Positions 1-53,546 of a stretch of 53,546 bases of DNA are shown here, in pieces; the first letter of the stretch is position 1, and every line of letters begins with the position of its first letter. The stretch is from NCBI GenBank assembly GCA_945918795.1, contig CAMEIT010000010.1, forward strand, positions 1 through 53,546. The letters run 5' to 3'. The position numbers were made by a program, and so were the translations under genes. Origin of the DNA: an uncultured Clostridia bacterium. GTDB taxonomy: Bacteria; Bacillota; Clostridia; HGM11327. A model generated the notes under the pieces. It was given only the letters and a program-made list of their open reading frames with translations, searched no databases and was not told where the DNA came from.

Positions 1-347
1 AGGTGTTGCACTTGCTTGACAATTTGCCCTGTCGTCGTAGACGACTGAAGGAGAGGGCGGAACAATAAAGTCAATCTGAATTTATTGTCACTCGAGGTTC
101 CTTCCACCGCTGACGCCTATCCCCCTCCCTCTCGGAGGGCGGCGTGCCGTATATTTATATTTTGCCGTAAGAAACCTTAAATAAAGTCGCAAAAGTTAAT
201 GCGCATCTTTTCGCCATACTCTCGGCGGAAAGATGCGTAAGCCGCAAAGCGTTTTAAAGTTTTCGGGTTTGGGGACTTTTTCAAAAGTCCCCGAAAAAAA
301 TCCCCGAAAAAAATCCCCGGAAAAAAGTCCCCGGGAAAAACTGTGAT
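1..347 (+). repeat. Structured intergenic element, copy A (left part cut by window edge)
   Basis: Non-coding stretch before the fucosidase gene. Its right half matches copies B-D: a hairpin with stem 202-215/224-237 (14 pairs, one G-U) and loop ATACTCTC at 216-223, then the conserved arm CCGCAAAGCGTTTTAAAGTT from about 241, then an end palindrome GGGGACTTTTT/AAAAGTCCCC. The left half is unlike the other copies and rich in its own pairings: GTCGTC/GACGAC (31-36/40-45) inside GCCCT/AGGGC (26-30/54-58), ACAATAAA/TTTATTGT (62-69/81-88), GGAAC/GTTCC (59-63/97-101), CCCTC/GAGGG (127-131/135-139). After the end palindrome there are about three imperfect tandem copies of TCCCCGAAAAAAA (about 290-345). 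No function is known to me; it could be an RNA, a MITE-like element, or both. Confidence 0.75.
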
Positions 348-354
348 ATTTCTG

Positions 355-382
355 TTGACATATTATGGTTATATGGTATAAT
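355..382 (+). promoter_or_regulatory. Sigma-A promoter for the fucosidase gene
   Basis: TTGACA (355-360), 16-nt spacer, TATAAT (377-382); both hexamers match consensus. The promoter lies just outside the right end of repeat copy A and about 95 nt before the preferred start codon. Confidence 0.8.
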
Positions 383-476
383 AACAACGAAGTATGCAAC
401 GGTTTACGGCGAGTTACATTCGTCAAGGGTGAACGAGCGAGAAGACCGTAATGCAATTAATCAGGAGAAACGTTAT

Positions 477-1673
477 ATGATAGTAAAGCAGTACATCAAA
501 GATTTTGAAAAAATGGGTTTGGGAATGTTTGTTCATTTCGGGTTATACAGCATAATCGGCAGAGGTGAATGGATAAAGTTTTTTGATCAGATTCCAACAG
601 AAGAATACGTAAAAAACATGGCAAAATTCAAGGTCAACAAGAATTGGGCGCACGAGCTTGTCAGAACAGCAAAGGAAGCAGGCTGTAAATACATCACGCT
701 CACGACGAGGCACCATGACGGATTTTCGCTTTACGACACGTGCGGGCTTAACACGTACGATGCTGTACATTCGGCAACAGGACGCGACCTTGTGCGTGAA
801 TTTGTAGACGAATGCAACAAGCAAGGAATCATACCGTATTTTTACCACACACTCATTGATTGGTGGAAGCCGGAATACGAATCAGACTTCAAGGCATATC
901 TTGAATATCTGCGTGCAAGCGTCGAGATACTGTGCAAAAATTACGGTAAAATAGGCGGATTATGGTTTGACGGAATGTGGGCGCACACAGATTGGGACTG
1001 GGAAGAGGACGCAATGTACGGCATGATAAGAAAATATCAGCCCGACGCAATGATAATCAATAACACAGGCATGGGAAGCATGGGAACTCAAGGTCACATT
1101 GAGCTTGACAGCGTAACATTCGAGCGCGGAAAGCCGAACAATATCGATCTTGAGAATAAGCCCAAATATCTTGCGACTGAAATGTGTCAGATATTCGGCG
1201 AGCAATGGGGCTACGCTCCCCAGGACCTTAATTATAAGCCTGTCAGCGAGATACTCCAAAACCTTATCGATTGCAGGAGACATAAGGCAAATCTTCTGCT
1301 CAATGTAGGTCCCATGCCCAACGGAATGATCTCCAATATAGATAAGGGATATTTCGAAAAAATAGGTGTGTGGATGAAGTACAACAGTGCGGCGGTGCGC
1401 GATGTGGATTACGTTGAATGCAATGTAAACCAACCTGATGACTTTGTAATGTACGACAATACAAACAAATGCTATTATTTGTTTGTGTACAGAACCCAAA
1501 GCAAAGAGACCATCACATTCGATATGGATAAAAAAGTTACATCCATGAAATATCTGGACGGCAATGCAAAAATTGATTTCACTCAAGATAACGGCAAGGT
1601 TACATTTGTTGCGGCACCGTCCGCCCCGGGCATAAATCTTTTGGTAAGGGTTGCAAAAATAACAGTAAAATAA
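477..1673 (+). CDS. Alpha-L-fucosidase, GH29 family
   Basis: Retaining exo-alpha-L-fucosidase that would release terminal L-fucose from glycans. The protein has 398 residues from the ATG at 477, which has AGGAG nine bases upstream; an in-frame GTG at 429 lacks a ribosome site. GH29 landmarks: the N-terminal GMFVHFGLYS stretch, TTRHHDGFSLYD, and GGLWFDGMW, whose Asp (about residue 165) is the expected nucleophile. A short C-terminal beta region follows the barrel. There is no signal peptide, so it is probably cytoplasmic and acts on imported oligosaccharides. It is transcribed alone from its own promoter and followed by a terminator. Related GH29 members act on other alpha-L-fucose linkages, and specificity cannot be read from sequence. 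Confidence 0.88.
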   Translation: MIVKQYIKDFEKMGLGMFVHFGLYSIIGRGEWIKFFDQIPTEEYVKNMAKFKVNKNWAHELVRTAKEAGCKYITLTTRHHDGFSLYDTCGLNTYDAVHSATGRDLVREFVDECNKQGIIPYFYHTLIDWWKPEYESDFKAYLEYLRASVEILCKNYGKIGGLWFDGMWAHTDWDWEEDAMYGMIRKYQPDAMIINNTGMGSMGTQGHIELDSVTFERGKPNNIDLENKPKYLATEMCQIFGEQWGYAPQDLNYKPVSEILQNLIDCRRHKANLLLNVGPMPNGMISNIDKGYFEKIGVWMKYNSAAVRDVDYVECNVNQPDDFVMYDNTNKCYYLFVYRTQSKETITFDMDKKVTSMKYLDGNAKIDFTQDNGKVTFVAAPSAPGINLLVRVAKITVK

Positions 1674-1694
1674 TCATTTCAGAAAAATCATGGC

Positions 1695-1728
1695 AAAAAC
1701 GGGCTTCTTGACGGAGGCTCGTTTTTTT
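1695..1728 (+). terminator. Rho-independent terminator after the fucosidase
   Basis: Stem ACGGGC/GCTCGT (one G-U pair) flanked by A4 on the left and T7 on the right, about 20 nt past the stop codon at 1673. Confidence 0.75.
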
Positions 1729-1822
1729 ATCAAAGCCTGCAATTCACTGCAACTCTCACTTTTTTAGAATCGTCCTGCCTTTCATATCATACTTGACCAA
1801 TATTTCTCTCGGCACATATTCC

Positions 1823-1838
1823 ATGTGTATTTACACAT
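1823..1838. promoter_or_regulatory. Palindrome, candidate operator of the XRE regulator
   Basis: ATGTGTA-TT-TACACAT is a perfect 7-2-7 inverted repeat. It sits just upstream of a TATAAT -10 at 1861-1866 (no good -35 is visible), and a related half-site GTGTGTATTTGTATA recurs at 1886-1900. Position and symmetry suggest autoregulation by the gene at 1970; this is inference. The rest of 1729-1969 is AT-rich and I see nothing else in it. Confidence 0.45.
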
Positions 1839-1969
1839 TATATATGTATATTTTACCATATATAATGGATAAATACAACTTGTAAGTGTGTATTTGTATA
1901 TTGTCAGGTTGTCGCAATTATATTTGCTATACGATATACTTAGATAATATCAATACGGAGAGTGTAAAT

Positions 1970-2194
1970 ATGAAACCGGAACATTACAAAAAATGGATAA
2001 AGATCGGACTAAACGTAGCATATTACAGAAAAGAGCAGGGCTTGACTCAGCTTGACCTCGCCGAAATGTGTTCTGTGAGCAGAAATCATCTTCAGCGCAT
2101 AGAAAGCGGATACCCTGCGTCTGTGGATGTTTTCATGAGTATTGCGGATGCACTGAACATACCGCTGTCACGACTGTTTGAATTCAGAGAATAA
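1970..2194 (+). CDS. Small XRE-family transcriptional regulator
   Basis: A 74-residue protein that is little more than one Cro/C1-type helix-turn-helix. Residues about 11-65 fit the fold: IGLNVAYYRKEQGLTQLDLAEMC, then SVSRNHLQRIESG as the recognition helix, then a SIADALNIPLSRLF closing helix. The start at 1970 is chosen because GGAGAG lies 6-10 nt upstream; the longer frame from 1886 has a Cys-rich N-terminus unlike the family. No ligand or dimerisation domain is present. It lies just upstream of the MurT/GatD-like pair, which has its own promoter, and a palindrome lies upstream of it, so autoregulation plus control of the neighbours is plausible but unproven. Confidence 0.85.
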   Translation: MKPEHYKKWIKIGLNVAYYRKEQGLTQLDLAEMCSVSRNHLQRIESGYPASVDVFMSIADALNIPLSRLFEFRE

Positions 2195-2281
2195 GTTTTG
2201 CAACAAAGTATCAAGCTTTTATTCATGCTTTGAGCCTTGCTTGTCAAAGCAGGCAAAATTATACTTATTTTTCCAATTCTA

Positions 2282-2310
2282 TTGACAAATATGCAGATAA
2301 ATAGTAAAAT
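2282..2310 (+). promoter_or_regulatory. Sigma-A promoter for the murT-like gene
   Basis: TTGACA (2282-2287), 17-nt spacer, TAAAAT (2305-2310), 35 nt before the start codon. A weak hairpin, GCC-TTGCTT/AAGCA-GGC (about 2232-2254), lies between the XRE stop and this promoter. Confidence 0.75.
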
Positions 2311-2344
2311 AATGAACACAGAGCAGTAAGAAAGGACATGGCAG

Positions 2345-3688
2345 ATGAAAATATTTATCGCGGTTGTTTTATGTAAATTCGTATATTTTATAGGTAAAAA
2401 GGTCGGCAGAGGCTCAAGCCTCCCAGGCAAAATAGTGCTTAAGCTTTTTCCGGATATACTCAGCAAAATTCGTATGCCTAAGACTGTCATAGCGGTTTCG
2501 GGCAGCAACGGCAAAACATCAACCGTTGAAATGATTGCGCACATACTTCAGCAAAACAACGTCAATGTAATATGGAATAAAGAAGGCTCCAACCAGATAG
2601 AGGGCGTTGCAACATTCCTGTTGAACAACTGCGACACAAAGGGCAACGTGCGCGCTGATGCAGTTCTGCTTGAATCCGACGAAAGATACGCTCGTCTCAC
2701 GTTCAAATATTTCACGCCCACGCACTTTGTCATAACAAACCTCTACCGCGACCAGATGACGCGCAATGCACACAGTGAATGGATTTTCGACATACTTAAG
2801 GATGCAGTAAAGCCCAAGACATTGCTTATACTCAACGCGGACGATCCTTTGGTATCATGCTTTGCAAGCGATCACGAAAAAGCCGTATATTTCAGTATGG
2901 ACGAGAACAAGTATTCGACAAAAACACCTCAGGGCGTATATAACGACGGCAAATATTGTCCTTTGTGCAAGGCGCCGCTTGAATATGAATACTACAATAT
3001 GGCTCACATAGGCAGATACAAATGCACCAGGTGCGTGCTTCACACAAATGACGCACTTTGCAGGATAACCGACATTGACCTTGAAAGCAAAAAGGCTGTG
3101 TTTGACGGCGAATATGAAATAAACCTCAATTTTGCAAGCTTATTTAACGTATACAATCTTCTTGCCGCGTTCACGCTTGCAACGGTTCTCGGCTTTGACA
3201 AGCAGAAAACAGCCGACGCACTGAACGGTTACATTCTCAAAAGCGGAAGAATAGTGCAGTTCAAAATAAACGAGCACAACGGTATTCTCCTCACGTCAAA
3301 GCATGAAAATTCAGTATCATACAATCAGTCGATCGATTACATAAAGAGGAATAACAAAAACAGCATTGTAATGATAATGGTTGACGCAATAAGCAGGAAG
3401 TATTACACAAGCGAAACAAGCTGGCTGTTTGACATAGATTTTGACGGACTTGCCTCATCAAAAGCCGAATCAATCATTCTTACGGGCAAATATGCGTATG
3501 ACCTTGCCGTCAGATTTGAATTTACAGGCATAAATCCGGACATTATTACCGTTGAGCCCAACATTGACAATGCTGTGAATATGCTTTCATCATCAGGCGG
3601 AGATGCAGACATTTTTGTTGTTACTTGCTTTTCGGACAAAGACAAGTTTCTCTCACGCATTACTCAAAATATCGTACACAACAACTGA
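2345..3688 (+). CDS. Divergent MurT-like Mur ligase family protein
   Basis: MurT is the ligase subunit of the lipid II isoglutaminyl synthase MurT/GatD, which amidates D-Glu of the peptidoglycan stem. This 447-residue protein has the Mur ligase P-loop GSNGKTST (53-60), the ILNADDPLV segment (162-170), and the MurT Cys4 zinc ribbon (C205, C208, C227, C230). At the C-terminal domain, the family motif around D-x-S-W, whose Asp completes the GatD triad in characterised MurT, reads TSETSWLFD here: Glu357 in place of Asp, and the preceding loop is about three residues longer. The usual K-N-P-x-G-x-N-Q-like segment is also altered (KHENSVSYNQ, 319-328). The ATP site looks competent while the interface has diverged. 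AAAGGA lies 8 nt before the ATG. It is probably co-transcribed with the GatD-like gene 90 nt downstream. Confidence 0.82.
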   Translation: MKIFIAVVLCKFVYFIGKKVGRGSSLPGKIVLKLFPDILSKIRMPKTVIAVSGSNGKTSTVEMIAHILQQNNVNVIWNKEGSNQIEGVATFLLNNCDTKGNVRADAVLLESDERYARLTFKYFTPTHFVITNLYRDQMTRNAHSEWIFDILKDAVKPKTLLILNADDPLVSCFASDHEKAVYFSMDENKYSTKTPQGVYNDGKYCPLCKAPLEYEYYNMAHIGRYKCTRCVLHTNDALCRITDIDLESKKAVFDGEYEINLNFASLFNVYNLLAAFTLATVLGFDKQKTADALNGYILKSGRIVQFKINEHNGILLTSKHENSVSYNQSIDYIKRNNKNSIVMIMVDAISRKYYTSETSWLFDIDFDGLASSKAESIILTGKYAYDLAVRFEFTGINPDIITVEPNIDNAVNMLSSSGGDADIFVVTCFSDKDKFLSRITQNIVHNN

Positions 3689-3778
3689 ACTCAATAAAAT
3701 CAGGCAGACATTTTCTGCCGCAAGAAAGGAATTTGCCTTGCATACTCAATTCGGCACTCTCTGCCGCTTTAGTATGCT

Positions 3779-4525
3779 ATGGCAACTGATTTGATTATGA
3801 ATATCCGAATATTGTATTTATATCCCGAGCTTATGAATCTTTACGGTGAACGCGGAAATGTTCTCATGCTGAAAAAATGCTTCGAGCAGTCGGGGCTTGA
3901 CGTCATATGCGACTGCAAAGAGGCGTCGGATTCTCTTAACATTGCCGATTACGATATTGTCTACATCGGTTGCGGCACAGAATCCGCATCTTATAAGGCG
4001 CTTGAATGCCTCAGACCTTACAGACGTCAATTAGACGAATTTATAGAAAATAATAAGCTTCTTATTGCAACGGGTAATTCGTTCGAGCTGTTCGGTGACT
4101 ATATAAATGACGATAAATACGGTAATTTTGAAGGCCTGAAGCTGTTTGAATACGGTGTGTCGCGTACACATAAAAAACGATTCCTCGGTGACGCTGTCTT
4201 TTCTTGTATGCAGGATGAAAATAAGATTATCGGCTTTATAAATAAATGCTCAAAAATAAGCGGCGTAAGCTCTCCGCTGTTTAATGTTGAAATGGGGCTC
4301 GGTAATGATAACCTTAAATCGACTGAGGGCTTTACTTATAAAAATGTGTTCGCAACTAACCTCATCGGTCCTGTCCTCGTAAGAAATCCTTTTTTCTGCC
4401 AATTTGTCCTTAATGTCGCATATAAAAATATAGGCTTCGAACCCACCTCTACCCCTGATATGTCAAATCAGATTAAAGCTTATAACGTCGCTCTCTCCGA
4501 ACTCTTGGCATTGCAGCGTAAGTAG
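3779..4525 (+). CDS. GatD-like class I amidotransferase homologue lacking catalytic Cys and His
   Basis: A 248-residue homologue of GatD, the glutaminase partner of MurT. The fold is recognisable: ILYLYPELMNLYGERGN at the N-terminus and GFTYKNVFATNLIGPVLVRNP near the C-terminus. In ordinary GatD the nucleophile lies in A-I-C-G-G-[FY]-Q-L-L-G; here the aligned segment is A-T-G-N-S-F-E-L-F-G, with Gly99 at the Cys position. The catalytic His in G-F-E-N-H becomes Lys156 in G-F-I-N-K, and the His of the Y-x-H-G-P segment becomes Ile. So the glutaminase triad is absent as judged by eye. The frame is intact. The start could instead be 3797 (MNIRILYLYP), which matches family N-termini; neither start has a clear Shine-Dalgarno. 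It may be structural, use free ammonia, or have a new role. Confidence 0.8.
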   Translation: MATDLIMNIRILYLYPELMNLYGERGNVLMLKKCFEQSGLDVICDCKEASDSLNIADYDIVYIGCGTESASYKALECLRPYRRQLDEFIENNKLLIATGNSFELFGDYINDDKYGNFEGLKLFEYGVSRTHKKRFLGDAVFSCMQDENKIIGFINKCSKISGVSSPLFNVEMGLGNDNLKSTEGFTYKNVFATNLIGPVLVRNPFFCQFVLNVAYKNIGFEPTSTPDMSNQIKAYNVALSELLALQRK

Positions 4526-4530
4526 TTTTT

Positions 4531-4827
4531 CTTTCCGGGGCTGCCGCCCCGTACCCCGCCAAGCCTTTGAAAAGGCTTGACCTAAACTTTAAAATACTTT
4601 GTAGTTGTCCTCAAGCGATGCCTGTGGTAGTCATCGCTCGAGGACATTAAATTTTCTTTTCTCTTTAAGAAAAATGTGCCGTTCTTATGGTTTTTCCGTA
4701 AAAAAACTTAAATAAACGTGTAAAGTAAATCCTCATCTCCGAAGCCGTACTCTTGGCGAGGAGATGAGGAACCGCAAAGCGTTTTAAAGTTTTCGGGTTT
4801 GGACGCTTTTCCAAAAGCGTCCAAAAA
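4531..4827 (+). repeat. Structured intergenic element, copy B
   Basis: Fills the gap between the converging gatD-like and nadE genes. Order: hairpin GGGGC-TGCC-GCCCC (4537-4550); palindrome CAAGCCTTTGAAAAGGCTTG (4560-4579); left arm AAACTTTAAAATACTTTGTAG; hairpin 4606-4620/4632-4646 with loop CCTGTGGTAGT; AT-rich spacer; hairpin CCTCATCTCC/GGAGATGAGG (4731-4740/4760-4769) with inner GCC/GGC and loop GTACTCTT; right arm CAAAGCGTTTTAAAGTTTTC, complementary to the left arm; and end palindrome 4798-4825 followed by an A-tract. Almost identical to copy C in the opposite orientation. The end hairpins lack a U-tract on the proper side for either gene, so they are not standard terminators. Confidence 0.88.
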
Positions 4828-4837
4828 AAAATACATA

Positions 4838-5563
4838 TTATTTATATACGGCTATGCCTTTTCTCTTATGTTCGCTTCTTTGATGGAATTTTTCAATAAC
4901 GGCGAGGTCCTTTTCATTTACCTTACCTTCGAGAAGATAAGTATCGATAGCGTCATAAGTAACGCCCATTTCCTGTTCATCGGTTTGACCCTCAAAAAGA
5001 CCTGCCGATGGTGCCTTTTTAATTATACATTCAGGTGCGTTAAGGTACTCAAGGAATTCGTATATTTCTCTTACAGTGAGGTCGGCAATAGGATTAAAGT
5101 CATGTGCGCCGTCTCCCCATTTTGTGAAATAACCCATATAAGCTTCGCTTCTATTACCCGTACCTGCAACAAGTCTGCCCTCGCTTGCCGCAATTGCGTA
5201 GAGCGTTATCATTCTGAGTCTCGGGGCAATATTAGCCACAGCCGCGTCATTCAGTGTTGTAACAGCGGACAAATTTGCCATTGCAAGTTCCTTTTGTGCT
5301 GTCAAATCAATAAGTCTCGTCTCAATATTGAACTGATTTGCCACTTCCATACCGTCATCCTTATCCATACCGAAATTTCTCTTGGAAGAACACGGCATAA
5401 TAATGCCAACCGTATTGTCGCAAGCCGCCTTACAAAGTATTCCGACCAAAGCGCTGTCCTTACCGCCGCTGTTGCCGTACACAATTCCGTTCACATGGCT
5501 TTCTTTAACAAGATTTTTAATAAAATCAACTCTCTTTTCAAATTCAACCGCGTAATCTCTCAT
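4838..5563 (-). CDS. nadE: NH3-dependent NAD+ synthetase
   Basis: Last step of NAD biosynthesis: adenylates nicotinic acid adenine dinucleotide and amidates it with ammonia. The protein has 241 residues, with no glutaminase domain, so ammonia is the N donor. The ATP-pyrophosphatase loop is NSGGKDSAL; GTGNRSEAYMGYFTKWGDG and HDFNPIADLT are family signatures of the nucleotide and deamido-NAD sites. The ATG at 5563 is preferred over an upstream in-frame start (5659) because AAGGAG precedes it by 7 nt and the family starts near the RDYAVEFEKRVDFI helix. It has its own promoter just past purA, so it can be expressed separately from the purine genes. The Lys in the SGGKDS loop is seen in other clostridial homologues, as far as I recall. 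Confidence 0.93.
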   Translation of the reverse strand: MRDYAVEFEKRVDFIKNLVKESHVNGIVYGNSGGKDSALVGILCKAACDNTVGIIMPCSSKRNFGMDKDDGMEVANQFNIETRLIDLTAQKELAMANLSAVTTLNDAAVANIAPRLRMITLYAIAASEGRLVAGTGNRSEAYMGYFTKWGDGAHDFNPIADLTVREIYEFLEYLNAPECIIKKAPSAGLFEGQTDEQEMGVTYDAIDTYLLEGKVNEKDLAVIEKFHQRSEHKRKGIAVYK

Positions 5564-5664
5564 AATAATTCTCCTTTTTATGTCAATCAAAAACCGACAC
5601 CGTTTAAAAGAAAGCCGTTTACAGGCAAATGTATGTCCGTAAACGTCTTTGTTTAACATGATTA

Positions 5665-5693
5665 ATTATAATACATAAATACCGATTTGTCAA
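5665..5693 (-). promoter_or_regulatory. Sigma-A promoter for nadE
   Basis: Read on the minus strand: TTGACA (5693-5688), 17-nt spacer, TATAAT (5670-5665). Both boxes match consensus exactly. The leader is about 95 nt, with a small GTTTAC/GTAAAC pairing. No NAD riboswitch class was recognised. Confidence 0.8.
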
Positions 5694-5700
5694 CACAAAA

Positions 5701-6975
5701 TCAGAACATTTCTATATATTGTTCGCGTTCTGCGCCGACAGAAACATATTTTATAGGACAGCCTACCGCATTTTCCACGTATTTAACGTATTTTTGTGCG
5801 TTTTCGGGAAGCTGTTCAAACTTTCTGCAAGACGAAATATCTGTCTTCCAGCCCTCGAAATATTCATATACAGGCTTTGCCTTGACGAGCGCATCACCGC
5901 TGGGGAATTCATCCGTCCTTACTCCGTCAATCTCGTATGCAACGCATACCGGGATCTTGTCGAGATATGAAAGCACGTCAAGCTTTGTAAGAGCAATGCA
6001 AGTTGCGCCCTGAACAAGCGTACCGTATCTTGAAGCAACCACATCAAATCCGCCTACACGTCTCGGACGACCGGTCGCCGCACCGTATTCTCCGCCTGCC
6101 TCACGCAGTTCGTCGCCCTTTTCGCCGAAAAGCTCGCACGTAAAAGGTCCTTCGCCTACACAGCTCGAATAAGCCTTCATGATTCCAATGCTTTCGTCAA
6201 GCTTGCACTGCGGTATTCCGGCACCGATAGGAGCGTATGCGGCAATGGCAGATGAAGATGACGTATAAGGATATATTCCGAAATCAATATCTCTCAACGC
6301 ACCGAGCTGAGCTTCAAACATTATATTTTTGCCTTCCTTTACGGCACCTGAAAGATACTTTGTCGTGTTTGTTATATAATCCTTAAACGGCATTCCGTAC
6401 GCTTCAATCCACTCAACCATTGCTTCAGCCGTTATCTTCTCATGATTATATCCGCCGTTTATCGTGAGGTTTTTCCATTCCATAATATCCTTGAGCTTTT
6501 GTGTAAGGCTGTCCGGACTGAGGAGATCGCCCATTCTTATTGTTTTCTTCATATACTTGTCCGCATAAACAGGCGCAATGCCTCTTCTTGTCGAACCGAA
6601 CTTTTTATCCTTGAGCCTGTCCTCTTCCAGAATATCAAGCAGTTTATGATATGGCATACAAATAGTAGCTCTGTCGCTTATTTTAAGATGCTCCGGGGTT
6701 ACTTCTATTCCCGCATCGCGAAGTCTGTTTACTTCGTTGAAAAGATGCTCAACATCAACCACAACTCCCGGACCGATAACGTTTACCGTTTCATCGCGCA
6801 GTATACCTGACGGCAAAAGGTTAAGTATGAACTTGCCCTTTTCATTTACGACGGTATGACCTGCGTTATTGCCGCCCTGATAGCGTACAACAATATCGTA
6901 CTTTTGAGAGAGCATATCGACCATACGGCCTTTGCCTTCGTCTCCCCAGTTGATACCTACAATAGCTGTTAACAT
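5701..6975 (-). CDS. purA: Adenylosuccinate synthetase
   Basis: GTP-dependent condensation of IMP with aspartate, the first committed step to AMP. The protein has 424 residues, normal for the family. Motifs: GINWGDEGKGRMVD (P-loop, residues 8-21), NNAGHTVV (IMP/GTP site), TRRGIAPVYADK, GATGRPRRVGGFD, and ALTKLDVLSYLDKIPVC near the C-terminal guanine-binding region. AGAGGAAG lies just upstream of the ATG. It is separated from purB by 12 nt, so translation is probably coupled. It is the last of four purine genes transcribed purC to purA. Family identity is certain. Confidence 0.97.
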   Translation of the reverse strand: MLTAIVGINWGDEGKGRMVDMLSQKYDIVVRYQGGNNAGHTVVNEKGKFILNLLPSGILRDETVNVIGPGVVVDVEHLFNEVNRLRDAGIEVTPEHLKISDRATICMPYHKLLDILEEDRLKDKKFGSTRRGIAPVYADKYMKKTIRMGDLLSPDSLTQKLKDIMEWKNLTINGGYNHEKITAEAMVEWIEAYGMPFKDYITNTTKYLSGAVKEGKNIMFEAQLGALRDIDFGIYPYTSSSSAIAAYAPIGAGIPQCKLDESIGIMKAYSSCVGEGPFTCELFGEKGDELREAGGEYGAATGRPRRVGGFDVVASRYGTLVQGATCIALTKLDVLSYLDKIPVCVAYEIDGVRTDEFPSGDALVKAKPVYEYFEGWKTDISSCRKFEQLPENAQKYVKYVENAVGCPIKYVSVGAEREQYIEMF

Positions 6976-6987
6976 AATACTTCCTCT

Positions 6988-8418
6988 TTATACATTAATT
7001 TTTGCTTCAAACCCTATCATATCGCTGTTAGCTTCAATAACAGGTTTAATTTCATTATTGATAAATTCCTCTGTCTGCTCCGGAGCCATGCCTATAAAAT
7101 TCCTTACGTGAAGAATATCGTCAAGCTCTTCTTTTGTAATTCCAAAACGTTCGTCATCAAGTATGAGGTCGAGCAGATTATTGTTTTCGCCGTAAAGCTT
7201 AATATTTTTAGTCACCTGAACCGAAAGCTGACGTATAGCCTCATGCAAAGCCTGTCTGTCGCCGCCTTTTTTGGTGCAGTACATGAGAATATTCTCTGTC
7301 GCCATAAAAGGAAGCTCTTCATTAAGATGCTTTTCCATTACCTTCGGGTAAACGGTGCCGTTTGTGATTACGTTTATATAAAGCGACATTATGCCGTCAA
7401 TGGCAAGGAAAGCCTCGGGAATACTAATTCTCTTATTTGCGGAATCATCAAGCGTTCTTTCGAGCCACTGAGTAGAAGCCGTTATGGCAGGATTCAGCGC
7501 GTCAGTCATAACGTATCTTGCAAGAGACGCAATTCTCTCGCTTCTCATGGGATTGCGCTTGTAAGCCATTGCAGATGAGCCTATCTGTTTTGATTCAAAC
7601 GGTTCATCAAATTCCTTCATGTGCGAAAGCAAACGAATATCTCCGGCAAACTTGCAAGCACTCTGTGCAATTCCGGAAAGCGCCGACAAAACGAAGTAAT
7701 CTACTTTTCTCGTGTACGTCTGACCCGAAACGGCCATGCACTCCTTGAAGCCCATTTTTTCGGCTATTTTCTTTTCAAGGAGCTTAACCTTTTCAACATC
7801 TCCGTCAAAAAGCTCCATGAAACTTGCGCAAGTTCCCGTCGTTCCCTTGCAGCCGAGCAATTTGAGAGAATTGATTGTGAAATCGATATGTTCAAGATCG
7901 AGTATCAGATCCTGTGCCCAAAGAGTTGCCCTTTTGCCGACGGTTGTAGGCTGAGCAGCCTGGAAGTGCGTATACGCAAGGGTAGGCACGTCTTTATATT
8001 TTTCGGCAAAATCCCCCAAAGCCGCAATAGCATTAACGAGCATCTTCTTGACCTCGATAAGTGCTTCTCGCATGACAATAATATCTGTATTGTCGCCTAC
8101 ATAGCATGATGTTGCACCCAAATGAATTATAGGTCTTGCCTCGGGGCAGGCATCGGCAAATGTATGAACATGAGCCATGACGTCGTGACGAAGCTCACTT
8201 TCATACTTTCTTGCTTTTTCATAATCTATATCGTATATATGCTCCTTCATTTGAGCAATCTGTGCATCCGTAATGTCAAGCCCGAGTTCTTTTTCGCTTT
8301 CGGCAAGTGCTATCCACAGCTTGCGCCATGTGGAAAATTTTGTATCTGCCGAAAAAATCTTTTTCATCTTGTCGCTCGCATAACGTGTACAAAGCGGATT
8401 TTCATAATATTCCTGCAT
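6988..8418 (-). CDS. purB: Adenylosuccinate lyase
   Basis: Eliminates fumarate from SAICAR and from adenylosuccinate, so it acts twice in purine synthesis. The protein has 476 residues with the fumarase/aspartase fold. The signature loop reads GSSAMAYKRNPMRSE, which is the long, animal-ADSL-like version rather than the PHKRNPIGSE-type loop of Bacillus. THFQAAQPTTVGKR carries the conserved His region, and HLGATSCYVGDNTD is the N-terminal substrate segment. It lies between purF and purA in a tight same-strand cluster (12-nt gap to purA, 21-nt gap to purF). Confidence 0.97.
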   Translation of the reverse strand: MQEYYENPLCTRYASDKMKKIFSADTKFSTWRKLWIALAESEKELGLDITDAQIAQMKEHIYDIDYEKARKYESELRHDVMAHVHTFADACPEARPIIHLGATSCYVGDNTDIIVMREALIEVKKMLVNAIAALGDFAEKYKDVPTLAYTHFQAAQPTTVGKRATLWAQDLILDLEHIDFTINSLKLLGCKGTTGTCASFMELFDGDVEKVKLLEKKIAEKMGFKECMAVSGQTYTRKVDYFVLSALSGIAQSACKFAGDIRLLSHMKEFDEPFESKQIGSSAMAYKRNPMRSERIASLARYVMTDALNPAITASTQWLERTLDDSANKRISIPEAFLAIDGIMSLYINVITNGTVYPKVMEKHLNEELPFMATENILMYCTKKGGDRQALHEAIRQLSVQVTKNIKLYGENNNLLDLILDDERFGITKEELDDILHVRNFIGMAPEQTEEFINNEIKPVIEANSDMIGFEAKINV

Positions 8419-8439
8419 AAAAACTCCATTCCCTTGATT

Positions 8440-9873
8440 CTATTTCTTTTTATGTTCAAACTGATTCTTGAGCGCACTGCTTTCGGGCAATTCGGTAGGA
8501 TAAACATCTCCGAAGCACGCCGCGCAGTATCTGTGCCGCTTTTCGGAGCCTGTAAGGCATTTAACGCCTTCTACCGACAAATAACCGAGGCTGTCTGCGC
8601 CTATCATCTTAGCTATTTCTTCTATGCTGTACTTGCAGGCGATAAGATTTTCTTTTGAATCAATATCTGTCCCATAGTAGCACGGATTTATAAACGGCGG
8701 CGCGGATATTCTCATGTGTATTTCCTTTGCGCCTGCCTCTCTTAAAAGCTCAACTATTCTCCTGCTCGTTGTGCCTCTGACAATTGAGTCATCTACAAGC
8801 ACTATTCTCTTGTCGCGCACAACAGACGATATGGGATTGAGCTTTATTTTTACCTTATCCTCTCTGACGGATTGTCCCGGAGCAATAAACGTTCTGGCTA
8901 TATATTTATTCTTTATAAGGCCTATACCGTACTGTATTCCCGATTCCTCAGAGTATCCGAGTGCCGCGTCAAGCCCCGAATCCGGCACGCCTATAACAAC
9001 GTCCGCATCGACCGGATGCTCCTTTGCAAGTATTCTGCCTGCCTGCACACGAGCCTGATGCACCGAAAAACCGTCTATAACCGAATCAGGTCTTGCAAAA
9101 TATACGTACTCGAACACGCACATAGACGGCTTTGCCTTGTTGCAGTTTTCGGTGATCGATCTCTCGCCTTCACTGCCTATAACCAGAATCTCGCCCGGCA
9201 TAATATCCCTTATGAAATGTCCGCCGACAGCATCGATCGCACAGCTTTCGGATGCGACAATATATCTTCCGTCGTCGGTCTTGCCGTAGCAAAGCGGTCT
9301 GAAGCCGTTCATATCCCTTACGGCTATGAGCTTGTTCTGTGTCATTATAACGAGCGAATATGCGCCCTTTATTTTTTTCATGACACGGTTTATGGCTTCT
9401 TCTATCGTATCCGAATTGATTCTTTCTTTTATTATAAGATACGATATTACCTCCGTATCGCTCGTCATATGGAAAATTGCGCCGTTCAATTCAAGCTCGC
9501 GTCTCAAAGGCGCCGTATTTACAAGATTGCCGTTATGCGCTATTGCAAGTCTGCCCTTTATATGATCCACGACAACAGGCTGAGCGTTTGTTCTGTCATT
9601 TCCGCCCGTAGTGCTGTACCTTACGTGACCTATTGCTATATTTCCCTCGCCGAGTCTTTCTATATTTTCTGCCGTGAACACCTCGTTCACAAGCCCGGTA
9701 TCCTTATACGAATTGAAAAATCCTTCATTTGATACGGCTATTCCGCAGCTTTCCTGACCTCTGTGCTGGAGTGCAAAAAGGCCGTAATATACCGTTGACG
9801 CCACGCTCGTGACTTCACTCGAGTATACTCCGAAAACACCGCATTCCTCATGTATTTCCGATAAACATCCCAT
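8440..9873 (-). CDS. purF: Amidophosphoribosyltransferase
   Basis: First committed step of purine synthesis: PRPP plus glutamine to 5-phosphoribosylamine. The protein has 477 residues. The N-terminal Ntn glutaminase begins at Cys11 (EECGVFGVY), implying removal of a ten-residue propeptide as in Bacillus PurF. The PRPP motif is IVLVDDSIVRGTTSRR. Cysteines at VEGVKCLTG and RYCAACFGD match the 4Fe-4S ligands of the Bacillus-type, oxygen-sensitive enzyme, which suits an anaerobe. It is downstream of purC, after a 166-nt gap that contains a strong hairpin. Confidence 0.97.
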   Translation of the reverse strand: MGCLSEIHEECGVFGVYSSEVTSVASTVYYGLFALQHRGQESCGIAVSNEGFFNSYKDTGLVNEVFTAENIERLGEGNIAIGHVRYSTTGGNDRTNAQPVVVDHIKGRLAIAHNGNLVNTAPLRRELELNGAIFHMTSDTEVISYLIIKERINSDTIEEAINRVMKKIKGAYSLVIMTQNKLIAVRDMNGFRPLCYGKTDDGRYIVASESCAIDAVGGHFIRDIMPGEILVIGSEGERSITENCNKAKPSMCVFEYVYFARPDSVIDGFSVHQARVQAGRILAKEHPVDADVVIGVPDSGLDAALGYSEESGIQYGIGLIKNKYIARTFIAPGQSVREDKVKIKLNPISSVVRDKRIVLVDDSIVRGTTSRRIVELLREAGAKEIHMRISAPPFINPCYYGTDIDSKENLIACKYSIEEIAKMIGADSLGYLSVEGVKCLTGSEKRHRYCAACFGDVYPTELPESSALKNQFEHKKK

Positions 9874-9998
9874 AAAAATGTGTCTCCGTTCCCTTCAATG
9901 CGAAAAAGCTTTTTGTCACACACAAGGGATTTCAATACGGCAATATCGCAAATACGATCATGGCATATTGCAATCAGCCGTCAATATTTCAACGAATT

Positions 9999-10026
9999 CC
10001 GGCGTGAAAAGAAACTTCCACGCCGG
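9999..10026. other. Stem-loop between purC and purF
   Basis: CCGGCGTG (9999-10006) and CACGCCGG (10019-10026) form a perfect 8-bp stem with a 12-nt loop. Neither strand has a clean U-tract directly after it on the operon side, so it may be an mRNA stability or partial attenuation element. Confidence 0.45.
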
Positions 10027-10040
10027 CTTATTATTATATA

Positions 10041-10751
10041 TTATTCACCCATCAAACGACGCATTACTTCGTTATATGCGTCCTCAACTCCGCCCATATC
10101 ACGTCTGAATCTGTCTTTGTCAAGCTTCTCATGAGTTGTGCTGTCCCACAGACGGCAAGTATCAGGAGAAATCTCGTCTGCAAGAACTATGGTTCCGTCT
10201 GCAAGACGTCCGAATTCAAGCTTGAAATCAACAAGGTCTATATTGAGCTTCTTGAAGTAATCTATAAGAAGCTTGTCAATCTTGAATGCCATTTGCTTTA
10301 TTGTTTCAATCTCGTCCTTTGTTGCAAGCTTAAGAGCAAGTGCATGGTATGAATTGAGAAGCGGATCGCCAAGCTCGTCATTCTTGTATGAAAACTCAAT
10401 AGTCGGCTCGTCAAATACGATGCCCTCTTCTACTCCGTATTTCTTTGAGAAAGAGCCTGCCGAAATATTTCTGATTATAACCTCAAGCGGAACAATGGAG
10501 ACCTTCTTGACAACAGTATCTCTGTCGTTTAATTCCTCTACAAAATGTGTCGGAACGCCGTTTTTCTCGAGCATCTGCATAAGGAAATTGGACATTTTGT
10601 TATTGATAACGCCCTTTCCCGCTATTGTTCCTTTTTTTAGACCGTTGAAAGCTGTCGCATCATCCTTGTATGAAACTATGTAGTAATTCTCATCCTCGGT
10701 AGCATAAACCTTCTTAGCCTTACCCTCGTACATCAATTTAACCTTTTCCAT
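10041..10751 (-). CDS. purC: SAICAR synthetase
   Basis: ATP-dependent condensation of CAIR with aspartate. The protein has 236 residues, typical of the bacterial enzyme. Motifs: LMYEGKAKKVYAT (N-terminal ATP-binding), VVKKVSIVPLEVIIRNISAGSF in the signature region, and LVDFKLEFGRL with LADEISPDTCRLWD at the C-terminal signature. It is the promoter-proximal gene of the purC-purF-purB-purA cluster. The other de novo purine genes (purE, purL, purM, purN, purH, purD) are not in the window. Confidence 0.97.
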   Translation of the reverse strand: MEKVKLMYEGKAKKVYATEDENYYIVSYKDDATAFNGLKKGTIAGKGVINNKMSNFLMQMLEKNGVPTHFVEELNDRDTVVKKVSIVPLEVIIRNISAGSFSKKYGVEEGIVFDEPTIEFSYKNDELGDPLLNSYHALALKLATKDEIETIKQMAFKIDKLLIDYFKKLNIDLVDFKLEFGRLADGTIVLADEISPDTCRLWDSTTHEKLDKDRFRRDMGGVEDAYNEVMRRLMGE

Positions 10752-10896
10752 TGCGAAAACCGCCTTTCAGAATAAAAAATGTATTAAAAATCCCTATATG
10801 TTGGCTCATATATGAATCTTTTATCAAAAAATATAATAAGCGTTCAAATATATCTAAACTATTTCAGCCTCTAATCCAAATTTGTTCGCCTTTTAT

Positions 10897-10925
10897 ATTA
10901 TATTACATTAAAACCCAATTGTCAA
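10897..10925 (-). promoter_or_regulatory. Sigma-A promoter for the purine cluster
   Basis: Minus strand: TTGACA (10925-10920), 17-nt spacer, TATAAT (10902-10897), consensus in both boxes. The leader to purC is about 140 nt and AT-rich. I found neither a purine riboswitch core nor the ZTP (pfl) motif in it. Confidence 0.8.
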
Positions 10926-10975
10926 TAGAAAATCATTTATTTAACAAATTGTTTGCCGTTTGCCAAATGCGCCTT

Positions 10976-11788
10976 TCATTTGCCGGCGCAGTCCTTTCTG
11001 CCCTTGCACATATAACGCTTTTCACACCGTCTGCATTTATCCGTTATTACAACGTTTTTCGCATCATAAGGCGGATAATTCAAGCCCGACTTTACAGCCT
11101 GCTCACGCTGGAGCAACCGAGGAATATTATACACCTTGCCGTCCTTCATGAATTTTGCGCCCGTCTCAAAAAATTCAAATTCCACATCATATTCGACGCA
11201 CTGGTCATAAAGGGACTTCACCCATTCATATGAGCATATTCTGGCACCGTCATAATTTTCTCCGCCCGCCGTCACGCTGTCTATTTTCGATTGTGCAAGA
11301 TACTTTTCAATCCTTATTTCCGAAAGAAGCGGAGCCGCCGTTATTCCGCGCGTTTTGAAAGGAAGCTCGAGCAATATCGGGAGCCTTTCATCTGCGCGCC
11401 TTTGATTTTCTGTCGTCACGTCCAAAGCCACATTGTCCCAGCCGTCGCCCCAATCCTCAGGCAAACACGCTTTTATCCTTTCGGGGCGCTTTGTCATAAG
11501 CTGAAATTTAACGTCCTTTCTTATGCGCATTATATCCCACGCATCCTTGCGCCATTCGTCCGCCTCATCTATGAAAAAATCAGACGTAAGACAGACAAAT
11601 ACGGTTTCACCGCTTTTTATCTTGTAATTGCCGTATCTGTCTTTTTTCAAAGGCAAATCATATCCGTTTTTCAACCTATGCACGACCGTCGAATCAACGT
11701 TTCTCTTTCTGTCAAGATAATACATATAGCAATTCAGGCAGCCCTCGCTTACCTTTTTACAGCCGTGCCACGGATTCCATGTATTCAT
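10976..11788 (-). CDS. DUF5131 (phage Gp37/Gp68-like) cysteine-rich protein
   Basis: A 270-residue member of the family first named from phage Gp37/Gp68, also common on chromosomes. The start MNTWNPWHGCKKVSEGCLNC is diagnostic and carries C10, C17 and C20 in a CX6CX2C arrangement. The C-terminus has a second cluster, CRRCEKRYMC followed by another Cys, suited to a metal or Fe-S centre. Internal stretches (VFVCLTSDFFIDEADEWR, VKFQLMTKRPERI, TRGITAAPLLSEI, SVTAGGENYDGARICSYEWV) are typical. Biochemical role is not established to my knowledge; a radical-SAM-like TIM barrel is often suspected. No phage genes surround it. GAGGG precedes the ATG by 6 nt. It lies 78 nt beyond the gcvPB-like stop on the same strand. 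Confidence 0.85.
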   Translation of the reverse strand: MNTWNPWHGCKKVSEGCLNCYMYYLDRKRNVDSTVVHRLKNGYDLPLKKDRYGNYKIKSGETVFVCLTSDFFIDEADEWRKDAWDIMRIRKDVKFQLMTKRPERIKACLPEDWGDGWDNVALDVTTENQRRADERLPILLELPFKTRGITAAPLLSEIRIEKYLAQSKIDSVTAGGENYDGARICSYEWVKSLYDQCVEYDVEFEFFETGAKFMKDGKVYNIPRLLQREQAVKSGLNYPPYDAKNVVITDKCRRCEKRYMCKGRKDCAGK

Positions 11789-11817
11789 CTGTAAGCCCTC
11801 GCAAATAAGTGTTGTTT

Positions 11818-11887
11818 GTATATCTCTTGTATCAGTCCGAGCAAAGCTTGCCGTATATCTCTTGTATCAGTCCGAGCAAAGCTTGCC
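11818..11887. repeat. Exact 35-bp tandem duplication across the gcvPB-like stop codon
   Basis: Two identical 35-bp units (11818-11852 and 11853-11887), each beginning GTATATCTCTTGTATCAGTC on the plus strand and ending AGCAAAGCTTGCC. The right unit contains the last codons and stop (11867-11869) of the gcvPB-like gene; the left unit repeats the same codons downstream. It is a recent slippage or unequal-exchange product. Confidence 0.92.
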
Positions 11888-12907
11888 GTATTTTTCTTGC
11901 AAAGCGTTCAGATGCGCTTTTTCCTTCAAGCCGTCAAAGCCGAGTGAAAGTATATACGAAATGGTTTTTATGAGGCATGAAAAATCTCCGTAGAAATCGT
12001 TTACTTTTCCTATGGAATCGGGCTTGTCAAAGCTCAGATAATACTGTTCTTCATCGTCAATTTCTATTGCCGGAACAGGCATAAATCCCGAAAGCTTATC
12101 CGTAACGCCAAGCGCCGCGCAGTCACACTCGCCCTCAAAATTTGCCACCTCGAATACGTTTTCAACATCAAAATACATCATGTCAAATCCCATATCGCCC
12201 GGGCGCAGCTCTCCGATAAAGGACTTCATTTTGTTCGCATCACAGCACACAATGCAGTCATTGTCCCGCAAAATAGCGGCAATATCGAATATATGAGACA
12301 AATCCCGAGTCTTTAACGGAGAAATTTCCATAACGGCTCCTGCAACAGCCGAAAGCTCCTCTTTATCAAGCTCTGCCGTGCCGAAATCAAGCTTTTTCGC
12401 TTCAAAGCCCGATTTTTCTATATAAGAAAGCAATGCTTCATCGGCATCCTCCGAAACAAGAATAACCTTTCTGTTTTTGCGCTGTTTTTCGGCGTAAGCC
12501 TTTATAATGCCAAGCGCCGTAAGCACACCGCCCGTTACCGATGACGGCTGGAATGTGAACTGCTTCATTCCGAACATATCGCAAAGCATATGTCCCAACG
12601 TGAACACAAGCTCCAGAGCACCCTGGCAAGCATCCGGAAGCTGATACGGATGCACTCCCGTAAAGCCGTCAAGGCGGCTCATGTCATCAAATATATTGTT
12701 AAGAAACTTATCCCCGGTGCAAGCCGTGTCCGAAAGCAGACTCTTGAAATGCTCGGCAACCTGATATTCGCACAAATCGGGAAGCTTTGCTTCGGTTTTG
12801 CGCATATATTTTTCAATTGGAGCAAACGAACGGTTATCGATAGCAGTTTTCGGCAGTGAATAAGTTTTGCCCTCATGAGCGTCATATTCAAATATCATTT
12901 TATTCAT
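11867..12907 (-). CDS. Degenerate glycine dehydrogenase subunit 2 (GcvPB-like) without PLP lysine
   Basis: Homologue of the beta subunit of the glycine cleavage P-protein (GcvPB), a PLP-dependent glycine decarboxylase. This protein has 346 residues against about 480-500 usual, and lacks roughly 130 C-terminal residues. Conserved: VHPYQLPDACQGALEL (85-100) and IGELRPGDMGFD (231-242). Lost: the S-C-T-M-K-Y-N-P segment; the D-S-A-H-G-T-N-P segment (here SEDADEALL); and the L-H-K-T-F PLP lysine motif, where the aligned residues are VENVF with Asn250 in place of Lys and Glu249 in place of His. The glycine-rich PHGGGGPG stretch is also gone. It cannot be a normal P-protein. It overlaps the gcvPA-like stop by 4 nt (ATGA), so the pair is still coupled. 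Confidence 0.82.
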   Translation of the reverse strand: MNKMIFEYDAHEGKTYSLPKTAIDNRSFAPIEKYMRKTEAKLPDLCEYQVAEHFKSLLSDTACTGDKFLNNIFDDMSRLDGFTGVHPYQLPDACQGALELVFTLGHMLCDMFGMKQFTFQPSSVTGGVLTALGIIKAYAEKQRKNRKVILVSEDADEALLSYIEKSGFEAKKLDFGTAELDKEELSAVAGAVMEISPLKTRDLSHIFDIAAILRDNDCIVCCDANKMKSFIGELRPGDMGFDMMYFDVENVFEVANFEGECDCAALGVTDKLSGFMPVPAIEIDDEEQYYLSFDKPDSIGKVNDFYGDFSCLIKTISYILSLGFDGLKEKAHLNALQEKYGKLCSD

Positions 12908-14199
12908 ATAGACCTTGACGCCTCCTTTACGAACAATTCAACCTCATCCGCCGATCTTTTTTCGGTTACCGCAACGAGCCACGCATTTCCGAGCTCCGGA
13001 TAATTGTTTTTCAGTGCAACGCCGCCTATCATTCCGTAATCGAGCATTCTGTTGTTTATGTCGTTTACGTTTTTCTTTGTTGCTTTTACTGCAAATTCAC
13101 GGAAAAACAGTTTATTGAACACAGGCTTGAACGCAGATGTTGCCGTGAGCTTTTCAAAAGTATAATATGCGTTTGAATAGCACGCCTGAGCAGCCGCCCT
13201 CAAGCCCTCGCTGCCCATTGCCGAAATATATACGGCTCCCGACAACGCACTCAGAATGCGGCTTGATGTGCATGAATCTTTTGAGTTCAGAGTGAATTTC
13301 CCGTCGGAAAGCATATTTACAATTCCGTCCTCGATATAATGCTTTAAGTTGTCATTCACGCCTATATATGCGAAATAATGCGTTCCGTACAAAAGAGCGC
13401 CTCCGAGCGGCTGTCCGTTTCCTATGGTTATATCCGCCTTATATTCTCCCGGCGTCTGCAAAAGCGCAAGAGAGAGCGGGTCTGTTATTGCCGCAAAAAG
13501 CGTTTCGTTTTCGTGCGCCTTTAATGCAAGCGCCTCCATATCCTCAATGTTGCCGAAATAATCAGGCGACTGAACAATTACGAGCGCGCAGTCATCACCC
13601 ATAGCCTTAATAAGCTCATCCGTCGATGACACCCCGTCCGCACAGCCTATTTCAACAAGCTTTACATCAAAAGCTTTACAATACGTTTCGAGGCATTTTC
13701 TGTATTCGGGATTTACCGAATGCGATACGGCAATTTTCTTTTTGCCGCTTTCAGCCAAAGCTATCATGGCGGCTTTTTCCAGCGCACCCGACATACCGTT
13801 TAATGTTGTGTTTACGGCTTCCATACCCGTAAGCTGCTGCATATATATCTGAAGCTCATAAACAGCCTGCAATATTCCTTGCGATTCCGAAGCATTTCCG
13901 CCGCCGTTAAGGCCAAATGAGGCATATCCCGAAATTTTATTTACTATTGACGGCACAAAATGATCGTACACTCCCGCGCCGAGAAAGCACACAGCGTCTC
14001 CCGCCGATATATTTCTGCCTGCAAGATTCTGCATTACCTTTTTCAAATCGTATTCCCCGAGTGCTTCGGGAAGCGCAAACGGCTCCCTCAGCCTCACATC
14101 CTCGGGAATTGTGCCGTATATTTCATCCGTTGAGGAAAGCCCGAGCTTTTCAAGCATTTCCTCGGTTGACTTGTTTGTGTTCAACATAAAACCGTTCAC
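12904..14199 (-). CDS. Divergent glycine dehydrogenase subunit 1 (GcvPA-like)
   Basis: Homologue of the alpha subunit of the two-subunit P-protein; 431 residues, close to the family length. Clear family stretches: FLGAGVYDHFVPSIV (72-86), LTGMEAVNTTLNGMSGALEKAAMIAL, VNPEYRKCLETYCKAFDVKLVEI, DYFGNIEDMEALALKAHE and GEYKADITIGNGQPLGGALLYG. The invariant Y-T-P-Y-Q-P-E-x-S-Q-G active-site segment reads NGGGNASESQG (98-108), and the C-terminal K-A-T-S-N-I-C-T-N-Q region is shortened to DSCTSSRIL. With its defective partner it is unlikely to decarboxylate glycine. No gcvT, gcvH or lipoate gene is nearby. The frame is intact, so maintained function of another kind is possible. AGGAG lies upstream of the ATG. 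Confidence 0.82.
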   Translation of the reverse strand: MNGFMLNTNKSTEEMLEKLGLSSTDEIYGTIPEDVRLREPFALPEALGEYDLKKVMQNLAGRNISAGDAVCFLGAGVYDHFVPSIVNKISGYASFGLNGGGNASESQGILQAVYELQIYMQQLTGMEAVNTTLNGMSGALEKAAMIALAESGKKKIAVSHSVNPEYRKCLETYCKAFDVKLVEIGCADGVSSTDELIKAMGDDCALVIVQSPDYFGNIEDMEALALKAHENETLFAAITDPLSLALLQTPGEYKADITIGNGQPLGGALLYGTHYFAYIGVNDNLKHYIEDGIVNMLSDGKFTLNSKDSCTSSRILSALSGAVYISAMGSEGLRAAAQACYSNAYYTFEKLTATSAFKPVFNKLFFREFAVKATKKNVNDINNRMLDYGMIGGVALKNNYPELGNAWLVAVTEKRSADEVELFVKEASRSI

Positions 14200-14284
14200 A
14201 AATTCTCCTTTTTACAAAATCAATTATATTCGAGCATTCTTATTCGTTTCAAAACAACTTCAAGAGTGCCCGATTAACGTACTA

Positions 14285-14315
14285 AAGGCGCCGACAAAAA
14301 AATCATCCGCGCCTT
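14285..14315 (-). terminator. Inverted repeat past the LCP gene, possible terminator
   Basis: AAGGCGC/GCGCCTT (14285-14291/14309-14315), 17-nt loop, immediately downstream of the LCP stop on the minus strand. It is flanked by A/T runs but has no clean U-tract after the stem. Confidence 0.35.
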
Positions 14316-14322
14316 AAAAAGC

Positions 14323-16011
14323 TTATTCCGTATATCCGTAAATTCTGCTGTGGAACCAATTAAGCTGCCACTCTTTGCCGTCTATTCCATGAATTTCGCT
14401 GTGTTCGGTAACAGCCGAGCCTACCGACGGACCCATATATACCGAATCCCAATAGCCCGAAACCTTGCCGTATGGGTAAGAATCATGATTAAGACCGCCG
14501 TCTCTTGCATTGTATACCGCAAGAGCAACATTTATCATGGTAGCACTGTCCATATCGGTTCTGACATAATGAGCGCACTCATTCAAAAGGTCAAGAAGCT
14601 TCGTCCAGCCCTCCGACTTGAATTTGTCAAGCAAAGCCTGAAGAACCTTGCCCTGTCTGAGAGTTCTGTATCTGTCATTATCGATATATCTTATTCTCAT
14701 ATAGGTGAGCGTTTGTTCACCCGTAAGGTCATAAGTTCCCGCAGCCGCACCCTTGCCTATTACAAGAGGTGCCTCTTTTGCGCTTAATTGAATCGTAACG
14801 CCTCCGAGTATATTGATTACAGACTTCATTCCGTTAAAATTGATTACTGCGTAATGATCTATCTTAATTCCGAAATAATTCTGTATCGTATTGATAGCTC
14901 CTGCCGGCGTATAATTGAATGCGGAATTTATCTTATTGTTAGTTTTCAAAACATTGTTCTGATCGTATATCGGAACGTACAAATCTCTCATTATCGACGT
15001 GAGACTCATCTGATTCGTCTTTGTATTGATCGACAGAATCATTATGGTATCAGAACGACCGTAGAACACATCCTCACGTGCGTCAATACCGAACATTGCA
15101 ATGTTGATCGTATCATTCATTTGCGGCGGAATCGTCGGCACTGTCGGATCCGGAGTGCTCAATGACGGTGTAGGTGTCGGTGTTGGTACGACAGGTGTAG
15201 GTGTCGGTGTTGGTGTCGGCGTCGGCGTCGGCGTTGGTGTTGGTGTAGGTGTAGGCGTCGGCGTCGGTGTCGGCTCATCAGGTGTAGGCGTCGGCACATC
15301 AGGTGTTTCTGTCGGGTCAATAGGTGTAGGCGTCGGGTCATCAGGCGTCGGCGTCGGCACAATAGGTGTCGGTGTCGGCTCTGTTCCCGTCGGGAGCTGT
15401 TTTTCGGTTACTGCAAATATACCCGCAGTCTGTGTATCGAAAACAATATATGCTCCGTCAGCCGTTTTATCCAAAGGAATTATCTCGCCGTCTATTATCC
15501 TATACAGATAAAAGCTGTCTGCATCTATTTCCTTTGAAGTCGGTATATACAATTTAACCGTATCGCCGAAATCATAATTGATTAATATTCTGTCTCCCGA
15601 AATTACATTGACGTGCAAAATACAAAATCTGCCGTCTGTCAGGCTCTTTATCATTTCAAACTGATCCGACGGAGCCTCGGGAGGAATATCGCTGCGCTCT
15701 TCACCGCAAAAGATTTCGCCGTTATTGAAAACATCGCCATTTGGATAAACAGCTTTTGCGTAAAAATCGGGATCCAATGTCGGATGCGGTGTAAGGCTCG
15801 GGTCCGAGAAAATGCTCGAATCCGGCGGTTCTATTATCTCATCAAACTTTTTTGCCACATACCAGGCACACGTAACAAGGATCGCCAGCAATATAGCCGC
15901 AATTCCTATAAGTATCCATTTTTTTACAGAAAAAGGTTTTCCGTTTCTGTCCCTATCTTTATCTTTACTCATTTTTATCAACATTCGCCTAAAGCGAATA
16001 CATCCTTTCAT
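14323..16011 (-). CDS. LytR-CpsA-Psr (LCP) family cell-wall glycopolymer transferase with Thr-Pro linker
   Basis: LCP proteins transfer undecaprenyl-linked glycopolymers (teichoic-acid- or capsule-like) onto peptidoglycan at the outer membrane face. The protein has 562 residues: a charged cytoplasmic N-terminus; a membrane helix (about 31-53, KWILIGIAAILLAILVTCAW); an extracellular beta-rich domain (about 85-205); a Thr-Pro repeat linker (about 209-296); and an LCP domain from about 303. LCP signatures: MFGIDAREDVFYGRSDTIMI, LTSIMRDLYVPI and the Arg-rich YMRIRYIDNDRYRTLRQGKV, whose arginines bind pyrophosphate. The linker would span the wall; it is coded by near-repeated hexamers and may vary in length. 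The start may be 15972 (MSKDKDRDRNG); no start has a strong ribosome site. It is transcribed alone. Confidence 0.9.
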   Translation of the reverse strand: MKGCIRFRRMLIKMSKDKDRDRNGKPFSVKKWILIGIAAILLAILVTCAWYVAKKFDEIIEPPDSSIFSDPSLTPHPTLDPDFYAKAVYPNGDVFNNGEIFCGEERSDIPPEAPSDQFEMIKSLTDGRFCILHVNVISGDRILINYDFGDTVKLYIPTSKEIDADSFYLYRIIDGEIIPLDKTADGAYIVFDTQTAGIFAVTEKQLPTGTEPTPTPIVPTPTPDDPTPTPIDPTETPDVPTPTPDEPTPTPTPTPTPTPTPTPTPTPTPTPTPVVPTPTPTPSLSTPDPTVPTIPPQMNDTINIAMFGIDAREDVFYGRSDTIMILSINTKTNQMSLTSIMRDLYVPIYDQNNVLKTNNKINSAFNYTPAGAINTIQNYFGIKIDHYAVINFNGMKSVINILGGVTIQLSAKEAPLVIGKGAAAGTYDLTGEQTLTYMRIRYIDNDRYRTLRQGKVLQALLDKFKSEGWTKLLDLLNECAHYVRTDMDSATMINVALAVYNARDGGLNHDSYPYGKVSGYWDSVYMGPSVGSAVTEHSEIHGIDGKEWQLNWFHSRIYGYTE

Positions 16012-16079
16012 ATTTTAGAATAATGCGCCGAGAATCAAAAAAACTTATTATTTATCCGCAGCACAAAATCATAAAGCTT

Positions 16080-16108
16080 ATAATAAAGCACTTTGCCGAA
16101 GCTTACAA
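16080..16108 (-). promoter_or_regulatory. Promoter for the LCP gene
   Basis: Minus strand: TTGTAA (16108-16103), 17-nt spacer, TATTAT (16085-16080), about 70-100 nt before the candidate start codons. Confidence 0.5.
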
Positions 16109-16181
16109 TACCCGCTTTCACAATCCCTTATAATATATTCACCCATAAGAAAATTATGAAGCAGCATTATCCTCAAGCAAG

Positions 16182-16466
16182 TTATTCCCAGGATTTGCTC
16201 TTTTCCTTTACTTGAAGTATGGGCACTACTATTATCATTGTGGAATTGCCCTTTACCACGTTTGTCGGATCATCGCTGTGCTTTACCTCGATATCCATCT
16301 GCTTGCTGTCAACCTCAAAATATTTTTCCAAAATTTCAGCAAATTCTCTCGTTACTGCGTCAATTACCTTTTCCGGCACCTGCGAACGCTCACTTGTAAG
16401 AATAACCTTAAGTCTGTTTTTCGCAGTTGAAGCGGAATTGTTTTTAAATAAATTTCGTATGTTCAT
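16182..16466 (-). CDS. minE: Cell division topological specificity factor MinE
   Basis: A 94-residue MinE, usual length. The N-terminal amphipathic segment MNIRNLFKNN would bind membrane. The anti-MinCD helix region is A-K-N-R-L-K-V-I-L-T-S-E-R, with a C-terminal alpha-beta dimerisation domain (VIDAVTREFAEILEKYFEVD, then MDIEVKHS). It stimulates MinD ATPase and drives pole-to-pole oscillation. It is last in the minC-minD-minE order, 56 nt after minD. Its presence implies oscillating Min rather than the static DivIVA/MinJ system of Bacillus. Confidence 0.95.
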   Translation of the reverse strand: MNIRNLFKNNSASTAKNRLKVILTSERSQVPEKVIDAVTREFAEILEKYFEVDSKQMDIEVKHSDDPTNVVKGNSTMIIVVPILQVKEKSKSWE

Positions 16467-16522
16467 ATTTTAACATAAGACAGTATCTTAAAAAATACTG
16501 CACTCCTTTCTCCGCTTAAGAA

Positions 16523-17305
16523 TTATTTTTTTGAAAACGCCTTTTTGATTTTTTCAAAAAAGCCCTTAGGTTCCTCTTCAACTTCCATTCCCGCAAGCTG
16601 TCTTGCTATCTTGTCGTAAGCCTTTCCCGCTTTTGAATTGGGGTTTGTAACGGCAGGCTCGCCCTTATTGCTTGCTTCGATTATGCAGCTGTCCTCCGGA
16701 ATAGCTCCGAGAAGCTTGATTCCGAGAAGCTCTCTTGTGTCCTCAATATCGAGCATATCGTTTTTCTTTATCATATCCGGACGTGTACGGTTTACGACAA
16801 GCGACGGATCCTCAATTCCTTCCGCATAAAGCAGACCGATTATTCTGTCGGCGTCTCTTATCGAAGACACCTCAGGTATTGCAACGACTATTGCCTTCTC
16901 AGCACCTGCAACAGCGTTTTTGAAGCCCTGCTCGATACCTGCCGGGCAGTCGATTATTACAAAATCGAATTTTTCCTTGAGTTCTGCGCAAAGCGCCTTC
17001 ATCTGATCCGGATTTACGGCATTTTTGTCCTTTGTCTGTGCCGCCGGCATTATGTAAAGCTCCTCAAAACGCTTGTCCTTAATAAGCGCCTGATTGAGTC
17101 TGCATTTTTTCTCAACATAATCAACAAGATCATATACTATTCTGTTTTCAAGACCCATTACGAGGTCAAGATTTCTCAAGCCTATATCGCCGTCCACAAG
17201 AACAACGCTTTTACCTAATTTTGCCAACGCAGTACCGATATTGGCAGTTGTAGTCGTTTTGCCGACTCCGCCCTTACCTGATGTTACAACTATTACTTGG
17301 CCCAT
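16523..17305 (-). CDS. minD: Septum site-determining ATPase MinD
   Basis: A 260-residue ParA/MinD-type ATPase that recruits MinC to the membrane. It has the deviant Walker A motif SGKGGVGKTTTTANIG (residues 9-24), LVDGDIGLRNLDLVMGLENR (A' motif) and FVIIDCPAGIEQG (Walker B). The C-terminal amphipathic membrane-targeting helix is GFFEKIKKAFSKK. It lies between minC and minE on the same strand, with AGGAAATAAA before the ATG. All catalytic features are intact. Confidence 0.97.
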   Translation of the reverse strand: MGQVIVVTSGKGGVGKTTTTANIGTALAKLGKSVVLVDGDIGLRNLDLVMGLENRIVYDLVDYVEKKCRLNQALIKDKRFEELYIMPAAQTKDKNAVNPDQMKALCAELKEKFDFVIIDCPAGIEQGFKNAVAGAEKAIVVAIPEVSSIRDADRIIGLLYAEGIEDPSLVVNRTRPDMIKKNDMLDIEDTRELLGIKLLGAIPEDSCIIEASNKGEPAVTNPNSKAGKAYDKIARQLAGMEVEEEPKGFFEKIKKAFSKK

Positions 17306-17328
17306 TTTATTTCCTCCATAAGTTATTT

Positions 17329-18024
17329 TTATATATTAACTGCCGACTCAATACTTATAAACTCTCCCGAAATTCTTGCGATTTCCGGGCGTATTGCCAA
17401 TTTCGGCTTGCCATCCGGTGATTTTGCGATTATGTGTGCTATGCGTATCTGAAGCGGAACCATGCAAAGCGCATAAATATATGCACTTTCATCACCCTCA
17501 CAGCCCGCATGAGCAGTTCCTCTCAATGTTCCGAGTACAAATATGCTTCCTCTTGCCTTAATGACAGCTCCGGCGTTTACGTCGCCTATTACAACTATAT
17601 TCCCGTCGTATTCGACCGTATCTCCGCTTCTTACAGTACCGTCCACATACCTTGTGGGAATATCCTGAGACTTGTGACAAGGCCTTGCGCTTTCCTGCTC
17701 GGCATCCTTGCGGCGCCTTGATGACCTTGTGCTTTCGCTTTTTCTTACAAACGGGTGACTTCTGAAATCATCCATTGTCATGTAATCGACATTTGCACAG
17801 TCTACATATTCTCTTGTTATTTCGGCAAGCTTCTGTTTTTGTTCTTCCGAAAAGTGATTCCCGACAAGCTTTACAGTATTAAGTCTTGTACCCTTAAAAA
17901 AGTCTTCGCGCTCCTTAAGAAAATCCTTATATGTTCCGAAGAGCTTTTCATCATCAAGTCTGCTGTCGAGATAAATATCTACTCCGTCTTTTGTTCCCTT
18001 AAGCTTAATATCGCTGTTTTCCAC
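17329..18024 (-). CDS. minC: Septum site-determining protein MinC
   Basis: FtsZ assembly inhibitor of 231 residues. The N-terminal domain (about 1-105) is followed by a charged Ser/Arg linker (KSESTRSSRRRKDAEQE) and a C-terminal beta-helix of GDTVEYDGNIVVIGDVNAGA / IKARGSIFVLGTLRGTAHAG repeats that binds MinD. The start codon is GTG directly abutting the maf stop, with GGAGG inside the end of maf 7 nt upstream, so translation is coupled. Length and architecture match the family. Confidence 0.95.
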   Translation of the reverse strand: MENSDIKLKGTKDGVDIYLDSRLDDEKLFGTYKDFLKEREDFFKGTRLNTVKLVGNHFSEEQKQKLAEITREYVDCANVDYMTMDDFRSHPFVRKSESTRSSRRRKDAEQESARPCHKSQDIPTRYVDGTVRSGDTVEYDGNIVVIGDVNAGAVIKARGSIFVLGTLRGTAHAGCEGDESAYIYALCMVPLQIRIAHIIAKSPDGKPKLAIRPEIARISGEFISIESAVNI

Positions 18025-18642
18025 TTAAATACCTCCGCAAGATAAATCAATATCAAAATTTTTGAGTGCCTCTGCAAGCTTGTACACGGGCAGTCCCACA
18101 ACATTAAAATAGCACCCTTCTATGCCCTTAATAAACATAGACGCTTTTCCCTGAATGGCATACGCGCCTGCTTTATCGAGTACATATTCGGTTTCAACGT
18201 AATGGCGCGCTTCTTTCTCGGAGATTTCTCTCATATGAACAAGCGTCACATCATAATCGGTGTATGTTTTTCCTTTTCCGTCTATCAAGGCAAAGCCGGA
18301 AATTACCTTGTGCGTCTTGCCGCTGAGCAGCCCGAGCATATGTATCGCATCGTTTTCATCGTGCGGCTTGCCGAGTATCACGTCGTCCGCCACCACTGCC
18401 GTATCAACGCCTATTATGACGCTCTCATCGGTAATATCCGTATTTTCATACACATACCGAGCCTTTTCCAGCGCAAGCATTGTGCTCTGCTGTTCGGGCG
18501 GAATATAGCCTTTGAGTTCTGTCTGTTTTTCAATAAAGCCGCGTTCGTCAAATTCAGACGCTCTTATTTCAAAAACAGCGCCCATGTTTGAAAGCAATTC
18601 GCGTCTTCTCGGGGATGCCGATGCGAGAATTAATTGTTTCAT
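18025..18642 (-). CDS. maf: Maf family nucleotide pyrophosphatase
   Basis: Maf proteins hydrolyse modified or canonical nucleoside triphosphates to monophosphates and are linked to septation arrest. The protein has 205 residues: LILASASPRRRELLSNMG is the N-terminal phosphate-binding signature, with EKAR, VIGVDTAVVADDVILGKP and GKTHKVISG following. It directly precedes minC, as in many Firmicutes, but without mreBCD between them. Start-codon spacing to the upstream small membrane gene is 1 nt, so the cluster reads as one operon from pgi or the DUF4321-like gene onward. Confidence 0.95.
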   Translation of the reverse strand: MKQLILASASPRRRELLSNMGAVFEIRASEFDERGFIEKQTELKGYIPPEQQSTMLALEKARYVYENTDITDESVIIGVDTAVVADDVILGKPHDENDAIHMLGLLSGKTHKVISGFALIDGKGKTYTDYDVTLVHMREISEKEARHYVETEYVLDKAGAYAIQGKASMFIKGIEGCYFNVVGLPVYKLAEALKNFDIDLSCGGI

Positions 18643-18643
18643 A

Positions 18644-18898
18644 TCATTTCTTAAAATACATCAACAATCCGGCAATAATACCCAACACCGTACCGAAATT
18701 CACCTTTATTGAAATGCCGAAGCATATCCTCAATACAGACAAATCTATCCACGTCGGAGTACCCGATGTGCCGAAGCTGAAGCTGTACGTAAATATCGGA
18801 CTGTTAATAAGCCTTGCAAGCAAATCGCCCACAAACGTTCCCATTATTACTCCTGCTGTCATAAACAGCAGGAGCATCCATACCGAATGTTTTTTCAT
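18644..18898 (-). CDS. DUF4321-like small membrane protein
   Basis: An 84-residue protein with two likely membrane segments, MLLLFMTAGVIMGTFVGDLL and a C-terminal FGISIKVNFGTVLGIIAGLLMYF, and a basic tail. The pattern matches the short clostridial family DUF4321, which I recall as often adjacent to maf; the function is unknown. It is tightly packed between pgi (6-nt gap) and maf (1-nt gap), so it belongs to the same transcript. A structural role at the division or elongation site is only suggested by position. Confidence 0.75.
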   Translation of the reverse strand: MKKHSVWMLLLFMTAGVIMGTFVGDLLARLINSPIFTYSFSFGTSGTPTWIDLSVLRICFGISIKVNFGTVLGIIAGLLMYFKK

Positions 18899-18904
18899 GA
18901 GTTA

Positions 18905-20314
18905 TCAGATTATATACTTTTGAGACTTAGGCTGTTTTTTGTCCAGCTCTTCCTTCTTTGTCTCGTAGCCTTTTCTGCCCATGAGAGCGTATGTGGCATT
19001 TTTGCCCTCTTCAACTCCCGGTTGGTCGTATGCGTTAATATTCAAAAGCTCGCCTGCAAAAGCAGTTTCCATTTCAAAGAAGTATAAGAGCTGTCCGAGT
19101 GTATTTGCGTTCAGTCTTGAAAGCGTTATTGTTCTGCTCCACTTCTGCGAAGCGTTTATTGCGTATTCGGTTGCAGACTGCTCTGTAAGTATAAGCTCGT
19201 TGAATGTGTGTCCCTTAAGGAAAGAGAGTGACGGAATATCGTCATATCCGCCGGGTATTTCAACGCGCGTTCTGTAATTGCCAACGCCTATGAATGTGAT
19301 TACCTTATCGGACGGACCCTCTGTATAGAGCTGTACCTGAGAATGCTGGTCTGTAACGCCTATCGATTTAACCGGAGTCTGACCCTTATTTACAACAACG
19401 CCGTCGTTATCGTATTTTTTACCGAGGCTCTCTGCCCAGAGCTGAGCATACCAATCGGCAATATATTTAAGAGAATCGGCATACGGCATCATTACGGAAA
19501 TATTCTTGCCTCTGTTCATGGCAATAACCTGCTGAACGGCAAACATAGCCGCAGGATTCTTATACATATTCTTTTCCTTGCATATTTCGTCCATATGAGC
19601 CGCACCCTTGAGCATAGCGTCTATATCTATTCCGCATACAGCCGCAGGGAGAAGACCTACCGGGCAAAGCTCGGAGAAACGTCCGCCTACACCGTCGGGC
19701 ACTATAAACTTCTTGAACTTTTCCTGCTTGCATATTTTTGCGAGGTTGCCCTTTTCGGCATCGGTCGTTACTATTATATTGTTTACATAATTATCGCCGA
19801 GCTTTTCAATGAGCATATCTCTTACGAGCAGATACTGGGACATTGTTTCCGATGTGCTGCCCGACTTTGTTATAACATTGAACATAGTCTTTTCAATATC
19901 GATAACGTCAAACAATGCCGACATTCTCTCCGGGTCCACATTGTCAATTACATAAAGACGCGGGCAGCCGTTTCTCGCTTCCTTTGAAAGGTCGTTATAA
20001 TATATATGATTAAGTGCCTGCTGAACAGCTATCGGTCCCAAAGCGGAGCCGCCTATGCCGAGTACAACAAAGTTGTCGAACTTAAACTTAATTTCGTCCG
20101 CAGTTTTCTTAATATCATTTACAACATCGTCCTGAGAATAAGGCAGATCCATCCACGCCGTGTATGTATTTACGCCGTCTTCTCTTTTTTTAGCTATAAC
20201 ATCGCAAGCCTCTGCTATTTTCTTCTCGTAGCCTGCCATTTCTTCCTCGGTTATCCCATCTTTAACGAAATCGCTCATAAGATAGTTATAATCGAAAATA
20301 ATAGTGTTATCCAT
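18905..20314 (-). CDS. pgi: Glucose-6-phosphate isomerase
   Basis: Interconverts glucose-6-phosphate and fructose-6-phosphate. The protein has 469 residues, near the shorter (about 450) Firmicute form. It has GIGGSALGPIAVQQALNH (sugar-phosphate site), VITKSGSTSETMSQYL (phosphate-binding SGT loop), DGVGGRFSELCPVGLLPAAV (the family signature), and a C-terminal QPGVEEGKNATYALMGRKG with the catalytic Lys region. GGAGGG precedes the ATG. It is the first gene of the run pgi - DUF4321-like - maf - minCDE. Confidence 0.96.
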   Translation of the reverse strand: MDNTIIFDYNYLMSDFVKDGITEEEMAGYEKKIAEACDVIAKKREDGVNTYTAWMDLPYSQDDVVNDIKKTADEIKFKFDNFVVLGIGGSALGPIAVQQALNHIYYNDLSKEARNGCPRLYVIDNVDPERMSALFDVIDIEKTMFNVITKSGSTSETMSQYLLVRDMLIEKLGDNYVNNIIVTTDAEKGNLAKICKQEKFKKFIVPDGVGGRFSELCPVGLLPAAVCGIDIDAMLKGAAHMDEICKEKNMYKNPAAMFAVQQVIAMNRGKNISVMMPYADSLKYIADWYAQLWAESLGKKYDNDGVVVNKGQTPVKSIGVTDQHSQVQLYTEGPSDKVITFIGVGNYRTRVEIPGGYDDIPSLSFLKGHTFNELILTEQSATEYAINASQKWSRTITLSRLNANTLGQLLYFFEMETAFAGELLNINAYDQPGVEEGKNATYALMGRKGYETKKEELDKKQPKSQKYII

Positions 20315-20378
20315 GTGCCCTCCACATTTATATATGATTCATTAAGTTATGTCAATTAGATAAAATTCTGACTTGTAT

Positions 20379-20406
20379 ATTATAACACAAATTCCCCAAA
20401 AATCAA
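20379..20406 (-). promoter_or_regulatory. Possible promoter for pgi
   Basis: Minus strand: TTGATT (20406-20401), 16-nt spacer, TATAAT (20384-20379). The -10 is consensus and the -35 matches at 4 of 6. Confidence 0.45.
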
Positions 20407-20497
20407 ATATATATTCTACAAATTGCCAAATATATTTACCCGCGCGCCGCAAAATTCGCCTTCAGACGCAAAAATGGCTTTTTTCATTCAAAAAACC

Positions 20498-20528
20498 AAA
20501 AGAGAACCCCGAAAAGGATTCTCTTTTT
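20498..20528 (-). terminator. Terminator of the glycyl-radical operon / SGNH gene
   Basis: AAAAGAGAA/TTCTCTTTT (20498-20506/20519-20527) with a 12-nt loop, 6 nt past the SGNH stop. It reads as a terminator on the minus strand (T-run after the stem) and is symmetrical enough to work both ways. Confidence 0.7.
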
Positions 20529-20533
20529 CCAAA

Positions 20534-21517
20534 TCAACCAATATATTTTTTCATTACAGGCAATATCGTCTCTGCGTAAATATAATATCCCGTTCCGTTT
20601 GGATGCCACTTGTCATGATAAACAAAAGCTCCTCTTTTATCCTCAGGCACCTCGTTCAATTTCTCACGAACGGCAGAATAGCAGTCCGCCAAAGGAATCC
20701 CACATCTTGCAGCGGTATTTCTTACCGCGTCAATATACATATCATACGAAGCAACACCGCTGCCGTAATACACGCTTCCCTGAATCGGAAATACAGTGTG
20801 CATTATGACTTTAGGCGTTATCGCCTTTGAAAGCGAAATTATCCTTTCAAGATCCGCCTCATATTTTTCTATCGTTTTTGAGCTTATCCAATCGTTTATT
20901 GTGCAGCCCTCAAACACTATCGCATACGGAGATATTTCCTTTATATAATGATCAAAATAATCCTCTGCATATCGTTCGGCTGTACACGAACCGACTCCGC
21001 AATTTACGACAGCGTATTCGCCCGTGTAAAATTCGATTCTGTGAATGTATATTTCGGTGTTTTCTCTTGCGCTTATTTCAAAGCGATGAATACCGTCCTC
21101 GAGCTTAAAATTGAACAGGCAAATGCACTTATTCATTTCCGTATCAAAGGACTGTACCTTATACTCACCCACACAGCTTCCGTCAACATAAAATCCGACA
21201 AAAGCATCATCCGGACGCGCCATTAAAAACACTCTGCAAAATGCGAATTTTTCATTCAGCACGAGGCTTTTGTTTTTTATTATGCCGAATTGCCCGTTTT
21301 TGTCCTCGCACAGCGAAGTAAGCTTATCCGAATAATACTCCTTTGCGCTTGAGCCTGACGAAATATTGTACGCATCACGTATGAGATTCACATAATTCGG
21401 AAATCCGAACGGCAGCATACGCAGATCCGAGCATTTGCAAGGCGGCTCAAGTGAATAATCAGCGCCAACGCCCTCGCCCCATGTATGCGAATCGCCGAGC
21501 ATTGCAATAATTTTCAT
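20534..21517 (-). CDS. SGNH/GDSL-family hydrolase
   Basis: A 327-residue hydrolase of the SGNH fold, which includes carbohydrate esterases and lipases. The nucleophile block is MLGDSHTWGEGV (Ser10), placed at the very N-terminus. The catalytic Asp/His block is HDKWHPNGTGYYIYAE near residue 305. The middle (about 95-165) is a beta-rich insert resembling the two-domain carbohydrate-esterase layout (CE2-like). There is no signal peptide. It is the last gene after GRE, activase and alcohol dehydrogenase, 45 nt downstream, so possibly co-transcribed; substrate unknown. A deacetylase of sugar or glycoside esters is one option. Confidence 0.78.
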   Translation of the reverse strand: MKIIAMLGDSHTWGEGVGADYSLEPPCKCSDLRMLPFGFPNYVNLIRDAYNISSGSSAKEYYSDKLTSLCEDKNGQFGIIKNKSLVLNEKFAFCRVFLMARPDDAFVGFYVDGSCVGEYKVQSFDTEMNKCICLFNFKLEDGIHRFEISARENTEIYIHRIEFYTGEYAVVNCGVGSCTAERYAEDYFDHYIKEISPYAIVFEGCTINDWISSKTIEKYEADLERIISLSKAITPKVIMHTVFPIQGSVYYGSGVASYDMYIDAVRNTAARCGIPLADCYSAVREKLNEVPEDKRGAFVYHDKWHPNGTGYYIYAETILPVMKKYIG

Positions 21518-21562
21518 TGCATATATACCGCTGTAAGCTTGTAAAGCGTCCTTTCCTTATTA

Positions 21563-22669
21563 TTAAACGAGCAAAGCCTTAACTGCTTTTCCGTTTTCAA
21601 GGTCATCAAACGCCTTATTTATGTCGCTGACGCTGTATGTTGATGCAACAGCACGTATTTTCGGCATAATATCGGGATGTGTTTCGAGGAAATCTATATA
21701 TCTTGCAACGTCGCAAAGTGAATATTGTGAAGAGCCTATGAGCTGGAGTGCGGCAAATGTTATGCGCTCAGGAGAAATTTCCACCTTGCCCTGACTTGAA
21801 TACTGTCCCGGTATCAGGTATACGCCTCTGTTTCTGAGCCAATCGATACCCTGAGGAACGGCCAAATGAGCGCCGCTTCCCTCAAACACAACGTCCGCAC
21901 CGAGGCCGTTGCTCATTTCCATGATTTTTTCCTTGATTTCATCAGCGCTTACATTGTCAAGAGTATAGCATACAGTCGCACCGAGTGCTTTTGCAAGCTT
22001 TTCTCTTTGAGGATTCGTTCTGCCCGCAACGCTTACTATGTTTTTGATTCCGAGCGAAGCAAAATATGCCACAGCAAACATTCCCACCGGTCCGAGTCCC
22101 TGAATAACGACAGTTTCCGCCTTTGAAAAATCATTTCCCGCTTTTTCTCCGAGCGAAACAGCATGAAGCGTCGTAGGACCCGCGCACGCAAATACAGCAG
22201 TCGTCACCGCATCAAGGTCACTCGGAACCTTTACGAGATTTTTTACCGGAGCATAATTATATTCTCCGAAGCCTCCGTGAAAATGCGGAGCAGTATCGGG
22301 ATGTCCTCCGTTTGTAACGCCGAGATGTACGCAGTTTGCGTCATCACCGTCATGGCAAAGCAAGCATTCTCCGCACGGGCAGGCAATATCGATTATAACC
22401 GTGTCGCCCTCATGTATTCCGTATTCATCGGCATCAGCGTCATTTATAGCTTCAACACAGCCTATGAACTCATGTCCGAGTATGACCGGTACAGAAGTTC
22501 CGAGATTTCCGTGCATAAAATGCAGATCCGTTCCGCATATTCCGCTTGCCGTCAATTTTACCGCCGCCATACCCTCGGCAGGCTTTGTAAGCGGATATTC
22601 TCTTATTTCAAACGGCTTCCCCGCCCCCGTAAATACTGCCGCTTTTGCTTTTTTTGTCAAATCAATCAT
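21563..22669 (-). CDS. Zinc-dependent alcohol dehydrogenase (MDR family, threonine-dehydrogenase-like)
   Basis: A 368-residue medium-chain dehydrogenase. The catalytic zinc site is C-G-T-D (GICGTDLHFMHG) with GHEFIG; the structural zinc cysteines are CPCGECLLCHDGDDANC. The NAD(P)-binding Rossmann segment is VVIQGLGPVGMFAVAYFASLG. The ATG at 22669 is preferred because AGGAAGG precedes it by 8 nt; a GTG three codons upstream sits on the ribosome site. It lies downstream of the GRE activase. An aldehyde made by the GRE could be reduced to alcohol here, recycling NADH, but that pairing is inferred from context only. Confidence 0.88.
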   Translation of the reverse strand: MIDLTKKAKAAVFTGAGKPFEIREYPLTKPAEGMAAVKLTASGICGTDLHFMHGNLGTSVPVILGHEFIGCVEAINDADADEYGIHEGDTVIIDIACPCGECLLCHDGDDANCVHLGVTNGGHPDTAPHFHGGFGEYNYAPVKNLVKVPSDLDAVTTAVFACAGPTTLHAVSLGEKAGNDFSKAETVVIQGLGPVGMFAVAYFASLGIKNIVSVAGRTNPQREKLAKALGATVCYTLDNVSADEIKEKIMEMSNGLGADVVFEGSGAHLAVPQGIDWLRNRGVYLIPGQYSSQGKVEISPERITFAALQLIGSSQYSLCDVARYIDFLETHPDIMPKIRAVASTYSVSDINKAFDDLENGKAVKALLV

Positions 22670-22708
22670 TGCTAACACCTTCCTATTTACATCAAATTAA
22701 ATTTATTC

Positions 22709-22727
22709 GTCGGCAAACAATGCCGAC
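22709..22727. other. Perfect stem-loop between activase and alcohol dehydrogenase
   Basis: GTCGGCA-AACAA-TGCCGAC, a perfect 7-bp stem with a 5-nt loop and no U-tract. It is likely an intra-operon processing or partial-termination signal. Confidence 0.45.
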
Positions 22728-22761
22728 TCAATCAAAAAACTCACATACCGATATATTGCGC

Positions 22762-23658
22762 TCAGTTTGTTATTATCGCATCAAAGCCCTTGAATGATTC
22801 AAGAAGAGGAACAAGCTGTTCTTTTTTCAAAGACTCAATGTCACTGTACGGATATTTTCTTCCGAGTGCCGTATATTTTTCCGCACACAAATTATGAAAC
22901 GGCAAAAGATTAACTGTTTTTGCACCTGTCGGCACAAGAACATCAGCCATTTTCTTCATATACTCAACGCTGAAATTATGCCCCGGTATTACGGGAATCC
23001 TTATCGTAACGCTCTTGCCCGCTTTTACAAGTCCCGTTATGTTGTCTGTCACGGGCTTGAGGCTTCCGCCCGTCATTTTGCGGTAATCCTCTTCGGTTGC
23101 TGCTTTGAGGTCAACATAATATTCATCTGCATATTGCATAATGTCCTCAAACACTTCAAAGCTTGCCTGAGCCGCAGTATCAATAAGCACTCTTATGCCT
23201 GCCTCACTGCACTTTCTTGCAAGCTCCACCGCAAACTCCGGCTGGCTTAAAGGCTCTCCTCCCGAAAGCGTCACGCCGCCTCCGGACTCGGCATAAAAAT
23301 CCTTATCCTCATATATTGCTTTCATTATTTCGTCAGAATCGAGCACCTTACCGTTTATTTCAAGAGCACCGTGCGGACAAACAGAAGCGCATTTTCCGCA
23401 CAAAACACATTTTTCTCTTGACAGCTCATGCTCTCCCGAAGAAGTAATCATATGAGCACCAGCACCGCATACCGAAGCACACAAGCCGCAGGAAACGCAC
23501 AGGTTTTTGTGATACATGAGTTGTTTTTCCGTGTGTATCGTTTCCGGATTGTGGCACCATGCGCAGTGGAGCGGACAGCCCTTGAAAAAAACAGTAGTCC
23601 TTATTCCGGGGCCGTCGCCCAATGAAAATCTTTGTATGTGACTTATTCTGCCCTTCAT
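22762..23658 (-). CDS. Glycyl-radical enzyme activating protein (radical SAM)
   Basis: Generates the glycyl radical on the adjacent GRE using SAM and a 4Fe-4S cluster. The protein has 298 residues. The radical-SAM motif is CPLHCAWC (C28, C32, C35). An inserted two-cluster ferredoxin domain has CVSCGLCASVC (C54, C57, C60, C64) and CVLCGKCASVC (C84, C87, C90, C94), as in activases of eliminase-type GREs rather than the short PflA. SGGGVTLSGGEPL is the SAM-binding GGE region. Its ATG overlaps the GRE stop by 4 nt (ATGA), so the two are translationally coupled. Confidence 0.95.
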   Translation of the reverse strand: MKGRISHIQRFSLGDGPGIRTTVFFKGCPLHCAWCHNPETIHTEKQLMYHKNLCVSCGLCASVCGAGAHMITSSGEHELSREKCVLCGKCASVCPHGALEINGKVLDSDEIMKAIYEDKDFYAESGGGVTLSGGEPLSQPEFAVELARKCSEAGIRVLIDTAAQASFEVFEDIMQYADEYYVDLKAATEEDYRKMTGGSLKPVTDNITGLVKAGKSVTIRIPVIPGHNFSVEYMKKMADVLVPTGAKTVNLLPFHNLCAEKYTALGRKYPYSDIESLKKEQLVPLLESFKGFDAIITN

Positions 23659-25766
23659 ATCGACGGATGCTCCGTACGCTTGAGAATATCAAGCTGAACG
23701 CTCGGCAAAAGCTTTGTATAATATGCGCTGAAGCCCGATACTCTTACTACCATTGAGCTGTATTTATCGGGATTGTTCATTGCATCATAGAGTATGTCTC
23801 TCGAAACGGTATTCATTTGTATCTCCTGACCGCCGTGATTGAAGTATACTCTTATGAGCGAGCCGAGCTTTTTGCGTTTTTCATCGTCCTCAAACATAGA
23901 CGGAGGATATTTCTGATTTACGACTGTGCCCGTTGCAGACTTTGTATAATCCGGCTTTGAAAGAGAAAGCAGAGCCGCCGTAGGACCTTTTTTATCCATG
24001 CCGTGCATAGGTGAAGCGGCGTCGCTCACTTCGCTTTGCGACAAACGTCCATCCGGAGTAGCCGCTATGCAGTGTCCCGCATCTATATTCTGTACGTTTG
24101 AAGCAATGGCAATGTATACCGGGCCGCCGTCTACCGTGCGGTAGTCGCTGAATACTTTATAGTGCTCTTCAATAAACCACTTTGCGTATTTATCGACAAA
24201 ATCATCGTTGTTGCCGTACTTCGGGCAAGCAAGCATGAGAGATCTTTCCTTTTCGTAGCCCTCAAAGTTTGCCTTTAATATCTCGGTCATATGTTCAAGC
24301 GACATTACCTTGTCATTATAAACGAGCTTTTCAATAGCCGCAAGAGAATCCGCAATAGTTGCAATACCCATACATGCGGCACCGTGTGCGGAAGGATATT
24401 CAGAGCCGCCCATATTTATATCGAGTCCCTTTTCAATGCAACCGTCACAGAAGCACGAAAGGAACGGCGACTGATAATCCTCAGGCTTTATTTTGCTGTA
24501 CGCGCCGTGAATAAATTCCATATATTTTTCTGCGCCGTAACGCATCTGCTCATCGAGCGCCGCCAAAAACTCATCCATTGTTTTGAATTTGTCAGGCGTA
24601 CCCGTCTCGGGTCCTATTCTGTTGCCCGTAAGCATATCAACACCGTCATTCAGTGCAAGCTCAAGGAATTTAGGCGAATTGTACCGTCCGTCAGACCACG
24701 GCGGCTGTTTGCCCTGAATAAAGTTTTCAATACAGCCTACCATGCAGTAGTTTCTGCAATCCTCAAGCGCATAGCCGTATCTTTCAAGTGCGGGAATATT
24801 TGCCTCATCGTTCATCATTGCCGGATAACCGAGTCCCGTGCCGACAACCTTAAGGCAGGCATCGACAAATTCCGCGTCCGTATTTTTGCTTATTCTTGCC
24901 GAGAGATTCGGTCCCGGTATATGGCAATCGTTTACCGCATCGAGAATAATATACGAAAGCTCATTTACCGCATCGCTTCCGTCCTCGGGCTTAACGCCGC
25001 CTATTGCAATATTTGCAACATCGTCATAGCCCAAAAACTGCGTATGCTCATGCAGTTTATAAAGCGCGCAGGCAACAATATCTTCGGCATCATCCTTTGT
25101 CAAAGCGCCCGACTCAACATCGGCCTTATAATACGGATACAAATACTGATCCATACGTCCGAAAGCCATTGCATATCTCTCTTCGTATATGAACAATATA
25201 TATGACATGAACACAAGCTGGAGCGCCTGGCTGAAGGTCTCGGGGGCATTTGTCGCAACGTAACGGCAGCACTGAGCCTCTTTTTCAAGACCGAGCTTTT
25301 GAGCCTCGTCGGCATATTGGCAAAGAACAACGCTCATTGCCTCCATTGTTTTGCGGGCAGCCTTGAGAAAATCTGTTTTCTGCGAATCGTCCTCGTATTT
25401 TTTCAGTGAAGAATCTATATCGGCTATCACGCCCGGTATGCCCTTTTGCAAAAAGTGCTCGTAATTCGGTGCATAATGATCATATCCCGTGCCGAAGGTT
25501 CTTCTGCCCATTTCGGAAACGATTTTATTTGCGTCCGGGAACGGTTCTTCCTCTGAAAATATACCCTGTATTGAACCTAATATTCTGTCGTTTTTATAAA
25601 CGTGCTTTCTGTGTCCTACAAAAAGATTGTAAATGCCGTCCGCGCGGCGAAGAACGTTTGACTGCTGAAGATTTTTGGAATATCCTTCTGCCAGCAGACT
25701 GTTTATTGAATACTTGCCTCGCACTGCGGAGGTTGACATTTCGGATTTTAATTCTTTCAAGCTCAT
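23655..25766 (-). CDS. Glycyl-radical enzyme, short eliminase/lyase type of unknown substrate
   Basis: Oxygen-sensitive radical enzyme. The glycyl-radical loop near the C-terminus is VVRVSGFSAYYTKL with Gly678. The thiyl site is NYCMVGCIENFIQG with Cys345 followed by Glu347, the G-C-x-E arrangement of dehydratases and C-N/C-S lyases, not the Cys-Cys pair of pyruvate formate-lyase. The protein has 703 residues against about 780-850 for characterised eliminases, so some peripheral helices are reduced. No encapsulation peptide or microcompartment genes are seen. It is first in the operon with activase, alcohol dehydrogenase and SGNH hydrolase, opposite an AraC regulator. Fucose- or rhamnose-derived 1,2-propanediol is conceivable given the glycosidases nearby, but the substrate is not decided by sequence. 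Confidence 0.93.
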   Translation of the reverse strand: MSLKELKSEMSTSAVRGKYSINSLLAEGYSKNLQQSNVLRRADGIYNLFVGHRKHVYKNDRILGSIQGIFSEEEPFPDANKIVSEMGRRTFGTGYDHYAPNYEHFLQKGIPGVIADIDSSLKKYEDDSQKTDFLKAARKTMEAMSVVLCQYADEAQKLGLEKEAQCCRYVATNAPETFSQALQLVFMSYILFIYEERYAMAFGRMDQYLYPYYKADVESGALTKDDAEDIVACALYKLHEHTQFLGYDDVANIAIGGVKPEDGSDAVNELSYIILDAVNDCHIPGPNLSARISKNTDAEFVDACLKVVGTGLGYPAMMNDEANIPALERYGYALEDCRNYCMVGCIENFIQGKQPPWSDGRYNSPKFLELALNDGVDMLTGNRIGPETGTPDKFKTMDEFLAALDEQMRYGAEKYMEFIHGAYSKIKPEDYQSPFLSCFCDGCIEKGLDINMGGSEYPSAHGAACMGIATIADSLAAIEKLVYNDKVMSLEHMTEILKANFEGYEKERSLMLACPKYGNNDDFVDKYAKWFIEEHYKVFSDYRTVDGGPVYIAIASNVQNIDAGHCIAATPDGRLSQSEVSDAASPMHGMDKKGPTAALLSLSKPDYTKSATGTVVNQKYPPSMFEDDEKRKKLGSLIRVYFNHGGQEIQMNTVSRDILYDAMNNPDKYSSMVVRVSGFSAYYTKLLPSVQLDILKRTEHPSI

Positions 25767-25874
25767 TTTCTCACATCCTTATCCGTTTTGTTTCGGCAGA
25801 TATTGTGTCTTTAGCATCAAGTCCGAAAAAAACGGGAAATATAATACCGCATAAAATAGATCTGCGATAATAAA

Positions 25875-25903
25875 AGTATACAACAATATATTTTTTTATT
25901 CAA
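25875..25903 (-). promoter_or_regulatory. Promoter of the glycyl-radical enzyme operon
   Basis: Minus strand: TTGAAT (25903-25898), 17-nt spacer, TATACT (25880-25875). Its -35 lies only 9 bp from the -35 of the divergent AraC promoter, so a regulator bound between them could act on both. Confidence 0.65.
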
Positions 25904-25912
25904 CATTCGATA

Positions 25913-25941
25913 TTGACAAAAGTGGATTATTATGATATTAT
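25913..25941 (+). promoter_or_regulatory. Promoter of the AraC-family regulator
   Basis: TTGACA (25913-25918), 17-nt spacer, TATTAT (25936-25941), 21 nt before the start codon, followed by GAGGTGAT as ribosome site. Confidence 0.75.
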
Positions 25942-25962
25942 TTTCTCAGAGGTGATAAAAGC

Positions 25963-26835
25963 ATGGAATTCGTTGCGGTAACATTCAACAGCACTCCGGT
26001 GGTAAGGTTTGCGCATTTGTATGAATCAAAGCAATCAAGCTGGGAAATATTCGAGCACAACACGCTTATGGAAATAACTGCCGTGGAAAAGGGCAGTCTC
26101 ATAATGAAGGATAACAAAACCGGTCAGAAGCACATGTTCAACGAGGGCAGCGTATATACTACACTGCATAAAAATTACACGGTGGAAACAATAGGCGACT
26201 TTCACAGACACGTCACCTGCGCATTGACTCCCGACAAAATATCGAATATACTCTACACCAAGGACGTGCTCGAAATGTCGGCTGATATAAAAAACGACCA
26301 GAGCATGACCGCAATAGTACCGCTCGTATTTGAAGAAAACGATTCCGCCGCCATTGCACTCAAGCTGAAAAAAACAGTCGATATGTTCCACAGCTCAGAC
26401 GTATTCAGAAATATAAAGTCAACCGCAATGCTCCTTGATATACTGTCATTTGCAACAACAAGGTCTGTCGAGATTGCACAAAAGGAAGTATCCGGCATTA
26501 CTCGTTGCAATCATACGCTTTACTGTCAGCAGGCAATGCGTTACATTGCCGCTCATATAAGGGAGCCTATCAACGTCGAAGAGATTGCGGAAGCAATGAA
26601 TGTAAGCTACGGGCATTTGAGCAGACTGTTCAAAAAGCAGACAAATTACACGCTTGTCGATTATATCAACAAGGAAAAGGTTCGCAAAATGGAAGAGCTT
26701 CTGTGGACAAAAAAGATGTCCGTTTCCGAGGTTGCCAAAGGCGTCGGCATCAGCGATGAAAAATATGCCTCGAGACTTTTCAGACGCTACACGGGGCTTA
26801 CAATAAGCTCCTATGTAAAGCTGTACCGCAAATAA
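25963..26835 (+). CDS. AraC-family transcriptional regulator
   Basis: A 290-residue regulator: an N-terminal cupin-like sensing domain (about 1-170; TLMEITAVEKGSLIMKDNKTG) and a C-terminal double helix-turn-helix (about 188-288; INVEEIAEAMNVSYGHLSRLFKKQTNYTLVDYINKEKV, then MSVSEVAKGVGISDEKYASRLFRRYTGLTISSY). It is divergent from the glycyl-radical enzyme operon with back-to-back promoters, the usual arrangement for an activator responding to the substrate of that operon. GAGGTGATAAAAGC precedes the ATG. The inducer cannot be deduced. Confidence 0.92.
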   Translation: MEFVAVTFNSTPVVRFAHLYESKQSSWEIFEHNTLMEITAVEKGSLIMKDNKTGQKHMFNEGSVYTTLHKNYTVETIGDFHRHVTCALTPDKISNILYTKDVLEMSADIKNDQSMTAIVPLVFEENDSAAIALKLKKTVDMFHSSDVFRNIKSTAMLLDILSFATTRSVEIAQKEVSGITRCNHTLYCQQAMRYIAAHIREPINVEEIAEAMNVSYGHLSRLFKKQTNYTLVDYINKEKVRKMEELLWTKKMSVSEVAKGVGISDEKYASRLFRRYTGLTISSYVKLYRK

Positions 26836-26856
26836 TATTTTATTCCGTTCTTTTGA

Positions 26857-27828
26857 TTATTTTACTCTGTACTCAAAACCGAGTTCTTCAAGGAACGGAA
26901 CATTTTTTACCGTAAATGTCTTGCCTTTAAGATACTCAAGTATATCAGCGTCACTTTCAAAGTCAAACGACAGCTTGTACGAATAAAGAGCCTGATGCTG
27001 ATATTTTACAGTAGCTCTGCTTCTCACTCCGTATTTCACATCGCCCACAAGAGGGAATCCGTTATGTGCAAACTGAGCACGTATCTGATGCGTTCTGCCC
27101 GTTATAAGCTCAGCCTCAACAAGCGCAATGGAATCCTTTCTTTCAATAAGTCTGTATTTTGTTATCGCAGTCAGTGAATTTGCCGAGCGACGTCTGTCAT
27201 AAACGCTCACCTTGTTGTTTGTGCTGTCCTTCTCGATAAAATTCTCAAGCTTACCCTCTTTTTTTGGCGGCAAGCCCTCGGTTGCGCAGAGATATTTCTT
27301 TGTTATCTCTCTTTTCTTTATCTTTTCGTTCATTATTCTGAGAGAGGGCGCATTTTTGGCTATTATTACCATTCCACCCGTATTCTGATCGATTCTGTTG
27401 CACAAAGCAGGCACAAAAGTGTTTTCCTCATCGGGTCTGTATTCGCCGCGCTGTATCATAAGCGCAATCGCCTGATCGATAAGCGTTGTTTTCTTTGCAC
27501 CGTCAACCTCGTGTACGGGAAGTCCCGCGGGCTTATTTACGATCATAATGTTGCCGTCCTCATAAACAATGTCAAGCTCGATATCCGTATTCACGGCGCG
27601 TGCCTTGTTTTGAGAAGCGGCGTCAAAAAAATCGTCCTTTACGTATACCTGAACTATATCGCCCTCATTGAGCCGCGTATCGTTTTTTCCTCTTTTGCGG
27701 TTTACTTTTACGTTTTTAGTCCTTAGAGCCTTGTATATAACCGACAAAGGCAATTCGGGAAGCGCCTTCCGCATAAATTTATCAAGCCTTTGACCTGCGT
27801 CATTCGAATTTACCTTAAATTCTTTCAT
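26857..27828 (-). CDS. RluA-family rRNA/tRNA pseudouridine synthase
   Basis: Isomerises uridine to pseudouridine in structured RNA, probably 23S rRNA. The protein has 323 residues from the ATG at 27828: an S4-like RNA-binding domain (SNDAGQRLDKFMRKALPELPLSVIYKALRTKNVKVN), then the catalytic domain with ALCNRIDQNTGGMVII, whose Asp is the nucleophile (family H-R-L-D-x-x-T-S-G; here N-R-I-D-x-x-T-G-G). RTHQIRAQFAHNGFPLVGDVKYG is the second family signature. Start choice: the family begins near MKEFKVN (27828); a GTG at 27876 overlapping the upstream stop by 4 nt (GTGA) is an alternative. Substrate site unknown. Confidence 0.9.
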   Translation of the reverse strand: MKEFKVNSNDAGQRLDKFMRKALPELPLSVIYKALRTKNVKVNRKRGKNDTRLNEGDIVQVYVKDDFFDAASQNKARAVNTDIELDIVYEDGNIMIVNKPAGLPVHEVDGAKKTTLIDQAIALMIQRGEYRPDEENTFVPALCNRIDQNTGGMVIIAKNAPSLRIMNEKIKKREITKKYLCATEGLPPKKEGKLENFIEKDSTNNKVSVYDRRRSANSLTAITKYRLIERKDSIALVEAELITGRTHQIRAQFAHNGFPLVGDVKYGVRSRATVKYQHQALYSYKLSFDFESDADILEYLKGKTFTVKNVPFLEELGFEYRVK

Positions 27829-27872
27829 TGCCTTTGTGTCATTTCCTTTCTCCGCAATTTTTTCATACGTTT

Positions 27873-30347
27873 TCACGCTTTGGCTTTGTTTTTCTTTTTT
27901 ATCATTATCAGGATAACCGCAATCAGAATTACAGCTACCGCCGCCGCGATCAATATAATCGGTATCATATCTGCATTTCTTTCACCCGACATATCGCCTG
28001 AGCTTTCAGTCTCCCATTCAAACAGCACAAGTCCGTCCTTGCCGAGAACGTTATTTGCAAGCATCGTTCCTTCGCTTTGAGCGTTATTGAATATAATTTT
28101 TACATCGTTCATGCTTTCCATGCGTTCCGAAAAATTACATTCATATGAATTTCCTTCAAAATCAGTAACGTTATTGAACAGTCCGCCCAATGTGCCACTG
28201 CAATATTCAGCAAGCGGATAGACAGCCTTGCCGACGGCTTTTCCCGTGCTGTAATAATTGCATACGGTTCCGTATACCTCCTGAGCCAATCCGTATACGG
28301 TGCCTCCCGAATAATTTATCTCGGATATACAGTTTATGACCTTGCCTGTCTTGGTTATCTCCTTAAAAGGACTGAAGAATGCTTTTCCCGTGCTGCTTTC
28401 TCTTTCGCCCGTAAACCTTACATTCATTACAGTCCCCGTCAGATACGGGAATACAGAGCTGCTTCCGCTGTTCAAGCTCAAATCTGCCCTGATCTCATAC
28501 CCCTTGCCGTCATAAACTCCCGCAAAGCAATACTTCATAAGGTTCATGGCTCCGCTTCCCGTGTAAACAAGCCCGTCGCCCAATTCGCTCATATCTATGT
28601 CTGCTGCCTGCTCAAAATAAGCATTCTCCGTGAGCACGTTTATTCCGTCTGACGTTACCTTAACAGTCGTCGAGCAAGCCTTCGTGAAGTAATAGAAATC
28701 CTCAGGCGTTTTTATTATGTACGGAGCATCCTTTGTGCCTTTTCCCTCCAGATAAGAAAGATAATTACATTCAAGCACGGTTATGTCTTGCATAACCGCT
28801 CTGCCGCCGTACGTTATGAACAGACTTTCCACAGACTCGTCTATAACCTCGCGGTTTACCATTATTGTTTCCTCGGTATTGTAAAGCAGAATATTATATC
28901 CGTCATATACCGTATCCGCCGAGCCGTCCTCATATTCAACAGTAAGCACAAGCTTTATATCTTCAACCTTGTCGCCTATAAAGCAATAGCTTTTTGTCAG
29001 AGATTCATCTACTTTAATCGCTCTTATGTTTTTTGTACTGTTGTGGTCTGTCGAAACAGATTCCATAATATAGCACGCTGTCGGGATATAAAGATGCTTT
29101 GAAAGATCCATTCCTCTGTATACAATATCGTTTTCGTATACGGTTACAATATATCCCTCACTGTCAATTTCATTTGTGTTGTAAATAAGTGCCGATTTAT
29201 CCTCGTTAAACACACGTATCTGCGATGTCGAGCTGTTATGAATGAGCCTTGCCGATGTGCCGTTATTGTCATCATAATTAACCATCTCGCTGAATGCCGC
29301 ATGAGTATGACCCGAGCACATTATGACCTCTTTGTATTCATCAAGAATCGCTTTGAAGCGCATTATGTTGGTATTTTCAGGTCTTATGTTGAGCGGCTGA
29401 ACGTAAACTCCCGGGAAAACATCTCCCGGACCCCAATTAAGGAAGTTCGCGTGTTCATATATGAAAATATTCACACCCGTACCCGAATATTCTTCAAGTA
29501 GCGCTTCAAGCCAGTCGAGCTGTTCTGCAGAAAAGCAGTCCTCAACAGAAGAATTATCGATCTGAGTAAGCTTGTCCTGTGCCATGAAAATAAACAAGTC
29601 TCCGTTTTCAGCTATCTTATAAAAATAAAGCTTTCCGTCATTGCCCTGAGATGACATATACTTCAGATAATTTTCCGTACTGCCCGTATCGTGATTTCCT
29701 ATTGCCGCCCAAATTCTTCCCGTATAGTCCGACTGTTCGATAACCGAAGCATATTTTGCAAATTCAGCATCGGACCCCAGATTTGTATAGTCGCCCGAAA
29801 TACAAATAAGGTCAATGCCCGTATGTTCGAAATAATTGAGCGCTTCAAGCCATTTTCTGTCGGAATACTGATAATTTATGTGAATATCGGAAAGTGAGGC
29901 AAATTTAAGCTCTTCTTTTCCGCTTGAAAATCTTTTTTCCTCGGGAATAATTGCAGACGCGCTCTCTTTTATTACGTCCTCCTCAACGGCATTTACCGTT
30001 ATTCTTGTTGCACCCTCGGGTATCGCACAGGCACGTGCCATTTTGTATTCGACCTTTTCGCCCGTAATTTCAAGCCTTGCAATATACTTATAATCCTCGA
30101 GTATGCCGTTATCATCGGCAAAATACAGCTCATAAAATCCGTTTTCATAGGATTTGTCAGACGGTGTAACGGTAATCACGCCCTCGGCATACCCTGCCCT
30201 TGAACTGTTTTCGCCCGTAAATTCATAAGTTACAGTTAAATTTTCAGCCGCATCGGCATACATATCGGGTGCGCCCGTCCACAAAAGGACAACGCACATC
30301 ACCACCGCAACAATCAATGTTACGGTTTTTGTCATCAGTCGTTTCAT
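27873..30347 (-). CDS. Surface-anchored calcineurin-like metallophosphoesterase with beta-helix-like C-terminal region
   Basis: An 824-residue exported protein. The signal peptide is at 1-35 (VTLIVAVVMCVVLLW). A beta domain (about 38-135) precedes a metallophosphoesterase domain (about 145-390) with the metal motifs SDIH (D154, H156), SGDY (D186), GNHD (218-220), EHANF and CSGHTH. Then come a Big-like/immunoglobulin-like segment and a region (about 545-745) with the GLUG-like opening GKGTKDAPYIIKTPEDFYYF, suggesting a beta-helix. A C-terminal membrane helix (MIPIILIAAAVAVILIAVILIMI) with a KKKNKAKA tail follows, so it is anchored at both secretion and C-terminal ends like a type I surface protein without a sortase motif. 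It likely releases phosphate or hydrolyses phosphodiesters outside the cell; substrate unknown. Confidence 0.85.
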   Translation of the reverse strand: MKRLMTKTVTLIVAVVMCVVLLWTGAPDMYADAAENLTVTYEFTGENSSRAGYAEGVITVTPSDKSYENGFYELYFADDNGILEDYKYIARLEITGEKVEYKMARACAIPEGATRITVNAVEEDVIKESASAIIPEEKRFSSGKEELKFASLSDIHINYQYSDRKWLEALNYFEHTGIDLICISGDYTNLGSDAEFAKYASVIEQSDYTGRIWAAIGNHDTGSTENYLKYMSSQGNDGKLYFYKIAENGDLFIFMAQDKLTQIDNSSVEDCFSAEQLDWLEALLEEYSGTGVNIFIYEHANFLNWGPGDVFPGVYVQPLNIRPENTNIMRFKAILDEYKEVIMCSGHTHAAFSEMVNYDDNNGTSARLIHNSSTSQIRVFNEDKSALIYNTNEIDSEGYIVTVYENDIVYRGMDLSKHLYIPTACYIMESVSTDHNSTKNIRAIKVDESLTKSYCFIGDKVEDIKLVLTVEYEDGSADTVYDGYNILLYNTEETIMVNREVIDESVESLFITYGGRAVMQDITVLECNYLSYLEGKGTKDAPYIIKTPEDFYYFTKACSTTVKVTSDGINVLTENAYFEQAADIDMSELGDGLVYTGSGAMNLMKYCFAGVYDGKGYEIRADLSLNSGSSSVFPYLTGTVMNVRFTGERESSTGKAFFSPFKEITKTGKVINCISEINYSGGTVYGLAQEVYGTVCNYYSTGKAVGKAVYPLAEYCSGTLGGLFNNVTDFEGNSYECNFSERMESMNDVKIIFNNAQSEGTMLANNVLGKDGLVLFEWETESSGDMSGERNADMIPIILIAAAVAVILIAVILIMIKKKNKAKA

Positions 30348-30418
30348 TTTACGGTATTACTGTATCTTTCGCAAATAAAATGCAGAATCCTTTCTGTAAA
30401 ATATTTTCAGTCGGCTTT

Positions 30419-31672
30419 TCATTCGCCGTCCCATGCACTTATGTATCTCTTTTGTCCTTCAGAGAGCTTGTCTGTTTTTATATTCATGCTCGCAAGCTTA
30501 ATTGCGGCAACCTGTTCATCTATTTCAGCCGGTACCTGTATAAGCTTGTTCGGAAGAGTTTTACCGACGCTGTTCAGGTAGAGTACGCTCTGAAGCTGTA
30601 TTGCAAAGCTCATATCCATTATTTCCGCCGGGTGTCCGTCGCCTGCCGCAAGATTTACAAGTCTGCCCTCTGCAAGAAGATTCAATTCTCTGCCGTCCGG
30701 CATTACATATGCCGTAATGTTGTCCCTCGCTTCAAACGAGTCGACGCACATGGCTTTAAGGTCGTTCTTGTTTATCTCAACGTCAAAATGACCTGCGTTT
30801 GCAAGGAGAACTCCGTTTTTCATTTTTTCAAAATGTCTGCCCGTAATTACGTCCTTACAACCCGTGAGCGTTACAAAAATATCTCCCAGCTCTGCCGCCT
30901 CGTCCATAGTCATGACAGAAAAGCCGTCCATATGCGCTTCTATTGCTTTTACGGAATCGATTTCCGTAACTATTACGTTTGCGCCGAGGCCCTTCGCCTT
31001 TGCCGCAACTCCTCTGCCGCACCAGCCGTAGCCTGCCACAACGACAGTCTTTCCCGCCACGATCAGATTTGTCGTGCGCATTATGCCGTCCCACACAGAT
31101 TGTCCCGTGCCGTATCTGTTGTCAAACAAATGCTTGCACTTTGCGTTGTTTACGGCTATCATGGGTATTCTGAGCAGTCCCTCGCGTTCAAGCGCCTTAA
31201 GACGCATTATTCCCGTCGTCGTCTCCTCACAGCCGCCCGTTATGCCGTCAATGAGATCTGTCCTTTGAGTATGCAGTATGTTTACAAAATCACCGCCGTC
31301 GTCTATTATTATATCCGGCTTTATGTCAAGCGCCATATTGAGATGACGTTTGTAATCGTCCATGGAAGCACCGTGTATTCCGTACACATTGAGTCCCTCT
31401 TCAACGAGTGCCGCCGCAACAGCATCCTGCGTGGAAAGAGGATTGCAGCCTGTAACCGCGCACTCGGCACCGAGATTCCTCAGCACGAGCGCCAGATATG
31501 CCGTTTTTGCTTCAAGATGAACCGACACGGCAATGCGTTTCCCCTTGAGCGGTTTTTCAGCCGAATACATATTGTCGTACGATGACAATATGGGCATATG
31601 CTTTTTTACCCACTCTATTCTCTTACTGCCCTGAGGGGCAAGCGATTTATCTTTTATTTCATAATCTGCCAT
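30419..31672 (-). CDS. ahcY: Adenosylhomocysteinase (SAH or S-inosylhomocysteine hydrolase)
   Basis: NAD-dependent reversible hydrolysis of S-adenosylhomocysteine to homocysteine and adenosine, removing the inhibitor of methyltransferases. The protein has 417 residues, the short type without the insertion of proteobacterial and animal enzymes. Conserved: SVHLEAKTAYLA (His), IIDDGGDF (Asp), CEETTTG (Glu), HLFDNRYGTGQSVWDGIMR with the Lys/Asp pair, and the NAD fold VVVAGYGWCGRGVAAKAKGLGANV. An adenosine-deaminase-type amidohydrolase that could deaminate SAH lies at 40527, so the true substrate could be S-inosylhomocysteine as in Methanocaldococcus. It lies downstream of a coaE terminator and is probably transcribed separately. 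Confidence 0.93.
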   Translation of the reverse strand: MADYEIKDKSLAPQGSKRIEWVKKHMPILSSYDNMYSAEKPLKGKRIAVSVHLEAKTAYLALVLRNLGAECAVTGCNPLSTQDAVAAALVEEGLNVYGIHGASMDDYKRHLNMALDIKPDIIIDDGGDFVNILHTQRTDLIDGITGGCEETTTGIMRLKALEREGLLRIPMIAVNNAKCKHLFDNRYGTGQSVWDGIMRTTNLIVAGKTVVVAGYGWCGRGVAAKAKGLGANVIVTEIDSVKAIEAHMDGFSVMTMDEAAELGDIFVTLTGCKDVITGRHFEKMKNGVLLANAGHFDVEINKNDLKAMCVDSFEARDNITAYVMPDGRELNLLAEGRLVNLAAGDGHPAEIMDMSFAIQLQSVLYLNSVGKTLPNKLIQVPAEIDEQVAAIKLASMNIKTDKLSEGQKRYISAWDGE

Positions 31673-31681
31673 TAATATAAT

Positions 31682-31705
31682 GCGTCCGTTGTTTTATTCG
31701 GACGC
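31682..31705. other. Stem-loop just upstream of ahcY
   Basis: GCGTCCG/CGGACGC (31682-31688/31699-31705), a perfect 7-bp stem with a 10-nt loop, ending 10 nt before the ahcY start codon and overlapping the region where a ribosome site would lie. It could sequester translation initiation. The element is too short for the SAH riboswitch. Confidence 0.45.
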
Positions 31706-31725
31706 TTCCTCCTGTTCAATTTACA

Positions 31726-31753
31726 TAAAAAGCCGCCTTTATTCCAAAACGGC
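31726..31753 (-). terminator. Terminator after coaE
   Basis: Minus strand: stem GCCGTTTT/AAAGGCGGC-type (8 pairs including G-U) followed by T5, about 30 nt past the coaE stop. Confidence 0.65.
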
Positions 31754-31782
31754 ATATATCTTGTCCGAGCAATGCGAAAAGC

Positions 31783-32370
31783 TTATTCCTCGCTCAAAAT
31801 TTTATCCACCTGAGCATACAGCTCTTCTATTGTGCCGTCATTGCGTATTATTTTGTCGGCGTATTTTGCCTTTTCCTCAAACGGTGCCTGGTTTTTTATT
31901 TTATTTACTACCTGCTCCCTTGTGGAATTGTCACGCAGCATGGCGCGTGCTATCTGTATTTCGTAAGGCGTATAAACCACCCACACCTCATCCGTTATCT
32001 TTTGCATTCCAGCTTCTATCAAAAGCGGCGCGTCAACAACGGCGATAGGCACATTCTTTCGTCTCAATTCCTCGAGCATACTGTTTGTTCTCTCTATCAC
32101 GCGCGGATGTATTATGGAATTAAGCTTTTCCACAAGCTTTTTATCCTTGAATACGATTTCGGCAAGTTTTTTTCTGTTGACCGTTTTATCTTCATTGAGA
32201 ATACTGTCCGAAAATTCTCTTATAACGTCGTAATAAGCGTCATTTCCGACATCGAGCACTCTTTTTGATTCAATATCCGCGTCTATTACGGGAATGTTTT
32301 TGTTTTTAAGGTAAGCCGACACCGTAGATTTTCCGGATGCAATACCACCGGTAAGACCTATTATTTTCAT
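31783..32370 (-). CDS. coaE: Dephospho-CoA kinase
   Basis: Last step of coenzyme A synthesis: phosphorylates the ribose 3'-OH of dephospho-CoA. The protein has 195 residues. The P-loop is GLTGGIASGKSTVSAYL (residues 4-20). IHPRVIE and VVDAPLLIEAGM form the acceptor-binding region, and RDNSTREQVVNKIKNQ the lid. It lies downstream of polA on the same strand (73-nt gap), as commonly seen in Firmicutes. Together with coaX at 46621 the window holds both ends of the CoA pathway. Confidence 0.95.
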   Translation of the reverse strand: MKIIGLTGGIASGKSTVSAYLKNKNIPVIDADIESKRVLDVGNDAYYDVIREFSDSILNEDKTVNRKKLAEIVFKDKKLVEKLNSIIHPRVIERTNSMLEELRRKNVPIAVVDAPLLIEAGMQKITDEVWVVYTPYEIQIARAMLRDNSTREQVVNKIKNQAPFEEKAKYADKIIRNDGTIEELYAQVDKILSEE

Positions 32371-32443
32371 TGAAACTGTCCATACCTTTCTTTTGGATTT
32401 GAGCCGCTTTTAATAAAGCTCTCCGAAAACAACATATGTTGAT

Positions 32444-35002
32444 TCAAGCCTTGGCGTCACCCCAGTTGGGGCCGGACCCTATATCCGCCACAAGCGGAAC
32501 GTCAAGCTTTACCGCATTTTCCATACAATCCTTGAGTATGAGCATTACATCCTCAAGCTCGTTTTTGTCTGCCCTTACAACAAGCTCGTCGTGCACCTGC
32601 AAAATAAGCTTTGAGCGCATATTCCGTTTTTTAAGCTCGTTGAAAACGTTTATCATTGCAACCTTTATCACGTCCGCCGCAGAGCCCTGAACAGGCATAT
32701 TCACGGCGATTCTTTCCGCCGCACTCCTGAGCATAAAGTTCCTCGAATGAATATCTTCAAGCGAGCGTCGCCTGCCGTATATTGTCTTGCAATATCCGTT
32801 TGTGCGCGCAAACTCTATGCTTTTTTCCATATATGAGCCTATCGTCGGGAAGTGCTGCATATAATCGTTTATAATGCTTTTTGCCTGAGCTCTCGATACG
32901 GAAAGATTCTTTGCAAGGCCAAAGTCCGATATTCCGTATATTATCCCGAAATTGACAGCCTTTGCCTGCCCTCTGAGTGCGTCCGTCACCTCGTCATACG
33001 GAACCGAAAATACATCGGAGTCTGTTTTCCTGTGAATAACCTCGCCGTTCACAAAAGCGTCTATAAACTTTTCATCTCCCGACATATGTGCGAACATTCT
33101 CAGCTCGATCTGAGAATAGTCGGCATCGGCAATAACATAATCTCCGCCTGCGACAAACGCTTTGCGAATCTGGCTTCCCTCTTCGGTTCTTACGGGAATA
33201 TTCTGCAAATTTGGGTCTGTACTGCTCAGCCTGCCCGTATTCGTTACCGTCTGATTGAATGTCGTGTGAACCTTTCCGTTTTCATCGGCTGCCTCGCAAA
33301 GTCCGTCGATGTATGTGGATTTCAGTTTTGTAAGCTGTCTGTAATTTATTATAAGTTCTATTATCTCGTGCGTACCTCTCAGCTGTTCAAGCACCTCGTT
33401 GTCGGTCGAATAGCCCGTTTTCGTTTTTTTGATTACGGGTAGCTTTAGCTTGCCGAACAATACGTCGCCGAGCTGTTTTGTCGAATTTATATTGAACTCG
33501 TATTCGGAAAAGCCGTATATTTTTTGTTTCAGCTGTGATATTTTTATGTCGTATTCCTTGCCGAGCTGCAAAAGCATATCCGTATCCACGCAAAAGCCTT
33601 CTTCCTCCATTGAAAAAAGAACTTCTATGAGCGGATGTTCAATATCTCGGTACAGCGAAAGCATACCCTGCTCTGAAAGCATTGCTTCCATATTCTCTTT
33701 GAGGCTCGTCAGGGATGAAACATCATTTTTCCACGACGCTCCCACATATTTTGACGCCATATAATCAAGGTCTCTGCGGAAGCCGACCGCATCAAGTAAA
33801 TATGCCGCAACCGTATAGTCAAAAGTCGCATTTTTTACTTCAAAGCCGCCCCTTGCACACGTGTGCATAGCGCATTTTATATCCTGAAGATATTTTTTTA
33901 CCGATTCATCCTCAAATACTTCTCCAAGCTTAATGCAAAGTCCGTCATAAGTGCAGTTTGACTTGAATACTTTTGTGCCTGTCCACAAAATGCAGCCTCC
34001 GGGGGCAATGCCGTCAGCGCCGCTTGCAAAAACAGATACTTCCTTTTCTGCTTTTATTGCACCAATTACGTTTTCAAGCCCTGCCTCTTCAATATCCATG
34101 CATATACAGCTCGGGTTGCTCTCCTTATCATTTTTGCCGGCAGAGCCTATTTTCTCAAGTATTTTTACAAGCTCAAGCTCTTCGAGCATACTGCATAGCT
34201 CCTCTGTCGGTGCGGGAGCATATATTTCGTCTTGAATTTCGGGCAGCTCGACAGGCGCATTTTTTACTATTTCCGCAAGAGTTCTGCTCATATATGCAGA
34301 ATCCTTTGCGCTCTCAAGCTTTGTTTTTGTTGCGGAGGGCTTCATTTCATCAAGGCTTGAATATATCCCGTCAAGCGTATTATAGCTCTGAAGCAACGAT
34401 ACTGCCGTCTTCTGCCCTATTCCTGCGACTCCCGGGATATTGTCCGAGGAATCTCCCATGAGCGCTTTGCAGTCAACAAACTGTTCAGGTGCAATTCCGT
34501 ACTCCGAAACAAATGTCTCTCTGTCAAACACCACTATTCCGGAAACACCTTTCTTTGTGTACAAAACCGTCGTATTGTCGTCTATGAGCTGGAGAGAATC
34601 CCTGTCGCCCGTAACAAGATATGATTTGATATCTTTTGCGCTCGCCTTTGCCGAAAGCGTGCCGAGTATGTCGTCTGCCTCAAAGCCCTCTGCGCTCAGA
34701 ACGGTTATTCCGAATTTTTTCAGCAATTCCTTTAATATTTCTATCTGTGACAAAAGCTGTTCGGGTGTACTGCTTCTGCCCGCCTTATAATCCTTGTACA
34801 TTTTATGCCTGAACGTAGGCGCGTGCAGGTCGAACGCCACAAATACCGCATTCGGAGAATATTCGGATATTATTTTCATGAGCATGGTAATAAATCCGTA
34901 TATCGCATTCGTATGCGTTCCGCGTGACGTAACAAGCTCGGGAATTGCATGAAACGCCCTGAATACCAGGCTGTGACCGTCCAACACCATTATTTTTTTC
35001 AT
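32444..35002 (-). CDS. polA: DNA polymerase I
   Basis: Gap-filling and primer-removing polymerase of 852 residues. The 5'-3' nuclease domain (about 1-290) has VLDGHSLVFRAFHAI, GFEADDILGTLS and LMGDSSDNIPGVAGIGQKTA. The middle exonuclease-like domain (about 295-460) lacks the D-x-E motif, so proofreading is probably absent, as in many Gram-positive PolI. The polymerase domain has motif A DADYSQIELRMFAHMSGD, motif B RGQAKAVNFGIIYGIS and motif C QVHDELV. GGAGAAG precedes the ATG. It is transcribed with coaE. Confidence 0.97.
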   Translation of the reverse strand: MKKIMVLDGHSLVFRAFHAIPELVTSRGTHTNAIYGFITMLMKIISEYSPNAVFVAFDLHAPTFRHKMYKDYKAGRSSTPEQLLSQIEILKELLKKFGITVLSAEGFEADDILGTLSAKASAKDIKSYLVTGDRDSLQLIDDNTTVLYTKKGVSGIVVFDRETFVSEYGIAPEQFVDCKALMGDSSDNIPGVAGIGQKTAVSLLQSYNTLDGIYSSLDEMKPSATKTKLESAKDSAYMSRTLAEIVKNAPVELPEIQDEIYAPAPTEELCSMLEELELVKILEKIGSAGKNDKESNPSCICMDIEEAGLENVIGAIKAEKEVSVFASGADGIAPGGCILWTGTKVFKSNCTYDGLCIKLGEVFEDESVKKYLQDIKCAMHTCARGGFEVKNATFDYTVAAYLLDAVGFRRDLDYMASKYVGASWKNDVSSLTSLKENMEAMLSEQGMLSLYRDIEHPLIEVLFSMEEEGFCVDTDMLLQLGKEYDIKISQLKQKIYGFSEYEFNINSTKQLGDVLFGKLKLPVIKKTKTGYSTDNEVLEQLRGTHEIIELIINYRQLTKLKSTYIDGLCEAADENGKVHTTFNQTVTNTGRLSSTDPNLQNIPVRTEEGSQIRKAFVAGGDYVIADADYSQIELRMFAHMSGDEKFIDAFVNGEVIHRKTDSDVFSVPYDEVTDALRGQAKAVNFGIIYGISDFGLAKNLSVSRAQAKSIINDYMQHFPTIGSYMEKSIEFARTNGYCKTIYGRRRSLEDIHSRNFMLRSAAERIAVNMPVQGSAADVIKVAMINVFNELKKRNMRSKLILQVHDELVVRADKNELEDVMLILKDCMENAVKLDVPLVADIGSGPNWGDAKA

Positions 35003-35027
35003 ATCTTTTGCTTCTCCTTATTGCCAA

Positions 35028-35657
35028 TCATTTTCCGTCAATATATTTCAGCACAACGCACCCGTACCGCGCATTCTTTGTTATTTCAATACTGTTCTTA
35101 TCGCTGAATGTCACATCATTCCTTAATGCCGCAAAATCATCTATATGCTCAAGCTCGTCAAAGCCGAATTTTTCCGTGCGGTAGTGCATCGGAATAATCG
35201 TGTGCGGAGAAATTCTGTTTACAATGTCATTTGCCTGCTTTGCGGAAATTGTATAAGTTCCGCCCGTCGGAATCATTACTACGTGCGCATCCTTAATCAG
35301 CTTTTCCGCTTCCGCGGTAATATCACAGCCTATATCTCCGAAGTGCACAGCCTTTATTCCGAATGCGTTAAAAATATGAATCTTGTTTGTACCTCTGAGC
35401 TTGCCTTTTGCATTGTCATGATACGTATTTATAACGGTAATGTCAAAAGGATTTTTGCACGGTGGCAAAATGTTGGCTATATCCCTGAAATTGTGATCCG
35501 TGTGTTCATGCGAGCAAACGACCTCGTTAACATCCACTGAATCAATATGGTATCCGCGTACATACCCGTTTTTATACGGATCAATAAGGATACGGTACGA
35601 ATCCGCTTCTATAATAAAGCACGCGTGACCGAGCCATGTTATTTTTATGCTTTCCAA
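35028..35657 (-). CDS. UlaG-like metallo-beta-lactamase-fold hydrolase
   Basis: A 209-residue metal-dependent hydrolase. Its N-terminus ITWLGHACFIIEADSYRILIDPY and zinc motif SHEHTDHN (H-x-H-x-D-H) are typical of the UlaG/YtnP-like branch; further metal ligands are VHFGDIGCD and IPMHYR. A TTG start at 35657 is chosen: GAGG lies 7 nt upstream and the family begins right there, while the longer frame from 35708 runs into the preceding gene. Function in this branch ranges from lactone hydrolysis to unknown. It lies just upstream of polA (25-nt gap), probably the same transcript. Confidence 0.85.
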   Translation of the reverse strand: MESIKITWLGHACFIIEADSYRILIDPYKNGYVRGYHIDSVDVNEVVCSHEHTDHNFRDIANILPPCKNPFDITVINTYHDNAKGKLRGTNKIHIFNAFGIKAVHFGDIGCDITAEAEKLIKDAHVVMIPTGGTYTISAKQANDIVNRISPHTIIPMHYRTEKFGFDELEHIDDFAALRNDVTFSDKNSIEITKNARYGCVVLKYIDGK

Positions 35658-35704
35658 AATAATTCCTCGTTTCTTTTTAAGAATAATGTTGACCGCAGCA
35701 AATA

Positions 35705-35899
35705 TCAATAATTATCCTTATAATAGCGTATGTACATTAATATCGACAATATCAGAGCCAAAGCCGAAGCCGCAAAGCTTATACCGCACACAGCCGCAAA
35801 AAACGGGCTCTGTACTCTGCCTGCGGAGTATATTCCCACAAAAATTCCGATTGCCGCAATACAGCATAAAAAACTTATAAGCTTTCTTTTCCTCTTCAT
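35705..35899 (-). CDS. Small two-helix membrane protein of unknown function
   Basis: A 64-residue protein starting MKRKRKLISF, chosen because GGAGG lies 8-9 nt before this ATG (an upstream in-frame start at 35932 lacks one). Two hydrophobic helices, LISFLCCIAAIGIFVGIYSA and FAAVCGISFAASALALILSILMYI, are followed by a polar YYKDNY tail, with a basic N-terminus. I do not recognise a family. It has its own promoter upstream and precedes the MBL-fold gene, polA and coaE on the same strand. Confidence 0.65.
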   Translation of the reverse strand: MKRKRKLISFLCCIAAIGIFVGIYSAGRVQSPFFAAVCGISFAASALALILSILMYIRYYKDNY

Positions 35900-36026
35900 A
35901 TTATGTTCCTCCGTAACCGATTTACATTTCAATGTGTTTTTTAAATAAATTACGATATTTGAAAATACCGTCTTATAAATCCTTTATTCCGTTGGTATCA
36001 GAACAAAATTAATTATGGTTATATAT

Positions 36027-36056
36027 ATTATATCACAAATCCGCATTGAAAAACAA
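36027..36056 (-). promoter_or_regulatory. Promoter for the small membrane protein gene
   Basis: Minus strand: TTGTTT (36056-36051), 18-nt spacer, TATAAT (36032-36027). The leader is about 120 nt, AT-rich, without obvious structure. The 35900-36282 gap holds this and the divergent promoter at 36161; I see no gene in it. Confidence 0.5.
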
Positions 36057-36160
36057 TAACCGGGCTTTGTGTTTCAATAAAAAATGTTCCGGACTCATCA
36101 TAAATATATATCTTTATTATAGCATACATGAGCAAAATATTCAATTACGGCAAATTTGAC

Positions 36161-36188
36161 TTGACACTTGTTGTCAATGTGATATAAT
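36161..36188 (+). promoter_or_regulatory. Promoter with overlapping inverted repeat for the rhamnoside operon
   Basis: TTGACA (36161-36166), 16-nt spacer, TATAAT (36183-36188). The -35 is also the left half of TTGACA-CTTGT-TGTCAA (36161-36177), a 6-5-6 inverted repeat covering the -35/spacer, which is a likely repressor site. The leader is about 90 nt. Confidence 0.7.
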
Positions 36189-36282
36189 AAATATAATTTA
36201 CGAGCGTCACTCATAACACACAACATGTGTTTTTGACCGAATATAATATTAAAATATAAATATAATGTATAGGAGAATAAAG

Positions 36283-37134
36283 ATGTATCAATTTCCGATA
36301 GGAGTTATTATCGAATCATTCCGTCTTGACACAGACTCGGCACTGAAAAAAGCTGCCGAAATAGGTGCCGACGGAATACAGATGTATGCCACAAGCGGCG
36401 AGCACGCTCCCGAAAACATGAATCATGCCGCACGCAAAGAGCTGCTTGACAAAGTAAAATCAAACGGACTTCGTTTTTCCGCAATATGCGGCGACCTCGG
36501 AATGGGCTTCGGTCATGCGGACAAAAATCCCGCCCTGGTTGAAAAATCAAAGCGCATTATCGACCTTGCAAAGGAGCTTGAAACAGATATTGTTACAACT
36601 CACATAGGAGTAGTGCCGTCGGACAAAAATCACGACAGATACAAAATAATGCAGGACGCTTGCCGCGAGCTTGCGGAGTATGCCGACAGCATAGGCTCGC
36701 ATTTTGCCGTTGAAACAGGACCTGAAACATCTGCCGTATTAAAAGAATTTCTCGATTCGCTGGGTTCACGCGGCGTAGGCGTTAATCTTGACCCTGCAAA
36801 CCTCGTAATGGTAACAGGCGACAGCCCCGTAAACGCGGTATACAATCTTCGTGATTACATAGTTCACACGCACGCAAAGGACGGAATAATGCTCAAGCCG
36901 TGTATTCCGGAATACGTATACGGCGTTGTACATCCGATACCCGAGGAAGTTCTCAACGAGTGCTACTTTGAAGAGGTTCCTCTCGGCACAGGCAGTGTTC
37001 CGTTTGCGGAATATCTGAATGCGCTTGACGATATAGGCTATAAGGGCTTCCTCACAATCGAGCGTGAAGTCGGAGACGCACCCGAAAAAGATATAAAAAC
37101 GGCATTCGATTACCTCAAAAACATAATAAAGTAA
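36283..37134 (+). CDS. Sugar phosphate isomerase/epimerase (xylose isomerase-like TIM barrel)
   Basis: A 283-residue AP-endonuclease-2/xylose-isomerase-fold protein, the group that includes sugar epimerases and inositol-catabolism enzymes. Metal and substrate segments: GADGIQMYA, DIVTTHIGVV, HFAVETGPE, VGVNLDPANLVM, IVHTHAKDGI and the C-terminal FLTIEREVG, carrying the usual Glu/Asp/His/Glu metal ligands. The ATG at 36283 has AGGAG 8 nt upstream; the frame could extend to 36265 but less convincingly. It is first in an operon with a GH78 rhamnosidase and a Gfo/Idh oxidoreductase, so it probably acts on rhamnose or a rhamnoside-linked sugar. Exact reaction unknown. Confidence 0.85.
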   Translation: MYQFPIGVIIESFRLDTDSALKKAAEIGADGIQMYATSGEHAPENMNHAARKELLDKVKSNGLRFSAICGDLGMGFGHADKNPALVEKSKRIIDLAKELETDIVTTHIGVVPSDKNHDRYKIMQDACRELAEYADSIGSHFAVETGPETSAVLKEFLDSLGSRGVGVNLDPANLVMVTGDSPVNAVYNLRDYIVHTHAKDGIMLKPCIPEYVYGVVHPIPEEVLNECYFEEVPLGTGSVPFAEYLNALDDIGYKGFLTIEREVGDAPEKDIKTAFDYLKNIIK

Positions 37135-37172
37135 AGCTGTTGTGCTGATACGGAAAGGCAGGACAAAAGCAT

Positions 37173-39317
37173 ATGGAATGGTGTGCAAAATGGATTAAAT
37201 CCGACGGAGACTTCGGTGACGATATTTGCCCTGTGTTTGAAAAGCGATTCTCGCTTGGCAAAATCAATTCCGCCAAGCTGTATGTTACGGCGCTCGGCGT
37301 ATACGAAGCCGTATTGAACGGGAAAAGAATAAGCGATTTTGTGCTTGCTCCCGGCTGGACCTCATATGACCACAGGCTTCAATATCAGGAATATGACGTT
37401 ACCGATATGCTTTCCGAAAACAACGTTTTATCCGTTACCGTCGGAAAAGGCTGGTACCGCAGTTCAATGGCGGGGTGGCACGATGCCCCTGCCGGCATGA
37501 TTGCCGAGCTTGCCATTGAAAATGATGACGGCACAAAGAGCATAATATGTACCGACGAAAGCTGGGGATCATACGAAAGTCAGGTACGTTTTTCCGAGAT
37601 TTACCACGGCGAAACATTCGATGCTTCATTTTCAGCCGACAAAAAATATGCGGTAAGCGTTTTTGACGGTCCGTATGATACGCTTATTCCCCAAGAAGGC
37701 GAAAAGATAAAAGAGCATGAGCGGATATTCCCTGCCAAAATCATCACGACTCCCAAGGGCGAAACTGTAATGGATTTCGGTCAGGAAGTAACGGGATATG
37801 TTGAAATAAAGCTGAGCGCTCACAAGGGAGAGCTTGTAAAGCTTTCTCATGCGGAGGTGCTTGACAAAGAGGGCAATTTCTATACGGCAAATTACCGCAG
37901 AGCAAAAGCCGCATACACATACATATGCCGTGACGGAGAGCAAACCTACAAGCCGAAGCTTACATTTTACGGATTCCGCTTCATAAGAATAGACAGCTTC
38001 CCCGGCGGCGCTCAATGCGCAAAACTCGAGAATTTTACCGCTGTTGCCGTATATTCCGATATACGCCGTACGGGGTATTTGACCTCAGGCAACGCGCTTC
38101 TCAACAGATTCTTTGAAAATGCCGTTTGGGGACAAAAATGCAACTTCCTCGACGTTCCGACAGACTGTCCTCAAAGGGACGAGCGTCTCGGCTGGACAGG
38201 CGACGCACAGGTTTTTGCGCGTACTGCTTGTCTGAATTACAACGTTGAAAAATTCTTTTCAAAGTGGCTTGCCGATATGAAAGCGGATCAGCATGAAAAC
38301 GGTATGCTCGACCACGTAATACCCGGAGTGCTCAAAAACTCTCAGAGCAGTGCCGCATGGGGCGATGCCGCCGTAATATGCCCGTGGGAGGTTTATTCCG
38401 CTTACGGCAATAAGGAGCTTCTCGAAAGACAGTTCCCGTGCATGAAAAAATGGGTGGACTATATAACCCAAACAACCACAACCGAAAATCTCTGGACGGG
38501 AGGCACGCACTTTGGCGATTGGCTCGGGCTGGACGCGCCCTCGGGAAGCTACAAGGGAGCATCTCGTGACGATTTTATCGCTTCCGCATTTTATGCTCAT
38601 TCCACGGATATTGTTGTAAAAGCAGGTCATGTGCTCGGTCAGGACGTGTCCGAATATGAATCACTTTCAAAGCGTATTCACTCGGCGTTCCGTAAAACAT
38701 ATAACGAATTTCACACCCAAACAGAATGTGTTCTTGCCGCGCACTTTGCGCTTACCGATAATATCAAGCTTGCCGCCGACAAGCTCGCCGAAATGATACG
38801 CTCCTGCGGAGGACATTTGCAGACAGGCTTTGTGGGAACGCCATATCTGCTGTATGTGCTTTCCGATAACGGGTACACTTCCCTTGCCTACGACCTGCTC
38901 CTTAGAACCGAATATCCTTCATGGCTTTATCCTGTTACAAAGGGTGCCACGACGGTATGGGAGCATTGGGACGGGATTGCTGAAGACGGTTCATTTTGGA
39001 GTAGCGATATGAATTCATTCAATCATTACGCATACGGAGCAGTACTGAGTTGGGTTTATAATGTTGCAGCCGGCATAACTCCTGCCCTGCCCGGATATAA
39101 AGAGGTTTCAATCGCGCCCAAGCCGGATATGAGGCTTCAACGCCTTGAGGCTCGCCTTGATACAAGCTTTGGCAGAATACTCTCAAAATGGGAAAAGCAG
39201 GAAAATTATATACGTTATGAAATCATAACGCCCGTAAATGCAAAAATCACGCTTTGCGGCAAGACTTATGACGCAAAACCGGGTGAATATCTGTTTTTCT
39301 CTGATATTGCCGAATAA
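37173..39317 (+). CDS. Alpha-L-rhamnosidase, GH78 family
   Basis: Inverting exo-alpha-L-rhamnosidase of 714 residues, at the short end of the family. The N-terminal beta domains (about 1-300; RISDFVLAPGWTSYDHRLQYQEYDVT) precede an (alpha/alpha)6 barrel with the signature DVPTDCPQRDERLGWTGDAQVFARTA holding the acidic residues, then FGDWLGLDAP and GATTVWEHWDGI with the general-base Glu region. A C-terminal beta-sandwich closes it. There is no signal peptide, so short imported rhamnosides such as plant glycosides or pectin fragments are likely substrates. It starts 38 nt after the isomerase gene and is followed 63 nt later by the Gfo/Idh gene. Confidence 0.93.
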   Translation: MEWCAKWIKSDGDFGDDICPVFEKRFSLGKINSAKLYVTALGVYEAVLNGKRISDFVLAPGWTSYDHRLQYQEYDVTDMLSENNVLSVTVGKGWYRSSMAGWHDAPAGMIAELAIENDDGTKSIICTDESWGSYESQVRFSEIYHGETFDASFSADKKYAVSVFDGPYDTLIPQEGEKIKEHERIFPAKIITTPKGETVMDFGQEVTGYVEIKLSAHKGELVKLSHAEVLDKEGNFYTANYRRAKAAYTYICRDGEQTYKPKLTFYGFRFIRIDSFPGGAQCAKLENFTAVAVYSDIRRTGYLTSGNALLNRFFENAVWGQKCNFLDVPTDCPQRDERLGWTGDAQVFARTACLNYNVEKFFSKWLADMKADQHENGMLDHVIPGVLKNSQSSAAWGDAAVICPWEVYSAYGNKELLERQFPCMKKWVDYITQTTTTENLWTGGTHFGDWLGLDAPSGSYKGASRDDFIASAFYAHSTDIVVKAGHVLGQDVSEYESLSKRIHSAFRKTYNEFHTQTECVLAAHFALTDNIKLAADKLAEMIRSCGGHLQTGFVGTPYLLYVLSDNGYTSLAYDLLLRTEYPSWLYPVTKGATTVWEHWDGIAEDGSFWSSDMNSFNHYAYGAVLSWVYNVAAGITPALPGYKEVSIAPKPDMRLQRLEARLDTSFGRILSKWEKQENYIRYEIITPVNAKITLCGKTYDAKPGEYLFFSDIAE

Positions 39318-39380
39318 CAAGTAAAAAAGATATAATAAAAATATCTGAAAATAATTTATTTTAATTAAAGGAGAAATAAT

Positions 39381-40445
39381 ATGGACAACAAAATCAAAAT
39401 TGCAATTGTCGGTGTAGGCGGAATATCGCAAATGCACCTCAAGGGCTACACAAGCAACCCGGATGTCGAAGTATACGCATTCTGCGATATAAATCCCGAC
39501 AGACTCAGATATATGGGTGAAAAATACGGCATAACACGCCTGTATACAGACGAAGACAAAATGCTTGCGGAGCTTCCCGAAATAGACGCCGTAAGCGTAT
39601 GTACATGGAACTGCGCTCATGCCGAATGTACTATCAAGGCACTTAATGCAGGTAAAGACGTATTGTGCGAAAAGCCTATGTCCGTAAGCGTAGAGGATGC
39701 AAAGCGCATGAAGGAAGCCGCTGACAGAAACGGCAGACTTCTCATGCTCGGATTTGTACGCAGATACGGCAATGACTGCTTAGTAATGAAGGACTTTGCA
39801 GACAATGATACATTCGGCGATATATATTACTCAAAGGCACAGTATATCCGCAGAAACGGAAATCCGGGCGGATGGTTTTCAGACAAGAGCAGATCCGGCG
39901 GCGGCTGTCTGATTGACCTCGGCGTTCACGTAATAGACTATGTACGTTATATAATGGGTTGCCCGAAGCCTGTTTCGGTTTACGGCGCAACATTCCAGAA
40001 GCTGTATAACAGAAGCAATATCAAGACATCATACTCATATGCTCCTGCCGACGGCGGAAGCAAGAGAATATGCGACGTTGAGGACCTTGCGGTTGCACTC
40101 GTAAGATTCGATAACGGTGCCGTTCTCAACATAGAAACAAGCTTCTCTCTCAACTCAAAGGAAAGAAACGCTATCGAGATTTTCGGCACAAAGGGCGGCG
40201 CAAAGCTTGTTGATAAGCTCGAGCTTTATACGGAAATGAACGGCTACATGACAAATGTCGATATAGTCGGCGATACATCACCTGATTTTGACGTTATGTT
40301 TGATCAGGAAATAAATCATTTCGTTGACTGCGTTAAAAACAAAAAGCCTTGCATAAGCACAGCCGAGGACGGCGTTATCCTTATGCAGATACTTATGGGA
40401 ATATATGAATCTTCCAAGACAGGTCACGAAGTAATCATTAAATAA
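39381..40445 (+). CDS. Gfo/Idh/MocA-family oxidoreductase
   Basis: An NAD(P)-dependent sugar or inositol dehydrogenase family member of 354 residues. The Rossmann opening is IAIVGVGGISQMHLKGYTSNP. VLCEKPMSVSVEDAKRM holds the E-K-P signature with the catalytic Lys. SGGGCLIDLGVHVIDYVRYIMG has the conserved Asp/His. A C-terminal alpha/beta domain completes it. AAAGGAGAAATAAT precedes the ATG. It is third in the operon. Together with the epimerase-like protein it may process an unusual hexose released by the rhamnosidase; some such enzymes instead cleave glycosides by an oxidation-elimination route. Confidence 0.9.
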   Translation: MDNKIKIAIVGVGGISQMHLKGYTSNPDVEVYAFCDINPDRLRYMGEKYGITRLYTDEDKMLAELPEIDAVSVCTWNCAHAECTIKALNAGKDVLCEKPMSVSVEDAKRMKEAADRNGRLLMLGFVRRYGNDCLVMKDFADNDTFGDIYYSKAQYIRRNGNPGGWFSDKSRSGGGCLIDLGVHVIDYVRYIMGCPKPVSVYGATFQKLYNRSNIKTSYSYAPADGGSKRICDVEDLAVALVRFDNGAVLNIETSFSLNSKERNAIEIFGTKGGAKLVDKLELYTEMNGYMTNVDIVGDTSPDFDVMFDQEINHFVDCVKNKKPCISTAEDGVILMQILMGIYESSKTGHEVIIK

Positions 40446-40526
40446 TATATGAAACACAGGCGGCGTCGGCAAAGCATTCTCAAACCGACGCCGTATTTTG
40501 AAAAAAACGCCAAAGGAAAAAGCTTT

Positions 40527-41816
40527 ATGCTTATAAAAAACGTTGATATAATCACTGAAAATAAGCCCGATGAAATCATTTACGGCGCTTCAATACTCAT
40601 AAAAGGCGATACAATAGAAAGAATAATAAAAAACGGCGAGCCTCTTCCAAATGATACGGAAATTATCGACGGAAACGGAATGATTGCAATGCCGGGCTTT
40701 GTAAACACGCACACACACTGCGCCATGACGTTCCTCAGGAATTACGGCAACGATATGAATTTGCAGGATTGGCTGTTCAAAAAGGTATTCCCTGCCGAAG
40801 ACAAGCTGACAGCCGAAGCCGTATATTGGTTTTCAAAGCTCGCATATATCGAGTTCATAAAATCGGGAATCACAACGCACGTTGACAGTTATTTTTTCAT
40901 GGAGTCATCCGCAAGAGCAGTCGAGGAAGCGGGAATACGCGCCGTTTTGAACAGAAGCGTTTCGGGCATAAGCGACCCTGACGGAGAAAAGCTCAAAGAA
41001 AGCTCTTCTTTTTTCAGGACATACAACAATTCCTGCTCGGGCAGAATAAAATCGGTTCTCGGAGCACATTCAATATACACAAGCGATGAAAAATATATCG
41101 TCAAAGTAGTCGAGGAAGCAAACAAAATAGGTTCTGGTCTTGTCACGCACCTTTGCGAAACTCAAAAGGAAATTGACGACTGCATTTTACAGCACAATGC
41201 CACACCCGTGGAATACCTTGACAGAATAGGCTATTTTGACGTTGACGGAATGAAAATTGCCGCTCACTGCGTACACATGAGCGATAACGATATAGATATA
41301 CTTGCAAGGAAAAACGTATCTGCCGCAATCAATATGAGCAGTAATCTGAAGCTTGCAAGCGGTATAGCAGACGTACCGCGCCTTATCAAAAGCGGCGTGA
41401 ACGTATCTCTCGGAACAGACGGTGCCTCAAGCAACAATAATCTCAATATGTTCAATGAAATGCGTCTGGCGGCGCTCGTCTATAAGGGGCTCACGCTCAA
41501 CCCCGAAATAATGAACGCCGAAACAGTGCTTTCACTGGCAACCGCAAACGGCGCAAAAGCAATTCTCGATAACAATATAGGCGTTGTTGCCGAGGGCGCA
41601 AAAGCAGATATTGTACTTATCGATACAAATTCGCCGTCAATAGCACCAACAAACGAGCTTGCCCCGGCAGTAGTATACAGTGCAGGTGCAGGAGATGTAA
41701 ATACCGTAATATGCAACGGTAAAATGCTCATGCAAAACAAAGAGCTCCTCACAATCGACGAAAATGAGACTGTCTGGAACGTAAAATATTTTGCACGCCG
41801 TATTCTTTCCCGATAA
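40527..41816 (+). CDS. Amidohydrolase: SAH / 5'-methylthioadenosine deaminase-like
   Basis: A 429-residue metal-dependent deaminase of the TrzN/MtaD group. The metal ligands are all present: PGFVNTHTHCAM (H-x-H), VTHLCET (His), IAAHCVHMS (His) and GTDGASSNNNLNMFNEM (Asp). LGAHSIYTSD is the substrate-side segment. Family members deaminate SAH, MTA or adenosine to the inosine form. The ATG at 40527 has AAAGGA 9 nt upstream; the longer frame from 40449 gives a basic tail not seen in the family. It is 81 nt after the Gfo/Idh gene and may be the last gene of that transcript. A link with ahcY at 30419 is possible. Confidence 0.88.
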   Translation: MLIKNVDIITENKPDEIIYGASILIKGDTIERIIKNGEPLPNDTEIIDGNGMIAMPGFVNTHTHCAMTFLRNYGNDMNLQDWLFKKVFPAEDKLTAEAVYWFSKLAYIEFIKSGITTHVDSYFFMESSARAVEEAGIRAVLNRSVSGISDPDGEKLKESSSFFRTYNNSCSGRIKSVLGAHSIYTSDEKYIVKVVEEANKIGSGLVTHLCETQKEIDDCILQHNATPVEYLDRIGYFDVDGMKIAAHCVHMSDNDIDILARKNVSAAINMSSNLKLASGIADVPRLIKSGVNVSLGTDGASSNNNLNMFNEMRLAALVYKGLTLNPEIMNAETVLSLATANGAKAILDNNIGVVAEGAKADIVLIDTNSPSIAPTNELAPAVVYSAGAGDVNTVICNGKMLMQNKELLTIDENETVWNVKYFARRILSR

Positions 41817-41867
41817 TCTGCTTATTTGCTTTATATTCACACAGCAATATGCACTGTGTTCATAAAA

Positions 41868-41896
41868 CTGTCACATTCCGGTTTTAGAATTATAAT
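41868..41896 (+). promoter_or_regulatory. Possible promoter for the two-component operon
   Basis: CTGTCA (41868-41873, 4 of 6), 17-nt spacer, TATAAT (41891-41896). The leader is about 140 nt. Confidence 0.5.
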
Positions 41897-41920
41897 AAAT
41901 TGATGTGTCGGTATATGGGG

Positions 41921-41962
41921 CAAAGTCGATATTGAGGTATGGCACCTCAATAAAGCTTTGTT
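41921..41962 (+). other. Leader stem-loop before the response regulator
   Basis: TTGAGGT-ATGGC-ACCTCAA (41932-41950) is a perfect 7-bp hairpin, with an outer pairing CAAAG/CTTTG bracketing it, in the 5' leader of the two-component operon. No U-tract follows, so it is not a simple terminator. Confidence 0.5.
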
Positions 41963-42045
41963 TGAAATTTTATGTTTAATTATACCGGTATTCTTGAAAA
42001 AAATCGGGAAGGAGAGCCTTTTTACCACAAAGGCTGAAGTTAATT

Positions 42046-42729
42046 ATGGCAAAAATACTTGTTGCAGATGATGAAGCGGGCATCCGCAATATCATAAAAA
42101 AATACGCCGTTTTTGAAGGGCACGAAATTGTTGAAACAGATAACGGAATGGAAGCAATAGAGCTTTGCAAAAACGATAAATTCGACCTTATAATCATGGA
42201 CGTCATGATGCCCGAGCTGGACGGCTTCTCCGCGGTAAGAGAGATAAAGAAAAATTCCGATATTCCCGTAATAATGCTTTCGGCAAGGACGGAAGAGTAC
42301 GACAAGATTCACGGTTTTGAGATAGGCGTTGACGATTATGTTGTAAAGCCGTTCTCACCCAAGGAGCTTATGCTCAGAATAAATGCCGTTCTCAGACGCT
42401 ACACAGCAAATGTCGAGCCTAACTCTCCGGAAAAGCATAATATAGTCAAGTTCGGAAAGCTTACGATCGATTTCACGGGAAGATTCGTATATATTGACAA
42501 TAAAAAGATCGATATGACGCCAAAGGAATACGACCTGCTGTTTTACATGGCAAAAAACAGGAACATTGCTCTCACAAGAGAAATGCTTTTGAATAACGTA
42601 TGGGGTTATGACTTTTACGGGGACGACAGAACTCTCGACACGCACATAAAGCTCCTCAGAAAATCGCTCGGTGAATGCAGTTCATACCTTGTTACACTAA
42701 GAGGAGTTGGATACCGCTTTGAAGTTTAA
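42046..42729 (+). CDS. OmpR/PhoB-family response regulator
   Basis: A 227-residue regulator. The receiver domain (1-118) has the acidic pair D8/D9, phospho-acceptor Asp52 (IIMDVMMPELDG) and Lys101 (VVKPFSP). The C-terminal winged helix (about 130-226) has KIDMTPKEYDLLFYMAKN and RTLDTHIKLLRKSLGE with VTLRGVGYRFEV. It overlaps the histidine kinase gene downstream and is surely its partner. The target is unknown; the lipoprotein foldase after the kinase suggests an envelope-stress or secretion theme. Confidence 0.95.
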   Translation: MAKILVADDEAGIRNIIKKYAVFEGHEIVETDNGMEAIELCKNDKFDLIIMDVMMPELDGFSAVREIKKNSDIPVIMLSARTEEYDKIHGFEIGVDDYVVKPFSPKELMLRINAVLRRYTANVEPNSPEKHNIVKFGKLTIDFTGRFVYIDNKKIDMTPKEYDLLFYMAKNRNIALTREMLLNNVWGYDFYGDDRTLDTHIKLLRKSLGECSSYLVTLRGVGYRFEV

Positions 42730-44260
42730 TTTGTTCAAGCATAAAGACAAACGGAAAGAACGGATGAGAATCCGTATTTTTTCGTCAATGCTTGTTTTTA
42801 CGGTAATCGTTCTTGCACTTTTGTGGATTCTGCAAACTGTATTTCTTGATGACATTTACAAAAGCGTAAAAATATCAAACGTAAATACTGCCGCGGCAGC
42901 GTTATCTCAAAATATAGATTCGGGAGACCTCAAAAATCTCGTAAGCGAATATGCCGTAAAATACGATACCTGCATTACCGTATGGGACAGCAATTTAAAA
43001 CAAATAGCATCTACCTGTGTAAACAGCTATTGCCGCGTACACACATATCATATTGTAGGTGCGGCATATTTTTATAATATGGCTGAACAAAACGGCGGAA
43101 CTTACGTACAGCGCTACGGCAGCGGCAGACCGCCTGAAAGCGCGGATATACACAAGCAAGGCGACTCTTTTTTTGAAGATTCGGACTTTTCAAGTGTCGA
43201 CGGCGAAAATGAGAGCATGATGTATGCCAAAATTGTCAAGAGCGGCAATACGGAATATCTCATACTCATGAACGCCGTAATTACGCCTATACGTGCAGTA
43301 GTGCAGTCGCTCAAAAATGTATTTTTATTTATCGCCATTATAATGATTGTGCTTGCATTTGCGGTTTCGGCATTCATATCGCGCTATATTACAAAGCCGA
43401 TAGATAAAATAAATGCCTCGGCAAAGCTTCTGGCAAAGGGCAATTACGACGTTAGATTTGATGAGAACTCTTATTCCGAGATAGCTCAGCTTGCCTCTAC
43501 TCTCAATTATGCCGCCGCAGAGCTTTCAACCGTGGAAACAACGCGGCGTGAGCTTATTGCAAACGTATCGCACGACCTCAGAACGCCTCTTACACTCATA
43601 AGCGGTTATGCGGAAATGATGAAGGATTTCCCGAATGACGACAACCGCGAGAGCCTGCAAACGATAATCGATGAAGTAAATCACATGACGCTTCTCGTAA
43701 ACGACATGACGGACGTTTCAAAATACAACGCAGGTGTATACAAGCTCAATTCTGCCGAATTCGACCTTACCGAGCTTGTAAGAGATACCGCATTGAGGCT
43801 CAGCAAGCTGAACGACCCCGACGGCTACTCCGTTGATTTTGAATACGACAGGCACGTATTTGTAATTGCCGATGAGTTGAAAATAACCCAGGTTCTTTAC
43901 AATCTCATAAATAACGCAATCATCCATACAGGCGACGGCAAGCGCGTTACGGTTGTGCAGGATGTAACAGAACACGGCAAGGACAAATTCGCACGCATAT
44001 CCATAACAGACAACGGAAAGGGTATCGCACGAGAGAATGTAAAAAGTATTTGGGACAGATATTACAAAATCGATAAGACCTACAAGCGTGCTCACAACGG
44101 CTCGGGCTTGGGCTTGTCAATCGTAAAATCCATTTTGGAACTGCATCATATGCAATACGGCGTTATACCTGTTGAAGATATGCCCGACAATAAGGGATGC
44201 ACATTCTGGTTCAAAACAAAGATAACAAAATCCGAAAAAGAAGATAATTCAGAGGAATAA
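42719..44260 (+). CDS. Sensor histidine kinase
   Basis: Membrane kinase of about 513 residues. The first TM helix (SSMLVFTVIVLALLWILQTVF), a periplasmic-side domain of about 150 residues, and a second TM (VFLFIAIIMIVLAFAVSAFI) lead to a HAMP linker (SRYITKPIDKINASAKLLAKGNYDVRF). The H-box is ANVSHDLRTPLTLISGYAEMM; the N-box is QVLYNLINNAIIHTG, with ITDNGKGIARENVKSIWDRYY and NGSGLGLSIVKSI as G-boxes. Start uncertain: TTG at 42719 has GAGGAG 12 nt upstream inside the regulator gene; ATG at 42764 would also keep both TM helices. It overlaps the response regulator by about 10 nt. Confidence 0.93.
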   Translation: MKFNLFKHKDKRKERMRIRIFSSMLVFTVIVLALLWILQTVFLDDIYKSVKISNVNTAAAALSQNIDSGDLKNLVSEYAVKYDTCITVWDSNLKQIASTCVNSYCRVHTYHIVGAAYFYNMAEQNGGTYVQRYGSGRPPESADIHKQGDSFFEDSDFSSVDGENESMMYAKIVKSGNTEYLILMNAVITPIRAVVQSLKNVFLFIAIIMIVLAFAVSAFISRYITKPIDKINASAKLLAKGNYDVRFDENSYSEIAQLASTLNYAAAELSTVETTRRELIANVSHDLRTPLTLISGYAEMMKDFPNDDNRESLQTIIDEVNHMTLLVNDMTDVSKYNAGVYKLNSAEFDLTELVRDTALRLSKLNDPDGYSVDFEYDRHVFVIADELKITQVLYNLINNAIIHTGDGKRVTVVQDVTEHGKDKFARISITDNGKGIARENVKSIWDRYYKIDKTYKRAHNGSGLGLSIVKSILELHHMQYGVIPVEDMPDNKGCTFWFKTKITKSEKEDNSEE

Positions 44261-44329
44261 TAAGCGCATTTAACAATGAAATACAATATTGCTCTCATTT
44301 GCGCTCGAAAGAAAGGAAATGATACCAAC

Positions 44330-45439
44330 ATGAACATAAAAAGATTAACGGCAGGTATTTGCGTTGTCTGCACTCTTTTGTTTGCAACAGCCTGTGCTCA
44401 AAAAACACCTGACACATCTCCCTCCCCCACTCCGACACCTGAGCCTGACCACGACATACTGTCGGACTGCTATGACTTTAATCTTGACGAACACATAAAA
44501 TTAGGTCAATATAAAAATATCGTAATTGAAGTAAGAGACCCTGCTCCGACGCAAGAAGAGCTTGATGAATTTTTCACAAACTTCCTCGAAAAATATGCTG
44601 TGCTCAATGAAGTAACCGACAGAACGGTCTCAAACGGCGATGTCGTCAACATAGATTATAAGGGTTATGTAGACGGTGAAGCAAAATCCGGAATGGCAGA
44701 CACAGATACCGATCTTGAAATAGGCTCCGCCTCATTCATACCGGGCTTTGAAGAGGCGCTCATTGGTGCCGCAATAGGCGAGACGGTTTCATTTGACATC
44801 ACGTTCCCTGAGGATTATTGGAATCCGTCAATGGCAAGCGTTGAAGCAAGATTCGATGTTACAATAAATGCAATATACGAAAAAGAGCTTCCCGAGCTTA
44901 CAGATGCTTTTGTTGCCGAAAAAACCGACTACTCAACAGTGGAAGAATACCGTCAATTCATAATAGAAGAGCTGACAAAGGATAATCAGAATCATATTGA
45001 CAGCAGCTACAAAGCATCCGTTTGGGGAGAAGCAATCGCAAACGCCGAGGTTATCGAATATCCGCAGGATATGTATGATGAATACTACAATATTCTGGAA
45101 TCATCCATAAAGCAACAGGCCGAATACTATGGCATCACGCTCGAGGAATTTGTAAAATACAACGGCTATGATATGGACGGCTTCTATGAGTTACTTGATA
45201 CAAGATCAAAAGAAAGCGTAAAAGAGCTTCTTGTACTCTTTGCAATTTCAAATGAAGAAAATATAAGGATTCCTTGGACCGAATATCAGGAGCTTGCAAA
45301 GGGTTACTTTGAGAAGCTGTCCGTTGATTCATTTGAAGAGCTTGAACAAAAATATTCAAGAAAGGATATTTGCTGCGATATAGCTTTCGACAAGGTGATA
45401 GAACTCTTGCTCGAAACCGCAAGCCAGAAAATCGTGTGA
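44330..45439 (+). CDS. Trigger-factor-like FKBP peptidyl-prolyl isomerase lipoprotein
   Basis: A 369-residue predicted lipoprotein. The N-terminus (MNIKRLTAGICVVCTLLFATAC) ends in a lipobox-like A-T-A-C, followed by a Pro/Thr-rich spacer (SPSPTPTPEPDHD). The FKBP domain (about 85-195) reads GDVVNIDYKGYVDGEAKSGM, SFIPGFEEALIGAAIGETVSFDITFP; it is followed by a helical arm like the C-domain of trigger factor (LTDAFVAEKTDYSTVEEYRQFIIEEL). The ribosome-binding N-domain of trigger factor is replaced by the lipoprotein leader. It would assist folding of exported proteins on the outer membrane face. It follows the kinase gene by about 70 nt and may be its target or co-transcribed. A start at 44276 is possible but loses the signal-peptide pattern. 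Confidence 0.88.
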   Translation: MNIKRLTAGICVVCTLLFATACAQKTPDTSPSPTPTPEPDHDILSDCYDFNLDEHIKLGQYKNIVIEVRDPAPTQEELDEFFTNFLEKYAVLNEVTDRTVSNGDVVNIDYKGYVDGEAKSGMADTDTDLEIGSASFIPGFEEALIGAAIGETVSFDITFPEDYWNPSMASVEARFDVTINAIYEKELPELTDAFVAEKTDYSTVEEYRQFIIEELTKDNQNHIDSSYKASVWGEAIANAEVIEYPQDMYDEYYNILESSIKQQAEYYGITLEEFVKYNGYDMDGFYELLDTRSKESVKELLVLFAISNEENIRIPWTEYQELAKGYFEKLSVDSFEELEQKYSRKDICCDIAFDKVIELLLETASQKIV

Positions 45440-45440
45440 T

Positions 45441-45810
45441 TTTTTTGGACGCTTTTGGAAAAGCGTCCAAACCCGAAAACTTTAAAACGCTTTGCGGTTC
45501 CTCATCTCCTCGCCAAGAGTACGGCTTCGGAGATGAGGATTTACTTTACACGTTTATTTAAGTTTTTTTACGGAAAAACCATAAGAACGGCACATTTTTC
45601 TTAAAGAGAAAAGAAAATTTAATGTCCTCGAGCGATGACTACCACAGGCATCGCTTGAGGACAGCTACAAAGTATTTTAAAGTTTCGCTCAAGCCTTTTC
45701 AAAGGCTTGCGGAGTGTGAGGCAGAGCCTCACGAAAAAAGGCTTGGCGGAGTGTGAGGCAGAGCCTCACGAAGAAAGGCTTGGCAGGGTACGGGGCGGCA
45801 GCCCCGAAAG
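45441..45810 (-). repeat. Structured intergenic element, copy C (inverted relative to B)
   Basis: Reads on the minus strand in the same order as copy B. Its right-end palindrome (TTTGGACGCTTTT/AAAAGCGTCCAAA) abuts the lipoprotein stop codon at 45439. From 45443 to about 45708 it matches B with three mismatches by eye. Its left side carries more hairpin modules than B: two GTGAGGC-TCT-GCCTCAC units, each followed by ACTCCGC(C) and AAGCCTTT, and one GGGGC-TGCC-GCCCC (45792-45805). Confidence 0.88.
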
Positions 45811-45829
45811 AAGAACAAGAAAAAAAGTA

Positions 45830-45858
45830 TTGACAAAACATCAAAGTAAGTTTATAAT
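45830..45858 (+). promoter_or_regulatory. Sigma-A promoter for the ECF S component and coaX
   Basis: TTGACA (45830-45835), 17-nt spacer, TATAAT (45853-45858), both consensus, placed 20 nt beyond repeat copy C. The leader is about 100 nt. Confidence 0.85.
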
Positions 45859-45925
45859 GTGGGTGTTACAGATACCGCAGGCGGATTTGATAACAAAAAA
45901 TAAATTTAATCGCTTTTTTATGCGA

Positions 45926-45952
45926 AGACAGGCATCCGTTACAACGGAGTCT
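45926..45952 (+). promoter_or_regulatory. Bulged leader hairpin directly before the ECF S component ribosome site
   Basis: AGAC (45926-45929), a one-sided 5-nt bulge ACAGGCA-type, TCCGT-TACA-ACGGA (45935-45948), GTCT (45949-45952), then GGAGG at 45957-45961 and the ATG at 45966. An upstream pairing GCGGATT/AATCGC (about 45881-45913) may form a second stem. The placement suits a translational switch. I did not recognise a known riboswitch class. Confidence 0.45.
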
Positions 45953-45965
45953 GAGTGGAGGCAAA

Positions 45966-46565
45966 ATGTTAGAAAAGAAAAGTACAAAGTGGTTAGTCAG
46001 AATGGGTGTACTCATTGCGATCATAGTTCTTATGAGTTTCACACCAATCGGGTATCTCAAAGTAGGTGCGATCGAGATCACATTCATAATGATACCTGTA
46101 ATCATAGGTGCCATTACTCTCGGCGCGAAATCAGGCGCGATTCTCGGCGCGGTTTTCGGAATTACAAGCTTTATACAATGCTTCGGCGCAAGTCCGTTTG
46201 GTGCAATGCTTTTGAGCATCAACTGGTTTTTCACGCTTTTGACGTGCTTGATACCGAGGATCCTCATGGGTTGGCTTACAGGTGTTATTTTCAGCGCGCT
46301 GTATAAGAAAGACAAAACAAAAGGCAATGCGCTCTCGTTTATCGTGACAAGCCTTGTTGCTCCTTTGATGAACACATTTTTCTTTATGCTGTTTATAATC
46401 GTACTGTTCGGTTCATCCGAATATATAACCGAATTACAGGCAGGAAGAAATATTTTTGAATTTGTAGTTTGGTTTGTAGGACTAAACGGTGTTATTGAAG
46501 CAGCTGTTTCATTTCTCGTAGGCGGCACAATAAGCAAAGCCGTATACAAGTTTGCAAACAAATAA
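45966..46565 (+). CDS. ECF transporter S component, probably pantothenate-specific
   Basis: A 199-residue substrate-binding membrane subunit of an energy-coupling factor vitamin transporter. It has five to six hydrophobic helices, an N-terminal VRMGVLIAIIVLMSFTPIGYL (with the usual small-residue face for EcfT contact) and the loop LKVGAIEITFIMIPVIIGAITLGAKSGAILGAVFGITSF. The shared EcfA/A'/T module is not in the window, as expected for group II S components. Specificity is inferred from the next gene, coaX (pantothenate kinase), 55 nt downstream on the same strand; uptake followed by phosphorylation would trap the vitamin. Other vitamins cannot be excluded. Confidence 0.85.
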   Translation: MLEKKSTKWLVRMGVLIAIIVLMSFTPIGYLKVGAIEITFIMIPVIIGAITLGAKSGAILGAVFGITSFIQCFGASPFGAMLLSINWFFTLLTCLIPRILMGWLTGVIFSALYKKDKTKGNALSFIVTSLVAPLMNTFFFMLFIIVLFGSSEYITELQAGRNIFEFVVWFVGLNGVIEAAVSFLVGGTISKAVYKFANK

Positions 46566-46620
46566 ACACGATAAATCAAAGTACAGTCTGCCAATAAAAA
46601 ATTAAAAGGAATAATTCAAT

Positions 46621-47391
46621 ATGCTTTTAGTATTTGATATAGGAAACACGCACATAAAAATGGGCGTTTTCAAATCAGACGAGCTTTTAGTAAGCTGTCG
46701 CATGACAACGAGCACGCAGAAAACAACAGACGAATACGGTGTTGACATATTAACCATGCTCAGAGAAAAGAACATCAATGTTGCCGGCATACACAGAGCG
46801 ATAGTATCCTCAGTTGTGCCGAACATAATGTATTCATTCTGCAATGCAATCAAGAACTACATAGGCACAGAGCCTATTGTCGTAGCTCCCGGCATAAAAA
46901 CGGGCGTCTCAATAAAGACGGACAATCCTCGAGAGGTCGGCGCCGATTTAATTGCGGATGTTGCCGCGGCAAATCACTATTACGGCGGTCCGTGCATAGT
47001 GGTTGATTCCGGAACAGCGACAAAATACGAAGTCCTTACCGAAAAAGGTGAATTTATAGCCTGCGTAATTTCACCGGGAGTAGGTCTCATGGCAGACGTA
47101 TTGTGCTCGGGAACGGCACAGCTCCCTGCGATAACGATAAAAAAGCCTGATTCAATATTAACCTCCAATACAGTGGAATGTATGCAGGCAGGTATCGTTT
47201 TCGGATATATAGGTCAGGTGGAATATATTGTTGCAAAAATAAAAGAAGAGCTTAACATTGAAAACATAAAAGTTATAGCCACGGGCGGCTTCGGAAAGCT
47301 GATTGCAGGCGAAACAAAATGTATAGATATTTATGACAAAAATCTCACATTAAAAGGACTTAAGCTCATAGCGGACAAAAACAAAAGATAA
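46621..47391 (+). CDS. coaX: Type III pantothenate kinase
   Basis: First step of CoA synthesis from pantothenate. The protein has 256 residues of the ASKHA fold. LVFDIGNTHIKMGVF is the phosphate-1 motif, GADLIADVAAA and IVVDSGTATKYEVL the pantothenate/phosphate-2 region, and VIATGGFGKLIA the adenosine motif. The type III enzyme needs a monovalent cation and is insensitive to CoA feedback. AAAAGGAATAATTCAAT precedes the ATG. It is followed by a strong terminator. Confidence 0.96.
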   Translation: MLLVFDIGNTHIKMGVFKSDELLVSCRMTTSTQKTTDEYGVDILTMLREKNINVAGIHRAIVSSVVPNIMYSFCNAIKNYIGTEPIVVAPGIKTGVSIKTDNPREVGADLIADVAAANHYYGGPCIVVDSGTATKYEVLTEKGEFIACVISPGVGLMADVLCSGTAQLPAITIKKPDSILTSNTVECMQAGIVFGYIGQVEYIVAKIKEELNIENIKVIATGGFGKLIAGETKCIDIYDKNLTLKGLKLIADKNKR

Positions 47392-47395
47392 AAAA

Positions 47396-47434
47396 ACAAG
47401 TGCGGCGTACAGTGAAGTGTGCGCCGCATTTTTG
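47396..47434 (+). terminator. Terminator after coaX
   Basis: TGCGGCG/CGCCGCA (47401-47407/47422-47428) with a 14-nt loop, A-rich before and T5 after, 10 nt past the stop. Confidence 0.85.
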
Positions 47435-47501
47435 TTGCCAAAATTCCTTCAAAAAACATTTTTGAGGCGCAAAAAAATCAAATTCAACAACAAAAATTAC
47501 C

Positions 47502-47536
47502 AAATCGTACCCATAATCGGTGCGATTTCTTTTTTA
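47502..47536 (+). terminator. Second terminator-like hairpin upstream of the spoIIE-like gene
   Basis: AAATCGTACC/GGTGCGATTT (one G-U) with a 7-nt loop and a T-rich tail TTTCTTTTTT. It follows the coaX terminator by about 70 nt. It is either a backup terminator or the end of a short transcript; I see no ORF between the two. Confidence 0.65.
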
Positions 47537-47668
47537 TCACGATAAAACCGCAAATTATTCCAATATAGACAGATTTTTCGCTTTTTCGCGTAATTAAAAC
47601 GACACTGTTTTTATGGGACAGGTTATAAAATAAAAATATAATAAATCAATAAGGAGCGATATATTGTT

Positions 47669-49933
47669 ATGATCAAGGATGCACAGGTTTACAGCAAAGG
47701 AGCCTCATTATCGAGATGGCTCCCGTCAAAAGCGCTTTTGAACGAATATATGTTTTTCATGCTGGCAGGACTTCTTTTTGCCCGCGTCGATTTTATGGGT
47801 GTCATAAACACGTTTGGCTACGCATGGCTTATAGCGCTTTTTCTTACAGGACGTTCGACATTTTGGGGCGCACTCGGCGTTATTGCGGGCAGACTCACAA
47901 TGCTCAATACAGCCGCAGTTGATGCAATAGCCACATTTTCCGACGTATGCGTATATATAGGCGTATGGGCTTTGCTTGCCGCCATGAAAAAAATATCCAA
48001 AGGCGATTCAAAGAAAGTATACATAATATCCGGCATTGTATTCTATGCCGCCGCACAGATAGCGCTTATGCTGTTGTATCAATTCACCGTGTATAAATTA
48101 TTATACATAGTATTGAATATCCTTGCAATAGGCACTTGTGTTTATGTATTCAACCGCGTCACGAGCATAAAAAACGGAATAGATTTCAATAACGTATCAC
48201 AGCTTGATGTAATTCTTTTTGTATCTTCAACGGAACTCGCCGTAATGGGCATAGGCAGTATAACGCTGTTTTCCATTGATATAAGAACGATAATAATTTA
48301 TGCCGTTATTCTCTTGAGTGCATATTCATACGGAGCAGGTACGGGTGCTCTCGTCGGAACGGTATTCGGAATCCTCATCGGCGTTGAAACCACATTTACG
48401 CTTGTAAACATAATTCCTTTCACAATATGCGGCACAATATGCGGAATGCTGAGTCATACGAATAAAATAATTTCGGCGGCAATAACCGTCTGCATTTATT
48501 GTGCTCTGTTTTTCCTGCTCGATTACGGCAAAACCGATATTCATTCGTTTATAGAAGTAACGGCAGGAGCGCTCATTTATGCTGTTTTCCCGACAGATAT
48601 ACTCAACGCCGTGCAGGATTCCGTTTATTCAATAAATTCATCTGTAATAGCCACAAAATCGTATGCAGACAGAGTAAAGCTCATATGCTGTGAAAAAATC
48701 GACGGTGTTTGCAATTCCACGGAAAAAATGCACAAAATACTTGAGAGCTGTCTTAAAAATACCGAAAAAACAAATCTCGACCAGTTCAATGAGCTTACTT
48801 CGAAAATTACTCAGACTGTTTGCACGCACTGCACTCTGGGTGATAAATGCGCGTTCGCAAACAACAACAAAGGAAAGAAAAATCCGTCGTGCGAGGTCGC
48901 CCAGATAGTCAATCGCATAAATTATGTAGGCAACAGCTGGAGAAACAAAATGACACTGTACAGAAATGTCCCTGCCATAACTGTCGGCTGTGTCAATGAC
49001 TCTATTACCGCAATCAAAAAGAAGCTCGAAAATACTATCCGCGTTGATGACCCTCTCACGGCAAAGGCTGAACAGCAATGTATGCGCATATGCAAATATG
49101 TCGATTCCGCGGTGGTGCTCAATACCGATAACGGATATGAGATAATAATTCAATTAAAAACCGTGTCCGTAACAGAGGAACATATTTGCCGACTTAAAAC
49201 AAAATGCGAGGATATTGTCAACGTTAAGCTTGAGCTTTCCGAATCGAGTAAAGGTACACTCTGCTTTGTCCAGAAAGCAAAATATATGATCTCAACAGGC
49301 GAAGTGTGCGTTTCTTTCGATGAGGACGGTATTTGCGGAGATGCCTGCACAATAGTACCTTTCGCAAAAAGCGGATTTATGATGGCTGTTGCCGACGGGT
49401 GCGGCACAGGCTACCCTGCCCTCGCTGAAAGCAATACTGCTATGGAGCTTCTTGAAACAATGGCTCAGTGCGGTTATGATGAGGATTCCGCAGTTGCACT
49501 CATAAATACACTCATGGGCCTTAGAATGGATGATGACAGATACAGTACGGCTGATATTTGTATTTTCAATAAATATAACGGTAATACAAAATTCATTAAA
49601 ATGGGGGCGGTCTGCTCGTTTATCGTGCATAACGGCGCTGTAACAACTGTCAGCTGCGGCGCAACTCCCCTCGGCGTTGCACTCTCCCCCGAAGAATGCG
49701 TCCTTAATTATAAGCTTAAGGCTGATGACGTGATCGTTATGATGACCGACGGCGTTTATGATTCCTCCGCGGATTACTCCGATCCCGATGAGTATTTCGC
49801 CGATCTGCTCGGTAATATGAAAATAAACAGCGCTCAGGAAACCGCACAGAAAATTATGGATGCCGCTCTTAAAAATATAAAAAAACCTAAAGATGATATG
49901 CTCGTCTTCGTCGCAATCGTCAGAAAAAATTGA
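47669..49933 (+). CDS. Stage II sporulation protein E-like phosphatase
   Basis: SpoIIE dephosphorylates SpoIIAA to release sigma-F in the forespore. The protein has 754 residues: about ten TM helices in the first 310 residues, a Cys-containing regulatory region (KITQTVCTHCTLGDKC) and a C-terminal PP2C-type domain. Metal-binding acids are in place: GDAC (D558), VADGCGTG (D576), MMTDGVYD (D694) and KPKDDM (D742/D743), compared with the GD, SDGMG and DG motifs of Bacillus SpoIIE. The domain order is exactly that of SpoIIE; D-G-C-G-T-G replaces D-G-M-G-x-G. It sits alone, AAGGAG 9-10 nt before the ATG. A vegetative SpoIIE-like role is possible if the organism no longer sporulates. Confidence 0.9.
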   Translation: MIKDAQVYSKGASLSRWLPSKALLNEYMFFMLAGLLFARVDFMGVINTFGYAWLIALFLTGRSTFWGALGVIAGRLTMLNTAAVDAIATFSDVCVYIGVWALLAAMKKISKGDSKKVYIISGIVFYAAAQIALMLLYQFTVYKLLYIVLNILAIGTCVYVFNRVTSIKNGIDFNNVSQLDVILFVSSTELAVMGIGSITLFSIDIRTIIIYAVILLSAYSYGAGTGALVGTVFGILIGVETTFTLVNIIPFTICGTICGMLSHTNKIISAAITVCIYCALFFLLDYGKTDIHSFIEVTAGALIYAVFPTDILNAVQDSVYSINSSVIATKSYADRVKLICCEKIDGVCNSTEKMHKILESCLKNTEKTNLDQFNELTSKITQTVCTHCTLGDKCAFANNNKGKKNPSCEVAQIVNRINYVGNSWRNKMTLYRNVPAITVGCVNDSITAIKKKLENTIRVDDPLTAKAEQQCMRICKYVDSAVVLNTDNGYEIIIQLKTVSVTEEHICRLKTKCEDIVNVKLELSESSKGTLCFVQKAKYMISTGEVCVSFDEDGICGDACTIVPFAKSGFMMAVADGCGTGYPALAESNTAMELLETMAQCGYDEDSAVALINTLMGLRMDDDRYSTADICIFNKYNGNTKFIKMGAVCSFIVHNGAVTTVSCGATPLGVALSPEECVLNYKLKADDVIVMMTDGVYDSSADYSDPDEYFADLLGNMKINSAQETAQKIMDAALKNIKKPKDDMLVFVAIVRKN

Positions 49934-49973
49934 TTTTTCAGTATCTTTCTCTCTTAAATGTAAATAATAATTG

Positions 49974-50315
49974 TGGGGCTTTTTTCGTGAGGCTCCGCCT
50001 CACACTCCGCAAGCCTTTTTCGTGGGGCTTTGCCCCACACCCCACAAGCCTTTGAAAAGGCTTGAGCGAAACTTTAAGCTACTTTGTAGTTGGCAATCGG
50101 CCTCGCCGGTGGTCGTCGAGTCGGATTGCTGTTGAGTTTGCGTTGCTGTTTTATGTTATATGTTGCAGTATTTCAACATAAAGCTGTACAAATAATTGAA
50201 AAAGAAACGTAAATTCAATGCTCATCTTCCCGTCATACTCTCGACGGGAAGATGAGTAACCCGCAAAGCGTTTTAAAGTTTTCGGGTTTGGACGCTTTTC
50301 AAAAGCGTCCAAGAA
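49974..50315 (+). repeat. Structured intergenic element, copy D
   Basis: Same architecture as B: two left modules (GTGAGGC-TCC-GCCTCAC-ACTCCGC-AAGCC and GTGGGGC-TTT-GCCCCAC-ACCCCAC-AAGCC), palindrome CAAGCCTTTGAAAAGGCTTG, left arm AAACTTTAAGCTACTTTGTAG, hairpin with arms 50093-50105/50117-50129 and loop CCGGTGGTCGT (50106-50116), divergent spacer, perfect 14-bp hairpin 50221-50234/50243-50256 with loop ATACTCTC, right arm, and end palindrome GGACGCTTTT-C-AAAAGCGTCC. The stems differ in sequence from A and B but still pair. It ends about 20 nt before the DUF421 ribosome site. Confidence 0.88.
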
Positions 50316-50341
50316 AAAAACCAAAAACAAAGGTGATTATT

Positions 50342-51049
50342 ATGATTTATTTAAGTATTGGATTATCGGCCATATTTTCATTTGCGATCATGTTTATACT
50401 TGCGAAGCTAATGGGAGCGCGGCAAATATCGCAGCTAAGTATGTTTGACTATATAAACGGGATAACGATAGGTTCGATAGCTGCCGATCTTGCATTAGCT
50501 GAGAGCATGGACGAGAGAGGAAAAATACTGATTGCGGTAGTGATATACGCGCTTGCGACATTGCTTTTATCCGTAATTACAGACAAATCGATAACAGCAA
50601 GACGTTTTATAACGGGCAAGCCGATAATACTTGTGGAGCACGGAAAATATTTTGACAAAAACTTCAAGCGTGCGAAAGTGGACATAAATGAATTTCTGAC
50701 GCAATGCCGAAACAGCGGATACTTTGACATATCCCAGGTTGACACGGCAATACTCGAGCCGAACGGCAAAATAAGCATTATGCCTGTTTCATCGGCAAAG
50801 CCCGTCACGCCGAGCGACCTTAACATAAGTGTCGGGCAGGAGACGCTTTGTGCAAACGTCATAATCGACGGAAACATCATGCCGCTCAATCTGCAAAAGC
50901 TCGGCTACAACGAAGAATGGTTGAGGACTCAGCTTGCAAACGAAGGCTTTAACAGAACCGAGGACATATTTCTGGCAACCTGCCGTCCCGACGGCACACT
51001 GTGCGTATATTTATGCTGTGGAGAAGCGTGCAAAGAAATTTTTATGTGA
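50342..51049 (+). CDS. DUF421 (YetF-like) membrane protein
   Basis: A 235-residue protein. Three N-terminal TM helices (IYLSIGLSAIFSFAIMFILAKLMG, then GITIGSIAADLALAES and ILIAVVIYALATLLLSVITD) contain the family signature LMGARQISQLSMFDYINGITIGSIAA. A soluble C-terminal alpha/beta pair (GKPIILVEHGKYFDKNFKRAKVDINEFLTQCRNSGYFDISQVDTAILEPNGKISI) matches the YetF domain. Spore-associated paralogues exist in Bacillus, but the general function is not established. The ATG at 50342 has AAAGGTG upstream; the longer frame from 50252 only translates the repeat element. It is probably transcribed alone. Confidence 0.88.
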   Translation: MIYLSIGLSAIFSFAIMFILAKLMGARQISQLSMFDYINGITIGSIAADLALAESMDERGKILIAVVIYALATLLLSVITDKSITARRFITGKPIILVEHGKYFDKNFKRAKVDINEFLTQCRNSGYFDISQVDTAILEPNGKISIMPVSSAKPVTPSDLNISVGQETLCANVIIDGNIMPLNLQKLGYNEEWLRTQLANEGFNRTEDIFLATCRPDGTLCVYLCCGEACKEIFM

Positions 51050-51138
51050 TTTATTAACGGTTTGTAAATGAAAAATCTTTAAAACCCGTCTTTTCGGGGT
51101 TCGTTCACATATAGTTTACAAATGTTTTTTGGGTGGCA

Positions 51139-51147
51139 TGATATAAT
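51139..51147 (+). promoter_or_regulatory. Extended -10 promoter for serC-serA
   Basis: TGATATAAT is an extended -10 (TGn-TATAAT), with no good -35 at 17 nt. The leader is about 80 nt and contains the hairpin GAAAA-G-CTCAA/TTGAG-TTTTC (51169-51196). Confidence 0.6.
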
Positions 51148-51168
51148 AAGTATACTGTATTTTGATAA

Positions 51169-51196
51169 GAAAAGCTCAAAAAAATATTGAGTTTTC
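51169..51196 (+). other. Leader hairpin upstream of serC, attenuator-like
   Basis: GAAAA(G)CTCAA / TTGAGTTTTC with a 7-nt A-rich loop. It resembles a weak terminator whose U-tract is part of the stem. Too short a leader for a T-box. Confidence 0.4.
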
Positions 51197-51232
51197 CTAA
51201 TATATTTTAACTTTTGAAAGGCGGTATCTTTT

Positions 51233-52306
51233 ATGAATCGTGTTTATAATTTCTCTTCGGGACCTGCGCAGCTCCCATATGACGTACTTGTAAAAGCTCA
51301 GGCAGAGCTTCTCGATTACAACTCAACAGGTATGTCCGTAATGGAAATGAGCCACAGATCTGCTGCATACAAGGAAATAATCGAGAATGCAGAAAAAAAT
51401 CTCAGAAAGCTGTACAACATAAGTGACGATTATGCTGTTTTGTTTCTTCAGGGCGGTGCATCGCTCCAGTTTGCCATGATTCCCATGAATATGACAAAAA
51501 TCGGCTCTGCCGACTACATAGATTCGGGTTATTGGTCGGCAAAGGCTATCAAGGAAGCTAAAAAATTCACAAATGTACGAGTAGTATGCTCCACAAAGGA
51601 TGAAAATTACAACCGTCTTCCCGATTTTGAAGGCATCAAATTCGAGGGCGACTACGTATACATGACGTCAAACAACACAATATACGGCACTGAATTCAAG
51701 AAATATCCTCAGACGGGCGATATTCCGCTTATTGCCGATATGTCGTCGGATATTCTTTCAAGAAAAATAGACGTAAATAACTTCGGAATGATATTCGCAG
51801 GCGCACAGAAGAACATCGGACCTTCCGGTCTTTGCGTTGCAATCGTAAAGAAGTCGCTCATAGGCAATGCTCCGGAAAATACACCTATAATGCTCGACTT
51901 CAAAACGCATTCCGAAAACGGCTCAATGTACAATACTCCTCCGACATACGGAATATACATTGCAGGTCTTGTATTTGAATGGATGCTCGCTAACGGCGGA
52001 ATCGATGCAATCGAAAAGATCAATGCTGAAAAGGCGGCTTTGATATATGACTTTATCGACAACTCTTCGTTCTATACGAACACGATACCTGCCGCTGACC
52101 GCTCGCTCATGAACGTTGTTTTCAAAACTTCAGACGCTGACCTCGACAAGAAATTCGCAAAAGAAGCTGCCGCAAACGGACTCATTTCTCTCGGCGGACA
52201 CAGAGCCGTAGGCGGACTCCGCGCAAGCATTTACAACGCAATGCCTATCGAAGGCGTTCATGCGCTCATCGACTTCATGAAGAAGTTCGAAGTTGACAAC
52301 AAATAA
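51233..52306 (+). CDS. serC: Phosphoserine aminotransferase
   Basis: PLP enzyme converting 3-phosphohydroxypyruvate and glutamate to phosphoserine. The protein has 357 residues. It starts YNFSSGPAQLPYDVLVKAQ, with MSVMEMSHRSAAYKEII following; the PLP lysine lies in IFAGAQKNIGPSGLCVAIV; SNNTIYGTEFKKYP and the C-terminal GGHRAVGGLRASIYNAMP match the family. GAAAGGCGG precedes the ATG. It is followed 20 nt later by serA, so two of the three serine-pathway enzymes are in one operon; serB is not in view. Confidence 0.97.
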   Translation: MNRVYNFSSGPAQLPYDVLVKAQAELLDYNSTGMSVMEMSHRSAAYKEIIENAEKNLRKLYNISDDYAVLFLQGGASLQFAMIPMNMTKIGSADYIDSGYWSAKAIKEAKKFTNVRVVCSTKDENYNRLPDFEGIKFEGDYVYMTSNNTIYGTEFKKYPQTGDIPLIADMSSDILSRKIDVNNFGMIFAGAQKNIGPSGLCVAIVKKSLIGNAPENTPIMLDFKTHSENGSMYNTPPTYGIYIAGLVFEWMLANGGIDAIEKINAEKAALIYDFIDNSSFYTNTIPAADRSLMNVVFKTSDADLDKKFAKEAAANGLISLGGHRAVGGLRASIYNAMPIEGVHALIDFMKKFEVDNK

Positions 52307-52326
52307 TTTTCGGCAGGTGTATAATA

Positions 52327-53487
52327 ATGAAGAACATAAAAATTTTCAATAATATTTCCGATGTGGGTCTTAAGCTTCTCAATCCCGAAAAATACAGTGT
52401 TTCCAAGGATTTTGAGGATTATGACGCAGCCTTGGTACGTTCTGCGGCACTCCACGATGTTGAGTTCCCGAAAAATCTCATTGCAATCGCTCGCGCAGGC
52501 GCAGGCGTAAACAATATTCCGCTCGATGTATGCTCTCAGAAAGGCATATGTGTTTTCAATACGCCGGGCGCAAACGCAAACGCCGTTAAAGAACTCGTAA
52601 TTGCGGCTCTCCTTATGACATCAAGAAAAATCAATGAATCTATAAATTGGGTTCATACTCTTGAAGGTCAGGAGGATATTTCCAAAATAATCGAAAAAAA
52701 TAAATCCGAATTTGTCGGTCCCGAAATAATGGGCAAAACTCTCGGCGTTATCGGCTTGGGCGCAATCGGGGCCATGGTTGCAAACTCCGCAAGCGCTCTC
52801 GGTATGAACGTTATCGGCTATGACCCGTTCATAACAGTTAAAAACGCTTGGATGCTTTCAAGAAAAGTATCTTACTGCGCAACGCTTGAAGCAATGCTCC
52901 CGCAGTGCGATTATGTTACTATTCACGTTCCCGTATTGCCTACAACAAAGGGCCTTTTCAATGAAAAGCTGTTCTCCGTATGCAAAAAGGGTATGCGCTT
53001 GCTGAATTTCTCAAGAGGTGAACTCGTTGTAAATGACGCTCTGTTTGCCGCAATCGAAAACGGTACCGTTGAACGCTACGCAACAGATTTCCCGTCAGTT
53101 GATATGCTCTCAAATAGTAAGATCGTCGCTATTCCGCACTTGGGCGCTTCAACTCCCGAATCGGAAGATAATTGCGCTCGTATGGCAGTAAATGAAATAA
53201 TTAATTATATCGAGACGGGTAACGTTACAAATTCCGTAAACTTCCCGAATTGTGAACTTAATTATACAGGCCTCGAAAGAATAACGATCTATCATACCAA
53301 TACTCCCAATATGGTAAGCAGTCTAACTCAGGGATTGTCTAAATATAATATTAATATCGCAGGTATGGCAAATCAGAGTAAAGGCGAATATGCCTATACA
53401 ATAATCGATATCGATAATCGTATCCATGAGGACGTTGCGGATATCCTTAATTCTATTGATGGCGTTATTAAAGTTCGCATAATCTGA
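52327..53487 (+). CDS. serA: D-3-phosphoglycerate dehydrogenase with C-terminal ACT domain
   Basis: NAD-dependent oxidation of 3-phosphoglycerate, the first step of serine synthesis. The protein has 386 residues, the short form without the intervening ASB domain. The Rossmann core is TLGVIGLGAIGAMVANSASALGM; ARAGAGVNNIP and NFSRGELV hold substrate and catalytic Arg regions, and IPHLGASTPESEDNCARMAV the catalytic His. The ACT domain (about 315-386; ERITIYHTNTPNMVSSLTQGLSKYNINIAGM) probably gives serine feedback control. Downstream of serC by 20 nt. Confidence 0.95.
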   Translation: MKNIKIFNNISDVGLKLLNPEKYSVSKDFEDYDAALVRSAALHDVEFPKNLIAIARAGAGVNNIPLDVCSQKGICVFNTPGANANAVKELVIAALLMTSRKINESINWVHTLEGQEDISKIIEKNKSEFVGPEIMGKTLGVIGLGAIGAMVANSASALGMNVIGYDPFITVKNAWMLSRKVSYCATLEAMLPQCDYVTIHVPVLPTTKGLFNEKLFSVCKKGMRLLNFSRGELVVNDALFAAIENGTVERYATDFPSVDMLSNSKIVAIPHLGASTPESEDNCARMAVNEIINYIETGNVTNSVNFPNCELNYTGLERITIYHTNTPNMVSSLTQGLSKYNINIAGMANQSKGEYAYTIIDIDNRIHEDVADILNSIDGVIKVRII

Positions 53488-53489
53488 TG

Positions 53490-53546
53490 TCTTTCGTGAG
53501 GCTCTGCCTCACACTCCGCAAGCCTTTGAAAAGGCTTGACCGAAAC
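53490..53546 (+). repeat. Structured intergenic element, copy E (start only)
   Basis: The module GTGAGGC-TCT-GCCTCAC-ACTCCGC-AAGCC, palindrome CAAGCCTTTGAAAAGGCTTG and the start of the left arm (ACCGAAAC) run into the window edge, right after the serA stop codon. Same orientation as B and D. Confidence 0.75.

Follow-up and report, generated by a model that had tools for sequence, protein, structure and literature searches.

Results and Discussion

Many gut relatives of Flavonifractor and Oscillibacter probably decorate their cell-wall precursors with something other than a glutamine-derived amide, because the ammonia-making half of the two-gene system involved has lost its working parts. We reach this view from a 53,546-nucleotide stretch of DNA from an uncultured Clostridia bacterium (hereafter the window), in which a gene for a GatD-like protein follows a gene for a MurT-type Mur ligase; we refer to these as the variant GatD and variant MurT, and to their clade as v1. 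Judged from sequence, the pair combines catalytic loss, conservation, pairing, replacement of the canonical enzyme, and an intact ATP and acceptor site. The picture of a lone oddity, which one might draw from the window by itself, is replaced by that of a conserved clade found in many gut Clostridia. This matters because the amidation of D-isoglutamate by MurT/GatD controls both cross-linking and the immune recognition of wall fragments, and is a pursued drug target.

Loss of the Glutaminase Catalytic Residues in the Variant GatD

The variant gatD gene (3779..4525, + strand) encodes 248 amino acids in an intact open frame, as the initial annotation of the window had stated, with an ATG at 3797 as a possible alternative start, judging from relatives. 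Its product carries a GATase_3 (CobB/CobQ-like) domain (Pfam 44 bits, cut-off 27) and matches solved GatDs down to an E-value of 3e-29 (phmmer). Pfam and NCBIfam profiles place both genes of the pair in the MurT/GatD families, with scores far under the equivalog cut-offs; for the variant GatD, the NCBIfam GatD scores are 115/86 bits against equivalog cut-offs of 400/450 bits, a miss that carries little weight because an intact clostridial pair likewise falls short (GatD of L013, 200/241 bits).

When the variant GatD is aligned with the GatDs of S. pyogenes, S. pneumoniae and S. aureus, the nucleophile position (Cys94 in S. aureus, Cys107 in S. pneumoniae) is occupied by Gly99 (codon 4073..4075, + strand), as originally claimed, and by Gly in 86/86 members of the clade alignment. 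The position of the catalytic His (His189 in S. aureus, His206 in S. pneumoniae, motif YxHGP) is occupied by Ile196 (4364..4366, + strand) and is never His among the 86 sequences, where we find Thr in 65, Ile in 17, Ser in 3 and Val in 1. The initial annotation had assigned the catalytic His to the position of Lys156 (4244..4246, + strand; Lys in 79/86) and had taken the Ile to replace a merely secondary His. These two roles were swapped, since mutagenesis marks the YxHGP His as catalytic (H189A is inactive, PMC5871853), while Lys156 lies opposite the accessory His of the GFENHGG motif; both histidines are still lost, and the alignment with the characterized S. aureus and S. pneumoniae enzymes upholds both catalytic losses.

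Glutaminase activity of S. aureus GatD depends on each of C94, H189 and R128, and C94A and H189A are each inactive (PMC5871853), so that hydrolysis of glutamine by the variant GatD through the known mechanism would be impossible, in line with the earlier proposal that it cannot supply ammonia in this way. The S. aureus triad is formed by GatD C94 and H189 together with MurT D349 (PMC6113224), and its window counterpart is Gly99, Ile196 and MurT Glu357, with all three members substituted. The residue that captures glutamine (Arg128 in S. aureus) is retained as Arg134 in the window protein and as Arg in 85/86 relatives.

The AlphaFold model of the variant GatD (pLDDT 96.8) finds GatD chains as its best PDB matches, with TM values of up to 0.89 to GatD crystal structures (6gs2_A, TM 0.89, Foldseek). 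In this model, strand 94–98 ends and helix 99–105 begins at Gly99, with the strand-elbow-helix geometry predicted to be preserved, and the extra C-terminal helix that binds MurT is predicted at residues 229–247. The suggestion that the fold and the pairing with MurT are retained thus holds for the GatD fold and for gene adjacency, but not simply for MurT, the nucleophile-side and C-domain motifs of which have been remodeled along with GatD, as described below.

We consider it very improbable that glutaminase activity survives through relocated residues, such as Cys157 of the window protein or the His194 of its relatives. Cys157 does lie in what used to be the glutamine-binding loop and is present in 76/86 sequences, and 69/86 carry a His two positions ahead of the catalytic one; however, Cys157 gives way to Ala, Ser, Gly or Met in the remaining intact relatives, the window protein has Asn at position 194, and in the sister clades v3 and v4 the catalytic Cys and His are likewise missing, with Arg128 mostly gone as well. 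Given this variation at positions 157 and 194, a relocated catalytic Cys or His was rejected as unlikely. C65, in the C64/C65 region that had been named as a possible source of a replacement Cys, is A, S or C across the clade, and no other Cys or His in the window protein is a credible substitute for the lost pair. We note that the loop around Cys157 reads NKCS in place of NHGG.

Remodeling of the Variant MurT

The variant murT gene (2345..3688, + strand, 447 amino acids) neighbors gatD, and the sole site among strong promoter-like matches at the pair, TTGACA-17-TAAAAT (2282..2310, + strand; 11/12, a consensus match only), lies upstream of murT, which would be consistent with the two genes sharing one transcript. 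The MurT_C domain, the Mur middle domain with its P-loop, the truncated N-terminus and the Cys4 ribbon are all present. The P-loop GSNGKT (2501..2518, + strand; K59 and T60 in 89/89) and the Cys4 zinc ribbon formed by C205, C208, C227 and C230 (2957..3034, + strand; 89/89) are intact, and the ATP and acceptor residues K59, T60, N85, E110, D112, E113, N132, R135, D136 and R304 are kept in 89/89 variant MurTs, including the acceptor/Mg residues Asn85, Asp112 and Glu113 (S. pneumoniae numbering). Because the ATP, acceptor-carboxylate and zinc-ribbon residues tested are kept throughout, the variant MurT still looks able to make the acyl phosphate, even though the side on which a nucleophile arrives from GatD has in large part been rewritten.

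This rewriting can be followed across the 149 MurT columns that are conserved in both the canonical and the variant groups, 115 of which are identical and 34 different. The differing columns include neighbors of the P-loop and three positions in the GatD-facing loop, D139T, Y141N and E143H (His143 codon 2771..2773, + strand; His in 89/89, with Glu143 in 20/21 canonical MurTs). Further sites of difference are KNP to KHENS and DG to KYxT, both with insertions, R381Y, and the C-terminal VNYT (TCFS). The K-HE-N-S motif that stands in place of KNP (3299..3313, + strand) has two inserted residues and is present in 100% of the clade, and an S-R-K-Y-Y-T-S-E loop (3392..3415, + strand) stands in place of the canonical ..DG.D, with Glu357 at the position of the triad Asp (Asp349 in S. 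aureus, Asp355 in S. pneumoniae). This position is Glu in 73/89 and Asp in 16/89 variant MurTs, and the canonical ND..DG (DNxxDG) loop becomes VDAISRKYYTSE, which is two residues longer.

As the altered motifs include those of the C-domain for which contact with the stem peptide has been proposed (DNAAD, KNP), one could argue that the complex works on an acceptor other than the D-isoglutamate of lipid I/II. We regard this as improbable, since the acceptor-carboxylate residues Asn85, Asp112 and Glu113 are retained together with the truncated N-terminus and the Zn ribbon, and since this is the sole MurT of these genomes (see below). In fold comparisons, the amino-acid ligase pMurC (6vr7) ranks directly behind MurT/GatD as a match to the variant MurT, which counts in favor of the mechanism proposed below. 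That SRKYFT recalls the HxYTRT loop of MurC is an impression, because the C-domain fell outside the hhalign alignments of the variant MurT with MurC and MurE.

Distribution, Pairing and Selection

The changes seen in the window pair recur in about 100 Clostridia loci, including Flavonifractor, Pseudoflavonifractor, Massiliimalia and Oscillibacter, and the same pair is found in genomes G001, G003 and other Clostridia. A profile scan with the variant MurT clade, using one genome per species, gave at least 545 confirmed relatives. The best 80 of these loci come mostly from Oscillospiraceae and other gut Clostridia, among them isolates of Flavonifractor, Pseudoflavonifractor and Massiliimalia, and gatD directly follows murT in 77 of the 80, the remaining three being cut at contig ends. 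Within the class, 13/391 genomes carry the variant MurT (693–786 bits, with the next best match at 411 bits or less), and among 399 sampled genomes of the phylum we found no further v1 member outside the class.

That both catalytic residues are missing from one open reading frame could in principle reflect a decaying pseudogene or an assembly artefact, to which we assign a negligible probability. The frame is open, the same residues are found in more than 80 independent assemblies that include cultured isolates, and dN/dS for the closest pairs is 0.09–0.25 for gatD and 0.04–0.15 for murT, as expected under purifying selection; conservation, open frames and dN/dS values of 0.04–0.25 together refute decay or artefact.

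A second, canonical murT-gatD pair, which the initial annotation had suggested looking for, was sought, and no second MurT or GatD was found in the window genome (95% complete). A second MurT was likewise found in 0/13 variant genomes of the class, and 10/10 genomes reached through named loci have a single MurT. The chance of finding no second MurT in 13 genomes under independence is 8e-5, a value to be read with the proviso that genomes as a rule carry a single MurT in any case (PMC11915815). From this gene content, the variant pair is a replacement of canonical MurT/GatD in these organisms rather than a paralog. Two of the roles initially suggested for the window GatD, namely use of free ammonia and attachment of something other than an amide, are still live, but we think it unlikely that this GatD serves regulation alone, given that its complex contains the only MurT of the genome, with the ATP and acceptor sites intact.

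Across diverse loci, no third gene is conserved alongside the pair, and there is no conserved neighbor that would supply an amino acid. MurE is mostly of the mDAP (DNPR) type in variant and non-v1 comparison genomes alike, and thus a different residue 3 does not explain the change in MurT; a link to MurE type (mDAP or Lys) was rejected, as the groups do not differ. Separately, four of the variant genomes carry a second MurE-like ligase with a Lys-type motif (CDSN/SDPN) beside the mDAP-type MurE (L191, at G000:C95:1364-2710, and L192–L194), which is not a general feature.

Other Cys-less GatD Lineages and the Possible Use of Free Ammonia

A Cys-less GatD occurs in 35/129 class genomes inspected, a biased census as these genomes were drawn from matches to the window GatD, and these comprise one deep clade and at least three separate losses. 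In the MurT tree, v1, v2 (L010, L126), v3 and v4 fall on one side of a branch with an SH-aLRT of 96. The GatDs of all four lack both Cys and His, and those of v3 and v4 (L130, L205–L208, L236, L258, L279, L286 and others) mostly lack Arg128 as well. The v3 clade (L205–L208, L130, L243) has the MurT motifs RDSIMRNGHPE and SCYK..WSENTCW, and in the fourth clade (L236, L253, L258, L279, L286), where GatD has lost Cys, His and Arg128, MurT carries LQKDQVQRNGD, GTNGKS and IKQENP. The flanking genes close to four v3 members are those also found near v1 pairs from their genus, and these common flanks suggest in-place replacement between v3 and v1 at one locus. We rejected the idea that canonical and variant pairs of one genus share a locus, as the pairs in G134, G157, G292 and G310 are Cys-less v3 pairs, and the true canonical pairs sit away from the locus that holds the v1 and v3 pairs.

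The separate losses of Cys are found in a lineage comprising L218, L230, L234, L263 and L274, in L226, and in L290; in the first of these, the GatD His has been lost too and MurT is canonical. Cys-less GatDs are also seen at L247 and L270. In all of these, the nucleophile position holds Gly, Ala or Ser, and the neighboring MurT, where it is seen, has canonical motifs.

Such independent losses beside a canonical MurT would be expected if the variant complex were an ammonia-dependent isoglutaminyl synthase, still making D-isoglutamine from the free NH3 of a gut cell rich in ammonia, with GatD playing a structural role only. In vertebrate CPS1, a GATase-fold domain has lost its Cys and the enzyme uses free ammonia, and we count this as a parallel for such a route. 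In the window itself, a NAD synthase gene convergent with gatD (4838-5659, - strand) encodes a short NadE without a glutaminase domain, which fits the use of free ammonia in this organism. There is also laboratory precedent, as S. aureus MurT/GatD-C94G amidates with NH3 at pH 8.5, with GatD still required; however, the same complex is inactive with NH3 at pH 7.5 (PMC3266927). Moreover, free ammonia leaves unexplained why the nucleophile side of the variant MurT and its loop near GatD changed and were then frozen. Taking these points into account, we view the use of free ammonia as the main rival to the reading that we prefer, and as a real possibility, albeit one that we hold only tentatively.

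Proposed Mechanism

We favor, at not quite even confidence, the broader reading in which the variant complex joins a nucleophile other than glutamine-derived or free ammonia to the carboxyl group of D-isoglutamate, with all non-ammonia nucleophiles included. The two proteins would form a heterodimer, in which GatD, with its GATase fold and MurT-binding C-terminal helix preserved, would act as an obligate structural or substrate-binding subunit rather than a glutaminase, as suggested by the S. aureus complex, which still needs its GatD when given NH3 (PMC3266927). The variant MurT would use ATP to activate an acceptor carboxylate, which the kept residues and short N-terminus suggest is most likely the alpha-carboxyl of D-isoglutamate in the lipid-linked peptidoglycan precursor. 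It would then join to this an amine other than glutamine-derived ammonia, for example an amino acid, a non-ammonia amine being favored because the nucleophile side of MurT has been rebuilt.

The narrower proposal, that the clade in gut Clostridia attaches an amino acid and not an amide to the alpha-carboxyl of lipid II D-isoglutamate, with the former glutaminase as an amino-acid-binding or gating subunit, strikes us as rather doubtful. Several points weigh against a non-ammonia nucleophile: for an amino acid, the lack of a conserved supplying neighbor gene; the hhalign alignment to MurC, which stops short of the C-domain; and the loss of Cys and His in at least one other lineage with a canonical MurT, for which free ammonia would be the simpler explanation.

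Significance

A search of the open-access literature returned nothing relevant on an earlier description of a Cys-less GatD or on the muropeptides of these genera, and in a review from 2024 Oscillibacter is among the bacteria with undetermined peptidoglycan, the chemistry of the group being largely so (PMC11382707). Under homology-based annotation, D-isoglutamine would be ascribed to hundreds of species of gut Clostridia whose enzyme cannot use glutamine. The prediction is instead that the walls of Flavonifractor, Oscillibacter and Massiliimalia contain a different second residue, or are made by an ammonia-dependent route. Were an amino acid indeed attached, the enzyme would produce peptidoglycan substituted at the alpha-carboxyl and would bring hidden variation into the NOD1/NOD2 ligands.

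Comparison with Known Systems

The variant pair resembles the lipid II isoglutaminyl synthase MurT/GatD (S. aureus 6gs2, S. pneumoniae 6fqb, S. pyogenes 9sq9) in being a two-gene module with both folds, and shares with it the ATP/Mg and acceptor residues, the Zn ribbon, the C-terminal helix of GatD and the glutamine-capturing Arg, with about 25% identity between variant and canonical MurT and a TM of up to 0.89 for GatD. It differs in that the cross-subunit triad is gone (Cys94 to Gly99, His189 to Ile196 and MurT Asp349 to Glu357), and in that the C-domain loops and GatD-facing loop of MurT are rewritten. The Cys-less GATase-fold domain also recalls CPS1, which is however a different synthase and a single fused chain. 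Like the S. aureus C94G laboratory mutant (PMC3266927), which is inactive with glutamine, the variant has Gly at the nucleophile position with GatD present; unlike in the mutant, this Gly is natural and fixed, the His is lost too, and MurT is co-remodeled. The archaeal MurT-like and pMurC (6vr7) ligases (PMC11915815) similarly represent MurT-related ligation without a glutaminase, but have no GatD partner, whereas the variant retains the GatD fold, always encoded next to MurT. The variant pair is homologous to the MurT/GatD complex and would work like it, but it lacks defining catalytic features of both GatD and MurT and should therefore not be classed with the lipid II isoglutaminyl synthases.
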